Source: Asanoa sp. WMMD1127 (GTDB lineage: Bacteria; Actinomycetota; Actinomycetes; Mycobacteriales; Micromonosporaceae). Taken from it: a stretch of 64,000 nucleotides of DNA. The notes under the pieces were generated by a model. That model did no database searches, had not been told where the DNA came from, and was given only the letters and a program-made list of their open reading frames with translations. This document shows positions 1-64,000 of the stretch, one piece after another. The stretch is taken from NCBI RefSeq assembly GCF_029626225.1, contig NZ_JARUBP010000001.1, forward strand, positions 2,976,001 through 3,040,000, written 5' to 3'. The first letter of the stretch is position 1, and every line of letters starts with the position of its first letter. The translations under genes and the position numbers were made by a program.

Positions 1-735
1 CAGGTCGAGCTCGCGCATCCGGCCGGCGGCCGTGGCGACCTCGGCGGCCAGGCGCTCGGTGACCTGGGGGAGCCGCTCGCGCAGGATGGCCACCTCCCGC
101 TCGAAGCCGGGGTGCTCGACCCAGTGATAAAGGCAGCGGCGCTTGAGCGCGTCGTGCACCTCGCGCGTGCGGTTGCTGGTCAGCACGGTCAGTGGCGGGG
201 TGGCGGCGGCGATCCGGCCGAGCTCGGGCACGGTGATCGCGGCCTCGGCCAGCACCTCGAGCAGGAACGCCTCGAACTCGTCGTCGGCCCGGTCGACCTC
301 GTCGACCAGCAGCACGCAGGGGCTGTGCTCCAACGCCTGCAGCAGCGGCCGGGCGATCAGGAAGCGCCGGTCGTAGAGCCCGGCCTCGATCGCGGCCGCG
401 TCCGGTCGCGTGCCGGTGGCGGTGGCGGCCGCGGTCGCCGCCGCCTCGGCCGCCCGCAGGTGCAGGATCTGCCGCGGGAAGTCCCAGTCGTAGAGGGCCT
501 GCGCGGCGTCGAGCCCCTCGTAGCACTGCAGCCGCACGAAGCGGGCGCCGGTCGCGGTGGCCAGCGCCTGCGCGAACGCGGTCTTGCCGACCCCGGCCTC
601 GCCCTCCAGGAACAGCGGCCGGCCGAGCTTGAGGGCCAGGAAACCGGCCGTCGCCAGGCCCTCGTCGGCGAGGTAGCCGGTCGACGCCAGCGCCCGCGAC
701 AACGCTTCGGGGGAGTCGGGCAGCGAGGTCGTCAC
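1..735 (-). CDS. MoxR-type AAA+ ATPase (3' end outside window)
   Basis: This is a partial gene: 245 codons are visible and the C-terminus lies beyond base 1. The GTG at 735-733 starts a protein with a Walker A motif, GEAGVGKT (residues 45-52), a Walker B motif VLLVDEVDRAD (about 135-145) and a sensor-1 stretch LTSNRTRE. These are hallmarks of MoxR-family AAA+ ATPases, which act as chaperones and usually pair with a von Willebrand factor A protein to insert cofactors or mature enzyme complexes. The gene begins 26 bp after the FtsX-like permease gene on the same strand, so they may be co-transcribed. A VWA partner would be expected outside the window. Family assignment is firm; the substrate is unknown. 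Confidence 0.85.
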   Translation of the reverse strand, partial: MTTSLPDSPEALSRALASTGYLADEGLATAGFLALKLGRPLFLEGEAGVGKTAFAQALATATGARFVRLQCYEGLDAAQALYDWDFPRQILHLRAAEAAATAAATATGTRPDAAAIEAGLYDRRFLIARPLLQALEHSPCVLLVDEVDRADDEFEAFLLEVLAEAAITVPELGRIAAATPPLTVLTSNRTREVHDALKRRCLYHWVEHPGFEREVAILRERLPQVTERLAAEVATAAGRMRELDL

Positions 736-761
736 GGTGCCAACTATGCCAGCCCGACCTG

Positions 762-3700
762 TCAGAACGGCGCGGAGCGCCGCCGCCGGAACACCGCCAG
801 CGCCAGCGGCAGCACCGCGCAGGCCGCCCACGCCACCGCGAGCGCGAGCGGGTCCGGGAGGACCGGCATCGCCAACGGCCACGCGTCGTCCAGGAAGACG
901 GGAGTGGCCAGCCCGGCGACCGCCCAGGCCGCGACGGCGAGCAGCGGACCCGCGACCACGCCGAACACGACGGGCCACAGGTCGACCCGGCGGGCGGCGG
1001 CGCGCAGCGCGGGCGCGGCGATGCCCTGCGCCCGCAGCACCCGGCCGCGGGCCGACCGGGCCGCCCGCTCGGTCGCCGCGACCAGGGCGAGGCCGAGCAG
1101 CACGAGCAACACCGCGAAGCCGCCGGTGACGAGCTCGTAGCGGGCGGCCAGGGCGGCGCCGGAGCGGTCGGCGTGGTCGGCCAGCTCGCCCACCGCGTGG
1201 GTGGCCAGCACGGTCAGGCCCGCCTCGGCCAGCCGGCGGTCGGCGTCGGCCGGCGCGTCGGGGCCGATCCAGACCTGCGGGGCGCCGCCGGCCAACATCG
1301 GCGCCGCCCGGTCGAGATAGTCCAGGTCGACGAGCAGACCCGAGGCGCCGACACCGGGCAGCGTCGACTCGGCGCCGACCGCGGTCGCCGGCGCCGGGCG
1401 GGTGCGCCCGGGCGACACGACCGCCCAACCGGTGTCGGTCTCGCGGGCGATGGCCGAGGTGGTCCGCAGGATCGGCAGCACCTCGGGGACGTCGGCCACC
1501 ACCAGCCGTTGCGGCGCGTTGCCGGCGGCCATCTCGACGGTGAGGCCGGCCGCACCGGCGGTCAGCCTCGGGGCGGTCACGGTGGCGTTGTCCTCGGTCG
1601 ACGCCCGCCAGCGCGCCGGGTCGGCCAGCACCTCGCCGCCGGCGACCACCTGGTCCGGCCCGAGCTGGCCGACCTCGTGCACGGTCAGCCGCATCGTCGC
1701 CGGCACCCGCTCGATCTCGACGGCGACGAGCCGGCATCCGGTGCGGCACGACGGCAGGTTGCCGGTGTAGCGGTGCCGTCCGAACTGGACGTCGCCGAGG
1801 GCCACCGTGCGCTCGCCCTCACCGGGCGGCTGCACGACGGCCCACAGCTCGGGCTCGGCACCCTCCCGGTATGTGTCCCGCGCGGGATCCCAGGTGGGCA
1901 TCTCCATGGTCGCGTCGACCTGGATCCGGTTGCCGGTCACCAGCACGGACGGTGCGACCGGCGGGCGGAGCCGGCCGAGCGCGTCGGCGGGCAGGGAGCC
2001 GGGCGGTGCGACCGTCACGAGCCGTTCCGTGTCGACCGCGGCCGTCGGCGGGCCCGAACCGGTCGCGGGAATGAGGACCGCGGCCATCGCCCAGCGGCCG
2101 TCCGGGTCGGCCGCGCGTACCGCTGACCGCAGGGTGCCGCCGCTGACCAGGTTGACGTCGAACACCCGGTCGGCGCCGAGCTCGATGCCGGCCCGCCGCG
2201 CCCGGGCGGCATCGCCCGCGTCGACCGCGAGGACCGTGAAGCAGAGCAGGGCCGCGCCGAGCACGGCCAGCGTGACCGCGCGCCGGGGCGCCGCGCGGCG
2301 GGACAGCTCGATGCCCGCCAGCGCGCCGGGCAGCCGGCCGGCGGTCAGGGCGCGCCGGCCGGACCGGCGGGCGGCGGGCGCGAGCAGGCGGCCGGCGAGC
2401 AGCGCGCCGGCCAGGATGACCAGGACCGGCGCGAGGGTGGCGGGCCCGCCTTCGACGGGTGCGGCCCCGCTGCGTGCCTCGACGACCGTGAACGCCGCCA
2501 ACGCGACCACCATCGCGTCGACGGTCACCGACCGCCACGCCCCGCCCGGGCGCGTCACCTTGCGCAGCAGGTCGATGGCCCGGCCGGTGACCACGGCGCG
2601 GTAGGCGAGCGCAACCGCCAGCACCGCGCCGGCGACCGCCACGAGCGCGAAGCGCCACGCGCCGAGACCGAGGTCGACGTCGCCGCCGGGCACCGCGTAC
2701 GCGCCGACGAACTGGCCGGCCAACCAGCCCAGGGGCGCGCCGGCCACCACGGCCACCGCGTCCGGGCCGGCGGCCAGCCACCAGCGGTGCGGCACCGGCA
2801 GGCCGCGCACCGCCACCTGGCCCAGCTCGGTGCGCCGCTGCTCGGCACCGGAGGCGGCGGCCAGGAAGATCACGAACCAGCACAGCGGGACGACCGCCAC
2901 GGCCAGCCAGGGGACCAGCGAGCCCACCGCCGACCGGCTGGCCTGGATCCGCGCGATCAGCTGGTCGGTGCCGAAGACGAAGCTCGCGTCGAACTCGGAC
3001 GCCTTGGCCCGCAACCCGTCCAGCTCGGCCGGGTACCCGTCGACCCAGTCGACGGTCAGCCGGGCCGGGTCGGCGACCAGGTCGTAGGACATCGCCTCGG
3101 GTGCCTCGGCCGGGTCGACGGTGAAGAGCCCGGCGGTGGCCCGCGACGTGTAGACCGGCTCGACGCCGACCTGCCCGTTGGTCGCGTTGCGGATCACCTG
3201 CGGGTCGGTGAACAGCCCGGGCGGGAACGGCGGCACCGGGCCCCAGTAGGCGGCGATCGGGTCGACCGGCCGGTAGACCCCGACGATCGAGAGCGGCACC
3301 GCGTCGCCGAGCCGGACGAGCATGTTGGCGCCTTCGACCGGCTGGAAGACGGACTGGCGGAACGAGACCGCGTCGCCGACCCGGACGCCCAGCTGGTCCG
3401 CGCTGTGCGCGCCGATCATCACCTCGCCCCGGCCGGCGGGGCACCGACCGGCGTCCAACGTCACGTGTTCGCAGACGCCGTCGCGGTAGGCCAGCTTCCA
3501 AGCGATCTCGGGCGTACGCGGTGCGATGTCGAAGGAGGCGCCGAAGACGACGTCGAAGCCCGGGGTGGCGAACGTGTTGCCGCCGAGCCGCTCGAACGCG
3601 TCGCCGGCCGCCGCGGCGTCGGTGTCATTCGGGGGCGCGAAGCTCAACAACCGCTCCTGCGGTGTGGCGGCGGCCACCTCGTTCTCCACGATGGACCGCT

Positions 3701-3821
3701 GCGCGGCCGCCGTGTAGGCCGGCCCCGCCACCGCCGCGGCCACCGGCAGCATGCCGAGCAGCAACAGCACGCCGGTGCGCCCGCGGGCCGCCCGGAGCAG
3801 GTCGACGATCACGGCGATCAT
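762..3821 (-). CDS. FtsX-family ABC transporter permease, second of a tandem pair
   Basis: The product is 1019 residues from an ATG at 3821. It begins with a membrane anchor (about residues 15-38), followed by a large MacB-like extracytoplasmic domain, a central group of membrane helices, a second large external domain and a C-terminal helix group. This duplicated layout is typical of the long FtsX/MacB-type permeases that export lipoproteins or peptides or act mechanically. The start overlaps the stop of the upstream permease as ATGA (3818-3821), which implies translational coupling and probably a heterodimer. No ATP-binding subunit is adjacent. Substrate unknown. Confidence 0.85.
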   Translation of the reverse strand: MIAVIVDLLRAARGRTGVLLLLGMLPVAAAVAGPAYTAAAQRSIVENEVAAATPQERLLSFAPPNDTDAAAAGDAFERLGGNTFATPGFDVVFGASFDIAPRTPEIAWKLAYRDGVCEHVTLDAGRCPAGRGEVMIGAHSADQLGVRVGDAVSFRQSVFQPVEGANMLVRLGDAVPLSIVGVYRPVDPIAAYWGPVPPFPPGLFTDPQVIRNATNGQVGVEPVYTSRATAGLFTVDPAEAPEAMSYDLVADPARLTVDWVDGYPAELDGLRAKASEFDASFVFGTDQLIARIQASRSAVGSLVPWLAVAVVPLCWFVIFLAAASGAEQRRTELGQVAVRGLPVPHRWWLAAGPDAVAVVAGAPLGWLAGQFVGAYAVPGGDVDLGLGAWRFALVAVAGAVLAVALAYRAVVTGRAIDLLRKVTRPGGAWRSVTVDAMVVALAAFTVVEARSGAAPVEGGPATLAPVLVILAGALLAGRLLAPAARRSGRRALTAGRLPGALAGIELSRRAAPRRAVTLAVLGAALLCFTVLAVDAGDAARARRAGIELGADRVFDVNLVSGGTLRSAVRAADPDGRWAMAAVLIPATGSGPPTAAVDTERLVTVAPPGSLPADALGRLRPPVAPSVLVTGNRIQVDATMEMPTWDPARDTYREGAEPELWAVVQPPGEGERTVALGDVQFGRHRYTGNLPSCRTGCRLVAVEIERVPATMRLTVHEVGQLGPDQVVAGGEVLADPARWRASTEDNATVTAPRLTAGAAGLTVEMAAGNAPQRLVVADVPEVLPILRTTSAIARETDTGWAVVSPGRTRPAPATAVGAESTLPGVGASGLLVDLDYLDRAAPMLAGGAPQVWIGPDAPADADRRLAEAGLTVLATHAVGELADHADRSGAALAARYELVTGGFAVLLVLLGLALVAATERAARSARGRVLRAQGIAAPALRAAARRVDLWPVVFGVVAGPLLAVAAWAVAGLATPVFLDDAWPLAMPVLPDPLALAVAWAACAVLPLALAVFRRRRSAPF

Positions 3822-6800
3822 GTCGGCTCCCCACCGCCGCGGCGCGGCCGGCCCGATGCCAGCGCCACGACCAGGGCGAAGACCAGAGCGGCAGCGGCCG
3901 CGGCGAGCAACAGCGGACCGGGTCGCACCGCGGCCGGTGCCGGCAGCACGTCCCAGCCGTCGGGGAAGGCCGACAGCGGCGCCGCCAGCACGGTGCGGGC
4001 GGGCAGCGCGGCGAGCACACCCGCGACCAGCGCGACGGCGGCCACGATCAGGTAGCCGCCGAACAGCGCCCGTCGCGCGGTGCGGGTGGTCAGTCCCTGC
4101 CGGCGCAGCGCGGCGAGCTCGCCGGTGCGCGGGCGGCGCTCGACCGCCACGATGACGCCGAGCGCGCCGGCCGAGAGCAGCACCATCAGTGCGGCGGCGA
4201 ACAGCTGGAAGCGGATGGTCGAGGGCGGGGCCTGCTGCGCGTAGCGCTCGGTCAGCTTCGCGATGGTGCCGCCGCCGAAGGTCGCCACGCCGTGCGCGGC
4301 GAGCCGGTCGGCCAGGTCGGCGGGCGCCGCGCCGGTCGCCCACACCTGGAGGGACTCGCCACCGCCGAGGTCGGCGGCCATCAGGTCGGCGGTCTCCAGG
4401 TCGACCAGCACCGCGTCGCGACCGACGAGGGGCAGCGTGCGGGCGGCACCGGCGACGTCGACCGGAACCGCGCTGCCCGGGAAGGCGATCACGTGCGGGT
4501 CGGAGGCGGCGAACTCGTTGGTCCGGGTGCCGGCGGCGACGGCGGGCAGCCGGTCCGGGTTGTCGTCGACGAAGACGAGCGGGTCGCTGCCGGCCGGCGG
4601 CCCCGGCGTGACCACGAGGCCGTCGGGCGTCACGGACACCGTCGCGGGCGCCGGACCGGCGCCGACGCCGGTGCGCCAGCGGGACCGGTCGGCGAACGCC
4701 GCGGTGTCGATGCCTCCGCCGGCGCCGCGCAACGCGGCGAACAGCACCGCGTCCGGGGCCGGATATTCCGGCGGCGTCGACCCGGCGGCCGGGGGTTCGG
4801 CCACCACGCCCGTGCCGGTGACCCCGAACGAGACGAGCCGGCAGCCCTCGGCGCAGCCCGGTGCTTCGCGCTCGTAGTCCCTGGTGGCGCCGGCCACCGT
4901 GCCGAAGTCGACGGTGACGGTCGAACCGTCGGTGGCCTGGAAGGTGGCTTCGACGGTGGCGCTGCCGCGCTGGGCGGCGGCGGTCAGGGTCAGGTCGGCG
5001 CCGGTCACGGTCAGCGGCGCGGGTGCGGCCGGGCGCAACCGGGCGGCCACCGCCGCGGCGTCGGCGCCGCCGTAGTCACCGCGCCATCGGGCGACGGCGG
5101 CCAACCGCGTCGCGTCGACCGCCAGCACGCCGAGGCGGGGGGAGGCGACGACGGCCATCGCGAACCGGCCCTCCGGGTCGACCGCCCGGGTCGCCGCGAG
5201 CAGCTTGGCCCGGCTCGGCGCGGTCACCATCAGTACCCGGTCGGCGCCCACCTCGGTGGCCGCCCGCTCCTGCCCGGACCGGTGACTGGTGTCCGATGTG
5301 GTCACCGCGACGCAGAACAGGGTGACCGCCGCGGTCAGCAGTGCCGTCAGCCGGGGCACGGCCGGGCGGCGGGCGAGCTCGGTGGCCGTGAACGCGAGGC
5401 CGAGCCGGCCCGCCCGCAGCGCCCGCCGGGCCACCTGCGCCGCCACCGGCGGGACCACCCGGGCCAGCACCACGCCCAGCGCGAGGGCGAGCAGTGCCGG
5501 GGCGAGCAGGGCGAGCCAGGTGCTCTGCTGCACGGCCCCCTCGGCCTGGGCCGGTTCGCGGCTGGCATAGGACCAGGCCTCGTAGGCACCGGCGAGGGCG
5601 AGGATGACCAGCACGCCCTCGACCGCGCCGTAGCGCCAGCCCGTGTGCCGGGGCGGCACCGCGCGCATCAGCAGGGCCACGGGCGCGGCCAGGGCCCGGC
5701 GCTCGGCGATCGCGGCGGCCGCGATGGCGCCGACCACCGTGACCGTCGCGGCCGCGACCGAGAGGAGGTCGGTGGTCGCGGGTGACGTCTTCGCGATGCC
5801 CGCCCCGGCCCGCAGTGGGATGACCGCGAGCAGGCCGACCAGCCCGCCGGCGAGCATCGGCACCGCGCTCTGGCCCAGGGTCAGCGCGAGCATCCGGGCC
5901 CGGCCGGCGCCGCGCAGCTTGAGCAGGCCGATGTCGCGGTGGCGTTCGAGCGCGCCGTGGCGCACCGCCAGGAACAGCGCGATCCAGCAGAACGCGAGCA
6001 GCTCGACCAGGCTGATCGGCACCGCGTACACGATGTCGAGCTGGCTGTTGTAGATGGTCACCGCGAGCACCCGCAGCGCCGTCTCCGGCTCGTAGCCCCG
6101 CGCGCCGAGCACCGGGGTGGCCCGGACGATCTGGTCGCGCACCGCCAGGGGAGCCGTGTGGGCGAACAGCTCGCGGCCGCCCACCGCGTCGACGATCAGC
6201 GTGCTGGTCTGTGGCCGGGCGGCCACGATGGTCTCGGGTGTGGTGAGCAGCGGCCCGGGCTGCTGGCCGCCGGAGTCGAGCAGGCGGGCGCCGGCCCAGT
6301 AGTCGGCGTAGGGATCGGCGATCCGGTAGACCGCGGTGACGGTGACGGGAGTCTTCTCGTAGCCGGGCGTGTAGGCGAGCGTGCCGCCGGGCTCGACGGC
6401 GAACTGCCGGGCGGTGGCCTCGTCGACCGCCACCTCGCCGGGCCGGCTCGGGCAGGCGCCGTCGAGGACGACCTGCTCGCAGAACCCGGTGCGGTGGACG
6501 AGCAGCACGTTGGTGCTCCGGCCGCCGCGCACGATCGAGCCGTTGACCAGGAAGGTGCCGTGGATGCTCAGCGCCGGGAGGCCGAGCGTCTCGTCGACGT
6601 CGCGCTCGGCCTGGCTGACCGCGTCGGGTCGCAGGTCGCGCTGGTCGACCGCGCGCCGCATGGTCACCGATCGGGAGCTGACCGGCGCCGCCTCCGCGGC
6701 CGCGGAGGCCAGGTCGCGGGTGGTCGCGGCGATGTATTGCGGCGCGGCGGCCGCGGCGCCGGCGGAGAGCACGGTCAGCAGGAACAGCGTGACCGCCGGG

Positions 6801-6841
6801 GCACGCCGGCTGGCCAGCGCACGCAGGATCAGCCCGAACAT
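3818..6841 (-). CDS. FtsX-family ABC transporter permease, first of a tandem pair
   Basis: The product is 1007 residues. I place the start at the ATG at 6841, directly before a positively charged stretch and a signal-anchor helix (about residues 15-38). An open frame continues 70 codons further upstream but has no membrane character. As in its downstream partner, two large external domains separate groups of membrane helices, and a motif resembling the FtsX core (HRDIGLLKLRGAGRARML) follows the first helix group. The two genes overlap by 4 bp and are likely subunits of one transporter. The nucleotide-binding protein that should energise it is not encoded next door. Confidence 0.85.
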   Translation of the reverse strand: MFGLILRALASRRAPAVTLFLLTVLSAGAAAAAPQYIAATTRDLASAAAEAAPVSSRSVTMRRAVDQRDLRPDAVSQAERDVDETLGLPALSIHGTFLVNGSIVRGGRSTNVLLVHRTGFCEQVVLDGACPSRPGEVAVDEATARQFAVEPGGTLAYTPGYEKTPVTVTAVYRIADPYADYWAGARLLDSGGQQPGPLLTTPETIVAARPQTSTLIVDAVGGRELFAHTAPLAVRDQIVRATPVLGARGYEPETALRVLAVTIYNSQLDIVYAVPISLVELLAFCWIALFLAVRHGALERHRDIGLLKLRGAGRARMLALTLGQSAVPMLAGGLVGLLAVIPLRAGAGIAKTSPATTDLLSVAAATVTVVGAIAAAAIAERRALAAPVALLMRAVPPRHTGWRYGAVEGVLVILALAGAYEAWSYASREPAQAEGAVQQSTWLALLAPALLALALGVVLARVVPPVAAQVARRALRAGRLGLAFTATELARRPAVPRLTALLTAAVTLFCVAVTTSDTSHRSGQERAATEVGADRVLMVTAPSRAKLLAATRAVDPEGRFAMAVVASPRLGVLAVDATRLAAVARWRGDYGGADAAAVAARLRPAAPAPLTVTGADLTLTAAAQRGSATVEATFQATDGSTVTVDFGTVAGATRDYEREAPGCAEGCRLVSFGVTGTGVVAEPPAAGSTPPEYPAPDAVLFAALRGAGGGIDTAAFADRSRWRTGVGAGPAPATVSVTPDGLVVTPGPPAGSDPLVFVDDNPDRLPAVAAGTRTNEFAASDPHVIAFPGSAVPVDVAGAARTLPLVGRDAVLVDLETADLMAADLGGGESLQVWATGAAPADLADRLAAHGVATFGGGTIAKLTERYAQQAPPSTIRFQLFAAALMVLLSAGALGVIVAVERRPRTGELAALRRQGLTTRTARRALFGGYLIVAAVALVAGVLAALPARTVLAAPLSAFPDGWDVLPAPAAVRPGPLLLAAAAAALVFALVVALASGRPRRGGGEPT

Positions 6842-6956
6842 CCCCGCTCCTGTCCCCAGCCCGGCGGCGGCGCGCGGGCACCTTTGGTGGACGCCGCCAC
6901 CGTGCGCAGAGGTTGTCACACTCGCGGAACTTGCGCGGGCCCCCCAGGATGGCTGC

Positions 6957-7205
6957 ATGGAACTCGTCCGAAAATGGTTCGCCCGTGTTGGCGCCGTCCT
7001 GACCACCGTGAGCCTCGCGGTCTTCGTCCCCGCGGTCGCCTGGGCCAGCACCTCCGGCGGCTACGAGGTGATCGAGGCGGCCCGCCGCGGTCGCCGGGGC
7101 GGCGTCGGCTTCTTCGGTGTCGCCGGTCTGCTCTGCTGCCTCGTCGTGGTCGGCGGCATCGTGCTGGCGGTCGTGCTGGTCAGCCGCAACCGCAAGCGCC
7201 GTTAG
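6957..7205 (+). CDS. Small secreted or membrane protein of unknown function
   Basis: An 82-residue protein, divergent from the FtsX permeases. Residues 1-30 form a signal peptide (basic start, hydrophobic core, then AWAS). The centre is arginine/glycine rich, and residues about 52-76 are a second hydrophobic segment ending in RNRKRR, a positive-inside tail. The topology is therefore either a cleaved signal plus one membrane helix, or two helices. I do not recognise the family. Its stop lies 4 bp from the stop of the convergent binding-protein gene. Confidence 0.65.
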   Translation: MELVRKWFARVGAVLTTVSLAVFVPAVAWASTSGGYEVIEAARRGRRGGVGFFGVAGLLCCLVVVGGIVLAVVLVSRNRKRR

Positions 7206-7209
7206 CCGG

Positions 7210-8490
7210 CTAGCTAGCCAGCGCCGTGGCCGCCGCGCGGGAGAACTCCGCCGCGGCGTCCTCGGGGCTGTATTTCTCCGTCGCCACCGTCGCGGCCGCC
7301 GCGGCCAGCAGCTCGCGCAGGCGGGCGTGGCCCGGCGGTGGCGGCGCCGGCGACGGGCCGATCCGGTCGGCCATCGCGTTCTCGAACTCGTGGGCCGTGC
7401 GGGCCGCCCCCTCGGCCAGGTCGGCGCCGTTGGTCTCGCGCAGCTCGAGGTTGGGCGCGAAGCCCCGGTCGTCGCCGAGCAGCCGGGCGGCCTGCGGGTC
7501 GTTGACCAGGAAGTCGATGACGTCGGCGACGGCCGCGGGGTCGCGCGTGCCGCGGTAGCCGGCCCAGTAGTAACTCGCCCGCGCCCACTGCGCGCGGGCG
7601 TCGCCCGGGCAGGCAACCAGCGCCAGATCGTCGTCGTCGACGTGCTGCTGCCAGGCCGCCAGCTGGCCCGACCGGCCGAACGCGGCCACGGCCGTGCCCT
7701 GCGTCAGGGCGCGTTCGCCCGTCGGCTTGCCGGGCCCGGAGATGGCGTCGTCCCAGCGCGCCTCCTGCCACATGGCGAACCAGCGGGCGGTGTCGCCCGC
7801 CGCGAAGCCCGGAGCGCCCGCCCGGTAGAGCTCCTTGCCCTGCGCCCGCAGCCACATCCAGTAGGCGTCCAGGTCACCGGAGGCGTCGGCCAGGCCGGCG
7901 ACGTCGCCGCCGCTGCGCCGGTCGACGTCGGCGGCCCAGGCGAACAGCTGCGGATAGGTCATGCCGTTCTTCGGCTCGGCCACGCCGAGCTGCTTCACCC
8001 GGCTCCGGTTGTAGATCATCGCGGCCGTCTCGGCGCCCGAGGCCACCGCGACCACCTTGCCGCCGACCGTGCCGTAGTTGGCCAGCCCTGGCGGGAACGT
8101 GGTCACGTCGATCCGGTTCTCGGCGACCGGCGCGGTCAGGTCGAGCAGCAGCCCGCGGCCCGCGTAGTCGACCAGCCGGCTGTCGTCGATCTGGAACAGG
8201 TCAGGCGCGTTGCCGCCGACGGCCTGGGTCGACAGCCGGTCGTAGTAGCCGGACGCGCCCTGCCAAGTGATCTTGAAGGTGGTGCCCGGGTGCCGGGTCG
8301 TGTAGAGCTTGAGCGCCGCCTCGGTGCGCTCCGCCCGGCCCTCGTCGCCCCACCAGAACACCGACAGCGTCACCGGACCGGTGGACTCGTCCGTCCGGCC
8401 CCCCGAGCAGCCGGCGACCAGCAGCGTGGCGGCGACGAGCAGGGCCATCGCCCGCCGGCGCGGCAGAGCCAGCTCGATCCGCCTGCGCAC
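7210..8490 (-). CDS. ABC transporter extracellular solute-binding lipoprotein (family 1)
   Basis: A 426-residue protein with an arginine-rich N-terminus, a hydrophobic signal segment and a lipobox VAGC near residue 28, so the mature protein should be a lipoprotein on the outer face of the membrane. The mature part begins with beta-strand motif VTLSVFWWGDEG and has the length and composition of family 1 (sugar or oligosaccharide) binding proteins. No permease or ATPase gene lies next to it, so it appears to be an orphan binding component or to work with a transporter encoded elsewhere. The ligand cannot be read from sequence. Confidence 0.85.
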   Translation of the reverse strand: MRRRIELALPRRRAMALLVAATLLVAGCSGGRTDESTGPVTLSVFWWGDEGRAERTEAALKLYTTRHPGTTFKITWQGASGYYDRLSTQAVGGNAPDLFQIDDSRLVDYAGRGLLLDLTAPVAENRIDVTTFPPGLANYGTVGGKVVAVASGAETAAMIYNRSRVKQLGVAEPKNGMTYPQLFAWAADVDRRSGGDVAGLADASGDLDAYWMWLRAQGKELYRAGAPGFAAGDTARWFAMWQEARWDDAISGPGKPTGERALTQGTAVAAFGRSGQLAAWQQHVDDDDLALVACPGDARAQWARASYYWAGYRGTRDPAAVADVIDFLVNDPQAARLLGDDRGFAPNLELRETNGADLAEGAARTAHEFENAMADRIGPSPAPPPPGHARLRELLAAAAATVATEKYSPEDAAAEFSRAAATALAS

Positions 8491-8577
8491 GCACCCCTCC
8501 TCGCGCGTAAGTTACTGGATCGTCAACTAGACAGCCCGTACCGACGGGGTGTCAACCGCCCGTGATCTACTGAATCC

Positions 8578-9408
8578 GTGGAGCTGGTGCACCAGGGCAA
8601 GGTCCGTGACGTCTACGCCGACGGCGACGAACTCGTGCTGGTCGCGTCGGACCGGCTGTCCATCTACGACGTCATCCTGCCCACCCCGATCCCCGACAAG
8701 GGCGCGATCCTCACCCGGCTCTCGCTGTGGTGGTTCGACCAGCTCGCGGGCATCGTGCCCAACCACGTGATCTCGGCGACCGACGTGCCGGCCGAGTTCG
8801 CCGGGCGGGCGATCCGGGTCCGCCGCCTCGACATGCTGCCGGTCGAGTGCGTCGCCCGGGGCTACCTCACCGGCGGGGGCAAGCAGGAGTACGACCGCAC
8901 GGGCACCGTCTCCGGCGTCGCGCTCGAGCCGGGCCTGGTCGAGGCGGCCAAGCTGCCCGAGCCGGTGTTCACGCCGTCGACGAAGGCCCCGGCCGGCGCG
9001 CACGACGAGCCGATCTCCTTCGACCGGGTGATCGCCGAGGTCGGCCAGGAGACGGCCGAGGCGATCCGGGACATCACGCTGGCGGTCTACACGCGCGGCG
9101 CGGAGCTCGCGGCCGAGCGGGGCGTGCTGATCGCCGACACCAAGATCGAGATCGGCCGGGCGCCGGACGGCGCGCTGGTGCTGGCCGACGAGGTGCTCAC
9201 CCCGGACTCGTCGCGGTTCTGGCCGGCCGACGACTACCAGCCCGGGCGGGTGCAGTTCTCGTTCGACAAGCAGTTCGTCCGCGACTGGGCGACCGACGCC
9301 GGCTGGGACAAGAAGTCACCGCCGCCCCCGGTGCCGGACGACGTCGTCGCGGTCACCCGGGCCCGCTACATCGACATCTACGAACGGCTCACCGGCGAGT
9401 CCTGGTAG
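8578..9408 (+). CDS. purC: Phosphoribosylaminoimidazole-succinocarboxamide synthase
   Basis: A 276-residue SAICAR synthetase, which joins CAIR to aspartate using ATP in purine biosynthesis. The sequence starts at a GTG with [12 protein letters not shown], the nucleotide-binding loop of the family. It continues with [39 protein letters not shown], and [15 protein letters not shown], all diagnostic of PurC. Length and motif order are normal. It ends 8 bp before the end of the convergent glpK and is not clustered with other pur genes here. Confidence 0.96.
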
Positions 9409-9416
9409 GTCGCTCG

Positions 9417-10883
<1,467 letters not shown>

Positions 10884-10921
10884 TGTGCCGGGCTCCCGAG
10901 CGCCCGAATAGGATCGAATTC

Positions 10922-11857
10922 GTGCGCGAGATCGCGGTCTTCAGCGGTGGGGCCCATCCGGAACTGGCCGCCGACATCTGTGAACACCTGGGCGTGCCGC
11001 TGCGGCCGACCCGGATCTCCCGGTTCGCCAACGACTGCCTGGAGGTGCAGCTCCAGGCCAACTGCCGGGAGCGCGACGTCTTCCTCATCCAGCCGATCGT
11101 CGCGCCGACCCAGGAGAACCTGGTCGAGCTGCTCTTCATGATCGACGCGGCCCGCGGCGCCTCGGCCGGGCGGATCACGGTGGTGCTGCCGCACTTCGCG
11201 TACGCCCGATCGGACAAGAAGGACGCTCCCCGCATCTCGATCGGCGCCCGCCTCGTCGCGGACCTTCTCGTCTCGGCCGGCGCCCACCGCGTCCTGGCGA
11301 TGACCCTGCACTCACCGCAGGTGCACGGCTTCTTCAGCGTCCCCGTCGACCACCTGCACGCGCTGCGCGAGCTCGCGGCCCACTTCCGCGGCGAGGACCT
11401 GCGCGAGACGGTCGTGGTCTCGCCGGACCTCGGCAACGCGAAGGAGGCGGCGGCGTTCGCCCGCATGCTGGGCACCCCGGTGGCCGCAGGCGCCAAACAA
11501 CGCTTCCAGGACCAGGTCCGCATCAGCGCGGTCATCGGCGACGTCACCGACCGCGACGTGATCGTCCTGGACGACGAGATCGCCAAAGGCAGCACGGTCA
11601 TCGAGCTCGTCGACCACCTCCACCAGCTCAAGGCCCGCTCGATCCGCCTGGTCTGCACCCACGGCCTCTTCGCCGACGACGCCTTGGACCGCCTGGCGGC
11701 CCTGGAGGGCGTCCGCGAGATCGTCTGCACCAACACGGTCCCGATCCCGGTGGAGAAACGCATCCCGCAGCTCACGGTCCTGTCGGTGGCGCCGGCCCTC
11801 GCCGAAGCCATGCGCCGCATCCACAACGGAGAGTCGGTCAGCGCCCTGTTCGCTTAG
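10922..11857 (+). CDS. prs: Ribose-phosphate pyrophosphokinase
   Basis: A 311-residue class I PRPP synthetase, which makes phosphoribosyl pyrophosphate from ribose 5-phosphate and ATP. A GTG start gives [15 protein letters not shown]. The catalytic loop reads [20 protein letters not shown], and the PRPP-binding loop is [14 protein letters not shown]. Compared with the canonical enzyme, the metal-binding segment is [11 protein letters not shown] rather than DLHADQIQGFF, so this is a divergent paralogue and may be a second copy besides the housekeeping prs. Its TAG stop overlaps the stop of the convergent helix-turn-helix gene within the 4-bp string TTAG. Confidence 0.88.
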
Positions 11858-12882
11858 TCGGGCACCTCTTCGTCGTCCGAGGCAGGCAGACCCCGACGGC
11901 TCATCAAGCTCTTCAGCTGCGCCTTGGTGAGGGTCTCGGAAGGAAGCAACCACGGTGCTTCCTTGCGCAGTTTCGAGACCAGACTCTCCCACATGAGCAT
12001 GGTTTCGGGCCGGTCGTAGGCCTGTACTGCCCGACCGAGGTGTTCTGTCGCCTTCGCGATCAAGTTGGCCATCGTCTGGAGTTCCCGCGGATCTTCGGTC
12101 TCGAGGAACTTCTCCGAGGCTTTGAGTGCTTCCAGGCCCGTCAGCACGGCCATCGAGACGCGGAAGACCATGCACGTGGCGTAGAGCGCAGCAGGGTTCT
12201 CCACTTCGTGGTTGATATCCGGACGGCTGAACGAAGTGCGCGGGGAGTGGGCCTCGATCGCAATCTTGACCCGCGGGTCAAACAGGCTTTCCAAGCAATT
12301 CCGGAGGCTGTCCTGGCCCGCCTGGATAAGGCTCGCCGCCGTTTCTCCTTCCTGGCCGACCCATGCTTCCAAGCCGTCCGAGAATCGGCTGTAAGCCTGG
12401 ATCATTTTCTCGACGCCATAGCGGAGAAAGCCTTCTGGCGGTTCATCGTCGTCCGGCGGATCCTCCGACCACGCGTATTCGAGCAGCCGAAGTGCCTCCA
12501 GTTCCTGCGCCAGTTGTTCCTTCCGTTCCTCAGCCAGCGGGTTCCTCGCGAGATAGTTGCTGAAGGCCGACTCGCTCATGCCCAGAGCCGTACGGATCTC
12601 CTTCAGGGAGACGCCGCGGGCGCGAGCCTCGTGGACCAGCTCCCGCTCGATCACTCTGGCGTGTGCGGCAACGGATCGCGCGGCTTTGATCATCTCGGTC
12701 ATGCGTTCCTGACCATCGAGCGGAGCGCCGCCATTGGTCAACCTCCGTGTCGTGCTGAGCGAGAACCGAGAGATCGTCCGACGCACTTCGAACGTCTCGT
12801 TGTCAACGGTGAACACCCAGCCAGGTTCCGTGCACGGGACGCCTGGCCACTGGTCTGCGTCGTCTGTTCGCACAGGGCTCAT
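11854..12882 (-). CDS. Unrecognised helix-turn-helix protein
   Basis: A 342-residue protein (start ATG at 12882; the ATG at 12702 is an alternative). Residues about 86-113 (VSLKEIRTALGMSESAFSNYLARN) look like a helix-turn-helix of the XRE/Cro type. The first 60 residues have no recognisable domain. Residues 125-342 are mainly helical with a strongly acidic stretch (about 133-145) and no recognised motif. The DNA is visibly less GC-rich than the neighbouring genes, which suggests acquisition by transfer. Its upstream region holds a TTCACG palindrome and further half-sites, the expected pattern for an autoregulated DNA-binding protein. Function unknown. Confidence 0.7.
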   Translation of the reverse strand: MSPVRTDDADQWPGVPCTEPGWVFTVDNETFEVRRTISRFSLSTTRRLTNGGAPLDGQERMTEMIKAARSVAAHARVIERELVHEARARGVSLKEIRTALGMSESAFSNYLARNPLAEERKEQLAQELEALRLLEYAWSEDPPDDDEPPEGFLRYGVEKMIQAYSRFSDGLEAWVGQEGETAASLIQAGQDSLRNCLESLFDPRVKIAIEAHSPRTSFSRPDINHEVENPAALYATCMVFRVSMAVLTGLEALKASEKFLETEDPRELQTMANLIAKATEHLGRAVQAYDRPETMLMWESLVSKLRKEAPWLLPSETLTKAQLKSLMSRRGLPASDDEEVPD

Positions 12883-12919
12883 CGTATTCACGGCGGCAAG
12901 CGCCGAGTCGTGACCGCAC

Positions 12920-12934
12920 TTCACGAGGCGTGAA
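12920..12934. promoter_or_regulatory. TTCACG-AGG-CGTGAA palindrome, candidate operator
   Basis: A perfect 6+3+6 inverted repeat lies 38 bp upstream of the helix-turn-helix gene. Single TTCACG half-sites occur at 12887-12892 and 13012-13017, and a TTCACA at 12941-12946. The clustering suggests binding of the adjacent helix-turn-helix protein, possibly as several dimers. Binding itself is inferred. Confidence 0.45.
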
Positions 12935-13055
12935 TCCAACTTCACACACCGGGGGGCGGTCGTGTTCGTGACCCACCCGCCGGTATGGGAAAACGGATGT
13001 AGCCCGCCGCCTTCACGACAGGGCGGCGATGAGGGGAAGGGTCGGGTGACGTTCT

Positions 13056-13325
13056 GTGCCTCCAACGCGCAATTCGGCCGATGCGGACCGCGCTGTAGGG
13101 CAGGATCCGGGTCAGCTTGTTTTCAAGACTGCCGCCGGCGCGATCATCGGTGTTCTGCTGACCCTCTTGGGGGTCGCGGCTTTTCCGGCGTCCGTCGGGC
13201 CGGTGGCCGTCGTGGCAATTACTACGATCGGAGCTGTCGCGGGAGCTGCGATTGGAGCGCTGCGCACAATTCGGATTCGAAAGTCCGCGGGCCGAAGCCG
13301 GGACGGTTCGGCCGACGACCATTAG
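13056..13325 (+). CDS. Small two-helix membrane protein, hypothetical
   Basis: An 89-residue open frame starting at a GTG. It contains two hydrophobic stretches (about residues 22-47 and 48-67) separated by a proline/glycine-containing turn, and a basic tail (RTIRIRKSAGRSRD). This pattern is that of a small hairpin membrane protein. It is divergent from the helix-turn-helix gene, and its TAG overlaps the lysG stop in a TTAG string. The ribosome-binding site is weak, with the GGGGAAGG tract about 15 bases away. No family recognised, and expression is uncertain. Confidence 0.45.
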   Translation: MPPTRNSADADRAVGQDPGQLVFKTAAGAIIGVLLTLLGVAAFPASVGPVAVVAITTIGAVAGAAIGALRTIRIRKSAGRSRDGSADDH

Positions 13326-14200
13326 CGCAATGCGGCCGCGGCGGCCGAGCGGACGGCACGCGTCAATAGTCCGAGGACCGTGGAGTCGAGCTTCCAGTGT
13401 TGCCAGTAGAGCGGCACGTCGAGGTGGTGGGCCCCGGCCAGGCGGACCACGCGGCCTGCGGCCAGGTCGGGCTCGGCGAGTTGTTCCGGCATCAGGCCCC
13501 AGCCGACGCCCAGGCGGATGGCTTCCGTGAAGCCCCACGCCGACGGGACGTAGTGGGTTGGCGGGTCCGGCGGGCGCGGCGTCAACAGGCGCAGGAAGCG
13601 GTGTTGCAGCCGGTCCTTCCGGTCGAGGACCAGCATCGGGGCCGCCGCGAACTCGGTCGCGGTGCCGCCCGACGGGAACCAGCGCTCGGCGACCGCCGGC
13701 GCGGCCGTGGCGACGTAGCGCATCGCGCCCAGGCGTTCCGCGCGACACCCCTGCACCGCCTCGCGTTGGGCGGTGACCGCGGCCATCACCGCCCCGTCCC
13801 GCAACAGCTCCGCGGTGTGGTCCTGGTCGTCCTCGCGTACGTCGAACAGGATCCGGTCCCCGGCGCCGACCAGCGCGGGCAGGAACCAGGTGGCCAGCGA
13901 GTCGGCGTTGACCACGATCGCGGCGCGGGACCACGGTGCGTCGGGTCGGCCCGCCGCGGCCAGGGCCTCGCGTTCCAGGACCGCGATCTGGCCCGCGAGC
14001 CGGAGCAGCGGGCGGCCGGCCGTCGTGGCGCGGCAGGGTTTGGCCCGGCGCAGCACCACCTGGCCCACCGCCTGCTCCAGCGCCTTGATCCGTTGGCTGA
14101 CCGCGGACGGGGTGACGTGCAGGACCCGCGCCGCGGCCTCGAAGCTGCCCTCGTCGACCACCGCGGCGAACGTCGCGAGTTGCGTCGAGTCCAGCGCCAT
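13322..14200 (-). CDS. lysG: LysR-family regulator of lysine/arginine export (ArgP/LysG)
   Basis: A 292-residue LysR-type regulator. The N-terminal helix-turn-helix spans about residues 17-38 (GSFEAAARVLHVTPSAVSQRIKALEQAVG), followed by an effector domain. It lies head to head with a LysE exporter, the conserved arrangement in which LysG senses intracellular basic amino acids and activates lysE. The 71 bp between the start codons are AT-rich compared with the surroundings and should hold both promoters and the LysG site. The start is the ATG at 14200. Confidence 0.9.
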   Translation of the reverse strand: MALDSTQLATFAAVVDEGSFEAAARVLHVTPSAVSQRIKALEQAVGQVVLRRAKPCRATTAGRPLLRLAGQIAVLEREALAAAGRPDAPWSRAAIVVNADSLATWFLPALVGAGDRILFDVREDDQDHTAELLRDGAVMAAVTAQREAVQGCRAERLGAMRYVATAAPAVAERWFPSGGTATEFAAAPMLVLDRKDRLQHRFLRLLTPRPPDPPTHYVPSAWGFTEAIRLGVGWGLMPEQLAEPDLAAGRVVRLAGAHHLDVPLYWQHWKLDSTVLGLLTRAVRSAAAAALR

Positions 14201-14271
14201 GATGAGAAATTCTAAACAAGCATGAAAAACCTGAGCTGGAGTACGCCGCCCGCCCCACCTACCGTTTGGCC

Positions 14272-14868
14272 ATGCTCACCTCCGTGCTCGCCGGCTTCGC
14301 CAACTCGATCGCGCTCATCGCGGCGATCGGGGCCCAGAACGCGTTCGTGCTGCGCCAGGGGCTGCGCCGCGAGCACGTGTGGGCGGTGGTGATCACCTGC
14401 GCCGTCTCCGACGCCTTGCTGATCGCGCTGGGCGTGGCCGGCCTCGGCACCGCGATCGCGGACCGGCCGGTGCTCCTGCAGGTCGCCAAGTGGTGCGGGG
14501 CCGCGTTCCTGCTGAGCTACGCGGTGCTGGCCGCGCGCCGGGCGCTGCGGCCCGCCGCGCTGCGGCCCGGTGCGGCCGGCCCGGCCACGCTGCGCGCCAC
14601 CCTGGTCGCCTGCCTCGCCTTCACCTACCTCAACCCGCACGTCTACCTCGACACCGTGCTGCTGCTCGGCGCGGTCGCCAGCCAGCACGACTACCGCTGG
14701 GTCTTCGCGGCCGGCGCCGCGGCGGCGAGCGCGGTCTGGTTCGCCGCGCTGGGCGGCGGTGCGCGCAAGCTCGCGCCGGTGCTGGCCCGCCCGGCCGCCT
14801 GGCGCGTCCTCGACGGCACGGTCGCCGCCATCATGGTCGCGATCGCCGTCGGGCTGGTTCTCGCCTGA
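14272..14868 (+). CDS. lysE: LysE-type basic amino acid exporter
   Basis: A 198-residue membrane protein of the LysE/RhtB superfamily. The first residues, MLTSVLAGFANSIALIAAIG, followed by AQNAFVLRQGL, form helix 1 and the conserved GAQN loop. Five to six further hydrophobic segments follow, including FTYLNPHVYLDT. The family exports L-lysine and L-arginine by proton exchange. I chose the ATG at 14272 over a TTG two codons earlier because it matches family N-termini. Expected to be controlled by the divergent lysG. Confidence 0.93.
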   Translation: MLTSVLAGFANSIALIAAIGAQNAFVLRQGLRREHVWAVVITCAVSDALLIALGVAGLGTAIADRPVLLQVAKWCGAAFLLSYAVLAARRALRPAALRPGAAGPATLRATLVACLAFTYLNPHVYLDTVLLLGAVASQHDYRWVFAAGAAAASAVWFAALGGGARKLAPVLARPAAWRVLDGTVAAIMVAIAVGLVLA

Positions 14869-14889
14869 CCTGGTGGGGTCCATCCGCGA

Positions 14890-14909
14890 CGGTCCCTCCA
14901 ACGGGACCG
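14890..14909 (+). terminator. Weak terminator-like hairpin after lysE
   Basis: CGGTCCC and GGGACCG (7 bp) flank a six-base loop 21 bp after the lysE stop. No T-run follows, so this is either a weak terminator or only an RNA-stabilising structure. Confidence 0.35.
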
Positions 14910-15035
14910 AGAATCCATGGGTTGCGCGCACGCGGTGTGCGACCCCACCCTCTTGACACACGGCACCATTCACGCAACACGATCGGGTGAGCCACCGATC
15001 GGTGGGGTGCACGACCGGGTGAGAGGGGGACGGCC

Positions 15036-15557
15036 ATGGAGCGCGAGCCGGTTCCGGCGGTCGACGGACCGGGCGGAGAACAGTCGCGGCGGCCGGCCGC
15101 GGTCGCGGTGGAGACGGTGGTGCGCCTGCTGGCGCCGGACGCCACGGGCATCCCGGTGCGCTGCGGCCTGCACTACGACCCCGGCGATCCCTATGCGGTG
15201 CAGGTCCGCTTCTTCCTCGACCGCCGCCGTCGCGAGGCGGTCTGCTGGTCGTTCGCGCGCGAGCTGCTCGCGTCGGGCCTCGACGAGCCGAGTGGCCTGG
15301 GCGACGTGCGGATCTGGCCGTGGCGCACGACCTCCGGCGACGCGGTCGCGCTGGCCCTGAGCTCGCCCGACGGCCAGGCGCTGCTGGAGGCGCCGCGGTC
15401 GACGGTCGCGGCGTTCCTCGACGACACCTACGCGCAGGTGCCGCGCGGGCGCGAGTCGGATCGGCTCGACATCGACGCCGACGCGTGGCTGAGCGGGCAG
15501 CTACTACCTGAGCTACCCGAGCAGGCGGACCCCGATCACGATCAGGACGGCCGATAG
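15036..15557 (+). CDS. SsgA-like sporulation and cell-division protein
   Basis: A 173-residue member of the SsgA-like protein (SALP) family found in sporulating actinomycetes, where SsgA/SsgB position FtsZ and peptidoglycan enzymes at septa. Diagnostic stretches are YAVQVRFFLDRRR, VCWSFARELLASGL, GLGDVRIWPWR and DDTYAQVPRGRESDRLDID. An N-terminal extension of about 20 residues and an acidic C-terminal tail are outside the conserved core. A TTGACA box at 14953-14958 could be its -35 element, but no convincing -10 follows. It overlaps the convergent STAS gene by 16 bp. Confidence 0.85.
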   Translation: MEREPVPAVDGPGGEQSRRPAAVAVETVVRLLAPDATGIPVRCGLHYDPGDPYAVQVRFFLDRRRREAVCWSFARELLASGLDEPSGLGDVRIWPWRTTSGDAVALALSSPDGQALLEAPRSTVAAFLDDTYAQVPRGRESDRLDIDADAWLSGQLLPELPEQADPDHDQDGR

Positions 15558-15913
15558 TCCAGGGCGTCGCCCACCCCGGCGATCTCGATCACCCGGGCCA
15601 CGTGCCCGTTCGCGCCGGTCAGCCGGAGCCAACCGCCGGCCTCCGCACAACGCCGGTCGCCGCGGACGAACACGGTCAGTCCCGCCGAGTCACAGAACCG
15701 CAGCGCGCCCAACTCCACCAGCAGCCGTGGTGTGCCGCCGGCCGCCAGCGCGGTGATCCGTTCCAACAGCTCCGGCGCGGTCGACATGTCGAGCTCGCCC
15801 GCGAGCCGCACCCGCACCAGATCGCCGGCCGGCTCGCTGAAGATCAGCAACGGCGCGCTGTCGGTCTCCTCGATCCGCGGGCCCCCGGCGGCCTGCCGGG
15901 GCGCCGGATCCAT
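15542..15913 (-). CDS. STAS-domain anti-sigma factor antagonist
   Basis: A 123-residue SpoIIAA/RsbV-like protein. The STAS core runs from about residue 30 to 120 with VRVRLAGELDMSTAPELLERI and the phosphorylation motif LRFCDSAGLTVF, in which Ser76 is the predicted target of the partner kinase. When unphosphorylated, such proteins bind an RsbW-type kinase and release its sigma factor. The gene sits 2 bp downstream of an RsbW-like gene, and the two almost certainly form a switch pair. Confidence 0.88.
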   Translation of the reverse strand: MDPAPRQAAGGPRIEETDSAPLLIFSEPAGDLVRVRLAGELDMSTAPELLERITALAAGGTPRLLVELGALRFCDSAGLTVFVRGDRRCAEAGGWLRLTGANGHVARVIEIAGVGDALDYRPS

Positions 15914-15915
15914 GC

Positions 15916-16395
15916 TCACTTCGCGCGCTCCGCACCACCGGACACCGCGCTTCCGACGCCGTCGCCCAGAGCGGTGGTGATGCGCACGGTGGTGCCGGTC
16001 GGGCCGGTGGTGACCTCCATGGTGTCGCTGAGCTGCTCGGCCAGCCACAACCCCCAACCGCCGGCCGTGCTCGGCGACGGCCGCTGGTGATTGTCGAGCC
16101 GCTGGGCCCCGATGCCGCCGCCACCGTCGGAGACCTCGCACACGAGCGCCGCCCCGGCGTGCCACAGCCGCAGCTGGCCGGCGCCACCGCCGTGCCGCAC
16201 CGCGTTGGTGATCAGCTCGTTGACCGCGAGCACGAAATCGTCGAGGCGCTGCTCGCGCAGGCCGGCGGACTCGGCGCAGGCGGAGAGCGCATGCCGCAGC
16301 CCCGTCACCTCGCCCCGGGCGAACGTCTCAGCGAGCAGCAACCGGCCGGTGGCGGAAACGACCGCCTCCGGCCGAGGGTGCCCGTCGTCGGTCAT
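15916..16395 (-). CDS. RsbW-like anti-sigma factor serine kinase
   Basis: A 159-residue GHKL-type ATPase domain protein. The N-box reads LAVNELITNAVRHGGG, the G1 box is VSDGGGGI and the G2 region is GGWGLWLAEQLSD. Such proteins hold a sigma factor inactive or phosphorylate a STAS antagonist. The ATG at 16395 is preferred because GAGGCGG lies six bases before it; an ATG at 16431 would add 12 residues. It is followed after 2 bp by its probable STAS partner and is divergent from the SpoIIE phosphatase gene, the enzyme that would dephosphorylate the STAS protein. Confidence 0.86.
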   Translation of the reverse strand: MTDDGHPRPEAVVSATGRLLLAETFARGEVTGLRHALSACAESAGLREQRLDDFVLAVNELITNAVRHGGGAGQLRLWHAGAALVCEVSDGGGGIGAQRLDNHQRPSPSTAGGWGLWLAEQLSDTMEVTTGPTGTTVRITTALGDGVGSAVSGGAERAK

Positions 16396-16541
16396 GTGCC
16401 GCCTCGGAAGTGCGAGTTGGTGGCTCTTCATCACACTACGTCCTGCCGACCGGACCCGCATCCGCCCCAGCCAGGCCGGCCCTGGTGGCGCGCGTCGCAA
16501 GGGCGCGCCACGACGGCCGGGTCTGTGGGATCGTCGGGAGC

Positions 16542-18806
16542 GTGCCGGACAACCGGATGGCCCCCGGAGCGGACGGCCCGCTGGCCGCCCTGATCGACGC
16601 CGCGGTGGCGGTGTTGGCGGAGCGACTGGAGTGTTCACCGGGAGAGGCGAGGGAGCGGCTGCGCGCGCTCGCCGACGGCTCCGGCGTCTCCGAGACCGAG
16701 GCCGCCGCCGCCGTGCTCGACAGCGCGCGGGCCCCGGCCCCGAGCACCCCGGCACCGTTCGACCAGGTGCGCCGGATGGCCAGCGCCGCCGCCGCGGAGG
16801 CGGCCGCGATGGCCGCGCGGGCGCTGGCCGCGCCGGGCCGCGAACCCCTGGCCGACCTGGCCGGCGTTCTCCAGCAGCGGCTGGCGCACGAGGTGGGCGC
16901 CGACGCGGTCGCCGTGTACGCCGTCGAGCCCGACTCCTCCCTCCAGCTCGTGGGCGCGGCCGGCGTCCCACCGGCCGTGGTCGACGCCTGGAGCCGCGTG
17001 CCCGCGCACCCGCCCACGGAGGCCGGCTACGTCGCGCGTACCCGGGAGCCGTTGTTCCTGCCCGACCGCACCGCGACACCGCCGCACTACCTGTTGGTGG
17101 GCGGACCCGGCGCGGAGTGGCCGTCCCGCGCGGTGGTGCCCGTGGGAGGCGCGGCCGCCGCGGCCGTCGTGGTCGCGTTCTTCGTCAAGCAGCAGCAGTT
17201 CCCGCCGCCGGTCCGCGAGACGGTGAGCCAGGTCGTCGACACCGTCGCCGGCGAGATCACCGAGCGGCTGCGGGCCCACCCGCACCAGGCCGGCTGGATC
17301 ACCGACGCGCAGGAGATGCTCGACGCGATGCCGGGCCAGGTCGGCGTCTCCGTGCCGATTCGGGACGCGGCGGGCGACATCGTCGACTGGGTGCTGGTCG
17401 CGGCCAGCCCCGAGGCCACCGACGTGGCCGGCCTGCGCGGGCGGGAGCTGGTCGGCAGCAGCATCGCCACCCGCTACCGCACCGTCGTCGGCACCGAGCT
17501 GTGGCACTCGCTGAGCCAGGTGCTGGAGTCCGGCCGGCCGCGGGAGGTGGGCCCGTTCACGTACACCCCGCAGGTGCCCGGCATCGAGACCGCCGTGTTC
17601 ACCGTGCGGATCTCCCGGTTCGGCGGCGGCGTGCTGCTCACCTGGTCGCGGCACGACGAGGAGCGCCGGCTGGCCGCCCGGATCGCGCAGACCGAGCGGC
17701 TCGGCCGGCTCGGCTACGGCGAGTGGGACCTGAGCACCGGCACGGTCTACTGGTCCGAGGGCCTCTACGCGATCTTCCGGCGCGACCCGGAGAGCGGCCC
17801 GCCGACGCTCGAGGAGGCGGCCGGGCAGCTGCACCCGCAGGACGCGCCCCGGATCGCGCCGCGGCTGGCCCGGGTCTTCGAGGACGGCCAGTCCGCCGAC
17901 CTGCACTACCGCATCCTGGTCGGCGGCGAGGAGCGGCATGTGCGCGCCCGGTTCGAGACCGTCCGCGACCGGACCGGCCGGGTGCTCAAGGTCTACGGCA
18001 TCGTGCAGGACGTGTCGGCGCGAGAGGCCGCCGCGCGCGACCGGGCCCGGCTCGTCGACGTCGAGGCCGAGCTGGCCGACCGCCTGCGCAGCCAGCAGAA
18101 CGAGCATCGGCTCGTGGTCGCGCTGCAGCAGATCATCCTGCCGATCCCGACCGGCGTGCTGCGCCTGCCCGGGCTCGACGTCGCGGTCCGCTACCTGCCG
18201 GCCGAGGTGACGAGCCGGGTCGGCGGCGACTGGTACGACGTGGTCGAGCTGCCCGACGGCCGCAGCCTGGTCGCGGTCGGCGACGTCGCGGGGCACGGCA
18301 TCGCGGCGGCCGCCACCATGGCCCGGCTGCGGCACTCGGTGGCGGCCCTCGCGGTCACCAGCACCGAGCCCGGCGAGCTCCTGCGCTATCTCAACCGGAT
18401 CGTGCACGACGACGCCGCGGAACCCACGGCGACCGTCGTGGTGGCACACTTCGACCCGGAGACGCGCCAGCTGACCTGGGCCCAGGCCGGCCACCCACCG
18501 CCGATCCTGGTCTCCGACGGCACCGCGTCGGCGCTCACCCGCCCGGCCGGGATGATCGTCGGCGCGCGGCCCGACAGCACGTACGACACCGTCACGACGA
18601 CGCTGGCCGAGGGGGACACGGTGCTGCTCTACACCGACGGCCTGATCGAGCGCCGCGGCGGCTACGACAGCGACTGGCTCGGCCCGCTGCTGCGCACCGT
18701 CGCCGACACCGCCGCGCTGCCGATCGACCGGCTGATCGCGCGCCTGCAGCCGGCCAACCCCGGCGACGACACCTGCGTCGTCGCCCTGCGTCTGCGCCCA
18801 TCGTGA
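16542..18806 (+). CDS. SpoIIE-type PP2C phosphatase with ANTAR-like, GAF and PAS domains
   Basis: A 754-residue sensory phosphatase. Residues about 12-60 (VLAERLECSPGEARERLRALA) resemble an ANTAR RNA-binding helix bundle. A GAF-like domain follows (about 95-235), then a degenerate PAS (245-360) and a PAS_3 fold (385-490) with LGYGEWDLSTGTVYWSEGLY. A short helical linker leads to a SpoIIE PP2C domain (about 525-750) with GGDWYD, GDVAGHG, LLYTDGLIERR and GDDTCVVAL, the metal-binding residues. The predicted role is dephosphorylation of STAS proteins in response to a signal. The GTG at 16542 is used; an ATG at 16557 is possible. Confidence 0.85.
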   Translation: MPDNRMAPGADGPLAALIDAAVAVLAERLECSPGEARERLRALADGSGVSETEAAAAVLDSARAPAPSTPAPFDQVRRMASAAAAEAAAMAARALAAPGREPLADLAGVLQQRLAHEVGADAVAVYAVEPDSSLQLVGAAGVPPAVVDAWSRVPAHPPTEAGYVARTREPLFLPDRTATPPHYLLVGGPGAEWPSRAVVPVGGAAAAAVVVAFFVKQQQFPPPVRETVSQVVDTVAGEITERLRAHPHQAGWITDAQEMLDAMPGQVGVSVPIRDAAGDIVDWVLVAASPEATDVAGLRGRELVGSSIATRYRTVVGTELWHSLSQVLESGRPREVGPFTYTPQVPGIETAVFTVRISRFGGGVLLTWSRHDEERRLAARIAQTERLGRLGYGEWDLSTGTVYWSEGLYAIFRRDPESGPPTLEEAAGQLHPQDAPRIAPRLARVFEDGQSADLHYRILVGGEERHVRARFETVRDRTGRVLKVYGIVQDVSAREAAARDRARLVDVEAELADRLRSQQNEHRLVVALQQIILPIPTGVLRLPGLDVAVRYLPAEVTSRVGGDWYDVVELPDGRSLVAVGDVAGHGIAAAATMARLRHSVAALAVTSTEPGELLRYLNRIVHDDAAEPTATVVVAHFDPETRQLTWAQAGHPPPILVSDGTASALTRPAGMIVGARPDSTYDTVTTTLAEGDTVLLYTDGLIERRGGYDSDWLGPLLRTVADTAALPIDRLIARLQPANPGDDTCVVALRLRPS

Positions 18807-18834
18807 GAACCGGGTGAGAACCGCGTGAGAACCG
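18802..18834 (+). repeat. Three tandem 11-bp units at a stop/start junction
   Basis: Three copies of (C/G)GTGAGAACCG lie head to tail. The first holds the TGA stop of the SpoIIE gene and the third holds the GTG start of the histidine kinase. Each unit carries a GTG, and the 11-bp period puts them in three different frames. Slippage here would move the kinase start. Confidence 0.8.
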
Positions 18835-20108
18835 CGACGGCCGGCGGGCTGCAGGGCCCGCTCTGGCGCGCGCTCGTGGTGTTCCGGTTCGCCTCGCTGG
18901 CCTTCGCGCTGGCGCTGATCGCCGGCAACGTCAGCGACTACGAGCGGCCGCTGGCGGCGATCCCGGTGGTCGTGGTGCTGATCGGCTGGACGATCGCGGC
19001 GAGCGTGCTGTTCGCCCGCCCGGAACGGCGTCACTGGCCCCTGCTGATCACCGATCTCGCGGTCACCGCGGCCGTGCTGCTCTCGGCCGAGTGGGTGATC
19101 GGCCCGGCGGCACTCGGCGCGGGCACGCCGGGGCTGGCGGTGGCCTGGTTGGCGGCGCCCGTGCTGGCCTGGGCGGTGGCCGGCGGGCGCCGGCTGGGCA
19201 TCCTGGCCGCCCTGCTGATCGGGCTCGCCGACATCGCCGTCCGGCCGCGGCTCAACCAGGCGTCGGTCACCGGCACGAGCCTGATGCTGCTGGCCGCCGT
19301 CGGCGTCGGGCACCTCACCCGGCTGGCCGCGGTCGCGGAGGAGCGGCTGCAGCGGGCGGTCGAGCTCGAGGCGGCCACCCGGGAGCGGGAACGGCTGGCC
19401 CGGGACATCCACGACTCGGTGCTCCAGGTGCTCGCCCTGGTCCGACGGCGGGGCGCCAGCCTCGACGGTGAAGCCGGCGAGCTGGCCCGGCTCGCGGGCG
19501 AGCAGGAGGCCGCGCTGCGCCGGCTGATCGCCACGGGCGCGCCGCCACCGTCGGCCAGCGGCGCCGTCGACCTGGGCGCGCTGCTGTCCGCGTACGCCAG
19601 TGACGTGGTCTCCGTGGCCGCGCCCGCGACGGCCGTGTCGCTGCCGGTGGAGGTGGCCACGCAGGTCGCCGCCGCCGTCGGCGCGGCGCTCGACAACGCC
19701 GCTCGGCACGCGGGCGCCACCGCCCGGGTCTTCGTGCTGGTCGAAGACGAGCCGGACTCCGTGACCGTGACCGTCCGGGACGACGGCGTGGGCATCGCAC
19801 CCGGCCGGCTGGCGGCGGCGGAACGCGAGGGGCGGCTGGGCGTCGCGCAGGCGATCCGCGGCCGGGTCACCGACCTCGGCGGCACCGTCCGCATCCACTC
19901 CGCCCCGAACCAGGGCACCGAGATCGAGCTCCGGATCCCCAGGGTCCGTCCGGCGGATCATGCCGGCACTCCGGCGGGCCCAGGCGGCGCCCGACCGCAC
20001 GTGGGGAGGGGGCAGATACAACACCGGTATCCGCCCCCTCCCCACGCACGCCCGGACGCCGCCTGGACCTCGCCGGAGCACCACCCTGATCCGCCGGACG
20101 GACCCTAG
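18825..20108 (+). CDS. Sensor histidine kinase (NarL-partner, MacS-like)
   Basis: A 427-residue kinase. Five or six membrane helices occupy about residues 15-165, followed by a helical segment and a HisKA_3 dimerisation domain with ERERLARDIHDSVLQVLALV, where His196 is the expected phosphorylation site. The GHKL ATPase domain spans about 270-370 (ALDNAARHAG, VRDDGVGIAPGR). The conserved domain ends near IELRIPRVRP. The remaining roughly 55 residues are proline/glycine/histidine rich and are encoded by a large palindrome, so they were probably added to the gene rather than conserved. Ten bases separate its stop from the response regulator. It starts 18 bp after the SpoIIE stop. Confidence 0.88.
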   Translation: MRTATAGGLQGPLWRALVVFRFASLAFALALIAGNVSDYERPLAAIPVVVVLIGWTIAASVLFARPERRHWPLLITDLAVTAAVLLSAEWVIGPAALGAGTPGLAVAWLAAPVLAWAVAGGRRLGILAALLIGLADIAVRPRLNQASVTGTSLMLLAAVGVGHLTRLAAVAEERLQRAVELEAATRERERLARDIHDSVLQVLALVRRRGASLDGEAGELARLAGEQEAALRRLIATGAPPPSASGAVDLGALLSAYASDVVSVAAPATAVSLPVEVATQVAAAVGAALDNAARHAGATARVFVLVEDEPDSVTVTVRDDGVGIAPGRLAAAEREGRLGVAQAIRGRVTDLGGTVRIHSAPNQGTEIELRIPRVRPADHAGTPAGPGGARPHVGRGQIQHRYPPPPHARPDAAWTSPEHHPDPPDGP

Positions 20109-20109
20109 G
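19938..20109. repeat. 172-bp imperfect palindrome forming the 3' end of the kinase gene
   Basis: The arms are about 76 bp with a 19-base loop (20014-20032). Four perfectly complementary blocks occur in order: 20 bp (19941-19960 with 20087-20106), 8 bp (19969-19976 with 20071-20078), 10 bp (19980-19989 with 20057-20066) and 14 bp (20000-20013 with 20033-20046). The outer block is AGGGTCCGTCCGGCGGATCA. Several intervening mismatches would be G-U pairs in a transcript of the minus strand. It may be an inserted MITE-like element, a large intra-operon hairpin, or a multi-site operator. Confidence 0.85.
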
Positions 20110-20117
20110 CTGTCCGC

Positions 20118-20756
20118 ATGATCCGGGTGATGGTGGTCGACGACCATCCGATGTGGCGCACCGGTGTCGCGCGGGACCTCGCGGAGGCCGGCTACGACGT
20201 GGTGGCGACGACGGGGGAGGGGCGGCAGGCGGTCCGGATCGCCGGCGCGACCCGGCCTGATGTGGTGGTGCTCGACCTGCAGCTGCCGGACGTCTCCGGT
20301 GTCGAGGTCATCCACGGCCTGCGCGCGGCGCTGCCCGAGGTGCGGGTGCTGATGCTGTCGGCCAGCGGCGAACAGCAGAGCGTGCTCGACGCGGTGAAGG
20401 CGGGCGCGACCGGCTACCTGGTCAAGTCAGCGGCGCCCGACGAGTTCCTGGCCGCGGTCGCCCGCACCGCCGCCGGTGAGGCCGTATTCACGCCGGGCCT
20501 CGCCGGGCTGGTGCTGGGCGAGTACCGCCGGCTGGCGGCCGCGCCGGAGCCGGCCCGGGACGCGCCCGCGTTGACCGAGCGCGAGACCGAGGTGCTGCGG
20601 CTCGTCGCCAAGGGACTGTCCTACAAGCAGATCGCCGAGCGGCTGGGCGTCTCGCACCGCACGGTGCAGAACCACGTCCAGAACACGCTCGGCAAGCTGC
20701 AGCTGCACAACAGGGTCGAGCTGACCCGCTACGCCATCGAGCAAGGGCTCGACTGA
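20118..20756 (+). CDS. NarL/FixJ-family response regulator
   Basis: A 212-residue regulator. The receiver domain has the acidic pair at D8-D9, phospho-acceptor D53 (VVVLDLQLPDVSG), conserved threonine/serine region MLSASG and lysine in YLVKSAAP. A GerE/LuxR helix-turn-helix occupies about residues 145-205 (LTERETEVLRLVAKGLSYKQIAERLGVSHRTVQNHV). It follows its cognate kinase by 9 bp of untranslated sequence, so the pair should be co-transcribed unless the intervening palindrome interrupts transcription. Confidence 0.93.
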   Translation: MIRVMVVDDHPMWRTGVARDLAEAGYDVVATTGEGRQAVRIAGATRPDVVVLDLQLPDVSGVEVIHGLRAALPEVRVLMLSASGEQQSVLDAVKAGATGYLVKSAAPDEFLAAVARTAAGEAVFTPGLAGLVLGEYRRLAAAPEPARDAPALTERETEVLRLVAKGLSYKQIAERLGVSHRTVQNHVQNTLGKLQLHNRVELTRYAIEQGLD

Positions 20757-20765
20757 GACGAGCCC

Positions 20766-21365
20766 TCACTCGTACGGCGGCTCCTCGGTCTCGTGCATGG
20801 CCAGCTCCTCGGCGCTGGCGCCGCCACCGGCCGCGCCGGCGTCCTGCGCGATCGAGTCACCCTCGTCGTCGAAGAGTGCGCCCTCGGGCTCGTCCTCGCC
20901 CGCATATTGGGCCGGGTCGACCAGACGCCCTATGGGCCGCCCGCCGGTGTCGAGGTCGAGGCCGTCGTTGTCGTAGACGGACACCTCGGAGTTGGGGTCG
21001 CTGGTCGGCCCGTCGTCGAGCACGTCGGCGTCGAGCTGTGCCTGGGCCCGCTCGGTGCCCAGGTCCTCCTCGTCGCGGATCTTCTCGTCGCCGGGTGTGG
21101 CCAGTGGGTCGTCGACCTGCTCGTCGAAGTTCTCGCGGGCCAGCTTGTAGTCCAGCGACTCGCCCTGCTCGGCCTCCTCCGCGGTCGTGCCGAAGCGGTC
21201 GACGGCCAGGGGCGACTCGACCGGCAGGGCCGCCGGGTCCGCGCCGTCGGCCTCGCGCCCGGTCTCCACGTCGTCATAGGCGGTCGAGTCGTCGTCGGCG
21301 GTGCCGGGCAGGCCTTCACCCTCCGGATCCGACCAGGGCTCTGGGTACTCGTCTTCGCGGCGCAT
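20766..21365 (-). CDS. Acidic DUF5709-like protein
   Basis: A 199-residue, very acidic and probably disordered protein. Motifs such as GESLDYKLAREN, DEEDLGTE and GRPIGRLVDP match the actinobacterial DUF5709 family as I recall it. No signal peptide, membrane helix or catalytic motif is visible. The start is the ATG at 21365. Function unknown. It is convergent with the response regulator and divergent from the sigma factor gene, sharing a 256-bp upstream region with it. Confidence 0.7.
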   Translation of the reverse strand: MRREDEYPEPWSDPEGEGLPGTADDDSTAYDDVETGREADGADPAALPVESPLAVDRFGTTAEEAEQGESLDYKLARENFDEQVDDPLATPGDEKIRDEEDLGTERAQAQLDADVLDDGPTSDPNSEVSVYDNDGLDLDTGGRPIGRLVDPAQYAGEDEPEGALFDDEGDSIAQDAGAAGGGASAEELAMHETEEPPYE

Positions 21366-21621
21366 ACCGGCCCTTCTACCCCCGTCCGGCCCGGGACAAC
21401 CCGGAGATCGACGTTGTGATGGATGCCTCGAAGCAACTAATACGTTCGGTTTTCATTGCTCCGCGCGCGCGGCCCGACGTATGGTCGCGTTGAGGGGACG
21501 GCCCCACGGCGGCGGTCTCCGGGGTGCTCATGACGCGGGCATCAGCCAGCACATTCCACAACCGGTGCCGACTCTCCCCGCCCCACCAGGGCGGTGGCGA
21601 GGCGAACGAGGAGGCTGCGCG

Positions 21622-22779
21622 ATGACCCTTCACAGCGGTGCGTCCGCTACCGGTGAGCTCGACCTGCCGGCCCTCGACGCGGTCGCCATGTCTTATGCCC
21701 ACCGTGCGGGAGATGATGCACGGCAGGAGGCGCGGGAACGGCTCGTCCGCTCGGCGATGCCGTTCGCCGGAAGGTTGGCGAGGCGCTACCGGGGCCGGGG
21801 TGAACCGATGGACGATCTGGAACAGGTCGCCCGGCTGGGACTGCTGAAGGCTGTCGACCGTTTTGACCCCCAACGAGGGGCTTTCACCGGCTTCGCCGCG
21901 GCCACCATCATCGGTGAGCTGCGCCGGCATTTCCGGGACCGCACCTGGGGCGTCCACGTGCCCCGGCGGATGCAGGAGCTCAGCATCGAGGTCAACCGGG
22001 CGTCCACCGAGATGACGGCCAAGCTGCGCCGCTCGCCCACCGTCGCCGAGCTGGCCGAGCGGCTCCGGGTCGACGAGGAGGACGTGCTGGCGGCGCTCGA
22101 GACGGCGGCCGCGTACACGCCGCTGTCGTTGAACATGCCCGCGCGGGCCGAGAGCGAGGCGGAGCTCGGCGACCTGATCGGCGGCGCCGACGTGGGCCTG
22201 GAGGCCGTCGACGACCGGCTGACCGTGGCCAGCCTGCTGTGCCGGCTGCCCGAGCGCGAGCGGCGCATCCTGGCGCTGCGGTTCTACGGCAACAAGACGC
22301 AGACGGAGATCGCCACCGAGCTGGGCATCTCGCAGATGCACGTGTCCCGCCTGCTGTCCCGGGCTCTGGCCTGGCTGCGCGAGGCGATGCTCAGCGACGC
22401 GCCCCGGCAGTGGCAGGCCGGCGTCGCGCCCGGCGACCACCACGAGATCTCCGTGCGCCGTCACGAACAGGGCGGCCTCGTCCGGCTGGACGTCAGCGGC
22501 GAGGTCGACCGGGACACCGCCGAACCCCTGCGCGCCGCGCTGCTGGAGGCCGTCGAGGTGGCGGCCGGGCACGGGGAGTCGGGTGAGGTGGCGATCAGTC
22601 TCGCCGCGGTGCCGATCATCGACGCGGCCGGGGTGTCGGCCCTGCTGACCGGCTACGAGGCCGCGCGGTCGGCCGGCGTCCGGCTGCGGATCGGTGACAT
22701 GCAGGTCTACGTGCGGCGCACGCTGCGGGTGGCCGGGCTGGCGCCGATCATGACGGCGCCGCACGATCAGTCGTCGTAG
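21622..22779 (+). CDS. SigB/SigF-type sigma factor fused to a C-terminal STAS domain
   Basis: A 385-residue protein with an unusual architecture. Residues about 30-110 are sigma region 2 (DDLEQVARLGLLKAVDRFDP, FTGFAAATIIGELRRHFRD). Region 3 follows (PTVAELAERLRVDEEDVLAAL). Region 4 spans about 205-256 (LPERERRILALRFYGNKTQTEIATELGISQMHVSRLLSRAL). Residues about 275-380 form a STAS domain, but the usual DSxG phosphorylation motif is DAAG (334-337), so it cannot be phosphorylated on serine there. A strong GAGGAGG-type site precedes the ATG at 21622. The fused STAS domain could bind an RsbW-type kinase in cis or trans. It overlaps the convergent STAS-ATPase gene by 13 bp. Confidence 0.88.
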   Translation: MTLHSGASATGELDLPALDAVAMSYAHRAGDDARQEARERLVRSAMPFAGRLARRYRGRGEPMDDLEQVARLGLLKAVDRFDPQRGAFTGFAAATIIGELRRHFRDRTWGVHVPRRMQELSIEVNRASTEMTAKLRRSPTVAELAERLRVDEEDVLAALETAAAYTPLSLNMPARAESEAELGDLIGGADVGLEAVDDRLTVASLLCRLPERERRILALRFYGNKTQTEIATELGISQMHVSRLLSRALAWLREAMLSDAPRQWQAGVAPGDHHEISVRRHEQGGLVRLDVSGEVDRDTAEPLRAALLEAVEVAAGHGESGEVAISLAAVPIIDAAGVSALLTGYEAARSAGVRLRIGDMQVYVRRTLRVAGLAPIMTAPHDQSS

Positions 22780-23477
22780 TCGGGCGCGACCACGGACCAG
22801 ACGACCTTGCCGTCGGGCAGGTCGGTGACGCCCCAGCGCAGGGCCACGGACTCGATCAACAGCAGCCCGCGGCCGCCGTACGACGTGGTCGGCACCGGGC
22901 CGGCGTAGACGGGCAGCGCCGTCGACCAGTCGCGGACCGACAGGTGCAGATGGTCGCCGTCGACGCCCCGGCCCACCAGCACCGTCATCGCCGTGTGGGC
23001 GTGCGCGACCACGTTGTTGACCAGCTCGGTGACCACGATGCAGGCCGGACCGGCCACGGCCGGCAGCTCCCAGCGCGCGCACGCCTCGGTGACCAGCTCC
23101 CGGGCCCGGCGGGCGGCTCCCGTGAGCGGCTCCAGGTCGGCGCGGAGCAGGTCGTCGGCGGACAGCCGGTCGGCGTGGTCCGCGAGCCGGAAACCCACGG
23201 CGCGCCAGGGATCGGCGAACGCCTGGGGCACGCTGATCGCCGGGTGCCCGGCGGGCCAGTCCGCGGTCTCCCGGGCCACCTCGCCGAACGTCGACAGCAC
23301 GGTCGGATCGTCGATCCGCATCCCGGTCACCTGGATCACCGCCGGTGTGCGGTCGGCTACGACGGACAGCAAGGCGCCACGCAGCGCCTCGGCCGACGTC
23401 GGGTCGAGCACGCCCTGGAGTCGGACGATCGCATAGGGATCGTCGGCGGCCACCAGAAAATGCACGTCGGTCGGCAT
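22767..23477 (-). CDS. STAS-HATPase fusion, anti-sigma regulatory protein
   Basis: A 236-residue protein. Residues about 5-95 resemble a STAS fold (AIVRLQGVLDPTSAEALRGALL), but the phosphorylation motif is replaced by RIDDPTVLST. Residues about 115-232 form a GHKL ATPase of the RsbW type: N-box VVTELVNNVVAHAHTA, a degenerate G1 (SVRDWST) and G2 YGGRGLLLIESVAL. The ATG at 23477 has GGAG nine bases upstream. It lies tail to tail with the sigma-STAS gene, making it the likeliest antagonist of that sigma factor. Confidence 0.82.
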   Translation of the reverse strand: MPTDVHFLVAADDPYAIVRLQGVLDPTSAEALRGALLSVVADRTPAVIQVTGMRIDDPTVLSTFGEVARETADWPAGHPAISVPQAFADPWRAVGFRLADHADRLSADDLLRADLEPLTGAARRARELVTEACARWELPAVAGPACIVVTELVNNVVAHAHTAMTVLVGRGVDGDHLHLSVRDWSTALPVYAGPVPTTSYGGRGLLLIESVALRWGVTDLPDGKVVWSVVAPDYDD

Positions 23478-23542
23478 GATCGCTCCATTGTGCATGTCGG
23501 GGACGTCCGTTCGCGCCGCACGTGGGCAGTGACGAGTTTCTG

Positions 23543-24418
23543 TCACCATCGCCGGCTCCGTGCGTGCCTGGTGACGGCGGCGATGGTGCCCGCGGCGGTG
23601 CCGGCGGCCAGCCCGAGCATCGCGGACACCCGCAACGTCGCGGCACGCCGGTCGGCGATCTGGATCGGGGCCGGGCGCCAGGTGAACCGGAGCAGGGCGG
23701 CCGCGCCACCGGCGTACGCCTCGCGCCGTGGCCGGGTCAGCAGCCGCACGATGGTGTGGGCCGCCACCTCCGGCGGCTGGACCGGCGGTGGCGGCGCGAT
23801 GCGCCGGCCGGCGGCGTAGCGCCGAAGCGGCGCCGACGTGCCGGCGGGCAGGACCGTGCAGATGGCGATCCGCCGCTCGCCGGTGACCCGCAGCTCCTGG
23901 CGCACGGTGTCGGCGAGGCCGCGGACGCCCTGCTTGGCGGCGTTGTAGATCGACTGGTACGGCATCGCGATGGCGGCCAGCGCGGACGCGTTGTTGACCA
24001 GCACGCCGCCGCCGCCCGCGCGCAGGTGGGGCAGCGCGGCCCGCATCCCGTACGCCGCGCCCAGCAGGTTGACCTCGATGACCCGGCGGAGCTGGGCCAA
24101 CGGGATCTCCTCGAACAGCCCCACCGCGCCCGTCGCCGCGTTGTTGACCCAACCGTCGAGACGGCCGAAAACTGCGACGGCCGTCTCGGCGAGGCGCTCC
24201 ACCGCGACCGGGTCGGTCACGTCGGTGGGCACCACCGCCGCCTCGCCACCGAACGCCCGGCAGCGTTCGGCGACCGCGTCCAGCGCCGGCTCACCCCGGG
24301 CGGCGAGCACCACCGTCCCGCCGCTGCGCGCCAGCTCCAGCGCGGTCGCCGCGCCGGTGCCACTGGAGGCACCGGTGATCACGACGACGGCTTCGCTGAG
24401 CGGGCGGGTAAGCGCCAT
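23543..24418 (-). CDS. Short-chain dehydrogenase/reductase
   Basis: A 291-residue classical SDR. The cofactor loop is TGASSGTG (about residues 15-22), the structural NNA motif occurs at WVNNAAT, and the catalytic triad is Ser in NNASALA plus YNAAK. After the core (about residue 215) a C-terminal extension carries a hydrophobic segment (AMLGLAAGTAAGTIAAV), so the enzyme may be membrane-associated. I chose the ATG at 24418; the open frame continues far upstream without SDR similarity. Substrate unknown. Confidence 0.88.
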   Translation of the reverse strand: MALTRPLSEAVVVITGASSGTGAATALELARSGGTVVLAARGEPALDAVAERCRAFGGEAAVVPTDVTDPVAVERLAETAVAVFGRLDGWVNNAATGAVGLFEEIPLAQLRRVIEVNLLGAAYGMRAALPHLRAGGGGVLVNNASALAAIAMPYQSIYNAAKQGVRGLADTVRQELRVTGERRIAICTVLPAGTSAPLRRYAAGRRIAPPPPVQPPEVAAHTIVRLLTRPRREAYAGGAAALLRFTWRPAPIQIADRRAATLRVSAMLGLAAGTAAGTIAAVTRHARSRRW

Positions 24419-24528
24419 GCAGGTCCGATACCCCGTCCGGGGCGGCTCCATGCGGACCGGTTTGCCCCGACCCCGGCCCGCTCGAAACCGAACCGACGCG
24501 ACGAGCCGTTCGTGCGGTGCCTCAGGGC

Positions 24529-25518
24529 CTACCGCCGGGCCGGGCCGGAGCGGGCCGCTGGTCCGGCCGGCATCGGCCGGGCGACCGCGGTGCGGGCCGC
24601 GACGTGCCGGGCGGCCAGCGCCCGGGCCTTGAGGGCGCGCGGGCCGGCGGTGAGGGCGCGCGGCCGGGCCGGCTCCTTGGTGGCGTGGTGGTGTTGTGGC
24701 TCGGCATAGCGGGTCAGGCCGATCACCGCCGCCAGGGTGATGAAGAAGCCCAGGGCGGCCACCCATTCGCGCCCGGGATAGATCTTGTCGCCCAGGAACA
24801 GGAGGCCGATCGCGGCGGCCGGCACGGCGGCGGCGGCGTCCATCGACGCGACCGCGGCGGTGGTCGAGCCGCGCTGCATGGCCAACCCGATCAGCAGCTG
24901 GCCGAGAAGCGACGCGCCGATCAGCACGTAGAGCAGGGGGCTCGAGACGAACTCGGCGATCGAGTGGCTCGAGGCGAGCGGGCGGCCGGCCACCGCCGCG
25001 GCGGAGAAGGCCATGCCGGCCAGGCTGCCCAGGGCCACCGAGCCCGGCGCGCCGTGCAGCCGGGCGGCGAAGACGCCGGCGACCGCGATCGCGGCGAGCC
25101 AGCCCAGCAGCGCGCCCAGGCCACCGGAGCCGATCCCGTGCGCCGTCGCGGGCTTGGCCGAGATGACCAGCGCGAACAGGCCGCCGAAGAGCAGCGCGAG
25201 CAGGCCGACCTCGGCCTTGGGCAGCTTCCACCGCAGGATCAGCACGCCACAGACCGCCGTCACGCCGAGCCCGGCCGAGGCCGCGGACTGCACCAGGAAG
25301 AGCGGCAGGTCCCGCCGGGCGACGAAGGCCAGCAGGAAGCCGACGATCTGGAACGCGACCCCGTAGAGATAGACGCGCTGACTCGCCAGCCGCATCAGCA
25401 GCTTGGGGTTGCACGAGGTGTGCAACTTGGTGCGGGACGCCGCTACCGACTGGAGCAGGTTCGCGACCCCGTACGCGATCACCATCGCCGCGAGGAACGA
25501 CCAACTGGTGGACAGCAC
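24529..25518 (-). CDS. DMT-like multi-helix membrane protein
   Basis: A 329-residue integral membrane protein with about nine or ten hydrophobic segments, including FLAAMVIAYGVANLLQSVAA near the start and LIGLAMQRGSTTAAVASMDA near the end. The pattern and length suit the drug/metabolite transporter superfamily (actinobacterial DUF6-like proteins). The C-terminal 70 residues are arginine/alanine rich and cytosolic. I favour the GTG at 25518, just before the first helix; an upstream ATG at 25605 would add a hydrophilic stretch. Substrate unknown. Confidence 0.7.
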   Translation of the reverse strand: MLSTSWSFLAAMVIAYGVANLLQSVAASRTKLHTSCNPKLLMRLASQRVYLYGVAFQIVGFLLAFVARRDLPLFLVQSAASAGLGVTAVCGVLILRWKLPKAEVGLLALLFGGLFALVISAKPATAHGIGSGGLGALLGWLAAIAVAGVFAARLHGAPGSVALGSLAGMAFSAAAVAGRPLASSHSIAEFVSSPLLYVLIGASLLGQLLIGLAMQRGSTTAAVASMDAAAAVPAAAIGLLFLGDKIYPGREWVAALGFFITLAAVIGLTRYAEPQHHHATKEPARPRALTAGPRALKARALAARHVAARTAVARPMPAGPAARSGPARR

Positions 25519-25646
25519 CCGGGCACAGTAACGGAGGTTCCTGGCATTGCGCTCGGCGACCGGCCGAACCCGCTGACCTGCGACTACGGCCGGTATTTCG
25601 ATCAAAACGGCAGGTCAGAGATGATCTCGGGAATCCGGACAACCGG

Positions 25647-26441
25647 TCAGCTCAAGCGGGTAAGCACCTCTTCGTGAATTTTTCCGTTGGTGGCCACCGC
25701 GCTCCCACCACCCGGACCGGGTCGCCCGGCCAGGTCGGTGAAGCTGCCGCCGGCCTCGGTCACGATCGGGATCAGCGCCGCCACGTCCCACAGCGACAGC
25801 TCGGGCTCGACCATCACGTCGACGGCGCCCTCCGCCACGAGCATGTAACCGTAGAAGTCGCCGTACGCCCGGCTCCGCCAGCTCTGCCGGATCAGGTCGA
25901 GGATCGGGTCCAGGCGACCGGTCTCCTCCCACCCCGGCAGGCTGGAGTAGCAGAAACTGGCGTCACCGATCCGGCGTACGCCCGAGACCCGGATGGGTGT
26001 CGCCGCGGCGGTGTGCCGGCCGGCGAACGCGCCGTGGCCCGCCGCGGCCCACCACCGCCGACCGAGCGCGGGTGCGGAGACCAGTCCCACCACCGGCTGG
26101 TCGCCCTCCATCAGCGCGATCAGCGTCGCCCAGATCGGCACGCCGCGGATGTAGTTCTTGGTGCCGTCGATCGGGTCGATCACCCACTGCCGGTGGCCCG
26201 GGCCGGCGGCCGCCTCCGAGGCGCCGAACTCCTCGCCGAGCACGCTGTCCCGCGGCCGGGTGCGCCCGAGGGTGGCCCGCAGGGCGCGCTCCACGGCCTG
26301 GTCGGCGTCGGAGACGGGGGTCAGGTCGGGCTTCGACTCGACGCGGAGGTCGAGGGCCCGGAACCGGTCCATGGAGATCTTGTCGGCGGTGTCGGCGAGA
26401 ACGTGGGCGAGCGAGAGGTCGTCCGCATACCGGGGGGCCAT
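25647..26441 (-). CDS. hisN: Histidinol-phosphatase, inositol monophosphatase family
   Basis: A 264-residue enzyme of the IMPase superfamily. The metal-binding motifs are present: LGEEFG, WVIDPIDGTKNYIRG and, near the C-terminus, LSLWDVAALIPIVTEAGG. In actinobacteria this subfamily (HisN) removes phosphate from histidinol phosphate. It lies 14 bp beyond the rsgA stop on the same strand and belongs to an aroA-rsgA-hisN run that I recall from streptomycetes. The ATG at 26441 is preferred. Confidence 0.88.
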   Translation of the reverse strand: MAPRYADDLSLAHVLADTADKISMDRFRALDLRVESKPDLTPVSDADQAVERALRATLGRTRPRDSVLGEEFGASEAAAGPGHRQWVIDPIDGTKNYIRGVPIWATLIALMEGDQPVVGLVSAPALGRRWWAAAGHGAFAGRHTAAATPIRVSGVRRIGDASFCYSSLPGWEETGRLDPILDLIRQSWRSRAYGDFYGYMLVAEGAVDVMVEPELSLWDVAALIPIVTEAGGSFTDLAGRPGPGGGSAVATNGKIHEEVLTRLS

Positions 26442-26455
26442 GGCGGCAGACGTTA

Positions 26456-27469
26456 CTAGGAATCGGTGTCTTCGCCGGCTCGGGAGGCGAGCAGGCGGCG
26501 GTAGGAAGCGAGGCGGCGCGGGTCGGCGTTGCCGGCGGCGACCCAGGCGTCCAGCGCGCAGTCGGCCTCGGTCGGAGTGTGCTCGCAGTTCGGCGGGCAG
26601 TCGACCGTCCCCTCGACGAGGTCCGGGAAGCCGTGCAGCAGGCTCTCCGCGGAGACATGGGCCAGACCGAAGCTGCGTACGCCGGGCGTGTCGATGATCC
26701 AACCGGCGTCGCCGGGCAGCCGCAGCGCCACCGCGCTGGTCGAGGTGTGCCGGCCACGGCCGATCGCGCTGACCGCGCCCACCGCCCGATCGGCCTCGGG
26801 AACGAGCCGGTTGACCAGCGTCGACTTGCCCACGCCGGAGTGGCCGACGAGCACGCTGATCCGGTCGGCCAGCCGCTCGCGGACGGCGGCGAGGTCGGAG
26901 TCGGGGCGCACCAGCACGTGCGGCAGGTCGAGCTCGGCGTAGTAGTCCAGCACCTCGTCGGGCCCCGCCAGGTCGGCCTTGGTCAGGCAGAGCAGCGGGT
27001 CGATGTCGGCGTCGTAGGCGGCGACCAGGCAGCGGTCGATGAAGCCCGTGCGGGGCGGCGGATCCGAGAGCGAGCTGACGATCACGAGTTGGTCGGCGTT
27101 GGCCACGACGACGCGTTCGAGCCGGCCCTCGGGGGTGGTGTCGTCGTCGTCCGCCGTGCGGCGCAGCACCGAGGTGCGCTCGGCGATCCGGACGATCCGG
27201 GCCAGCGCGCCGGCCGCGCCCGAGGTGTCGCCGACCAGCGCCACCCGGTCGCCGACGACGACGGACTTGCGGCCCAGCTCGCGCGCCCGCATCGCGGTGA
27301 CCGGCGGGCCGTCGCCCATCTCGACGGTGTAGCGGCCGCGGTCGACCGCCATCACGAAGCCGTCGATCGCGTCGACGTGCTTGGGCCGGGTACGCGTACG
27401 CGGGCGGGAGGAACGGCCGGGGCGCACCCGCACGTCGTCCTCGTCGTACTCCCGCCGCTTGCCCGCCAG
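26456..27469 (-). CDS. rsgA: Ribosome small-subunit-dependent GTPase A
   Basis: A circularly permuted GTPase that assists late 30S maturation. An OB fold (about residues 20-110) precedes the GTPase domain, with G4 LTKAD, G1 GHSGVGKSTLVN and G3 DTPGVRSF. A zinc module at the C-terminus has CPPNCEHTPTEADC. The first GTG is at 27433, but the in-frame stretch upstream (KRREYDEDDVRVRPG) matches conserved RsgA N-termini and is preceded by GGGAGAAGG, so I extend to a CTG at 27469, 10 bp after aroA. If CTG is not used, the protein starts at 27433 with 325 residues. Confidence 0.9.
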   Translation of the reverse strand: MAGKRREYDEDDVRVRPGRSSRPRTRTRPKHVDAIDGFVMAVDRGRYTVEMGDGPPVTAMRARELGRKSVVVGDRVALVGDTSGAAGALARIVRIAERTSVLRRTADDDDTTPEGRLERVVVANADQLVIVSSLSDPPPRTGFIDRCLVAAYDADIDPLLCLTKADLAGPDEVLDYYAELDLPHVLVRPDSDLAAVRERLADRISVLVGHSGVGKSTLVNRLVPEADRAVGAVSAIGRGRHTSTSAVALRLPGDAGWIIDTPGVRSFGLAHVSAESLLHGFPDLVEGTVDCPPNCEHTPTEADCALDAWVAAGNADPRRLASYRRLLASRAGEDTDS

Positions 27470-27479
27470 TGCCTTCTCC

Positions 27480-28760
27480 CTACTTGCCGGTCACCATCGC
27501 CGACCATAGTGCCGGGAAGTCGGGCATGGTTTTCGAGGTACACGCCACGTCGTCGAGTTCGACACCCGGCACGGCCAACCCGACCACCGCGGCCGCGTGC
27601 GCCATCCGGTGGTCCTCGTAGGTCCGGAACACCCCGCCGGTCAGCGGCCGGGGCTCGATCTCGAGCCCGTCGGCGGTGTCGGTGACCTTCGCGCCGAGCG
27701 CCGTCAGCTCGCGGGCCAACGCCGCCAACCGGTCGGTCTCGTGGCCGCGGATGTGCGCGACCCCGCGCAAGCTCGAGGGCGAGTCGGCCAGCGCCGCCAG
27801 CGCGGCCAACACCGGCGTCATCTCGCCCACCTCGGACAGGTCGGCGTCGAGTCCGTGCACCACGCCGGTGCCGCGCACGGTCAGCCCGTCAGTGCCGAGG
27901 CTGACCTCGCCGCCCATCTGGTCGAGCAGGGCGCGCAGGCGGTCGACCGGCTGGGCGCTGCTGCGCGGCCAGCCGAGCAGGGTGACCGAGCCGCCGGTGA
28001 CCAGCGCGGCGGCGAAGAACGGCATGGCGCCGGAAAGATCGGGCTCGATCGTCCAGCCGCGGCCCGTCAGCTTGCCAGGCTCGACCGACCAGACGTCGCG
28101 GGCCGAGTCGTCGACGCCGGCGCCGACGGCCCGCAGCATCTGCACCGTCATGCGGACGTGCGGCGCGGACGGCACGGGCGGCCCGACGTGCCGCACGACG
28201 ACGCCGCGGTCGAAGCTCGGCGCGGCCAGCAGCAGGCCGGAGACGAGCTGGCTCGAGGCCGACGCGTCGAGCACCACCTCGCCGCCGGCCACCCGGCCGG
28301 TGCCGCGCACGGTCAGCGGCAGGCTGCCGGTGGCCGGGGCGTCGATGCTCACGCCAAGCGAGCCGAGCGCGTCGATCAGCGGGCGCAGGGGGCGCTGCCG
28401 CACCGACGGGTCGCCGTCGAAGGTCACGGGGCCCTGCGCCAGGCCGGCGAGCGCCGGCATGAACCGCATCACCGTGCCGGCCTGTCCCACGTCGACGTGG
28501 GCCGGGCCCTGCAGCGTGTCGGGGCGGACCACCCAGCGGTCGTCGTCGACCGTGGAGACGTTGACGCCCATGGCGCGCAGGCCGCCGGCCATCATCTCGG
28601 TGTCGCGGGCGCGCAGCGGGTGGGCGAGGGTCGACGGCCCCACCGCGATGGCGCTCAGCACGAGCGCGCGGGCGGTCATCGACTTGGAGCCGGGCAGCCG
28701 GACTGTCGTGCTGACCGGCTGGGCGGCGGTCGGCGCGGTCCACGGCAGGTGTGCGGTCAC
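27480..28760 (-). CDS. aroA: 3-phosphoshikimate 1-carboxyvinyltransferase (EPSP synthase)
   Basis: A 426-residue enzyme of the shikimate pathway that transfers enolpyruvate from PEP to shikimate 3-phosphate. Signature segments include LPGSKSMTARALVL, GQAGTVMRFMPAL with GDPSVRQRPLRPL, and KVTDTADGLEI with TYEDHRMAHA near the C-terminus. A GTG at 28760 gives the normal length and N-terminus; the open frame extends upstream without similarity. It is divergent from the SRAP gene (88 bp between starts) and leads into rsgA. Confidence 0.95.
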   Translation of the reverse strand: MTAHLPWTAPTAAQPVSTTVRLPGSKSMTARALVLSAIAVGPSTLAHPLRARDTEMMAGGLRAMGVNVSTVDDDRWVVRPDTLQGPAHVDVGQAGTVMRFMPALAGLAQGPVTFDGDPSVRQRPLRPLIDALGSLGVSIDAPATGSLPLTVRGTGRVAGGEVVLDASASSQLVSGLLLAAPSFDRGVVVRHVGPPVPSAPHVRMTVQMLRAVGAGVDDSARDVWSVEPGKLTGRGWTIEPDLSGAMPFFAAALVTGGSVTLLGWPRSSAQPVDRLRALLDQMGGEVSLGTDGLTVRGTGVVHGLDADLSEVGEMTPVLAALAALADSPSSLRGVAHIRGHETDRLAALARELTALGAKVTDTADGLEIEPRPLTGGVFRTYEDHRMAHAAAVVGLAVPGVELDDVACTSKTMPDFPALWSAMVTGK

Positions 28761-28848
28761 GCTCCCAGTCTGCCGGTCGCCAGACCGGCGTCGCGATCGA
28801 CATTCGGCGGTCCCGTGTGCCGGGACGACGTGCGCTAGCGTTTCCGGC

Positions 28849-29562
28849 ATGTGCGGGCGGTACGCGACCACGACGGACGCGCCTGACCTCAGCGTGCTCT
28901 TCGACGCGTTCGACGACACCCGGGACGGCCTGGTCGCCGATTACAACGTGGCGCCGACCGACCCCGTGCCGATGGTGCGGATGTCCCAGAGCGTGGGCGG
29001 CCGCACGCTCTCGGTGGCCCGCTGGGGGCTCGTGCCGCACTGGGCCGGCGACACGAAGGGCGCCGCCCGCATGATCAACGCGCGGGCGGAGACGGTCGCG
29101 ACGACCCCGGCGTACGCCCGGTCGTTCGCCGGCAAGCGCTGCCTGGTGCCGGCCGACGGCTGGTACGAGTGGGTCCGCACGCCCGGCGGCGGCAAGCAGG
29201 CCTATTTCATGACCGCGCCCGAGCCGATCGTGTTCGGTGGCCTGTGGTCCGCCTGGGGCGACCAGAAGCTGCTCACGTGCAGCATCGTCACGATGGCCGC
29301 GCTCGGCGACCTGGCGTTCGTGCACCACCGGATGCCGCTGGTGCTGGCGCCGGAGCGGTGGGCGGACTGGTTGGCCGGCGGGGGCGAGCCCGAGGTGGTG
29401 CTGGCCCCGCCGAACGACGCGACGCTGGCCGGCATCGAGATCCGTCCGGTGGGCCCGGCGGTCGGCGACGTCCGCAACGACGGCCCCGGCCTGGTGGCGC
29501 GGGTGGCCGCGCCGGCGCTCGGTGCGCCGCGTGAAGAGCCCGTCGAGTTGACCCTTTTCTGA
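28849..29562 (+). CDS. SRAP-domain abasic-site DNA-protein crosslinking protein (YedK/HMCES-like)
   Basis: A 237-residue SOS-response-associated peptidase family protein. Cys2 follows the initiator Met (MCGRYATT) and becomes N-terminal after Met removal, forming a thiazolidine crosslink with abasic sites in single-stranded DNA. Other family residues are present: YNVAPTD, RWGLVPHWA, NARAETVA, RCLVPADGWYEW and VHHRMPLVL (catalytic His). It is divergent from aroA, an arrangement I also recall from the mycobacterial sigH region. Confidence 0.93.
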   Translation: MCGRYATTTDAPDLSVLFDAFDDTRDGLVADYNVAPTDPVPMVRMSQSVGGRTLSVARWGLVPHWAGDTKGAARMINARAETVATTPAYARSFAGKRCLVPADGWYEWVRTPGGGKQAYFMTAPEPIVFGGLWSAWGDQKLLTCSIVTMAALGDLAFVHHRMPLVLAPERWADWLAGGGEPEVVLAPPNDATLAGIEIRPVGPAVGDVRNDGPGLVARVAAPALGAPREEPVELTLF

Positions 29563-29789
29563 TCTTCGATTTACGCCGGTTGATTTTTCCCTTTCCCTCG
29601 TCCTTGTTGGCATTTTGCGACGTCGAGTTTGCGCATGTTCGTTGCAACCTCTTGTCTCCGAGGTCGCGAGTGCGATAGAACACAGCGCCGGCAATGGGTG
29701 CCTTCTCGCACCGGGCGACGACACCCATTGATCACTGATCTTCGTCACTGATGTGCGAAAGCCGGCCCCACGGGGGAGGTGGGTTGCAG

Positions 29790-30179
29790 ATGACTCGGGC
29801 GCGTATGCCACGCCCGCATGAAGTCGCCGCCGCACGTCGAGATCCACGACTGCTGCGCGCGTCGGCCGAACGACAACTCGACGAAGCCTGGCGCACCCGA
29901 GGTGTGTGCCAATCCGTCGATCCGGAGACGTTCTTCCCGGCGCCGAGCGAGCCGGCCGACACCGCCATCGCGCTGTGCCGCACCTGCGACGTGCAGGGCG
30001 CGTGCCTGGCCTGGGCGCTCGAGGTCGGCGACTGCCACGGTGTCTGGGGCGGCACCACACCGCGCGAGCGGCGGGCGATGCTGGTCGCCTGGCGCGGGCA
30101 GCTCACCCGGGGCGCCGAGACCATCGACTCGGGGCCGCCGATGCGCGACCTGTCGCTCGAACTGGTGCCGGTCAGCTGA
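29790..30179 (+). CDS. WhiB-family iron-sulfur transcription factor
   Basis: A 129-residue protein. The four cluster cysteines are C40, C63, C66 and C72 (GVCQ, ALCRTC, GACLAWAL), followed by the DNA-binding turn GVWGGTTPRERRAM; C82 is an additional cysteine. The start is set at the ATG at 29790 because GGAGGTGG lies at the right distance; an ATG at 29751 would add 13 residues. The 227 bp upstream are comparatively AT-rich, with the 8-mer TCACTGAT occurring twice at about 29734 and 29746. Its regulon is unknown. It lies near sigR but is not the whiB1 orthologue. Confidence 0.9.
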   Translation: MTRARMPRPHEVAAARRDPRLLRASAERQLDEAWRTRGVCQSVDPETFFPAPSEPADTAIALCRTCDVQGACLAWALEVGDCHGVWGGTTPRERRAMLVAWRGQLTRGAETIDSGPPMRDLSLELVPVS

Positions 30180-30209
30180 CTCGACGCCCCTGGCCCGCAG
30201 AATGGGGCC

Positions 30210-30824
30210 ATGGGGGTCACACAGATCGCGACACCGCACGGTCCGGCCGTCGCGGAGACCGACGAGGTCGACGGCCGGCCGGCGGCGTTGCTCGTGCTCG
30301 GGCACGGCGCCGGTGGGGGCGTCGAGGCGCCGGACCTGATGGCGGTGCGCCGCGCCGCGGTGGCGGCCGGGATCACCGTCGTACGGGTGACGCAGCCCTA
30401 CCGCGTCGCCGGCCGGCGTGCGCCCGCGCCGGCCGCGCAGCTCGACGCGGCCTGGTCGGCGGTCGTCCACGAGATCGTCAAGGGCTATCCCGACCCGCCG
30501 CCGCTGGTGGTCGGCGGGCGGTCCAGCGGGGCCCGGGTGGCGTGCCGCACGTCGGTGGCGCTCGGCGCGGCGGGCATCGTCTGCCTGGCCTTTCCGCTGC
30601 ACCCGCCGGGGCGCCCGGAGCGGTCCCGGGCCGACGAGCTGCTCACCGGCGTGCCCACGCTGGTCGTCAACGGCGACCGGGACCCGTTCGGGGTTCCGGA
30701 CCCGTCGCCGGGCGTCGAGGTGGTCGTGCGACCGGGCCAGCGCCACGACCTGCGCGGCGACCCGCGCGGCCTGGGTCAGTTGGTGGTGGAGTGGCTGCGC
30801 GGCAAAGGCTGGGCGCGCGCGTAA
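30210..30824 (+). CDS. Alpha/beta hydrolase, KANL3/Tex30-like
   Basis: A 204-residue protein. The oxyanion region reads LVLGHGAGGG, the nucleophile elbow is GGRSSGARVA, and aspartate/histidine candidates are NGDRDPFG and GQRHDL. This set is typical of the small dienelactone-hydrolase-like family KANL3/Tex30. No signal peptide. The start is the ATG at 30210, 30 bp after the WhiB gene on the same strand, so co-transcription is possible. Substrate unknown. Confidence 0.8.
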   Translation: MGVTQIATPHGPAVAETDEVDGRPAALLVLGHGAGGGVEAPDLMAVRRAAVAAGITVVRVTQPYRVAGRRAPAPAAQLDAAWSAVVHEIVKGYPDPPPLVVGGRSSGARVACRTSVALGAAGIVCLAFPLHPPGRPERSRADELLTGVPTLVVNGDRDPFGVPDPSPGVEVVVRPGQRHDLRGDPRGLGQLVVEWLRGKGWARA

Positions 30825-31296
30825 CCCTTTGCGTGAGTGAGTCGTTGCACCCAGTGAGCCAGGCATGCCCTGGGGACTCCCTCCACGAGTCCGCGGACCC
30901 CCCGGTCCGCATCACCTCCCAGGCCCACCTCGCCTCGGGGACTTGTCCCCGAGGCGAGTGGGTTGAAAAATTGGGCGCAGACCACCTCGCCTCGGCCCCG
31001 AGGTCGCCGGTATGAGTTGCGGGCGACGGTCGAGTGGACCCGAGCTGACCTGCTGGAATGTAAGGCCGCCTCCCGTTGTTACAGCCGTCGAACGCGAAAT
31101 GACGGCAAGGGGGCTCTTCCCAGTGCAAGCAGCTACGCGGGGCGACCGCGACACCGGCCGGTTCAGGGCACTTCTCTCGGCGCCCGAATGGCCGGCGAGC
31201 GACGTTAGTCACGGCCTGATCGGGGGCAACCAACCCACAACTGAGACTGTCGAGGGCGCTCGCCGCGTATCCTCGTCGGGACAGTTGAGGGGGGAC
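30825..31296. other. 472-bp region upstream of sigR: hairpins and promoter
   Basis: No separate gene is seen. The first part holds three hairpins: GCGGACC-CCCC-GGTCCGC (30893-30910); a 14-bp perfect stem CTCGCCTCGGGGAC with its complement around TT (30929-30958), followed by TTGAAAAATT; and CCTCGG-CC-CCGAGG (30990-31003). The second part contains the sigma-R-type promoter and an open frame continuous with sigR. Confidence 0.7.
31055..31080 (+). promoter_or_regulatory. Sigma-R-type promoter upstream of sigR
   Basis: GGAAT (31055-31059), an 18-bp spacer and GTT (31078-31080) match the sigma-R consensus GGGAAT-N18-GTT apart from the first G. A start of transcription near 31087 is expected. In Streptomyces the equivalent promoter makes sigR autoregulatory. 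Confidence 0.75.
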
Positions 31297-31935
31297 GTGC
31301 GCTTGACGCAGCCGGAGAAGACCCGAACCGAGGAGCCGACTGACGAGCGGCGGGCCCGATTCGAGCGAGACGCGCTGCCTTTCGTCGACCAGCTCTACGC
31401 GGCGGCCCTGCGGATGACCCGCAACCCGGCCGACGCGGAAGACCTGGTCCAGGAGACGTTCCTCAAGGCCTACGCCGCCTTCCACCAGTTCGAGGAGGGC
31501 ACCAACCTCAAGGCGTGGCTCTACCGGATCCTCACCAACACCTACATCAACTCCTACCGCCGGCGGCAGCGACAGCCCGTCCAGGCGCCGACGGAGGAGA
31601 TCACCGACTGGCAGCTGGCCAACGCCGAGTCGCACACGTCGAGCGGTCTGCGCTCGGCCGAGACCGAGGCGCTCGACCGCCTGCCGGACAGCGACGTCAA
31701 GGACGCGCTGCAGCAGCTGCCGGAGGAGTTCCGGCTGGCCGTCTACCTGGCCGATGTCGAGGGTTTCTCCTACAAGGAGATCGCCGACATCATGAACACG
31801 CCGATCGGCACGGTCATGTCGCGACTTCACCGTGGCCGCCGCAACCTGCGCAACCTGCTGGAGCGCTACGCTGCGGATCGAGGCTTCACCCGCACCCCTT
31901 CGGGTGACGCCGCAGCTGCCCGCCAGGAGGTGTGA
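31297..31935 (+). CDS. sigR: Thiol-oxidative-stress sigma factor SigR (SigH-type ECF)
   Basis: A 212-residue ECF sigma factor. Region 2 reads [39 protein letters not shown] with [20 protein letters not shown], and region 4 has [45 protein letters not shown]; these are nearly identical to streptomycete SigR and mycobacterial SigH. GAGGGGGG precedes both a GTG (31297) and a TTG (31303); I list the GTG. The frame stays open upstream to an ATG at 31099, about 12 bases after the predicted autoregulatory start site, so an isoform 66 residues longer is possible, as described for sigma-R' in S. coelicolor. rsrA follows after 6 bp. Confidence 0.93.
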
Positions 31936-31941
31936 GGAACC

Positions 31942-32202
31942 GTGAGTTGCGGTAACCCCCACGAGACCGACTGCAGCGAAGTGCTCGAAGAGGTCTACCT
32001 CTACCTCGACCTGGAATGCGCCGACGACCGGCGCGACCTGATCCGGGAGCACCTCGACGAGTGCTCGCCCTGCCTGCGTGAATACGGCATCGAGCAGGAG
32101 GTGAAGGCGCTGGTCGCCCGTTGCTGCGGCAACGAGACCGCGCCGGCCGAGATGCTCGCGCGCCTGCGCAGCAAGCTCACCGAGCTGCGCACCGAAGCCT
32201 GA
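31942..32202 (+). CDS. rsrA: Redox-sensing zinc anti-sigma factor RsrA
   Basis: An 86-residue ZAS-family anti-sigma factor starting at a GTG. It has C11, H37, C41 and C44 (HLDECSPC), the zinc ligands, plus C3, C61 and C62, the same cysteine positions as S. coelicolor RsrA. Under disulfide stress, oxidation of the zinc-site cysteines releases sigma-R; thioredoxin, a sigma-R target, restores binding. Co-transcribed with sigR. A strong hairpin terminator follows. Confidence 0.93.
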   Translation: MSCGNPHETDCSEVLEEVYLYLDLECADDRRDLIREHLDECSPCLREYGIEQEVKALVARCCGNETAPAEMLARLRSKLTELRTEA

Positions 32203-32208
32203 AAGCCC

Positions 32209-32240
32209 GTCGCCGGCCCTCTGCATCACGGGCCGGCGAC
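32209..32240. terminator. Bidirectional terminator between rsrA and bL37
   Basis: GTCGCCGGCCC and GGGCCGGCGAC form an 11-bp perfect stem with a 10-base loop. GTTTGG and CTTGTTC follow on the plus side. It lies between two convergent genes and can serve both. Confidence 0.75.
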
Positions 32241-32251
32241 GTTTGGCTTGT

Positions 32252-32326
32252 TCAGGAGTTGGGGCGCTTGCCGTGGTTGGCGGCGCTCTTCTTACGAGCC
32301 TTCTTCTTGCGCGACTTCTTAGCCAT
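32252..32326 (-). CDS. Ribosomal protein bL37
   Basis: A 24-residue, extremely basic peptide, MAKKSRKKKARKKSAANHGK followed by RPNS. The start is placed by the ribosome site GGAGGTCC just before the ATG. The pattern MAKRxRKK...NHGKRPN is that of the small actinobacterial large-subunit protein bL37, first seen in mycobacterial ribosome structures. It is convergent with sigR-rsrA and easily missed because of its length. In the genomes I recall, it also lies near the sigR/sigH locus. Confidence 0.88.
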   Translation of the reverse strand: MAKKSRKKKARKKSAANHGKRPNS

Positions 32327-32452
32327 GCTGGACCTCCGCTTACTGAGCGATCCCGACGATCCTAGTCGGCCGGGCCAGCGCCACACGGACGGCCGCCGCG
32401 TGGTTGGATGCTGACGCGGCCCCAACGGCCGCGTGCCGTAGGGAGGACCGCG

Positions 32453-32668
32453 ATGGCTGACGAGATCCGCGCCGAGATGGTGGCCAACGTGTGGAAGGTC
32501 GTCGCGTCGGCGGGCGACACCGTGGCCGAGGGCGACACCCTGGTCATCCTCGAGTCGATGAAGATGGAGATCCCGGTCATCTCGGAGTCCGACGGGGTCC
32601 TCAAGCAGCTCGCCGTCAACGAGGGCGACGTCGTCCAGGAGGGCGACCTGATCGCCGTCATCGAATGA
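32453..32668 (+). CDS. Biotin/lipoyl attachment-domain protein
   Basis: A 71-residue stand-alone biotinyl domain. The modification site is the second lysine-flanked motif ESMKMEIP, identical to the biotin acceptor of acyl-CoA carboxylase carrier domains, and GDVVQEGDLIAVIE closes the barrel. It corresponds to the small biotinylated protein beside rshA/sigH in mycobacteria (TB7.3). Start at the ATG at 32453 after GGGAGGA. Its stop overlaps the next gene as ATGA. The carboxylase partner is not encoded here. Confidence 0.9.
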   Translation: MADEIRAEMVANVWKVVASAGDTVAEGDTLVILESMKMEIPVISESDGVLKQLAVNEGDVVQEGDLIAVIE

Positions 32669-33165
32669 CGGTCCTGGTGCGCTCGGCGACGCCCGCCGAC
32701 TTCCCGGCGATCGCCCGGTTCACCGTCGACGCCTACCGCGACGACGGCCAGCTGGCCGGCGACCACGGCTACGACAAGAAGCTGGCCGACGTGGTGACCC
32801 GGGCGGAGGCGGGGGAGCTGCTGGTCGCGGCCGACGAGTCGACCGGCCAGGTGCTCGGCGCGGTCACCTTCGTGTTGCCCGGCACGGCGTACGCCGAGGT
32901 GTCCGGCGACGGTGAGGCCGAGTTCCGGATGCTCGCGGTCGACCCGGCGGCGCAGGGTCGCGGCGTGGGCGAGGCGCTGGTGCGGGCCTGCGTGGAGCGG
33001 GCGACGGCGCTCGGCTGCGACGCGGTCGTGATCTGCGTGCGGAGCTTCTCGGCGCCCGCCAAGAGGCTCTATGCCCGGCTCGGCTTCGTCCGCATCCCGG
33101 AGCGCGACTGGTCGCCCTTCCCGGGCGTCGACCTCGAGGCGCTGCGGCTGTCGCTCACGAGCTGA
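32665..33165 (+). CDS. GNAT-family N-acetyltransferase
   Basis: A 166-residue acetyltransferase. The acetyl-CoA binding motif A reads FRMLAVDPAAQGRGVGEALVRACVERA, followed by CVRSFSAPAKRLYARLGFVR (motif B). The start ATG overlaps the upstream biotinyl-domain stop by 4 bp, so the two are translationally coupled. The acceptor substrate is unknown. It overlaps the convergent TetR gene by 11 bp. Confidence 0.87.
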   Translation: MTVLVRSATPADFPAIARFTVDAYRDDGQLAGDHGYDKKLADVVTRAEAGELLVAADESTGQVLGAVTFVLPGTAYAEVSGDGEAEFRMLAVDPAAQGRGVGEALVRACVERATALGCDAVVICVRSFSAPAKRLYARLGFVRIPERDWSPFPGVDLEALRLSLTS

Positions 33166-33709
33166 CCCGCGGCCGCCAGAGGTCTTCGGCCACCTCGATG
33201 GCGACCCGCTTGCGCTCGGCGAGCGGGATGTCCTGCTTGATGGCGAACCAGCTCCCGTGCACCGCGAACAGCGCCAGCGCGGCCCGCAGCTGCTGGGCCG
33301 GGTCGTCGGCGTCGTCGGCCATCAGCGAGGCCACGCGCAGCATCAGGTCGCGCATGTCCTTGCCGGCTGACATGGTCTTGGCGACCGTCTGGTTCTGCTC
33401 GAAGAACCGCATCACGAACGGGTGGTTGCTGGCGAAGAACTCGTCGGCGTAGCGGGACAACAGCTCCTGCCGGCGCTCCGGCCCGGGTGGCTGCGTCTCG
33501 GCCCACGTGATGATCTCGTTGAGCCGCTCCAGCCGGTCCTGGGCGAAGCTCGAGACGATCTCTTCCTTGCTCTTGAAGTGGTAGTACAGGGCCGCCTTGG
33601 TCACTCCGAGCCGCTCGGCGATCTCACGGAGCGAGGTCTTCTCGTACCCGTTCTCCGTGAAGAGCTCGAGCGCGACGGCCTGGATGCGGCCTCGCGTGCT
33701 CTCGGTCAC
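33155..33709 (-). CDS. TetR-family repressor
   Basis: A 184-residue TetR-type regulator. The N-terminal helix-turn-helix reads ALELFTENGYEKTSLREIAERLGVTKAALYYHFKSKEEI (about residues 13-51); the remainder is a helical ligand domain. The start is a GTG at 33709. It is divergent from a 14-helix drug-efflux gene and the 110-bp spacer is full of inverted repeats, so it very probably represses that pump and itself until an inducer binds. Confidence 0.92.
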   Translation of the reverse strand: MTESTRGRIQAVALELFTENGYEKTSLREIAERLGVTKAALYYHFKSKEEIVSSFAQDRLERLNEIITWAETQPPGPERRQELLSRYADEFFASNHPFVMRFFEQNQTVAKTMSAGKDMRDLMLRVASLMADDADDPAQQLRAALALFAVHGSWFAIKQDIPLAERKRVAIEVAEDLWRPRVSS

Positions 33710-33721
33710 TCTGTCTCCCTA

Positions 33722-33779
33722 ACTAACTTGACGGCCGGTTAGTAGCGAGCTTACCGTACGGCTAGTAAGGAGACTAGCC
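33722..33779. promoter_or_regulatory. Operator cluster between TetR and MFS genes
   Basis: Three inverted repeats are packed here: ACTAAC-N10-GTTAGT (33722-33743), CTTAC-N10-GTAAG (33750-33769) and GGCTAGT-N6-ACTAGCC (33760-33779). They share the half-site TAGTaa/ttACTA or a close variant. The location between divergent regulator and pump genes makes them the expected TetR binding sites. Confidence 0.65.
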
Positions 33780-33819
33780 GGGCGGCAAGTAAGTCGCATC
33801 ACGCTGGGGGGCTATCCCA

Positions 33820-35433
33820 ATGACCACGCAAGCGCCACAGGCACAGCAGGCACTGGCGCCACAGAAGATCCGCGTCATCCTCGCCGGTCTGATGATCGCG
33901 ATGATGCTCGCGATGCTCGACAACATGATCGTCAGCACGGCGCTGCCGCGCATCGTCAGTGAGTTCGGGGGCCTCGACCACTTCACCTGGGTGGTCACCG
34001 CCTACGTGCTCGGCACGACCGTCTCGACGCCGATCTGGGGCAAGCTCGGCGACCTCTACGGCCGCAAGTCCGTCTTCCTTACCTCGATCATTATCTTCCT
34101 GATCGGCTCCGCGCTCTGCGGAATGGCCGGCTCGGCGATGTTCGGTGGCGCCGGCGACGGCATGATCGAGCTGATCGCGTTCCGGGCCGTGCAGGGCCTG
34201 GGCGCCGGCGGCCTGATGGTCGGCGTCATGGCGATCATCGGTGACCTGGTGCCGCCCCGCGAGCGCGGCCGCTACCAGGGCATGATCGCCGGCATCATGG
34301 CGATCGCGATGGTCGCGGGCCCGCTGGTCGGCGGTTTCATCACCGACCACCTGTCGTGGCGATGGGCGTTCTACGTCAACCTGCCGCTGGGCGGCCTGGC
34401 GCTGCTGGTCCTGGCCACCCGGATGCACCTGCCGCGCTACCGCACCGAGCACCGGATCGACTACCTCGGCGCCGCCCTGCTCTCCGTCGGCATCACCGCG
34501 CTCGTGCTGATCACCACCTGGGGCGGCAACGAGTACGACTGGACCTCGCCGCAGATCCTCGGCCTGGCCGCGCTGACCGTGGTCGCGCTGGTGACCTTCG
34601 GCTTCGTCGAGCGCCGCGCGCCCGAGCCGATCCTGCCGCTGCACCTGTTCACCAACCGCAACTTCGCCCTGATCTCCGCGGTCGGCTTCCTGCTCGGCTT
34701 CGCGATGTTCGGCGCGATGAACTTCCTGCCGCTGTTCCAGCAGACCGTCCAGGGCGCCTCGGCGACCAACAGCGGCCTGCTGCTTCTGCCGCTGATGTTC
34801 GGCATGCTGGTCGTCTCGGTGATCACCGGCCGGGTCATCACCAAGACCGGCCGCTACCGGATCTTCCCGATCATCGGCGGCGTCGCCCTCCTCGCCGGCA
34901 TGGCGCTGCTCGCCACGATCAACGCCGACACGAGCAAGCTGGTGCTCTCGCTCTACATGGTCGTACTCGGCGTCGGCATGGGCTTCCTCATGCAGACCTC
35001 GATGCTGATCGCGCAGAACAGCGTGGAGCAGAAGGACCTCGGCGCCGGCAGCGGCGCGGCCACGTTCTTCAGGTCGATCGGCGGCTCGATCGGCATCGCC
35101 CTCTTCGGCGCGCTCTTCGTGCACCAGCTGGCGAAGTCCCCGGCCGGCGGCGCCCTCAGCGGCGGCGACGGCGCGGGCGTCAACCCGACCGCGCTGCACA
35201 ACCTCCCGGCCCAGATCCGCGACGCGGTGATGACCGGCCTGGCCGACTCGATCGCCTATGTGTTCGTCTGGGCCGCCGTGATCGTCGTCCTCGTGCCGGT
35301 GCTGGCCTGGTTCGTCAAGGAGATCCCGCTGCGCGGCTCGGCCGACCGGCCGGCGCCGGACGGCGGCAAGGAGGACACCCCGGCCGACGACGCCGAGGTC
35401 GCCCTGGCCAAGGCGGAGGCCGTCGCGGACTGA
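33820..35433 (+). CDS. MFS drug efflux transporter, DHA2 (14-helix) family
   Basis: A 537-residue EmrB/QacA-type transporter. The first helix has MLDNMIVSTALPRI (motif D1), motif A is GKLGDLYGRKSVFL, and motif C is GIMAIAMVAGPLVGGFITDHLSWRWAFYVNLP. Fourteen hydrophobic segments can be counted, followed by an acidic cytosolic tail. Such pumps export hydrophobic drugs or endogenous metabolites with proton exchange. A GGGGGG tract is the probable ribosome site for the ATG at 33820. Controlled presumably by the divergent TetR. Confidence 0.92.
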   Translation: MTTQAPQAQQALAPQKIRVILAGLMIAMMLAMLDNMIVSTALPRIVSEFGGLDHFTWVVTAYVLGTTVSTPIWGKLGDLYGRKSVFLTSIIIFLIGSALCGMAGSAMFGGAGDGMIELIAFRAVQGLGAGGLMVGVMAIIGDLVPPRERGRYQGMIAGIMAIAMVAGPLVGGFITDHLSWRWAFYVNLPLGGLALLVLATRMHLPRYRTEHRIDYLGAALLSVGITALVLITTWGGNEYDWTSPQILGLAALTVVALVTFGFVERRAPEPILPLHLFTNRNFALISAVGFLLGFAMFGAMNFLPLFQQTVQGASATNSGLLLLPLMFGMLVVSVITGRVITKTGRYRIFPIIGGVALLAGMALLATINADTSKLVLSLYMVVLGVGMGFLMQTSMLIAQNSVEQKDLGAGSGAATFFRSIGGSIGIALFGALFVHQLAKSPAGGALSGGDGAGVNPTALHNLPAQIRDAVMTGLADSIAYVFVWAAVIVVLVPVLAWFVKEIPLRGSADRPAPDGGKEDTPADDAEVALAKAEAVAD

Positions 35434-35451
35434 CGCTTCGCCGCCCGCGAG

Positions 35452-35477
35452 CGCCCCCGGCCTGCGGGCCGGGGGCG
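35452..35477. terminator. Terminator after the MFS gene
   Basis: CGCCCCCGGCC and GGCCGGGGGCG form an 11-bp perfect stem around the loop TGCG, 19 bp past the MFS stop and just before the end of the convergent small gene. Confidence 0.75.
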
Positions 35478-35484
35478 TCTCCGT

Positions 35485-35781
35485 TCACCGGTGTCCGCGG
35501 CCGGTCACGCGCGAGGGCGCCCGGCGGCGGACGGCCGCCACGACGCCGAGCGTGCCGAGGCAGACGAGCAGGCTTGCGGCCACCGCCGGCAGGGCGTAGG
35601 TGTAGGCCAGCAACGCGGCCGCCACGCGCGGACCCCAGGTGCAGGCCGTGGACGTCGCATCGTCGCCGGTGCACGGCCCCGGCGCACGCTCGGGCCGGGT
35701 GACCACCCACAGAGCACAGGTCGCCAGCACCGCGACATGCCCGGCGACCAACCGGAGCGCCGCTTTCGCCGTGCGATCCAT
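35485..35781 (-). CDS. Small membrane protein, paralogue 1
   Basis: A 98-residue protein starting MDRTAKAALRLVAG. One hydrophobic segment lies at residues about 8-25, then a short cysteine-containing external loop (GPCTGDDATSTACTW), and a second long hydrophobic region (about 50-82). It aligns over its whole length with the next gene upstream. The ATG at 35781 is chosen for that alignment. No known family. Confidence 0.6.
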   Translation of the reverse strand: MDRTAKAALRLVAGHVAVLATCALWVVTRPERAPGPCTGDDATSTACTWGPRVAAALLAYTYALPAVAASLLVCLGTLGVVAAVRRRAPSRVTGRGHR

Positions 35782-35830
35782 GGCCGCGACGCTAGCGGGA
35801 CCGGCCGAAGCGGCGCGTGAGCCCGCATGC

Positions 35831-36151
35831 CTAGGGCCGGTCCTGCCGATCAACGCGGCTGTCGACGGGCCGAGCCACCGTCAGACGCCCCCCGGGTCGG
35901 GCCCGGCACCGAGCCACGACCGCCACCACCGCCAGGCACACCACGAGGCTGATCAGCAGTGCCGGGACGCCGAACATGGCGATCAGGAGGCGGGCGCTGT
36001 CGCGGGGTGCCGGCACGCAGCCGAAGCCGATTCCTTCGCACTGGCCGTCCGGGTTGTGGTCCGGCAAGGCGAACGTGCCGGCGCAGGCGAGGGCCAACAG
36101 CGCCGCGTGGGCGGCGGCCACCCACAGCGCCGCCTTCCCGCTCCGATTCAT
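35831..36151 (-). CDS. Small membrane protein, paralogue 2
   Basis: A 106-residue protein starting MNRSGKAALWVAAAHAALLA. It has the same plan as the following gene: hydrophobic segment, a loop with two cysteines (GQCEGIGFGCVP), a second hydrophobic region (about 55-82) and a basic tail. The paired loop cysteines suggest an external disulfide. The two genes are a recent or conserved tandem duplication. Function unknown. Confidence 0.62.
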   Translation of the reverse strand: MNRSGKAALWVAAAHAALLALACAGTFALPDHNPDGQCEGIGFGCVPAPRDSARLLIAMFGVPALLISLVVCLAVVAVVARCRARPGGRLTVARPVDSRVDRQDRP

Positions 36152-36288
36152 GGCGCGACGTTAACCGCGGCACGCCAACCAACGCCTGAGCCCGCGACCC
36201 CAGAGGTCCACCGCCGGCTGCTCGGAACGTTGCGATATCGAAGAGTTTCGTGCAGAATCGAGCAGGAATCGCGCAGGGGAGGCACACC

Positions 36289-37344
36289 ATGGGAGCACCG
36301 GGCGCCGGGATGGCCGCCGACATCGCCGAGCAGCCGGAGGTGTTCGCCGGGTTGCTGGAGCCGGCGCACGCCGACCCGATCGCCGCTGTCGCGGCCGCGA
36401 TCGTCGAGCGGCGGCCGCGGCACGTCGTGTTCACCGCGCGCGGCACGTCCGACCACGCGGCGATCTACGGCGCCTACCTGGCCGAGATCCGGCTCGGGCT
36501 GCCCGCCGGGCTGGCCTCGCCGAGCGCGGTCACGGTGTTCGGCGCCCGCCCTGACCTGTCGCAGGCGCTGGTCATCGGGGTGAGCCAGAGCGGCGGCTCG
36601 TCGGACCTGACCGAGGTGGTCCGGGCCGCCCGCGAGACCGGCGCGCTCACCCTGGCGATCACCAACAACCCCGACTCGGCGCTGGCCGGCGCCGCGGAGC
36701 TGCACATCGACGTGGCCGCCGGGCACGAGCGCGCGGTCGCGGCGACCAAGACCTACACGGCGGAGCTGCTCGCGCTGCTCCTGCTCGTCGAGGGCATCCG
36801 GGCCGGCGACGGCCGGGTGCCGGCCGACGAGCTGCGTACGCTGGCCGATCTTCCCGCCCTGGCCACCACGGCCCTGGCCGACCCGACGGCGCCCGACCTG
36901 GCGCGCCGCTACCGGTTCGCGGCGCGGATGGTCACCACGGGCCGCGGCTACGCCTACCCGACCGCCCGCGAGGCCGCCCTCAAGCTGATGGAGACCTCCT
37001 ACCTGCCGGCCCTGTCGTTCTCCGGCGCCGACCTGCTGCACGGCCCGCTCGCCCTGGCCGACCCCGACGTCCCGGTGCTGGCCGTGGTCGGCGCGGGCCC
37101 GGGCGGAGCGGCAATGCGCGACGTCCTCGCCCGCCTCGGCGAACGCCGCGCCGACGTGGTCACCGTGGGCCCGGCCGACGTGCCCGGCGCCTCGGCGCGG
37201 CTGGCGGTGCCCGAGGTCGACGAGCGCCTGGCCCCGCTGCTCGACATCCTCCCGCTGCAGCGCCTCGCCCTGGCGCTGGCCCTGGCCCGCGGCGAGAACC
37301 CCGACGCCCCGCGCGGCCTGGCCAAAGTGACCAGCACCTACTGA
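36289..37344 (+). CDS. SIS-domain sugar isomerase, GlmS C-terminal-like
   Basis: A 351-residue protein with two SIS domains (about residues 30-175 and 200-335) but no glutaminase domain. It has FTARGTSDHAAIYGAYL, the phosphate-binding SQSGGSSDL and the segment AATKTYTAELLALLLL, as in amino-sugar deaminases or isomerases of the AgaS/GlmS-C type. AGGGGAGG precedes the ATG at 36289. The upstream CGAAGAGTTTCG (36241 region) is a loose inverted repeat that might bind a regulator. The exact reaction is unknown; an amino-sugar phosphate is the likely substrate. Confidence 0.82.
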   Translation: MGAPGAGMAADIAEQPEVFAGLLEPAHADPIAAVAAAIVERRPRHVVFTARGTSDHAAIYGAYLAEIRLGLPAGLASPSAVTVFGARPDLSQALVIGVSQSGGSSDLTEVVRAARETGALTLAITNNPDSALAGAAELHIDVAAGHERAVAATKTYTAELLALLLLVEGIRAGDGRVPADELRTLADLPALATTALADPTAPDLARRYRFAARMVTTGRGYAYPTAREAALKLMETSYLPALSFSGADLLHGPLALADPDVPVLAVVGAGPGGAAMRDVLARLGERRADVVTVGPADVPGASARLAVPEVDERLAPLLDILPLQRLALALALARGENPDAPRGLAKVTSTY

Positions 37345-37363
37345 CACGTGGCACGCTTGCGCT

Positions 37364-38866
37364 GTGTCCACCCTGCGTGACCTAGTCGAAGAGCACACCG
37401 CCCTGCGGCGGGGTGACATCGACCATCTGCACCGGATCGCCGGCGAGTGGCAGCTGCTCTCCGACCTGTCCTTCGCCGACCTGCTGCTCTGGGTGCCGGT
37501 CGACGACGAGGGCGGCTTCCTCTGCGTCGCGCAGGTCCGGCCGACCACGGCGCCCACGGCCTACCAGGACGACCAGGTCGGCCGGATCGTCGGCGGGCCC
37601 GAGGTGGCGCACCTGGACATCGCCTACCGCGAGGGCCGGATCTGGCGCGAGGGCGATCCCGTCTGGTACGGCGACACCCCCGCCCGCCACGAGGCCATCC
37701 CGGTGCGGCTGCGGTCGGCCGACGGCGAGAGCGGCGCGGTGATCGCCGTCGTGGGCCGGGACACCAACCTCTCGACCGCGCGTACGCCCAGCCAGCTCGA
37801 GCTCAACTACCTCACCACGGCCGACGACCTGGCCCAGATGACCTCGGACGGCACCTTTCCGCCGCGCCGGCATCCGGGCGAGACGACCTCGGCGCCGCGG
37901 GTCGGTGACGGGCTCGTCCGCCTCGACGCCAGCGGCAAGGTCACCTTCGCGAGCCCGAACGCGCAGTCCGCGTACCGCCGGCTCGGTTTCGCCGCCCATC
38001 TCGTCGGCGAGGACCTGGCCGTGCTGATCAAGCGGCTGGCCGACGACCCGCTGGAGGGCACCGACGCGGCCAACCGGGTGCTGGCGTCGCTGCGCGGCGA
38101 GGCGCCGGCCCGCAAGGAGGTCGACGCCCGCGGCGCGACCGTGCTGCACCGGGCGCTGCCGCTGATGCCCGCGGGCGTGCCGATCGGGTCCCTGGTGCTG
38201 GTCCGCGACATCACCGAGGTACGCCGCCGCGACCGCGCCCTGATCACCAAGGACGCCACCATCCGGGAGATCCACCACCGGGTCAAGAACAACCTGCAGA
38301 CGGTCGCGGCGCTGCTCCGCCTGCAGGCCCGCCGCGTCGGCATCCCGGCCGCCCGGGCGGCGCTGGAGGAGTCGGTGCGCCGGGTGGCGTCGATCGCGCT
38401 GGTGCACGAGACGCTGTCGATGTCGAGCGACGAGGCGGTCGAGTTCGACGGGATCGTCGACAAGGTCGCCGGCGCGGCCACCGAGGTGGCCAGCACGGAG
38501 CTGTCGGTACGGATGCGCCGCGAGGGCTCGTTCGGCGTGCTGCCCGCCGAGATCGCCACGTCGTTGGTGATGGTGCTCAACGAGCTGCTGCTGAACGCGG
38601 CCGAGCACGGCTTCGCCGGCGACGGCGCGGTGGAGCCGGAGGTCGTGGTCGCGGTGCACCGGTTCCGCAAGCAGCTGCACGTCACGGTGGCCGACAACGG
38701 TCGCGGCCTGCCGCCCGACTTCGACCCGGACAAGGGCGGCCGGCTGGGGCTCCAGATCGTCCGGGCGCTGGCCACGGGGGAGCTGCGCGGATCGATCGAG
38801 CTGCGCAACCGGGCTGAAGGTGGCACCGAAGCGGTGCTGGTCGTGCCCTTGGGCAAGGCCCGCTGA
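37364..38866 (+). CDS. pdtaS: Sensor histidine kinase PdtaS
   Basis: A 500-residue soluble kinase. An N-terminal GAF-like domain (about 20-160) and a PAS domain (about 180-290) precede a HisKA_2 domain with REIHHRVKNNLQTVAALLRLQARR (His304/305) and an ATPase domain (LNELLLNAAEHGF, VADNGRGLP, GLQIVRAL). In mycobacteria PdtaS signals to the ANTAR RNA-binding regulator PdtaR and is encoded beside whiB1 and sigH, the same neighbourhood as here. A GTG start, 19 bp after the SIS gene. PdtaR is not in the window. Confidence 0.9.
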   Translation: MSTLRDLVEEHTALRRGDIDHLHRIAGEWQLLSDLSFADLLLWVPVDDEGGFLCVAQVRPTTAPTAYQDDQVGRIVGGPEVAHLDIAYREGRIWREGDPVWYGDTPARHEAIPVRLRSADGESGAVIAVVGRDTNLSTARTPSQLELNYLTTADDLAQMTSDGTFPPRRHPGETTSAPRVGDGLVRLDASGKVTFASPNAQSAYRRLGFAAHLVGEDLAVLIKRLADDPLEGTDAANRVLASLRGEAPARKEVDARGATVLHRALPLMPAGVPIGSLVLVRDITEVRRRDRALITKDATIREIHHRVKNNLQTVAALLRLQARRVGIPAARAALEESVRRVASIALVHETLSMSSDEAVEFDGIVDKVAGAATEVASTELSVRMRREGSFGVLPAEIATSLVMVLNELLLNAAEHGFAGDGAVEPEVVVAVHRFRKQLHVTVADNGRGLPPDFDPDKGGRLGLQIVRALATGELRGSIELRNRAEGGTEAVLVVPLGKAR

Positions 38867-38898
38867 CGGGTAATTGGCCGAAGGCGGCGGAGCAAGGG

Positions 38899-40353
38899 TC
38901 ATCGCGAGGTTAGCAACGCCACGGTCAGGCCGGGCTCGTGCCAGATCTGCCGGGTCGTGTAGGCCGCGCGCAGCGCGGCCCCCTTCTCGCCCGGCACGGC
39001 CGCCAGCGGATTGGCCAGGTCCCCGTCGGACAGCAGCCACAGCCGGTCGGCGCCGGCCGCGGCCAGGCACGCCGCCGGGTCACCGCACTCCGTCGCCCGC
39101 AGCTCGCCCCGCTCGATCGCCGTCTGCCGGACCAGCACGTCGCGTGGCGCCGCGCCGCCCAGGCCGCGGGCCACGGCGACGTCAAGCATCCGCCAGCCGG
39201 CCCGCGGTTCGTAGACGATCCCGTCCCCGGGCTGGGCGTTGGCCCCGATCACCGCGACCGCCGCCGGGTAGTCGACCGGCGCCGTGCGCGGCCATTCGTG
39301 GGTCCGCCGGAGGCCCACCTGCGCCGGGGCGCCGAGCACGGCGATCACCGCGACGAGCGCGAGCGCGTGGGCCAGCCGAAGTCGGGTCACGCCGATCGCG
39401 GCCAGCACGCACAGCAGCGACACGGTGAAGAGCAGATAGCGCGGCACCCAGAACGGCGCGAGCCGGCCGGCGGTGAACAGCAGCAGCGCTGGCAGCATGA
39501 CGGACAGGGCCAGCACGGTCGGCCAGCGTCCCCGGGTCAGCGCCCAGCCCACCGCGGCCAGCACTATGAGCGCACCACCGACGGCCGCCGCCTGCAGAAC
39601 GCTGCCGGGCAGGTCGACGAGGTCGGCCAGTCCGGGTTTGGGGACCCAATTAAGCTGCGCATCCTGCTGACCCCGGCCGCGCCACAGCAGAGGCGACAGC
39701 AGCACGGCCACCGTGCCGACCGTCGCCGCGAAGCCGATCACCGCCCGCCGGATGCCGATCGCAGCCGCCGCGTGTCCGGCCACCACCAGCAGCCCGACCA
39801 CGTTGCACAGCCCGAGCCCGAGCAGGGCGAGCCCGTACCCCACGAAGCGCCAACCGGTCGGTCGGTCCACCGCCCGCACCAGCAGCAGCGTGGCCAGGAC
39901 GGCGAACAGCGCCGCGAACGCGTACCCCCGGGCCTCCTGGCCATAGCGCGAGGTGCTCGGCACGACCGCGAACAGCAACCCGGCGACCAGGCCGGCCCGG
40001 GCGCCGAAGAGACGCGTGCCGAGCTGGGTGGTGAGGGCCGCGGCGCCGGCCATCGCGAGGAGCGACGGCAGTCGCAGGGCCACGACCGAGTCACCGAAGA
40101 GCGCGATCCAGCCGTGCAGGAAGACGTAGTACGGGCCGCTGACCGCGTCGATGCCGCCGAGCATCCGCCAGAGGTCGGGCAGCGGGCGGCCGGCGGCGCT
40201 CCAGGTCGCCAGCTCGTCGCGCCACAGCGGCGCGCGGCCGAGCTGGACACCGACGATCAACACGGTCAGGACGGCCGGCGCCAGCGGCGCCCACGGCCGC
40301 GCGCGGCGCCGCACGTCGACGGCCAGGCGGGCACGATCGAGCTGCTGCGTCAT
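38899..40353 (-). CDS. Polytopic GT-C-type mannosyltransferase-like membrane protein
   Basis: A 484-residue protein with about eleven membrane helices. The first external loop carries LWRDELATWSAAGRPLPDLW, an acidic pair typical of GT-C glycosyltransferases of family 39, followed by GPYYVFLHGWIALFG and RLPSLLAMAG. The C-terminal 110 residues are soluble (VDYPAAVAVIGANAQPGDGIVYEPR). Such proteins transfer sugars from polyprenyl phosphate donors on the outer membrane face. The ATG at 40353 is the best start. Substrate not deducible. Confidence 0.8.
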   Translation of the reverse strand: MTQQLDRARLAVDVRRRARPWAPLAPAVLTVLIVGVQLGRAPLWRDELATWSAAGRPLPDLWRMLGGIDAVSGPYYVFLHGWIALFGDSVVALRLPSLLAMAGAAALTTQLGTRLFGARAGLVAGLLFAVVPSTSRYGQEARGYAFAALFAVLATLLLVRAVDRPTGWRFVGYGLALLGLGLCNVVGLLVVAGHAAAAIGIRRAVIGFAATVGTVAVLLSPLLWRGRGQQDAQLNWVPKPGLADLVDLPGSVLQAAAVGGALIVLAAVGWALTRGRWPTVLALSVMLPALLLFTAGRLAPFWVPRYLLFTVSLLCVLAAIGVTRLRLAHALALVAVIAVLGAPAQVGLRRTHEWPRTAPVDYPAAVAVIGANAQPGDGIVYEPRAGWRMLDVAVARGLGGAAPRDVLVRQTAIERGELRATECGDPAACLAAAGADRLWLLSDGDLANPLAAVPGEKGAALRAAYTTRQIWHEPGLTVALLTSR

Positions 40354-40474
40354 TTGCCGGCTCCCCCGATGCGCCGCAAATGTCACTATTGCCCGATCAG
40401 CCTAACGTGAACCAGCCCACACGGGGGCCCGGCATCTGGGACTGCCCGAGGCTTTCGGAGGCTGCTGTGGCAGC

Positions 40475-40585
40475 ATGATGAGCGTGACTGCAACCGCCGA
40501 TCGTCGAATGGTGATGCTGGGCCTCACGGTCCGCCGCCACGTCGACTACGGCCGCGTTCGCAGTGCCATGTGTCCGGCTCACTGA
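40475..40585 (+). CDS. Cysteine-containing leader peptide of the sulfite-reductase operon
   Basis: A 36-codon frame, or 23 codons from the ATG at 40514, ending RRHVDYGRVRSAMCPAH. The HVDxxRVxSAxC pattern resembles the short actinobacterial 'putative leader peptides' annotated upstream of sulfur-assimilation genes. GGAGG at 40457-40461 is 13 bases from the first ATG. Slow translation at the Cys codon near the end would report low cysteinyl-tRNA. Overlapping hairpins follow, fitting an attenuation device for the genes downstream. Confidence 0.65.
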   Translation: MMSVTATADRRMVMLGLTVRRHVDYGRVRSAMCPAH

Positions 40586-40588
40586 CGA

Positions 40589-40619
40589 CGCCCGACTCAC
40601 GTCCGGGCGCGTCCGCGCC
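40589..40619 (+). promoter_or_regulatory. Mutually exclusive hairpins between leader and sulfite reductase
   Basis: CGCCCG (40589-40594) can pair with CGGGCG (40604-40609), while GGCGCG (40606-40611) can pair with CGCGCC (40614-40619). The two stems share bases 40606-40609, so only one can form. The arrangement right after the leader stop suggests transcriptional or translational attenuation. Confidence 0.5.
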
Positions 40620-40684
40620 GGGCATTTCTGTGTCTTCCCGCTCGCGCGACGCGCCGTAGGTCAACCCTTCGGAGGAACGCCGCG

Positions 40685-42370
40685 ATGGCGGTCAGCAGCA
40701 CCCCAGCCCGCACGCCCCGCCGCGCCCGGGGCGAGGGCCAGTGGGCTCTCGGGCACCGCGAGCCGCTCAACGCCAACGAGCGCACCAAGAAGGACGACGA
40801 CCCGCTCAACGTGCGGGCCCGGATCGAGAACATCTACGCGCACGGCGGCTTCGCCTCGATCGACCCGGCCGACCTCCGCGGCCGCTTCCGCTGGTGGGGC
40901 CTCTACACCCAGCGCAAGGCCGGCATCGACGGCGGTCGCACCGCGGTGCTCGAGCCGCACGAGCTCGAGGACGAGTTCTTCATGCTCCGCGTACGCGTCG
41001 ACGGCGGCCAGCTCAGCCTCGAACAGCTCCGGGTGATCGCCGAGATCTCCGCCGAGTTCGGTCGCGACACGGCCGACATCACCGACCGCCAGAACATCCA
41101 GCTGCACTGGATCCGGGTCGAGGACGTGCCGGAGATCTGGCGGCGGCTCGAGGCGGTCGGCCTGCAGACCACCGAGGCCTGTGGCGACTGCCCCCGGGTC
41201 GTGCTCGGCAGCCCGGTCGCGGGCGTGTCCGCCGACGAGGTGCTCGACCCGACGCCGGCCATCGACGAGATCGTCGAGCGGTTCGTGGGCAGCAAGGAGT
41301 TCTCCAACCTGCCCCGCAAGTTCAAGTCGTCGGTGTCGTGGCTCGCCGACATGCCCTACGAGGTCAACGACATCTCGTTTCTCGGCGTCGAGCACCCCGA
41401 CTACGGCCCGGGGTTCGACCTCTGGGTCGGCGGCGGCCTGTCCACCAACCCGATGCTGGCCAAGCGCCTCGGCGTGTGGGTGCCGCTGGCCGAGGTGCCC
41501 GAGGTCTGGTCGGGCGTGGTCGGCATCTTCCGCGACTACGGCTACCGGCGGCTGCGGCACCGGGCCCGGCTCAAGTTCCTCGTCGCCGACTGGGGCATCG
41601 AGAAGTTCCGCGAGGTGCTGGAGAAGGAATACCTCGGCCGGTCGCTTGTGGACGGTCCAGCGCCGGTGCTGCCGGACAAGCCGATCGACCACATCGGCGT
41701 GCACGAGCAGCGCGACGGGCGTTACTACGTCGGGGCCGCGCCGGTCGTGGGTCGCGTTTCCGGTTCACAACTCGCGGCGCTGGCCGACGTCGTCGAGGCG
41801 CACGGCAGCGGGCGGGTCAGCCTCACGCCGTACCAGAAGCTGCTCGTCCTGGACGTGCCCGCCGAACGCACCGAGTCGCTGGTGACGGCGCTGCGCGGGA
41901 TCGGGCTCGAGGCCCGGCCGTCGAGCTGGCGGCGCGCGACGATGGCCTGCACCGGCATCGAATACTGCAAGCTGGCCATCGTCGAGACCAAGGCCCGCGG
42001 CCAGGAGCTCGTGGCCCGGCTGGAGGAAAGGCTCGGCGACATCGACGCCGAGATCACCATCAACATCAACGGCTGCCCGAACGCCTGCGCCCGCACGCAG
42101 ACCGCCGACATCGGCCTCAAAGGACAGTTGGTGGTCGGCCCCGACGGCCGCCAGGTCGAAGGGTTCCAGGTGCACCTCGGCGGCGGGCTCGGCATGGCGC
42201 AGGGCCAGACCGCCGGTTTCGGCCGCAAGCTGCGCGGCCTCAAGACCACGGCCGACGAGCTCCCGGCGTACGTCGAGCGCCTCGCCCGCCGTTACCTCGC
42301 TGACCGGTCCGGCCCCGACGAGGCGTTCGCCCAGTGGGTGCTCCGGGTCGACGAGGAGGCATTGCGGTGA
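40685..42370 (+). CDS. sir: Assimilatory sulfite (nitrite) reductase, ferredoxin-type
   Basis: A 561-residue siroheme and [4Fe-4S] reductase. The two-repeat ferrodoxin-like layout is clear. The cluster cysteines are in MACTGIEYCKLA (C-x5-C) and NGCPNACA (C-x3-C). Siroheme-binding residues lie in TDRQNIQLHWIR and in WLADMPYEVNDIS. The enzyme reduces sulfite to sulfide with ferredoxin. The neighbours cysH and a sirohydrochlorin chelatase confirm a sulfite rather than nitrite role. GGAGG precedes the ATG. Its TGA overlaps the next GTG. Confidence 0.93.
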   Translation: MAVSSTPARTPRRARGEGQWALGHREPLNANERTKKDDDPLNVRARIENIYAHGGFASIDPADLRGRFRWWGLYTQRKAGIDGGRTAVLEPHELEDEFFMLRVRVDGGQLSLEQLRVIAEISAEFGRDTADITDRQNIQLHWIRVEDVPEIWRRLEAVGLQTTEACGDCPRVVLGSPVAGVSADEVLDPTPAIDEIVERFVGSKEFSNLPRKFKSSVSWLADMPYEVNDISFLGVEHPDYGPGFDLWVGGGLSTNPMLAKRLGVWVPLAEVPEVWSGVVGIFRDYGYRRLRHRARLKFLVADWGIEKFREVLEKEYLGRSLVDGPAPVLPDKPIDHIGVHEQRDGRYYVGAAPVVGRVSGSQLAALADVVEAHGSGRVSLTPYQKLLVLDVPAERTESLVTALRGIGLEARPSSWRRATMACTGIEYCKLAIVETKARGQELVARLEERLGDIDAEITININGCPNACARTQTADIGLKGQLVVGPDGRQVEGFQVHLGGGLGMAQGQTAGFGRKLRGLKTTADELPAYVERLARRYLADRSGPDEAFAQWVLRVDEEALR

Positions 42371-42561
42371 GCTCCGAGACCCGGGCCGCGCCCATGTACT
42401 GCCCGTACTGCGCCGAAGAGGACCTGCGCCCCCACGAGGAGTCGCACGGCGCGTGGGAGTGCCGCGGGTGCCAGCGGGTCTTCTCGGTGAAGTTCCTCGG
42501 CCTGCGTGCGGCCGGCGTGTCCAACTCCGCTCCAACTCCGCTGACGGAAGAGGTGAGGTGA
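42367..42561 (+). CDS. Small zinc-ribbon-like protein of the sulfur operon
   Basis: A 64-residue protein with two CxxC motifs, MYCPYCAEEDLRPHE and WECRGCQRVF, which should form one zinc ribbon. The GTG start overlaps the stop of the sulfite reductase by 4 bp, so its synthesis is coupled. Co-occurrence between sir and cysH in actinobacteria suggests an accessory role in sulfite reduction, but its function is not known. Confidence 0.8.
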   Translation: MSSETRAAPMYCPYCAEEDLRPHEESHGAWECRGCQRVFSVKFLGLRAAGVSNSAPTPLTEEVR

Positions 42562-42565
42562 CCCG

Positions 42566-43327
42566 ATGACAACCGTCAACGCGTCCGGCCTGGGGCTGGT
42601 GTCGCTCGGCGGCGCCGCGCGGCCCACCACCGGCCGGTGCTCGGCCGACGAGCTCAAGGCGCTCGCCGACGAGGCGGGCCGGGAGCTGGAAGGCGCGCCC
42701 GCGCTGGAGATCGCGCGCTGGGCCGCGTCGACGTTCGGCCCGCACTTCTGCGTGACGAGCTCGATGGCCGACGGCGTCGTCGCCCACCTGGTGTCCCGCG
42801 TGGCACCCGGCGTCGACGTGGTGTTCCTCGACACGGGCCTGCACTTCCCGGAGACGCTCAAGGTGCGTGACACGGTCGCCCGCACCCTGCCGGTCAACGT
42901 GCGGTCGATCCGGCCCCGGATGACGGTGGGCCAACAGGACGGGGAGTACGGCCCGCGGCTGTTCAACCGCGCCCCCGACGAGTGCTGCTTCCTGCGCAAG
43001 GTCGAGCCGCTGGAGCGGGCGCTCGGTGACTACGACGCCTGGGCCGCCGGCCTGCGCCGCGACGAGTCGCCGACCCGGGCCAACACGCCGGTGGTGGCCT
43101 TCGATCCCAAGCGCGGCAAGGTGAAGGTCAACCCGATTGCCGCCTGGAGCCAGGCCGACGTCGACTCCTACATCTCGCGCTGGAACGTGCCGGTCAACGA
43201 GCTGTTCAAGCAGGGGTACGGTTCGATCGGCTGCTGGCCGTGCACCCGGCGCACCAAGGCCGGCGAGGATCCGCGGGCGGGCCGGTGGGCGATGTTCGAC
43301 AAGACCGAGTGCGGTCTGCACGTATGA
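42566..43327 (+). CDS. cysH: Assimilatory adenylyl-sulfate (APS) reductase
   Basis: A 253-residue enzyme. The cysteines C140-C141 (DECCFLRK) and C223/C226 (IGCWPCTRR) are the ligands of a [4Fe-4S] cluster, which separates APS reductases from PAPS reductases. The catalytic Cys249 is in TECGLHV at the C-terminus. It reduces adenylyl sulfate to sulfite with thioredoxin. It starts 4 bp after the zinc-ribbon gene, and its stop overlaps the chelatase start as ATGA. Sulfate adenylyltransferase (cysDN) is not in the window. Confidence 0.94.
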   Translation: MTTVNASGLGLVSLGGAARPTTGRCSADELKALADEAGRELEGAPALEIARWAASTFGPHFCVTSSMADGVVAHLVSRVAPGVDVVFLDTGLHFPETLKVRDTVARTLPVNVRSIRPRMTVGQQDGEYGPRLFNRAPDECCFLRKVEPLERALGDYDAWAAGLRRDESPTRANTPVVAFDPKRGKVKVNPIAAWSQADVDSYISRWNVPVNELFKQGYGSIGCWPCTRRTKAGEDPRAGRWAMFDKTECGLHV

Positions 43328-44136
43328 GTCTCCGCGTCTGGCTCCCTGCCGCGACCGGCCCGCTGGTGCTGGTCGCGCACGGCAGCCGCGACCCGCGCGC
43401 CGCGCGCGCCAACGCGGCGCTGGCCGCGGCCGTGCGCCGTGCCCGCCCCGGCACGCCGGTGCGTCTGTCGTTCCTCGACCACGCGGGTCCGCGGCCGGCC
43501 GACGTGCTGCTGGAGCTGGAGGCGAGCGGGGCCGCGCGGGCCACGCTGGTGCCGTTGCTGCTGACCTCGGCCTATCACGGACGCGTCGACATCCCGGCCG
43601 CGCTGATGGACGCGCGGGCCGCGGGGCTGCGGATGCCGGTGGCGCTGGCCGACGTGCTCGGCCCGGTCGCCGGTGTGCCGGACCCGTTGCTGCTGGCCGC
43701 GTTGCACCGCCGGCTGCTGGCCGCGACGGCCGCGGCGGGCGTGTGGTCGCCGGACGCGGCGCCGCTCGACGGCGTCGTGCTGGCGGCGGCGGGCACGCGG
43801 GACGCGGCGGCGCGCGACACTGTGGAGACGGTGGCGCGGAGCTTGTCGGTGGAGTTGGGCGGGGTGCCGTGCCAGGTGGCGTACGCGTCGGCCGCGGCGC
43901 CGACCGGCGACGAGGCGGTGGCGGCGCTGCGAGCGCGTGGGGCGCGCCACATCGCGGTCTCGTCCTATTTCCTTGCCCCGGGCCTGTTGCACGAGGCCGT
44001 GGTCACGGCCGCCCGCTCCGCCGGGGCGACGATCCTGGCCGAGCCGCTGGGCGGCGCGCCGGAGCTGGCGCGCCTGGTGGTGGCCCGCACGGCGACGGCC
44101 CGCGAGCCGGTGTGTGACCTGGCCCACGCGGCCTGA
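43324..44136 (+). CDS. Sirohydrochlorin ferrochelatase (two CbiX domains)
   Basis: A 270-residue protein with two CbiX-like halves. The first half keeps VLVAHGSRDPRA and LLLTSAYHGRVDIP, the histidines that bind the metal. The second half has AAAGTRDAAA and SSYFLAPGLLHEAV, in which the first histidine is lost, so only the first half, or the interface, is likely active. It inserts iron into sirohydrochlorin to make siroheme for the sulfite reductase upstream. Translationally coupled to cysH. Confidence 0.88.
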   Translation: MSLRVWLPAATGPLVLVAHGSRDPRAARANAALAAAVRRARPGTPVRLSFLDHAGPRPADVLLELEASGAARATLVPLLLTSAYHGRVDIPAALMDARAAGLRMPVALADVLGPVAGVPDPLLLAALHRRLLAATAAAGVWSPDAAPLDGVVLAAAGTRDAAARDTVETVARSLSVELGGVPCQVAYASAAAPTGDEAVAALRARGARHIAVSSYFLAPGLLHEAVVTAARSAGATILAEPLGGAPELARLVVARTATAREPVCDLAHAA

Positions 44137-44200
44137 CCCGCCGGTGCCCACTTTGGAGTGATTGCGCGGCGCCGGCCCTGGTCGGGGATACCTTCCGGCC

Positions 44201-44608
44201 GTGACGAGCGACATGTCATCCGGGGCGGGGCAGCCGACGAAGCCCCCGTTCTACACGACACTGCCGGGCGCGGTGACCATCATCGGCCTGCTCGGCCTGG
44301 TGACGCTGTTCATCTGGCTCGGCGACCGGGAGAACCGGGCCCGGGCGGCGCAGATGGTGGTCGAGGTGGCGGAGTGCGACCTGACCGGACAGACCGGCAA
44401 GGTGGTGCTGACCGTGCAGAACATGGGCGCGGACACCAGGTCGGCCCACATCGAGGTCGAATACCGGGACGCCGACGGCCACCTGGTCGACACCGACTCC
44501 GCGGCGGCCTGGAACGTCCCCTCCGGCGAGACGATCCGCGTCGAGGAAACGACCTCACTGGACTCACCAGCACCCGGCGGCACCTGCACGGTGGCCAGCG
44601 TCCGGTGA
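44201..44608 (+). CDS. Single-pass membrane protein with an external immunoglobulin-like domain
   Basis: A 135-residue protein starting at a GTG. One membrane helix (about residues 24-46) is followed by about 85 residues with the beta-rich pattern VVEVAECDLTGQTGKVVLTV and IRVEETTSLDS, resembling FxLYD/CARDB-type domains. No catalytic motif. It ends the plus-strand sulfur operon, 64 bp after the chelatase, but whether it belongs functionally is not shown. Confidence 0.6.
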   Translation: MTSDMSSGAGQPTKPPFYTTLPGAVTIIGLLGLVTLFIWLGDRENRARAAQMVVEVAECDLTGQTGKVVLTVQNMGADTRSAHIEVEYRDADGHLVDTDSAAAWNVPSGETIRVEETTSLDSPAPGGTCTVASVR

Positions 44609-44613
44609 GAGCA

Positions 44614-44667
44614 AGGAACGGCCCGTTGTTAACGCATTCCGCAGAGGAACGGTCCGTTCCTAACGCA
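44614..44667. repeat. Two 23-bp intergenic palindromic units
   Basis: The units at 44614-44636 and 44645-44667 are identical at 20 of 23 positions. Each contains an AGGAACGG core; in the second, AGGAACGG-T-CCGTTCCT is a near-perfect hairpin, and both end TAACGCA. They lie between convergent genes and could act as a terminator or as a small dispersed palindromic element. Confidence 0.6.
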
Positions 44668-44675
44668 CCGCGGAG

Positions 44676-44720
44676 CTGGCAGCGACGCGGAGCGAGCGGT
44701 CCCCGGCGGGAGCGTCGGTC
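44676..44720. repeat. 45-bp dispersed repeat, copy A
   Basis: This 45-bp stretch begins CTGGCAGCGACGCGGAGCGA and matches 48324-48368 at 43 of 45 positions in the same orientation. Both copies lie in intergenic spacers directly beside a palindrome. Confidence 0.75.
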
Positions 44721-44789
44721 CGGACCACCGTGGACCCGGGAAACTTCGGGTTAACGGGCCGCGACGTCCGTATGACCAGTCGCCGGGAA

Positions 44790-44828
44790 AACGCAGGACG
44801 CCCCGGAAAACCGGGGCGTCCTTGCGTT
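44790..44828 (-). terminator. Strong terminator after whiB1
   Basis: A 12-bp stem, a one-base bulge and five further pairs flank an AAAA loop. Read in the whiB1 direction the stem is followed by TTTTCCC, the usual layout of an intrinsic terminator. Confidence 0.8.
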
Positions 44829-44838
44829 GGTGCTTTGA

Positions 44839-45096
44839 TCAGGCGGAGTGAGCGCGCAGGACCCGCAGGCCGCCGCGGCGCTTCACGGCGCGCCGCTCTT
44901 CCTCGCTCATCCCGCCCCACACGCCGGCGTCCTGACCGGACTCCAGCGCCCACTGCAGGCACTGGTCGGTCACGGAGCACCGCCGGCAGACGGCCTTGGC
45001 CTGCTCGACCTGCAACAGAGCCGGACCGGACGTCCCGATCGGGAAGAACAGCTCCGGGTCCTCGTCGCGGCAGGCAGCATGGTGGCGCCAGTCCAT
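44839..45096 (-). CDS. whiB1: WhiB1-type iron-sulfur transcription factor
   Basis: An 85-residue protein with cluster cysteines C9, C37, C40 and C46, exactly the positions in M. tuberculosis WhiB1, and the motif GVWGGMSEEERRAVKRR for DNA and sigma-A contacts. In mycobacteria it is an essential, nitric-oxide-sensitive [4Fe-4S] regulator. The genes nearby (pdtaS, lipid kinase, sigH/rshA equivalents) match the same neighbourhood. A TATAAA box lies on its strand at 45151-45146, and a CRP-like palindrome about 190 bp upstream. Confidence 0.93.
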   Translation of the reverse strand: MDWRHHAACRDEDPELFFPIGTSGPALLQVEQAKAVCRRCSVTDQCLQWALESGQDAGVWGGMSEEERRAVKRRGGLRVLRAHSA

Positions 45097-45516
45097 GGCG
45101 GCAACACTCCTCGTTCTGCGATGGCAAACAATTTGCGGGTGGATCTTTATATGCGCGCGCGTTGCAGTCCGTGACGGTGAGCATCCGCCACGGCGGCAGC
45201 ACGTGGGCAGGCGACTAGCCCTGAGGAACGGCGCCGAGGGTGCTCGCTGAGTGCTCGCAGGCAACGTTCCCGTAACTCGTTTTCGCTTGTGAATACTTTC
45301 ACGAACTGTCGCGATGTCAAGGGGGACGCCGCGAAAAAGTCTGAGCGGGTGAGCAAGGTCACGACCCCTTTGTCCGGATTTCGAGCATGTGCCCAGCACC
45401 CGGATTTCGCCAGCCGCAATCAATGTAGTACGGTCCGGGCCACATTACTGGCATTTCCGGCACGTGTCACCCCTGCGGCTGCCAAAATCGGCGCCCGGAC
45501 ACCCCGTACCCGCTCC
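45097..45516. other. 420-bp whiB1 upstream region
   Basis: No convincing gene is present. It contains the whiB1 promoter (TATAAA on the minus strand at 45151-45146), a CRP-like site and relatively AT-rich DNA between about 45250 and 45540. The far end also holds the 3' flank of the lipid-kinase gene. Confidence 0.6.
45288..45303. promoter_or_regulatory. CRP-like site upstream of whiB1
   Basis: TGTGA-ATACTT-TCACG matches the CRP consensus TGTGA-N6-TCACA at 9 of 10 positions. whiB1 in M. tuberculosis is controlled by a cAMP receptor protein through sites in its promoter. The site lies about 190 bp before the start codon. Confidence 0.6.
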
Positions 45517-46467
45517 TCAGCAGATTACTCTCAGCGCTTGCGCCACGGAGGTAAATCTGACTTTTTCCCGCTCGCCGAGATAGTCGCCGTCGAGCTGGAA
45601 GGCTTCGGGACGGCGCGCGAGCAGGGTGAATTCGTGGATGTCGTGGAGTTGGACAACTTGCCGACCATGCGGATTGGATCGCGGCGACAGGATCTGGGTA
45701 ACTGTCCGTGTCGCACTGGCCACCGCTAGCTGACGGATGGCCAGCACGTCAAGTCCGAGGTCGAACGACGCGTCCGGATTGGGGCTTACGGCCCGATCGC
45801 CGAGATAGGTCCACGGGGTGGTGTTCTGGATGATCACGGTGGCCAGTTCATCGATCGCCGTCTCGGCCGGGCGTTCGAGCGAGATCGCCGGGTGGCGCCG
45901 ATCGGTGGCCAGATATTCACTCGCCGTAGAACGCAGATAGAGCGGCGCGGTCGACACCCGGCCCCGGGATCGGGCCCGCTCGACCCGCCTGATGACCGCC
46001 GCGTCGAGCCCGAAGCCTGCACAGAAAGTGAAGTAGCGATCGTCCGCGCGCCCCAGCCCGATGGTGCGGAAACGGCCCGCGCGCATCCCCTCGAGTATCA
46101 CGCCGGTGCCCTCGACCCAGTCCTTCGGAAGGCCGATGGCCCGGGCGAAGACGTTCGTCGACCCGCCGGGCACCACGGCCAGCGCCGGCAGCCGGTCGGC
46201 CGGCGCCGTGTCGGCCATCATCGGGAGTTCGCCCAGCGCGCCCATCAGACCGTTGACGGCCTCGTTGACCGTTCCGTCCCCACCGAGGGTGACTACGACG
46301 TCGACACCGTGCAGGGCCGCGTCGCGCACCAGCGTCACCGCGTGCCCGCGTCGCCGGGTGAACTCGACCCGCAGGTCGGCCGCGCTGCGCAGCGCGCGGA
46401 TCAGGACGTCGCGGCTGCGTTCGGAGGTCGTGGTGGCCTTCGGGTTGACCACCAACAAGGCCCGCAT
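45517..46467 (-). CDS. Diacylglycerol/lipid kinase family protein
   Basis: A 316-residue kinase of the diacylglycerol-kinase catalytic fold. N-terminal VVNPKATT, the nucleotide motif VVVTLGGDGTVNEAVNGL and AVVPGGSTNVFARAIGLP are diagnostic, and the C-terminal half supplies FQLDGDYLGE. It phosphorylates a lipid such as diacylglycerol. The gene is on the same strand as whiB1, 420 bp upstream of it, an order conserved with mycobacteria as I recall it. Start: ATG 46467. Confidence 0.88.
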   Translation of the reverse strand: MRALLVVNPKATTTSERSRDVLIRALRSAADLRVEFTRRRGHAVTLVRDAALHGVDVVVTLGGDGTVNEAVNGLMGALGELPMMADTAPADRLPALAVVPGGSTNVFARAIGLPKDWVEGTGVILEGMRAGRFRTIGLGRADDRYFTFCAGFGLDAAVIRRVERARSRGRVSTAPLYLRSTASEYLATDRRHPAISLERPAETAIDELATVIIQNTTPWTYLGDRAVSPNPDASFDLGLDVLAIRQLAVASATRTVTQILSPRSNPHGRQVVQLHDIHEFTLLARRPEAFQLDGDYLGEREKVRFTSVAQALRVIC

Positions 46468-46557
46468 GTGGCGGACTGTACCCGCGTGCGGTCACCCTCC
46501 GTGCGCCTTCTCGCCGCCCAGCGGCTGTGTCGCGCGGCACGGCGGTATCGTGGCCGC

Positions 46558-46950
46558 GTGTCCGACACCCCCGCCGAGCCCGCGCCGACGACCCTCCGCG
46601 CCGCGGTCTGGCTGCTGTTCGCGGAAGGCGCCGGCATGGTCGGCCTCACCGCCTATCTGGCGTACGAGCTGCTGACCGCCGACGCGGTCGGCCTCGCGTC
46701 GGCCGCCATGCTCACCGTTTTCGCCGCCTTGGGCGCCGTGGCGCTGTTCCTGCTCGGGCGCACCCTCGGCCAAGGCCGGGCCGGAGCGCGCGGCCCCGCG
46801 ATCGTGTTGCAGCTCATGCTCTGCGCGGTCGGCTACTACATGATCCAGGGCGGCCTGGCCTGGCTCGGCTTCCTGTTGATCGCGCTGGGGCTCGGCGTCT
46901 GCGGCCTGCTGCTGGCGCCGGCGAGCACCCGCGCCCTGGGCGTCGGATAG
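46558..46950 (+). CDS. Four-helix integral membrane protein
   Basis: A 130-residue protein from a GTG. Four hydrophobic segments are visible (about residues 14-40, 47-68, 80-97 and 99-121), with short loops. A homologous small membrane protein gene lies beside the lipid kinase in mycobacteria (Rv3217c, from memory). Function unknown. Its stop is 2 bp from that of the convergent oxidoreductase. Confidence 0.72.
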   Translation: MSDTPAEPAPTTLRAAVWLLFAEGAGMVGLTAYLAYELLTADAVGLASAAMLTVFAALGAVALFLLGRTLGQGRAGARGPAIVLQLMLCAVGYYMIQGGLAWLGFLLIALGLGVCGLLLAPASTRALGVG

Positions 46951-46952
46951 GC

Positions 46953-47903
46953 CTAGCGGGTGTGATCTAGCACGATCTTGCCGAACACGTCTCCCTCGTG
47001 GAGACGCGCGAAGGCCCGCTCGACCTCCGAGAAGCCGATCACCTCGTCGACCACCGGCCGAATGCCCTTGTCGGCGCAGAACGCCAACAGCGCGGCCAGC
47101 TCGCCCGGCGTGCCCATGGAGCTGCCGAGGATCTCGAGCTGCATGGCGTACACCCGGCGCAGGTCGAGTTTGGGCAGGTGACCCGAGGTCGCGCCGGACA
47201 CCACGATCCGGGCGCCCGGTGCGCTCGCCTTGAGCGAGTGCTCGAACGTCGCCTCGCCCACCGTCTCGATCACCACACCGACCCGCTCGGGCAGCCGCGC
47301 CCCCGGCTCCAGCGCGGTCACGCCCCGGGCCGCGATCCGCTCGCGCTTGTCGGCGTCGCGGCTGGTGACGTAGACCCGCTTGTCCATCGCCAGCGCGATC
47401 AGCGCCGCGGCCGTCGCTACCCCGCCGCCGGCGCCCTGGATCAGCACGGCCTCGGTCTCGTCGACGCGCCCCTTGGTGGTCAGCATCCGATAGGCGGTCA
47501 GCCACGCCGTCGGCAGGCACGCGGCGTCGGCCCAGTCGAGATCGGCGGGCTTGGGCACAAGATTCTCGACGGGTACGGCGACGCGTTCCGCGAACGTGCC
47601 CGGAAAGTGCTCGGACAGCAGGGTGTAGCCGCGGGGATCCCCGGGCGTCGGGATCACCGGGTACACGACGACCTCCTCACCACCGGGCGCGATGCCGGCG
47701 GCGTCGCAGCCGAGGATCATCGGGAGTTGCTGCTCGCGCAGGCCGACACCGCGCAGCGACCAGAGGTCGTGGTGGTTGAGCGAGCTGGCCCGCACCTCGA
47801 CGGTGGTCCAGCCGTCGCGCTGCTCGGGCTCGGGCTGGTCACCGACGGCGAGCGCGTCGAGCGGGTTGGCGTCGTCGAACCGGGTGGCATAGGCAGCGCG
47901 CAT
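46953..47903 (-). CDS. MDR-superfamily oxidoreductase (quinone-reductase-like)
   Basis: A 316-residue zinc-independent medium-chain dehydrogenase. The N-terminal GroES-like part has SSLNHHDLWSLRGVG and LGCDAAGIAPGG, and the Rossmann domain carries LIQGAGGGVATAAALIALA. The cysteine and histidine ligands of catalytic zinc are absent, which groups it with quinone oxidoreductases and enoyl reductases. The start is the ATG at 47903. The stop is 2 bp from that of the preceding convergent gene. Substrate unknown. Confidence 0.88.
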   Translation of the reverse strand: MRAAYATRFDDANPLDALAVGDQPEPEQRDGWTTVEVRASSLNHHDLWSLRGVGLREQQLPMILGCDAAGIAPGGEEVVVYPVIPTPGDPRGYTLLSEHFPGTFAERVAVPVENLVPKPADLDWADAACLPTAWLTAYRMLTTKGRVDETEAVLIQGAGGGVATAAALIALAMDKRVYVTSRDADKRERIAARGVTALEPGARLPERVGVVIETVGEATFEHSLKASAPGARIVVSGATSGHLPKLDLRRVYAMQLEILGSSMGTPGELAALLAFCADKGIRPVVDEVIGFSEVERAFARLHEGDVFGKIVLDHTR

Positions 47904-47965
47904 GGCTAGGAATCTAGCCGCTGCCTCGGCCCGACGCGCGGGTCGTGGCCTGGGGGTGTGCTGGC

Positions 47966-48037
47966 GGCTTTGCTCTGCAGCCAAATACGCAACGCCTCGC
48001 GGCGAGGGTGTTGCGTATTTGGCTGCAGAGCAAAGCC
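47966..48037. repeat. 28-bp perfect inverted repeat with structured loop
   Basis: The arms 47966-47993 and 48010-48037 are exactly complementary, starting GGCTTTGCTCTGCAGCCAAA. The 16-base loop itself contains CCTCG-CGG-CGAGG, and outside the arms GTCGTGGC/GCCACGAC pair again. The arms are less GC-rich than the surroundings. It resembles a REP- or MITE-like palindrome. Confidence 0.9.
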
Positions 48038-48294
48038 ACGACGCTGAAGCGTGCGCGAGCGGTGGTTGGCCGGCTGGTTGGCGGCCACCTTCGTCCGCCC
48101 GTCGGCTGGCGTACGCGGCTGGTGGCCGGCGGTCGGGCGGTGCCGCCGTCGCCCGGCCCCGGCGGTGAAACGTGGGCGAGCTCGTTGCCGGGTCCGTGCC
48201 TTCTTCGTCCGCCGAGGGAGGACGCGCGCGAGCGGTCGCTTGTCGGCGCCGCTCTCTTTGACTTGCGCCGCGGTCCTCTGTGGTGGGTGCGCCG

Positions 48295-48325
48295 AGGTCC
48301 GCGGTGGTTGTGCCACCGCGGACCT
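48295..48325. repeat. 13-bp perfect inverted repeat before the malic enzyme 3' end
   Basis: AGGTCCGCGGTGG and CCACCGCGGACCT are separated by TTGTG. It lies 82 bp beyond the malic enzyme stop and could act as its terminator, although no T-run follows. It directly abuts the 45-bp dispersed repeat. Confidence 0.7.
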
Positions 48326-48368
48326 GGCAGCGAAGCGGAGCGAGCGGTCCCCGGCGGGAGCGACGGTC
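48324..48368. repeat. 45-bp dispersed repeat, copy B
   Basis: Forty-three of 45 positions match 44676-44720. Similarity weakens afterwards but CCCGGGAAA recurs just downstream in both copies, so the element may extend to about 65 bp. Confidence 0.75.
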
Positions 48369-48406
48369 GTGCCCCCGACGGGCCCGGGAAAGCCGGCTCT
48401 TGACCG

Positions 48407-49591
48407 TTATGCGCGTGCGACGCCGTCGCGGCGGGCGGCTTCGGCGACCGCGGCCGCGACCGCCGGGGCCACGCGTGGGTCCAGGGCGGACGGGACGAAG
48501 GCGTCGGGGTGCAGGTTGTCGGCGACGACACCGGCGATGGCGTCGGCGGCGGCGACCTTCATGCCCTCGGTGATGCGGGTGGCGCGGGCATCCAGGGCGC
48601 CGCGGAAGACGCCCGGGAAGGCCAGCACGTTGTTGATCTGGTTGGGGAAGTCGCTGCGGCCGGTCGCCACGAGGGCGGCGTGCCGGGAGGCGACGTCGGG
48701 GTGGACCTCTGGGGTCGGGTTGGCCAGGGCGAACACGATCGCGCCCGGGGCCATGGCGGCCACCGCCGGCTCGGGGATCTCGCCGCCGGAGACGCCGATC
48801 AGGACGTCGGCGCCCGACAGCGCTTCGGTGATGCCGCCCGCGCGGCGGTGCGGGTTGGTCAGCGCGGCCATCTCCGCCTTGGCGACCGCGGCCGGAGCGG
48901 CCAGGTCGGGGCGGTCGGAGTGCAGGATGCCGCGCGAGTCGACGAGCAGCACCTCGGCCGGGTTGACGCCGCCCGCGATCAACATCTTGCTCACCGCGAT
49001 GCCGGCCGCGCCGGCGCCACTGACCACGACGCGCAGGTCGGTGAGCTTGCGTTCGAGCAGGGTGGCGGCGTTGCGCAGGGCGGCGAGCACGACGATCGCC
49101 GTGCCGTGCTGGTCGTCGTGGAAGACCGGGATGGACAGCGCCTCGTCGAGGCGGCGTTCGATCTCGAAGCAGCGGGGGGCGCTGATGTCCTCGAGGTTGA
49201 TGCCGCCGAAGCTAGGCGCCAGCGCGGTCACTGTGTCGATGATGCCGTCGATGTCCTGTGTGTCGAGACAGATCGGCACCGCGTCGACGCCGCCGAACTG
49301 CTTGAACAGCACCGCTTTGCCTTCCATCACCGGCATCGCGGCGCGGGGGCCGATGTTGCCGAGGCCGAGGACCGCCGAACCGTCGGTCACGACGGCGACC
49401 GTGTGAGAGACCCAGGTGTAGTCGTCGACCAGCGCGGGGTCCGCTGCGATCGCCTCGCAGACCCGGGCCACACCCGGGGTGTACGCCAGCGACAGGTCGT
49501 CGCGGCTCGTCAGCGGGACGGTGGAGGCGACCGCCATCTTGCCGCCGCGGTGCAGTCGGAAAACTGGATCGTCTGTGGACTCTGCGGACAT
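48407..49591 (-). CDS. NAD(P)-dependent malic enzyme
   Basis: A 394-residue malic enzyme converting malate to pyruvate and CO2. It has LSLAYTPGVARVCE, GSAVLGLGNIGPRAAMPVMEGKA, the metal/substrate segment SIPVFHDDQHGTAIVVLAAL and the nucleotide-binding VVVSGAGAAGIAVSKML. The length matches short bacterial malic enzymes lacking the phosphotransacetylase domain. Start ATG 49591. Convergent with nothing; a 0.5-kb palindrome-rich gap follows it. Confidence 0.93.
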   Translation of the reverse strand: MSAESTDDPVFRLHRGGKMAVASTVPLTSRDDLSLAYTPGVARVCEAIAADPALVDDYTWVSHTVAVVTDGSAVLGLGNIGPRAAMPVMEGKAVLFKQFGGVDAVPICLDTQDIDGIIDTVTALAPSFGGINLEDISAPRCFEIERRLDEALSIPVFHDDQHGTAIVVLAALRNAATLLERKLTDLRVVVSGAGAAGIAVSKMLIAGGVNPAEVLLVDSRGILHSDRPDLAAPAAVAKAEMAALTNPHRRAGGITEALSGADVLIGVSGGEIPEPAVAAMAPGAIVFALANPTPEVHPDVASRHAALVATGRSDFPNQINNVLAFPGVFRGALDARATRITEGMKVAAADAIAGVVADNLHPDAFVPSALDPRVAPAVAAAVAEAARRDGVARA

Positions 49592-49687
49592 TGCTGTGCT
49601 CCAAATCGCGTCGAAGGTGAGCCGGCAGAGAGGTGCCGGCTTGACGCGAGGTCAGCGGTGACCGGCGAAGCACGCGGGGGTTGCCCG

Positions 49688-50071
49688 CTAAGTGTCGAGC
49701 ATAATCCTTGGCCGGAGCCGGGACGGGCGCGGCCAGTATCGGAGCAGTACCCGTCCGCGCACGTCGGCGACGCCGTACGCACGGGAATCGTCGGTGACGA
49801 ACTCGTTGTCGCCCTGGAGCCACCAGCCGCCGTCTGCTTTTCGCACGGCGCGTTTCACGACGAGCAGGTCGGGCCGCGAGCGGAAAGTGGCCACGACGAC
49901 TTCGCCGGGACGGACGGGACGGCCGCCGCGCCGGACCAGCACCGCGTCTCCGTCACGCAGCGTGGGCGCCATCGACGGACCGCGTACGAGAGCGGCGAAA
50001 AGTGACGCCACGAACGGACCTCCGCGAGGTTTCCGAGCACCACCGGGGGTAATGTCCTCAGCGAGGATCAT
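49688..50071 (-). CDS. sodX: Nickel superoxide dismutase maturation protease (S26 family)
   Basis: A 127-residue signal-peptidase-like protease. RGPSMAPTLRDGDAVLV holds the catalytic Ser-Met, and LLVVKRAV carries the Lys general base, with GDN following as in S26 peptidases. No long membrane anchor is present. It is divergent from sodN (27 bp between starts), and in actinomycetes this enzyme trims the Ni-SOD leader so that the N-terminal His can bind nickel. Confidence 0.9.
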   Translation of the reverse strand: MILAEDITPGGARKPRGGPFVASLFAALVRGPSMAPTLRDGDAVLVRRGGRPVRPGEVVVATFRSRPDLLVVKRAVRKADGGWWLQGDNEFVTDDSRAYGVADVRGRVLLRYWPRPSRLRPRIMLDT

Positions 50072-50098
50072 CGTAAGTCTTCCCTTGGAGGAGTCCTG

Positions 50099-50503
50099 AT
50101 GCGACTTCCTAACTTCCTAACGCCGCGAACGGTGGTCAGCGCGCACTGCGACCTGCCGTGTGGCGTCTACGACCCGGCGCAGGCCCGCATCGAGGCCGAG
50201 TCGATCAAAGCGATTCAGGAGAAGTACCAGGCCAACGAGGACCCGGTCTACCGCACCCGCGCCTTGATCATCAAGGAGCAGCGGTCGGAGCTCGTCAAGC
50301 ACCACCTGTGGGTGCTCTGGACCGACTACTTCAAGCCGCCGCACTTCGAGAAGTACCCGCAGCTGCACCAACTGTTCAACGAGGCCACCAAGCTCGCGGG
50401 TGGCGCCGGCACCAAGGAGTCGGTCGACCCGGCCACCGGCGACAAGCTGCTGGCCAAGATCGACGAGATCGCGAAGATCTTCTGGGAGACCAAGCAGGCC
50501 TGA
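50099..50503 (+). CDS. sodN: Nickel-containing superoxide dismutase
   Basis: A 134-residue precursor. The nickel hook HCDLPCGVYDP begins at residue 16, so cleavage after SA gives mature His1, Cys2 and Cys6 as ligands. The rest (ARIEAESIKAIQEKYQANEDP and onward) is the four-helix bundle. The enzyme dismutates superoxide in the cytoplasm as a hexamer. TTGGAGGAG precedes the ATG. The 27-bp divergent spacer must hold both promoters or overlap the 5' ends of both genes. A terminator follows. Confidence 0.97.
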   Translation: MRLPNFLTPRTVVSAHCDLPCGVYDPAQARIEAESIKAIQEKYQANEDPVYRTRALIIKEQRSELVKHHLWVLWTDYFKPPHFEKYPQLHQLFNEATKLAGGAGTKESVDPATGDKLLAKIDEIAKIFWETKQA

Positions 50504-50526
50504 CCGGGCTTGGATATACAGCTGTC

Positions 50527-50558
50527 CCGGCCGGTACCCACAAGAGGGTGCCGGCCGG
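50527..50558 (+). terminator. Terminator after sodN
   Basis: A 13-bp stem, CCGGCCGGTACCC with GGGTGCCGGCCGG (one G-T pair), surrounds the loop ACAAGA, 24 bp past the stop. The downstream bases AGCTCATTTCG are only weakly T-rich. Confidence 0.7.
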
Positions 50559-50595
50559 AGCTCATTTCGCAATGATTCGGTAGAGTCCGCAACCG

Positions 50596-51003
50596 GTGAG
50601 CCAGATGACTACGCAACCCGAAGCGCTCGACGACGACGTCGTGCTGCTCAGCGTGCCCGCCGACGGCGGCTACCTCGGCGTGCTCCGCACCGCGACCGCC
50701 ACCCTCGCGGCCCGCCTGCAGTTCGCCCTCGACGAGATCGAGGACCTGCGGATCGCCGTCGACGAGGCCTGCGCGATGCTCCTGGTCGTCGCGACATCCG
50801 ACGCGGAGCTCGAGTGCCGGTTCGCGGTCACCGACGACGAGTTGTCGGTCGAGGTCACGGTGCCGACGACGCGCGGGGCCCGGCTGCCTGCGGAAAGCTC
50901 GTTCGCGTGGAAGGTGCTGACGGCGTTGACCAGCTCGGCGAGCGCTGAGGTGGCCGACGGGCGGGCGACGATCCGGCTGGTCACCCGCCGGACGGGGCGC
51001 TAG
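50596..51003 (+). CDS. Lone RsbW-like anti-sigma kinase
   Basis: A 135-residue GHKL-type domain protein. FALDEIEDLRIAVDEACAMLLVVA corresponds to the N-box helix, but the G1 and G2 glycine-rich loops are poorly conserved, so ATP binding is doubtful. Homologues normally precede a SigF-type sigma gene, yet the next gene here is a YciI-like protein. The start may be the GTG at 50596 or the ATG at 50605. Its partner sigma factor must be encoded elsewhere, possibly the sigma-STAS protein at 21.6 kb. Confidence 0.75.
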   Translation: MSQMTTQPEALDDDVVLLSVPADGGYLGVLRTATATLAARLQFALDEIEDLRIAVDEACAMLLVVATSDAELECRFAVTDDELSVEVTVPTTRGARLPAESSFAWKVLTALTSSASAEVADGRATIRLVTRRTGR

Positions 51004-51063
51004 TCCTTCGCTGTTGCCAATCTCTGGCAATTCCTGTCGTACGGCGGGCCTAGGGTTCGACGT

Positions 51064-51357
51064 ATGGCGATGTTTCTGGTGATGCGGGAGCGGGCCGGGC
51101 CGCGGTGGCAGGCCGGGCAGCCGTTGGAGGCTCAGGACGGTTTTCCCGCGCACGCCGAGTTCATGGACGCTTTGGTCGCTGCCGGCGTGGTCGTGCTGGG
51201 CGGTCCGCTGGCTGACGACGTTCGGGTGGCGCTGGCCGTCAAGGCCGAGTCGGCTGAGTCCGTCGCGTCGACGTTGGCCGCCGATCCATGGACCGGCTCC
51301 CACCTACGCACGGTGGCCGTCGACCCCTGGACGATCCGACTAGGTGGCCGCGTCTAG
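51064..51357 (+). CDS. YciI-like protein
   Basis: A 97-residue alpha/beta dimeric barrel protein. FLVMRERAGPRW, HAEFMDALVAAGVVVLGGPLADD and DPWTGSHLRTVAVDPW follow the YciI (YCII-related) pattern, in which a conserved His-Asp pair is proposed to be catalytic; the His in FPAHAEFM is present. The cellular role is unknown. It overlaps the convergent phosphotransferase gene by 18 bp. Confidence 0.78.
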   Translation: MAMFLVMRERAGPRWQAGQPLEAQDGFPAHAEFMDALVAAGVVVLGGPLADDVRVALAVKAESAESVASTLAADPWTGSHLRTVAVDPWTIRLGGRV

Positions 51358-52332
51358 ATAGCTCCCGAGGTGGTGCAGGGCGGCGGCTGGGTCTTCGCTG
51401 TCGCCGTGCGGGCGACGCAGGTCGTCGACGAAGGCGGCGATGTCGGCGAGTGCCCAGCGGCGGCGATAGAGGGCGAGGGTGGTCGGGTCGACGGTCAGGC
51501 CGGTGGCGTTCGTGTAGCGGGCCAGCAGGTCCCGCTCTGGTTCCTTCTCGTCGAGGAGCATCCACAGGTCACGCTCGGGCGGGGCGAGGCGGGTGGTGTC
51601 CCAGTCGACCAGCCTCAGGCCGGTCGCGGTCCGGAGGATGTTGCCGGGGTGCGGCTCGCCGTGGGTGATGACGAGGGTGGCGCCGGCCTGCGCGGTGCGG
51701 CGGTCGAAGTCGGTGAGCCGGGCCCTGACGTGGTCGGCATGGGCGGCGAGGAGGTGGCGGGCCGGTTCGGCGTAGGGGCCTGAGTGCCATGCCCGGTCGG
51801 TCTCGGCCATCGCCTGCTCCAGGCGGTCGCGGCCGGGGATCGCGGTGTCCGCGCGGGGAGCGACGTCGGTGACCGTGGCGGTGGCGAGGTGGAGTTTTGC
51901 GACCATGTCCACCACCGCGGGGAGGTCGCTTGGCGCGTGTCGGCCGAACTGCCCGACCGGGGCGGCGTCGATCATCGGGTATACGGAGAGGGCGTATCGC
52001 GGTGTGATGCGCCGGGTTGGCTGGCCGTTGGTCGCCGTGAGTGGGGCGACCACGAAGTCGAGGGCCGCGACCTGGCTCAGCGTCGTCGTGGTGGTCAACG
52101 CGCGGTCGAGCAGGTCGAAGGCGTCGTCGTCCAGGCCTTGGTCGTCGACTGTCGCGAACCACGTCTGGCCGTCGTGGGTGTCCACGGACCAGTGGTAGCT
52201 GCCCGCGCCGACGGGGAGGTATCGGATCGCGCGGATCCGCAGGTTCCAGCCGCTCTCGAGCGCGGCGATCAGGTCCCGTTCGTCCAGCGCCGCTGGTCGG
52301 TCACGCACGAAGCCGCATTCTTCCGCCACCAT
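51340..52332 (-). CDS. Aminoglycoside-phosphotransferase-family kinase
   Basis: A 330-residue APH-like enzyme. The catalytic loop is THGEPHPGNIL, with Glu in place of the usual Asp, followed by the metal-binding VDWDTTRLAPPERDLWML. This variant loop is typical of the spectinomycin/hygromycin-phosphotransferase-like subgroup. The N-terminal ATP lobe is ESGWNLRIRAIRYLPVG and YHWSVDTHDG. It might inactivate an aminocyclitol, but many such proteins are kinases of cell metabolites. Start ATG 52332; earlier ATG 52392 is possible. Confidence 0.8.
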   Translation of the reverse strand: MVAEECGFVRDRPAALDERDLIAALESGWNLRIRAIRYLPVGAGSYHWSVDTHDGQTWFATVDDQGLDDDAFDLLDRALTTTTTLSQVAALDFVVAPLTATNGQPTRRITPRYALSVYPMIDAAPVGQFGRHAPSDLPAVVDMVAKLHLATATVTDVAPRADTAIPGRDRLEQAMAETDRAWHSGPYAEPARHLLAAHADHVRARLTDFDRRTAQAGATLVITHGEPHPGNILRTATGLRLVDWDTTRLAPPERDLWMLLDEKEPERDLLARYTNATGLTVDPTTLALYRRRWALADIAAFVDDLRRPHGDSEDPAAALHHLGSYLDAAT

Positions 52333-52823
52333 CACGCGCTCGGCGAGCGGGTTTGCCGCCGCCCGACAGCCCGGCCTGCGACGACGCGCCATCTGCGAGG
52401 CCGCGACGCGAGGCCACGAGGGCGACGCGCGGCGCCCCAGGCGCCTCCGCGCAACGCACTGAATGTCGGCCTTCCGCGAGCTGGCCGGTCACCGGTCAAG
52501 GCGCCCGACGCTCGGGACATGTCTGATCAACTACTCGCCGAGGCCCGGACCTGGGCAAATGGATCACTCTCACGTGCGCGGACATGCCCAAATCTCGGCT
52601 GGCGAGAAACCGGACTTTTAGGAGCGTTCAAATCGGACAAATGCTGGCTATGGGCGAACTGTAATCGGCCATATAAGGGTGTTCACAGGGGTTCTTAAGG
52701 ATCACTAAAGGATTGATCGACAGCGGATTTTCTGTCCGTCTGCGGGTTCTCGTGCGGCCGGTAAAGTCGGCTCCGTTCCGCGGTGGCACCCACGGAAAGC
52801 TCTCCAAAAGGAGTCAGATTTCG
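52333..52823. other. 491-bp intergenic region upstream of the beta-helix gene
   Basis: No gene. The first 150 bp are GC-rich with a GGCGCC-CCA-GGCGCC hairpin (52431-52445). From about 52520 to 52740 the DNA is unusually AT-rich for this genome. A TAAAGT at 52762-52767 could be a -10 box, and TTCCG...CGGAA (52776-52797) is a short hairpin. AAAAGGAG at 52806-52813 is the ribosome site of the next gene. Confidence 0.6.
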
Positions 52824-54215
52824 ATGTTTTCGGCAGCGCACAAAGGCACCCGACGAGCACCGCGCACCTCCGGAGGGCGCTTCGGCCTCCGGCGGCCCGG
52901 GCGCGCTCTGCTGGTGGCGCTGACCACGCTCGGCCTCGGTGCCGCGGGCGTCGGCGTGGCGGTCGCGAAGTCCGGGTCGGTCACGGTGACCAAACCGGGC
53001 ACCGTCATCGACGGGCAGACGATCAACGGATACGTGTACGTAAAGGCTGACAACGTCACCATCCGAAATTCCACCATTCGTTACGGTGGCTATCACTCGG
53101 TCCGCGTGTTCGAAGGCGCGGACGGCACCCGCATTGAAGACACGACGATCGTGTGTCAGGAAAGCAAGACCAACGGCATCGTTTTCGGCAACTACACCGC
53201 CGTTCGGGTCCAGCTGCAGGGTTGCCGCAACGGCTTCATGTTCTCCGACGCCGCCCCCGCGACGATCATCGACTCGACGTGGAACGGCAAGGCGGTCAAC
53301 GTCGACGGCGGGGTCACGGCGCCGAGTGCGCCGACCAAACCCGTGCCGGGCACGTCCCCGACGCCGACCGCCAAGCCGACCCCGACGGCGACCCCGAGCG
53401 CGACCAGCAAGCCGGACCCGAAACCGACGAAGCCGGTCGACCCGCCGCCCGCCGGTGGTGGCCAGGGCCCGGGCATCCCTAGCTCGTTCCCCGGCCCGAG
53501 CAACACGGGCGTCCCCGACGGCACCGCGCTCAAGGCATCCGGCGGGCTGACCCTGTCCAAGGCCGGCCAGGTGGTCAGCGGCCTCGACATCAAGGGCTGC
53601 GTGACGGTCAACGCCAAGAACGTCGTCATCCGCAACTCGAAGATCAGCTGCGGCAGCAACTACTCGATCAGGGTGAGTGACGCCAGCGCCAACCTGCTCG
53701 TCGAGAACGTGACCATCGACGGCCAGGGCAAGAACTCGGCGACGGTGTGCTGCGGCGGCTACACGCTCAAGAAGGTGGAGATCTTCAACACCATCGACGG
53801 CCCGCGGCTGGGCAACAACAGCCAGGTCATCGACTCGTGGATCCACCACCTGACCCGGGCCTCCGGCTCGCACAACGACGCGATGCAGACCACCGCGGGC
53901 TCCAACATCGTGGTGCGCCACAACACCATCGAGGCGTACAACCCCGACACGAAGGACCCGTTCAACGCCTGCCTGATGATCGGCTCGACCACCGGCCCGA
54001 GTGTCACCAACCTGCTGTACGAGCAGAACTACTGCAACGGCGGCAACTACTCGATCGGTGTGCGGGAAGACCTCAACGGCTCCGGCATCGTGTTCCGCGA
54101 CAACCTGTTCGGCCGCAACTTCCGCTACGGCGTGATCGCGCGGCCCACGCAGTCCGGCCTCAGCTGGCAGAACAGCACCAACCTGTTCGCCGACAACCGC
54201 AAGCCGGTCAAGTAA
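52824..54215 (+). CDS. Secreted beta-helix protein with duplicated domains
   Basis: A 463-residue exported protein. The N-terminus is a long twin-arginine-like signal region (RRPGRALLVALTTLGLGAAG, ending near AVAKS). Two right-handed beta-helix segments follow: residues about 50-155, then a Pro/Thr/Lys linker (about 160-215), then about 215-460. The modules open alike, with GTVIDGQTINGYVYVKADNV versus GQVVSGLDIKGCVTVNAKNV. The second module is longer, has several cysteines and ends without a cell-wall anchor. Such folds occur in polysaccharide lyases and surface proteins; no catalytic residue set is clear. Confidence 0.82.
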   Translation: MFSAAHKGTRRAPRTSGGRFGLRRPGRALLVALTTLGLGAAGVGVAVAKSGSVTVTKPGTVIDGQTINGYVYVKADNVTIRNSTIRYGGYHSVRVFEGADGTRIEDTTIVCQESKTNGIVFGNYTAVRVQLQGCRNGFMFSDAAPATIIDSTWNGKAVNVDGGVTAPSAPTKPVPGTSPTPTAKPTPTATPSATSKPDPKPTKPVDPPPAGGGQGPGIPSSFPGPSNTGVPDGTALKASGGLTLSKAGQVVSGLDIKGCVTVNAKNVVIRNSKISCGSNYSIRVSDASANLLVENVTIDGQGKNSATVCCGGYTLKKVEIFNTIDGPRLGNNSQVIDSWIHHLTRASGSHNDAMQTTAGSNIVVRHNTIEAYNPDTKDPFNACLMIGSTTGPSVTNLLYEQNYCNGGNYSIGVREDLNGSGIVFRDNLFGRNFRYGVIARPTQSGLSWQNSTNLFADNRKPVK

Positions 54216-54266
54216 CTGCAGCACGCGAACGCGGCGGGGTCCACATCGGACCCCGTCGCGGCGCGT

Positions 54267-55283
54267 CTAGAGCTGGTCGTCGAGCTGCGCGACGTCGTCC
54301 CGGGCGGCCGCCCGCGGGATGCGTGACTTCGCGGCCGGGTCGCCATACAGCGCGTACCGCAGGAACTCGGTCGTCGTCGCCGTCAACACCTGGAACGACG
54401 TGCCACCGTCGCGCAGCAGCGTCGTGCCGTGGTCGCCGTCGGGAAACGACAGCAGCGCCTTCGGCCACGGCACGGCGTCGAAAGCGGCCTTGCCCGAGGC
54501 GTACGAGATGGTCTGATCGCGCTCCCCGTGCACGAACAGCATCGGCGCCGCCGTGCCGCGGAACCCGGTGCCGGCCCCGAGCGAGTTGCCCGACAGCACG
54601 ATCCCGGCGTCCAGCCGCGCGTCGCGGGCCAGCGTGAACAGCCCGACGGTGGTGATGCCGCCCGCCGAGTGCCCGGCCGCCGCGACCCGATCGGTGGCGA
54701 GCCGGTGGAAGAGCGCGTCACCCCGCCGCGCGTCGAGAGCGAGAACCTTCCCGATGGCGTACGACGCGTCGGCCGGCTGGTTCACCACGTCGAGCACGTC
54801 GTAGTCCGCCGCGTCGCCGCTAGTGTGCGGATAAGCCGGCGCCGCGACGACGAACCCGGCCGCCGCCCACCGCCGCAGCAGCGGCGCGTAGTCGACCGGT
54901 CGACCACCCAGCCCGTGGCTGAACAGCACCACCGGGAACCGCCCGGCCCCCTCCGGGTAGTAGACGGTCGTCGGCAGCTCCCGCCCGTCCCGGACAAGAT
55001 CGAGTTCGCGCACGCCGACCTCGAACGTCCGCGCCGGCGCTCGGCCCGGGGCGGCGGGCGGAGCCGACACGGCGCCCGGCGAAGCCGAAGCCGTCGGAGT
55101 CCGAAACGCCGGCGCCCGCGGCGGCGTCGCCGTCGAACACCCCGCGACCAACGCAGCACCGATTGCGACCACCACAGCCGCCCGGTTCGCCCTCGCAGAC
55201 CCGGTCCGTAGAGCGGACGCGCAGAAACCCAGGAACGACCACCGACCTGCCGCAGCTGAACCCGGGGAAGAGTCCCGCGTCAT
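54267..55283 (-). CDS. Secreted alpha/beta-hydrolase lipoprotein
   Basis: A 338-residue predicted lipoprotein: a hydrophobic signal (AAVVVAIGAALVAGCS) with lipobox VAGC, then a Pro/Ala/Thr linker and a hydrolase core. The oxyanion segment is VVLFSHGLGGRPVDY, the nucleophile elbow is AAGHSAGGITT, and the acid and histidine lie in VHGERDQTIS and GDHGTTLL. The fold is that of PAF-acetylhydrolase/polyester-hydrolase-like lipases. Start ATG 55283 overlaps the stop of its paralogue by ATGA. Confidence 0.85.
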   Translation of the reverse strand: MTRDSSPGSAAAGRWSFLGFCASALRTGSARANRAAVVVAIGAALVAGCSTATPPRAPAFRTPTASASPGAVSAPPAAPGRAPARTFEVGVRELDLVRDGRELPTTVYYPEGAGRFPVVLFSHGLGGRPVDYAPLLRRWAAAGFVVAAPAYPHTSGDAADYDVLDVVNQPADASYAIGKVLALDARRGDALFHRLATDRVAAAGHSAGGITTVGLFTLARDARLDAGIVLSGNSLGAGTGFRGTAAPMLFVHGERDQTISYASGKAAFDAVPWPKALLSFPDGDHGTTLLRDGGTSFQVLTATTTEFLRYALYGDPAAKSRIPRAAARDDVAQLDDQL

Positions 55284-56188
55284 CCGCAGAGGGGCCGGTC
55301 GGCGCCGAAGGCGGCGCGGAGCGGGCCCGGGGCACAGCGGGCGTTCTTGTCGCCGTCGAGGCGCCAGCGCAGGAAGTCCGTGGTCGACGTCATGACTTCA
55401 TTGAACCCGGACCGGCCCGGGCTCAGGTAGGAACCGTGGTTGAGGCCATGCAGCGTGATGAAGCCCTTGTCCCACGGCACGCGAGCGTAGACGGCGCGGC
55501 CGGTGGCGTAGGGGACCGTCGGGTCGGCGTCGCCGTGGATGAAGAGCATCGCTGCCGGTGGGCCGCCGAACTCGAAGCGGGGGCGGGCGCCGGCGATGAT
55601 GATCGCGCCCTTGAGGCGCGCGGAGTGGCCGCGTTGGAACATGGCGGCCGCGGTGTACGCGCCTCCGCTGTGCCCGGCCGCCACCACGTCACCGGTGTCC
55701 AGGTGGCCGGCGAACGGGTCGCCGGGGTTCGTGTCGAGGCGGCTGACCGCCTGCACCACCGCCCACGCGTCGGCCGGCTGGTTGACCAGGTCGGCGCGGG
55801 TGTAGCCCGGGGCGTTCTTCTTGGTGTGCGGATAGGCCGGGGCGATCACCACGAAGCCGGCGGCGGCCCACCGGGTGGTCAGCTGCACGTGGTCTTCCGG
55901 GCGGCTCTGCAGGCCGTGGCTGAACACGACGAGCGGGAAGCGGCCCTCAGCGAACGCCGCGTCGCGGGTGACCGCGCCGGTGCGTGCGGCCGCCGGGTAC
56001 CAGACGAGCGTGGGCAGCGGGCGATCCGGGCCCCGGGCGAGGGCCAGGATCCGCAGGCCCACCGCGTAGCGGCCGGGCGCGTCGGCCGCCGCGCCGCCCG
56101 GGGCCACGCCCGGGACGAAGGCCGAAATGGCAAAGAGAAGCAGCAACGCCAAAATTGCGAACGCCGACCGCCTTCCCACCATGAGCAC
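55280..56188 (-). CDS. Secreted alpha/beta hydrolase, paralogue
   Basis: A 302-residue protein sharing the plan of its downstream neighbour: signal anchor (FAILALLLLFAISAFVPGVA), VVFSHGLQSRPEDH, the elbow AAGHSGGAYTA, IHGDADPTVPY and LNHGSYLS. No lipobox Cys is present, so it is secreted or anchored by the signal segment. Starts GTG 56188, ATG 56182 and GTG 56179 are all possible. The pair arose by tandem duplication and is coupled by a 4-bp overlap. Substrates unknown. Confidence 0.85.
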   Translation of the reverse strand: MLMVGRRSAFAILALLLLFAISAFVPGVAPGGAAADAPGRYAVGLRILALARGPDRPLPTLVWYPAAARTGAVTRDAAFAEGRFPLVVFSHGLQSRPEDHVQLTTRWAAAGFVVIAPAYPHTKKNAPGYTRADLVNQPADAWAVVQAVSRLDTNPGDPFAGHLDTGDVVAAGHSGGAYTAAAMFQRGHSARLKGAIIIAGARPRFEFGGPPAAMLFIHGDADPTVPYATGRAVYARVPWDKGFITLHGLNHGSYLSPGRSGFNEVMTSTTDFLRWRLDGDKNARCAPGPLRAAFGADRPLCG

Positions 56189-56268
56189 ACGGTAAGTGCT
56201 GGGAACCGGACAGACGTCAGCCTTTTCGGTGTTTGGGGCGGTCGATGCGGTTCGCTATGGTCGTCGGC

Positions 56269-56457
56269 ATGTCTGACGACTACCGGGACCCGAGCGGCAA
56301 CACGGAGGCCTTCCGCGCCTTCGCCGCCCGCCAGGAGACTCCCGCGACCAGCCCCGAACCCGCGCCCGCGGCGGCGCCCAACCGCATGCCCTTGATCATC
56401 GGCGGCCTGGCCCTCGCGGTCATCGTGATCATCGTGCTGGTCTTCGCCCTGACGTAG
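56269..56457 (+). CDS. Small tail-anchored membrane protein
   Basis: A 62-residue protein with a charged N-terminus (MSDDYRDPSGNTEAFRAFAA), a Pro/Ala-rich spacer and a single C-terminal membrane helix (about residues 41-61). The arrangement is that of a tail-anchored protein. Its stop lies 3 bp from that of the convergent ackA. Family unknown. Confidence 0.6.
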   Translation: MSDDYRDPSGNTEAFRAFAARQETPATSPEPAPAAAPNRMPLIIGGLALAVIVIIVLVFALT

Positions 56458-56460
56458 GCC

Positions 56461-57581
<1,121 letters not shown>

Positions 57582-57585
<4 letters not shown>

Positions 57586-59624
57586 CGGGCCGCCGCCTGG
57601 ATGGCCGTGATGGCCACCGTGTTGACGATGTCCTTGACCGTCGCACCGCGGGAGAGGTCGTTGACCGGGCGGCGCAGGCCCTGCATCACCGGGCCGACGG
57701 CGACCGCGCCGGCCGAGCGCTGCACCGCCTTGTAGGTGTTGTTGCCCGTGTTGAGGTCCGGGAAGATGAAGACCGTCGCCCGGCCGGCCACCGAGCTGCC
57801 GGGCAGCTTGGTCGCCGCCACCCCGGCGTCGATGGCCGCGTCGTACTGGATCGGGCCCTCGACCGGCAGGTCCGGGCGGCGTTCGCGGACCAGCGCCGTG
57901 GCCGCCGCCACCTTGTCGACGTCGGCGCCCGCGCCGGACGTGCCGGTCGAATAGGACAGCATCGCCACCCTCGGCTCGATGCCGAACGCGGCCGCGGTGT
58001 CCGCGCTGGACAGCGCGATGTCGGCCAGCTGCGCGGCGTCGGGATCCGGGTTGACGGCGCAGTCGCCGTAGACCAGCACCCGGTCGGCCAGCAACATGAA
58101 GAAGACGCTCGACGCCACCGAGACGCCGGGCACCGTCTTGATCACTTCGAACGCCGGGCGGATCGTCGCGGCCGTCGTGTGGGTGGCGCCGGAGACCATG
58201 CCGTCGGCCTGCCCGGCCAGCACCATCAGCGTGCCGAAATAGTTGGGGTCAGCCACCACGTCGTGCGCCAGGTCCAGCGTCACGCCCTTGTGCGAGCGCA
58301 GGCCCGCGTAGGTCGCCGCGAACTCGTCGCGCCAGGGGCTGGTGGCCGGGTCGACGACGGACGCGCCGGTGATGTCGACGCCGAGCTCGCGTACCCGGCG
58401 GGCGATCTCGTCCTTGGCGCCCAGCAACGTCAGGTCGGCGACGCCGCGCCGGAGCAGGATCTCCGTCGCCCGCAGGATCCGTTCCTCGGTGCCCTCGGGC
58501 AGCACCAGCCGGCGGCGGGCGGAGCGGGCGCGGTCGATGAGGTCGTACTCGAACATCAGCGGCGTCACCCGCGACGACCGCGCCACCTGCAGGCGGTCGG
58601 CCAGCGCGGCGGTGTCCACATGGGACTCGAAGGCGCCGAGCGCGGCCTCGACCTTGCGCGGGCTGGTGGCGCTCGGCCGCCCCTCGATCCGGGAGGCCGC
58701 CGCCACCGTGTGGTAGCTGTCGGACTCGATCGAGAGCACGGCCAGCCCGGAGTCGAGCCGGTCGATCAGCCGCATCACCCGCGGGTCGGGGCGCTCGCCC
58801 AGGGTCAGCATCAGCCCGGCCACCGCGACCAGGCCGCTGGCGTGCGCGGTGGACGCGGCGACCAGCAGGTCGGCCCGGTCGCCTGGGGTGATCACCAGGC
58901 AGCCGTCGGTCAGGTGGTCGAGGAACGCCGGCACGTGCGCGCCACCGACGACCAGGTCGAGCACGTCGCGGTCGAGGGCGCGGGCGTCGCCGGAGAGGAC
59001 CGTCGCGCCGAGCGCCGTGGCGACCTCGCCGACCGTGGGCGCGGAGACGGTGGGCACCTCGGGGATCACGTAGGCCGGCACGGGTAACGCGGGCGGGACG
59101 ACCCCGGCCGGCGCCCGGTTGGCGATCACCGACAGCACGGTGGCGCCCAGGTCGGTCAGGCTGTGGTACGCGGTGCTCATCGCGGACGCCGGGTCGTCGG
59201 TCTGCCCGTCGACCACCGCGACGGCCACGCTGCCCAGCTCCGTCGCCAGTCGGGCGTTGAAGCCGAGCTGGCGCGGGTCGTCGCTGTCCTCCAGGTCGCT
59301 GCCGATCACCACCATCGCCGGCACCTGCCGCTCGACGGCCCGGTAGCGCTCGACGATCCGCGCGAACAGCTCCTCGCGGCGGCCGGCCGCGACCAGCGCC
59401 GCCGCCTCCGCGTAGGTCGCGCCGTGCAGGTCCTCGGCGCGCAACGAGATCTCGTAGCGGCGGCGCAGCAGGTCCAGGATCGGATCCTGCCCCGGCCGCG
59501 TCACCAGCGGCCGGAACGCCCCGATCCGGCCGACCTGCCGGGACAGCAGCTCGGCCAGCCCGAGCGCCACCGTCGACTTGCCGCCGCCTTCACCGAAACC
59601 CGCGATATAGACACTGCGCCCCAC
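57582..59624 (-). CDS. pta: Phosphate acetyltransferase
   Basis: A 680-residue long-form Pta converting acetyl-CoA to acetyl phosphate. The N-terminal third has a P-loop-like GEGGGKSTVALGLAELLS; a DRTGG domain follows (about residues 210-320), and the catalytic PTA_PTB domain is C-terminal (about 355-680) with LPEGTEERILRATEILLRRG and YGDCAVNPDPDAAQLA. The N-terminal domains are regulatory in the well-studied enzyme. Coupled to ackA. Start ATG 59624. Confidence 0.95.
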
Positions 59625-59727
59625 CGCACCAACCTACCCAGGCCGAGCTGGGCTTGCCGAAGCACCGACCTTCGGTCGGCGCAGATCAAAACCGGCAGGA
59701 GCGGGGTGAGGGGGCGCAGTGATCAGG

Positions 59728-59903
59728 TCAGTCCTCGTCGTCGTCGAGGCGTGCGAGGAACGTGGCGAAGCGCTCCATCGGCGTCTCGAACTCCGGGTTG
59801 TCGTCGACGAAGTCGCGGAGCCGGTCGGCGACCCACTCCAGCGACACCGTCTCCTCACCCCGGCGCGAAACCAGCTCCTCGATGCCGCGGTCCGTGAAGT
59901 ACA

Positions 59904-59904
<1 letters not shown>
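59728..59904 (-). CDS. Small conserved protein (DUF6104-like) overlapping kgd
   Basis: A 58-residue acidic protein beginning MYFTDRGIEELVSRRGEETV and ending with DDDED. It reads as helical, with SLEWVADRLRDFVDDNPEFE. I recall the DUF6104 family as short actinobacterial proteins next to kgd. The ATG shares one base with the kgd stop (TGATG), so ribosomes may restart directly. The location suggests a role linked to the 2-oxoglutarate enzyme, which is inference. It is too short for many gene callers. Confidence 0.82.
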
Positions 59905-63653
<3,749 letters not shown>

Positions 63654-63786
63654 GGCCGGTAATCGCCTCTTCCGCGCGCTGTGTGTATGTGTGAGAAGAC
63701 ATTTCCAAGGCTACGCCGCGCGACATGGACGGCCGTCGGCGACGTCCGTCCGTGTCACGTCTCACAGGTTAAAACGCGGGAACGCG

Positions 63787-64000
63787 TTAGGAGATGTCTC
63801 GCGTGCGGGTGATCAGGGTGCCGATCGTCCCCGTGACGACGGCCCAGGCCACGAGGATGACCGCGCCGACCCAGTATTCGGGCTGGCCGGGCAGGTCGCG
63901 GCCGGCGACCATCAGGCCGGAGGCGATGGACGGCAGCGCGTATTGGATGTCTTCGATCCAGTCCTGGTCGAGCGCCTGGGACAGCAGCGTGAACAGGAAG
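63787..64000 (-). CDS. ABC-2-type transporter permease, C-terminal end
   Basis: A partial gene: the last 70 or so residues are visible and the rest lies beyond the window. The frame reads LDQDWIEDIQYALPSIASGL, then a hydrophobic helix (YWVGAVILVAWAVVTGTIGT) and a basic end LITRTRDIS. A late helix followed by a short cytosolic basic tail is typical of ABC-2 permeases. It ends 133 bp upstream of kgd. The family call rests on the last helix only. Confidence 0.55.
   Translation of the reverse strand, partial: FLFTLLSQALDQDWIEDIQYALPSIASGLMVAGRDLPGQPEYWVGAVILVAWAVVTGTIGTLITRTRDIS

Follow-up and report, generated by a model that had tools for sequence, protein, structure and literature searches.

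The gene of a sensor histidine kinase in Asanoa sp. WMMD1127 ends in a 172-bp near-palindrome, which raises the question of what this structure is and how it came to encode the end of a kinase. The initial annotation of the window (the whole stretch of 64,000 nucleotides analysed) proposed an inserted MITE-like unit, an intra-operon attenuator setting the kinase/regulator ratio or a multi-dimer operator for autoregulation.

Anatomy of the palindrome

The near-palindrome is real and makes up one foldback at positions 19938–20109, which consists of inverted repeats 19938–19976/20071–20109 (85%) and 19977–20019/20027–20069 (84%) with a lone extra base at 20070. Folded as RNA, the plus strand reaches −144 kcal/mol (z −15.6) and the minus strand −180.2 kcal/mol (z −18.1), and 0 of 200 shuffles were as low in either case; the foldback is far beyond chance. 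Of the four complementary blocks given in the initial annotation, those of 20 and 8 bp align ungapped, and those of 10 and 14 bp, traced by eye, require the one-base bulge. The supposed 19-base loop around the centre contains a further 5-bp stem. The Rfam search of the window copy gave no match at the gathering score and five sub-threshold microRNA look-alikes, and 17 other palindrome loci gave 0 matches at that score, so that no known structured RNA family was recognised.

The ends of the element proper were placed from a comparison with other copies and with the empty sites of congeners. The features of the locus are as follows.

18825–20108, plus strand: MacS-family sensor histidine kinase, 427 aa (NF047322, 446.9 bits, cut-off 300)
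19940–19941, no strand: left target-site copy, now CA and presumably TA originally (congeners have CCTAAG at the equivalent codon pair, 5/5)
19942–20105, plus strand (the core orientation): palindromic MITE proper, 164 bp between the TA copies, GATACAACACCGGTATC
19942–19960, plus strand: left terminal inverted repeat (TIR), GGGTCCGTCCGGCGGATCA; compare the IS5 ends TAGGGCGTGTCCTG(C/G)CGATCA in the same genome
20015–20031, plus strand: apical stem-loop, the best-conserved 17 bases of the element, GATAC-AACACCG-GTATC (minus strand GATAC-CGGTGTT-GTATC)
20087–20105, minus strand: right TIR, exactly complementary to the left one
20106–20107, no strand: right target-site copy TA, which with G 20108 forms the kinase stop codon TAG
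20118–20756, plus strand: NarL-type response regulator (receiver and LuxR-type HTH), adjoining the kinase in congeners too

The kinase gene with and without the palindrome

As had been supposed for the ATPase domain, the similarity to known kinases ends where the palindrome begins: the NCBIfam MacS model aligned to residues 10–372. The coordinates also agree with a palindrome-encoded tail of 55 residues (373–427), a stop codon in the right-hand end (20106–20108) and a gap of 9 bp to the regulator. The kinase frame is open across all 164 bp of the element up to the far TAG. The same MacS kinase and regulator are found without palindrome or tail in all five congeners (L256–L260), where the kinases end a few residues past the ATPase domain; there the target codons read CCTAAG, and nothing resembling the core is present (5/5). 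The kinases of other genera have no tail either (11/11 examined), so that the alignment of 3′ ends suggested earlier found it in none of the 16 other kinases; a tail shared by orthologues independently of a DNA palindrome, the expectation for ordinary coding sequence, was not seen. Since all five congeners possess the pair without palindrome or tail, the insertion is recent. Judged from these sequence comparisons, the recent arrival of the window copy and its coding of the kinase tail can be regarded as shown. The flanks fit an original CCTAGG (Pro-Arg codon pair, CC-TA-GG) in which TA was doubled and the left copy is now CA. The TA was struck out of frame a few codons upstream of the MacS stop, and the kinase gained 55 residues replacing its last native ones, with its stop still close to the regulator start. 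The odd kinase tail is thus accounted for as a transposon footprint.

Two explanations specific to this operon have to be weighed against an insertion. A regulatory element of the kinase/regulator pair, be it the attenuator or the operator, would suit the position of the palindrome between two genes and its very stable fold, but the palindrome is missing from the same operon in 5/5 congeners, and its other copies are found at different loci, beside other genes and mostly at gene ends; both versions of this proposal were abandoned as very improbable. It is just as hard to believe that the element was co-opted as a kinase domain and the tail is a selected protein sequence. The frame open through the whole element would agree with that, but open frames are usual in the family (median 4 of 6 per element, 142 elements), and the tail is known from this genome alone.

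The regulator starts no more than 5 bp from the kinase stop, or overlaps it, in 4/5 congeners. In Asanoa ishikariensis (L257, G004:C4), a tandem duplication sets kinase and regulator 159 bp apart; its unit of about 75 bp has in each case its own small GC-rich hairpin and a start-like end, ATGACCGA.

Copies and distribution of the family

A search of the genome of Asanoa sp. WMMD1127 (G000; 8 Mb, 3 contigs) matched the 172-bp sequence 46 times, always on the same chromosome; some matches represent the two strands of a single copy, and the palindromic copies number 26. Matches are present in 5/5 congeners, so the search proposed in the initial annotation proved the sequence to be multi-copy and shared with relatives. 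The 17-base core is present without mismatch in 49 of the 200 Micromonosporaceae genomes sampled and in 15 of 44 genera, including all six Asanoa genomes; its absence from the other 151 genomes rules out a general chromosome-architecture motif. Among the core matches listed, at least 102 of 120 loci hold a palindrome, and two core matches of genome G051, which are not palindromes, were left out. The palindrome finder, which tolerated up to 3 mismatches in the required core, yielded 206 finds, of which 159 are distinct. The counts are based on 161 distinct fixed windows; the ends were recognisable in 153 and failed in 8. The element measures 162–164 bp between the TA copies in 119 of the 153.

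Palindromes were also found in Nocardia, Rhodococcus and Glycomyces records. Those of L204, L225 (Nocardia panacis) and L212 (Rhodococcus spelaei) are family palindromes outside Micromonosporaceae and Glycomycetaceae. A check for spread beyond actinobacteria at 11 loci, mostly non-actinobacterial, found a palindrome in a Nocardiaceae bin alone. The phage and plasmid collections, searched at E 1e-5, gave no palindrome match in either, and phage carriage was also rejected for the 17-mer: its four viral-contig matches include no palindrome. A literature search of titles and abstract starts found no description of this palindrome family, and a search for miniature inverted-repeat together with Micromonospora gave no match.

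Some copies differ in structure. The loci L129, L132, L141, L169, L217 and L228 (Longispora albida) represent a subfamily with quite different ends (TAGAGGTCCTAACT...) and the same apical stem-loop. Two copies of the Asanoa sp. WMMD1127 genome (L013 and L029, G000:C1:3545013-3545090 and 3833805-3833838) are internally deleted, having lost the apical part and kept the paired ends, as expected from hairpin deletion. The window itself contains, at approximately 35832–35890, a solitary end of a further copy, in which TAGGGCCGGTCCTGCCGATCAACGCGGC precedes a degenerate arm, with no nearby partner end listed.

Termini, target site and IS5-type partner

The recognised copies have TIRs and no transposase gene (153 of the 161 distinct windows). 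TA flanks both ends in 71 of 153 elements, mostly as CTAG (29) or TTAG (21), and in the remaining 82 one copy or both are altered or unclear; the state of the window copy, left CA and right TA, was met in 11 of 153. The genome of Asanoa sp. WMMD1127 also carries four IS5 elements of 928–931 bp bearing the TIR given above, with frames matching DUF4096 and DDE_Tnp_1 on one copy and NF033580 on all four. The search with NF033580 gave 22 matches in this genome, and the ends found at ten loci form three TIR groups, all starting with TAGG. One palindrome subfamily shares 20 of 21 bases with the IS TIR, being one base off (TAGGGCCTGTCCTGCCGATCA versus TAGGGCGTGTCCTGCCGATCA); for the TIR subfamily of the window copy itself, the searches made gave no exact IS partner. 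The likeness to IS5-family elements comprises the TIR sequence and the TA beside the ends; in contrast to them, the palindrome has no transposase and resembles them at its ends alone. An IS5-type element with the TIR TAGGTTCTGTTTTGCCGATCA (L238, G005:C6:172640-173576) lies at the extreme end of its contig.

When 73 distinct Asanoa elements were compared, flank similarity was shared by just 2 pairs, which suggests that insertions occurred mostly independently between species. The copies are dispersed, and the empty site, examined for the window copy, was found in 5/5 congeners. Together with the multiplicity of copies, the TIRs, the TA copies and the co-resident IS5 with near-identical TIRs (in one subfamily), this upheld the suggestion of a MITE-like unit; by its anatomy, the family is shown to be mobile, with insertion at TA. 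We infer that the palindrome is a non-autonomous element mobilised in trans by an IS5-type transposase. Such a transposase would bind the TIRs of about 19 bp and insert the element at TA, mostly within YTAR, leaving TA on both sides. The REP/RAYT and IS200/IS605 elements have no TIR or target duplication and use an HUH transposase, and the presence of TIRs and TA copies sets the family apart from elements of these types.

Stop codons and gene context

The gene context was assigned by a crude GC3 rule on 300-bp flanks, not by annotation. Under this rule, 106 gene ends are open up to the element: 98 stop at its near end, 5 stop inside, 2 read through and a single one, that of the window kinase, runs on to a stop at the far TA. 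Among the 98 near-end stops, 86 TAG and 5 TAA begin at the TA, 5 (TAA or TAG) begin a base before it and 2 are TGA; the rejoined, element-less site stops at the same place in 91 of the 98. Of the other flank sides, 147 showed no coding in the direction of the element, and 42 genes end short of it. At least one gene stops at an element end in 76 of the 142 elements with both flanks, and genes do so on both sides in 19. The rejoined site carries a stop codon at the element end in 71 of 142; for comparison, of the 51 YTAR sites in the window, 11 coincide with stops, 16 fall elsewhere within coding sequence and 24 lie between genes. The comparison of 71/142 with 11/51 indicates that target preference and survival explain much of the pattern, perhaps not all of it.

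Convergent genes surround 64 of the 153 elements (p 6e-6 against 25%). The contexts (+,+) and (−,−) are represented by 32 and 41 elements (p 0.35), giving no sign in the gene context that minus-strand transcripts matter; a minus-strand function in mRNA was rejected for want of such a signal. It is likely that the G at both ends of most copies remakes a TAG or TAA into which the element inserts, usually as TAG and on either strand. As the stop codon would be remade, an element landing at the end of a gene, in many cases with a convergent gene on its other side, would do little harm. The frequent docking of the family at stop codons is shown by the frames predicted here.

The palindromic elements of Rickettsia habitually insert in frame inside protein genes and are read as protein. 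The window palindrome resembles them in being read in frame too, but this use is exceptional in its family (1 of 106 gene ends), and the 98 genes stopping at the near end set the family apart from elements of that type.

Interior of the element

From the 153 elements, 47 non-redundant ones were chosen by length and similarity and aligned on the minus strand. RNAalifold found 56 pairs, 47 of them with two-sided changes. The paired cells amount to 93.5% versus 73.5% in shuffled and 36.8–42.5% in slid alignments, the slid control favouring the structure because the latter was derived from the same alignment. Among 43 Asanoa copies, the mean majority fraction reaches 0.978 in the core, compared with 0.823 elsewhere in the interior and 0.780 for the TIRs. 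These copies were found by whole-element similarity in Asanoa alone, and 30 of the 43 have the exact core; the invariance of the core outside Asanoa is partly built in, because most non-Asanoa copies were found via the exact core.

The mismatches between the arms are asymmetric. In a tally scored alike for both strands, the inner arms of the plus strand have AC 298/GT 128, CC 113/GG 8, CT 80/AG 6 and AA 6/TT 20, and the TIRs have AC 44/GT 13; on the minus strand, these correspond mainly to G.U, G.G and G.A. Over all 161 windows, AC amounts to 1284 and GT to 433, with AC above GT in 133 windows, below in 16 and equal in 12. The asymmetry is most pronounced in the 82 Asanoa windows (AC 790/GT 121; AC above in 81, below in 1) and weaker in the 79 others (AC 494/GT 312; 52 above, 15 below, 12 equal). 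The cells are not independent events, because a large part of the asymmetry comes from positions that copies have in common, and AA 6 versus TT 20 contradicts a uniform strand rule. The excess of mismatches that become G-U pairs in the minus strand, noted initially for the window copy, is thus real and family-wide. The asymmetry is better established than its cause, and one possible cause that fits the family-wide pattern is selection for a minus-strand hairpin, suggested at the same time. Simple C-to-T drift is doubtful, as C>T (29/369 sites) and G>A (38/460) are alike within clusters on the minus strand, although the singleton states within clusters keep the asymmetry at copy level (AC 36/GT 8, inner arms and TIRs); the disagreement of site-level and copy-level counts led us to reject drift as the sole cause.

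The interior is more than filler, to judge from the concerted turnover of the two arms, the near-constancy of the apical stem-loop and the predominance of mismatches that the minus strand tolerates (G.U, G.G and G.A). It seems that this strand, when folded as RNA or as single-stranded DNA, may help the element to spread or persist.

Orientation relative to the replication fork

In the genome of Asanoa sp. WMMD1127, dnaA is located at 2.074 Mb and a lone dif-like site at 6.242 Mb, which we take to be dif by its consensus (no more than 3 mismatches). All 16 palindromes from dnaA to dif are in the plus orientation and all 10 others in the minus orientation, so that 26/26 share one fork orientation; the core match at 4191916, not a palindrome, was excluded. 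With the midpoint in place of dif the count is 24/26, and both exceptions lie between midpoint and dif. The same orientation is seen in 12/15 copies of congener G001 (one core match excluded as not palindromic) and in 11/13 of congener G004 (8/10 on the origin contig and 3/3 on the dif contig; a hand tally with palindromes checked, leaving out copies on contigs that carry neither origin nor dif), which makes 23/28 for the two together. Two palindromes of G001 about 1 kb apart (L250, G001:C1:8088067 and 8089012) both lie against the usual orientation, which a local inversion would explain. The Micromonospora genome G184 has 1/7 and genome G118 has 1/1 in the shared orientation. On the draft contigs of 8 other genomes, neighbouring copies agree in 24 cases and disagree in 16 (p 0.27), core matches having been used for this test, 3 of 26 fetched not being palindromes. 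The fork-orientation bias is not general, and G184 contradicts the idea that one orientation is purged everywhere.

By DNA parameters, the plus strand folds more weakly in every element tested (by 8–30 kcal/mol in Asanoa and 7–15 kcal/mol in G184), and in Asanoa this strand is on the lagging-strand template. Because the near-identical TIRs give a transposase hardly any basis for a choice, the bias in Asanoa probably arises from the other orientation being lost or poorly established.

A bias made at insertion, by fork-directed targeting through sub-terminal sequences differing between the ends and not by later loss, is possible but doubtful: the sub-terminal arms do differ, insertions are mostly independent between species (2 flank-similar pairs, 73 Asanoa elements), and the orientation in Asanoa sp. 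WMMD1127 is uniform, but the TIRs are near-identical at the two ends, and G184 is opposite. Long palindromes are unstable, and the foldback might also be kept by DNA repair and not by selection for a fold. Hairpins extruded at the fork would allow one arm to serve as template for the other, so that both change in concert, and NucS, an actinobacterial mismatch-specific repair enzyme with a preference for G.T, G.G and T.T, would remove such mismatches from an extruded plus strand, leaving A.C and C.C. The rarity of GG on that strand and its place on the lagging template in Asanoa agree with this, as do two-sided yet Watson-Crick pair changes, common as single-copy states (48, of which 34 in TIRs and 14 inner, although a single copy from a distant sub-lineage can supply several). 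Repair by NucS, however, predicts a depletion of TT where TT exceeds AA, does not predict the excess of CT over AG, and has to meet an asymmetry that extends, if more weakly, outside Asanoa; we consider it rather improbable. Selection on a folded minus strand, the preferred reading, can be taken further, to a DDE-type element that needs a single-stranded fold of one strand to spread or persist and combines IS5-type ends, strand-specific RNA or single-stranded DNA inside, coupling to the fork and stop-codon docking. This stronger version is put forward tentatively, as a conjecture that may well prove wrong.

Comparison with known repeats

The ERIC/IRU repeats of enterobacteria are near-palindromic in form. 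The RUP of Streptococcus pneumoniae, in the part of PMC2229807 that deals with it, is a small non-autonomous repeat with IS-like TIRs inserted at TA, tied to IS630-Spn1 and carrying stops in six frames. The present family is likewise small and non-autonomous, with TIRs like those of a co-resident IS and insertion at TA, but its ends are IS5-like, and it is largely stop-free and folds end to end. The Correia/NEMIS repeats of Neisseria are also small mobile repeats, for which the same part of that source mentions one size class fused to open reading frames and an RNA stem-loop with RNase III proposed as important; the present family differs in host, sequence and size and in its conserved apical stem-loop and frequent stop-codon docking. 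With ERIC/IRU, the family has in common the near-palindromic form and the importance of orientation; for ERIC/IRU, that part of the source reports an effect of orientation on mRNA, whereas in the present family orientation follows the replication fork, in Asanoa only (PMC2229807).

Meaning of the palindrome family

Taken as a whole, it is highly probable that the palindrome is an IS5-type MITE inserting at TA and remaking stop codons, and that the window copy came to code for a kinase tail, with the mobilisation in trans and a use of the folded minus strand to the element deduced from sequence. The family offers natural replicates for studying the lifetime of palindromes in bacterial chromosomes, the possible dependence of a cut-and-paste element on a single-stranded fold and the way in which remade stop codons keep the harm done by mobile DNA small; the uniform fork orientation of all 26 copies is directly testable. 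If the stronger version is true, the element would depend on a single-strand fold and, by docking in stop codons, would hardly disturb its host.
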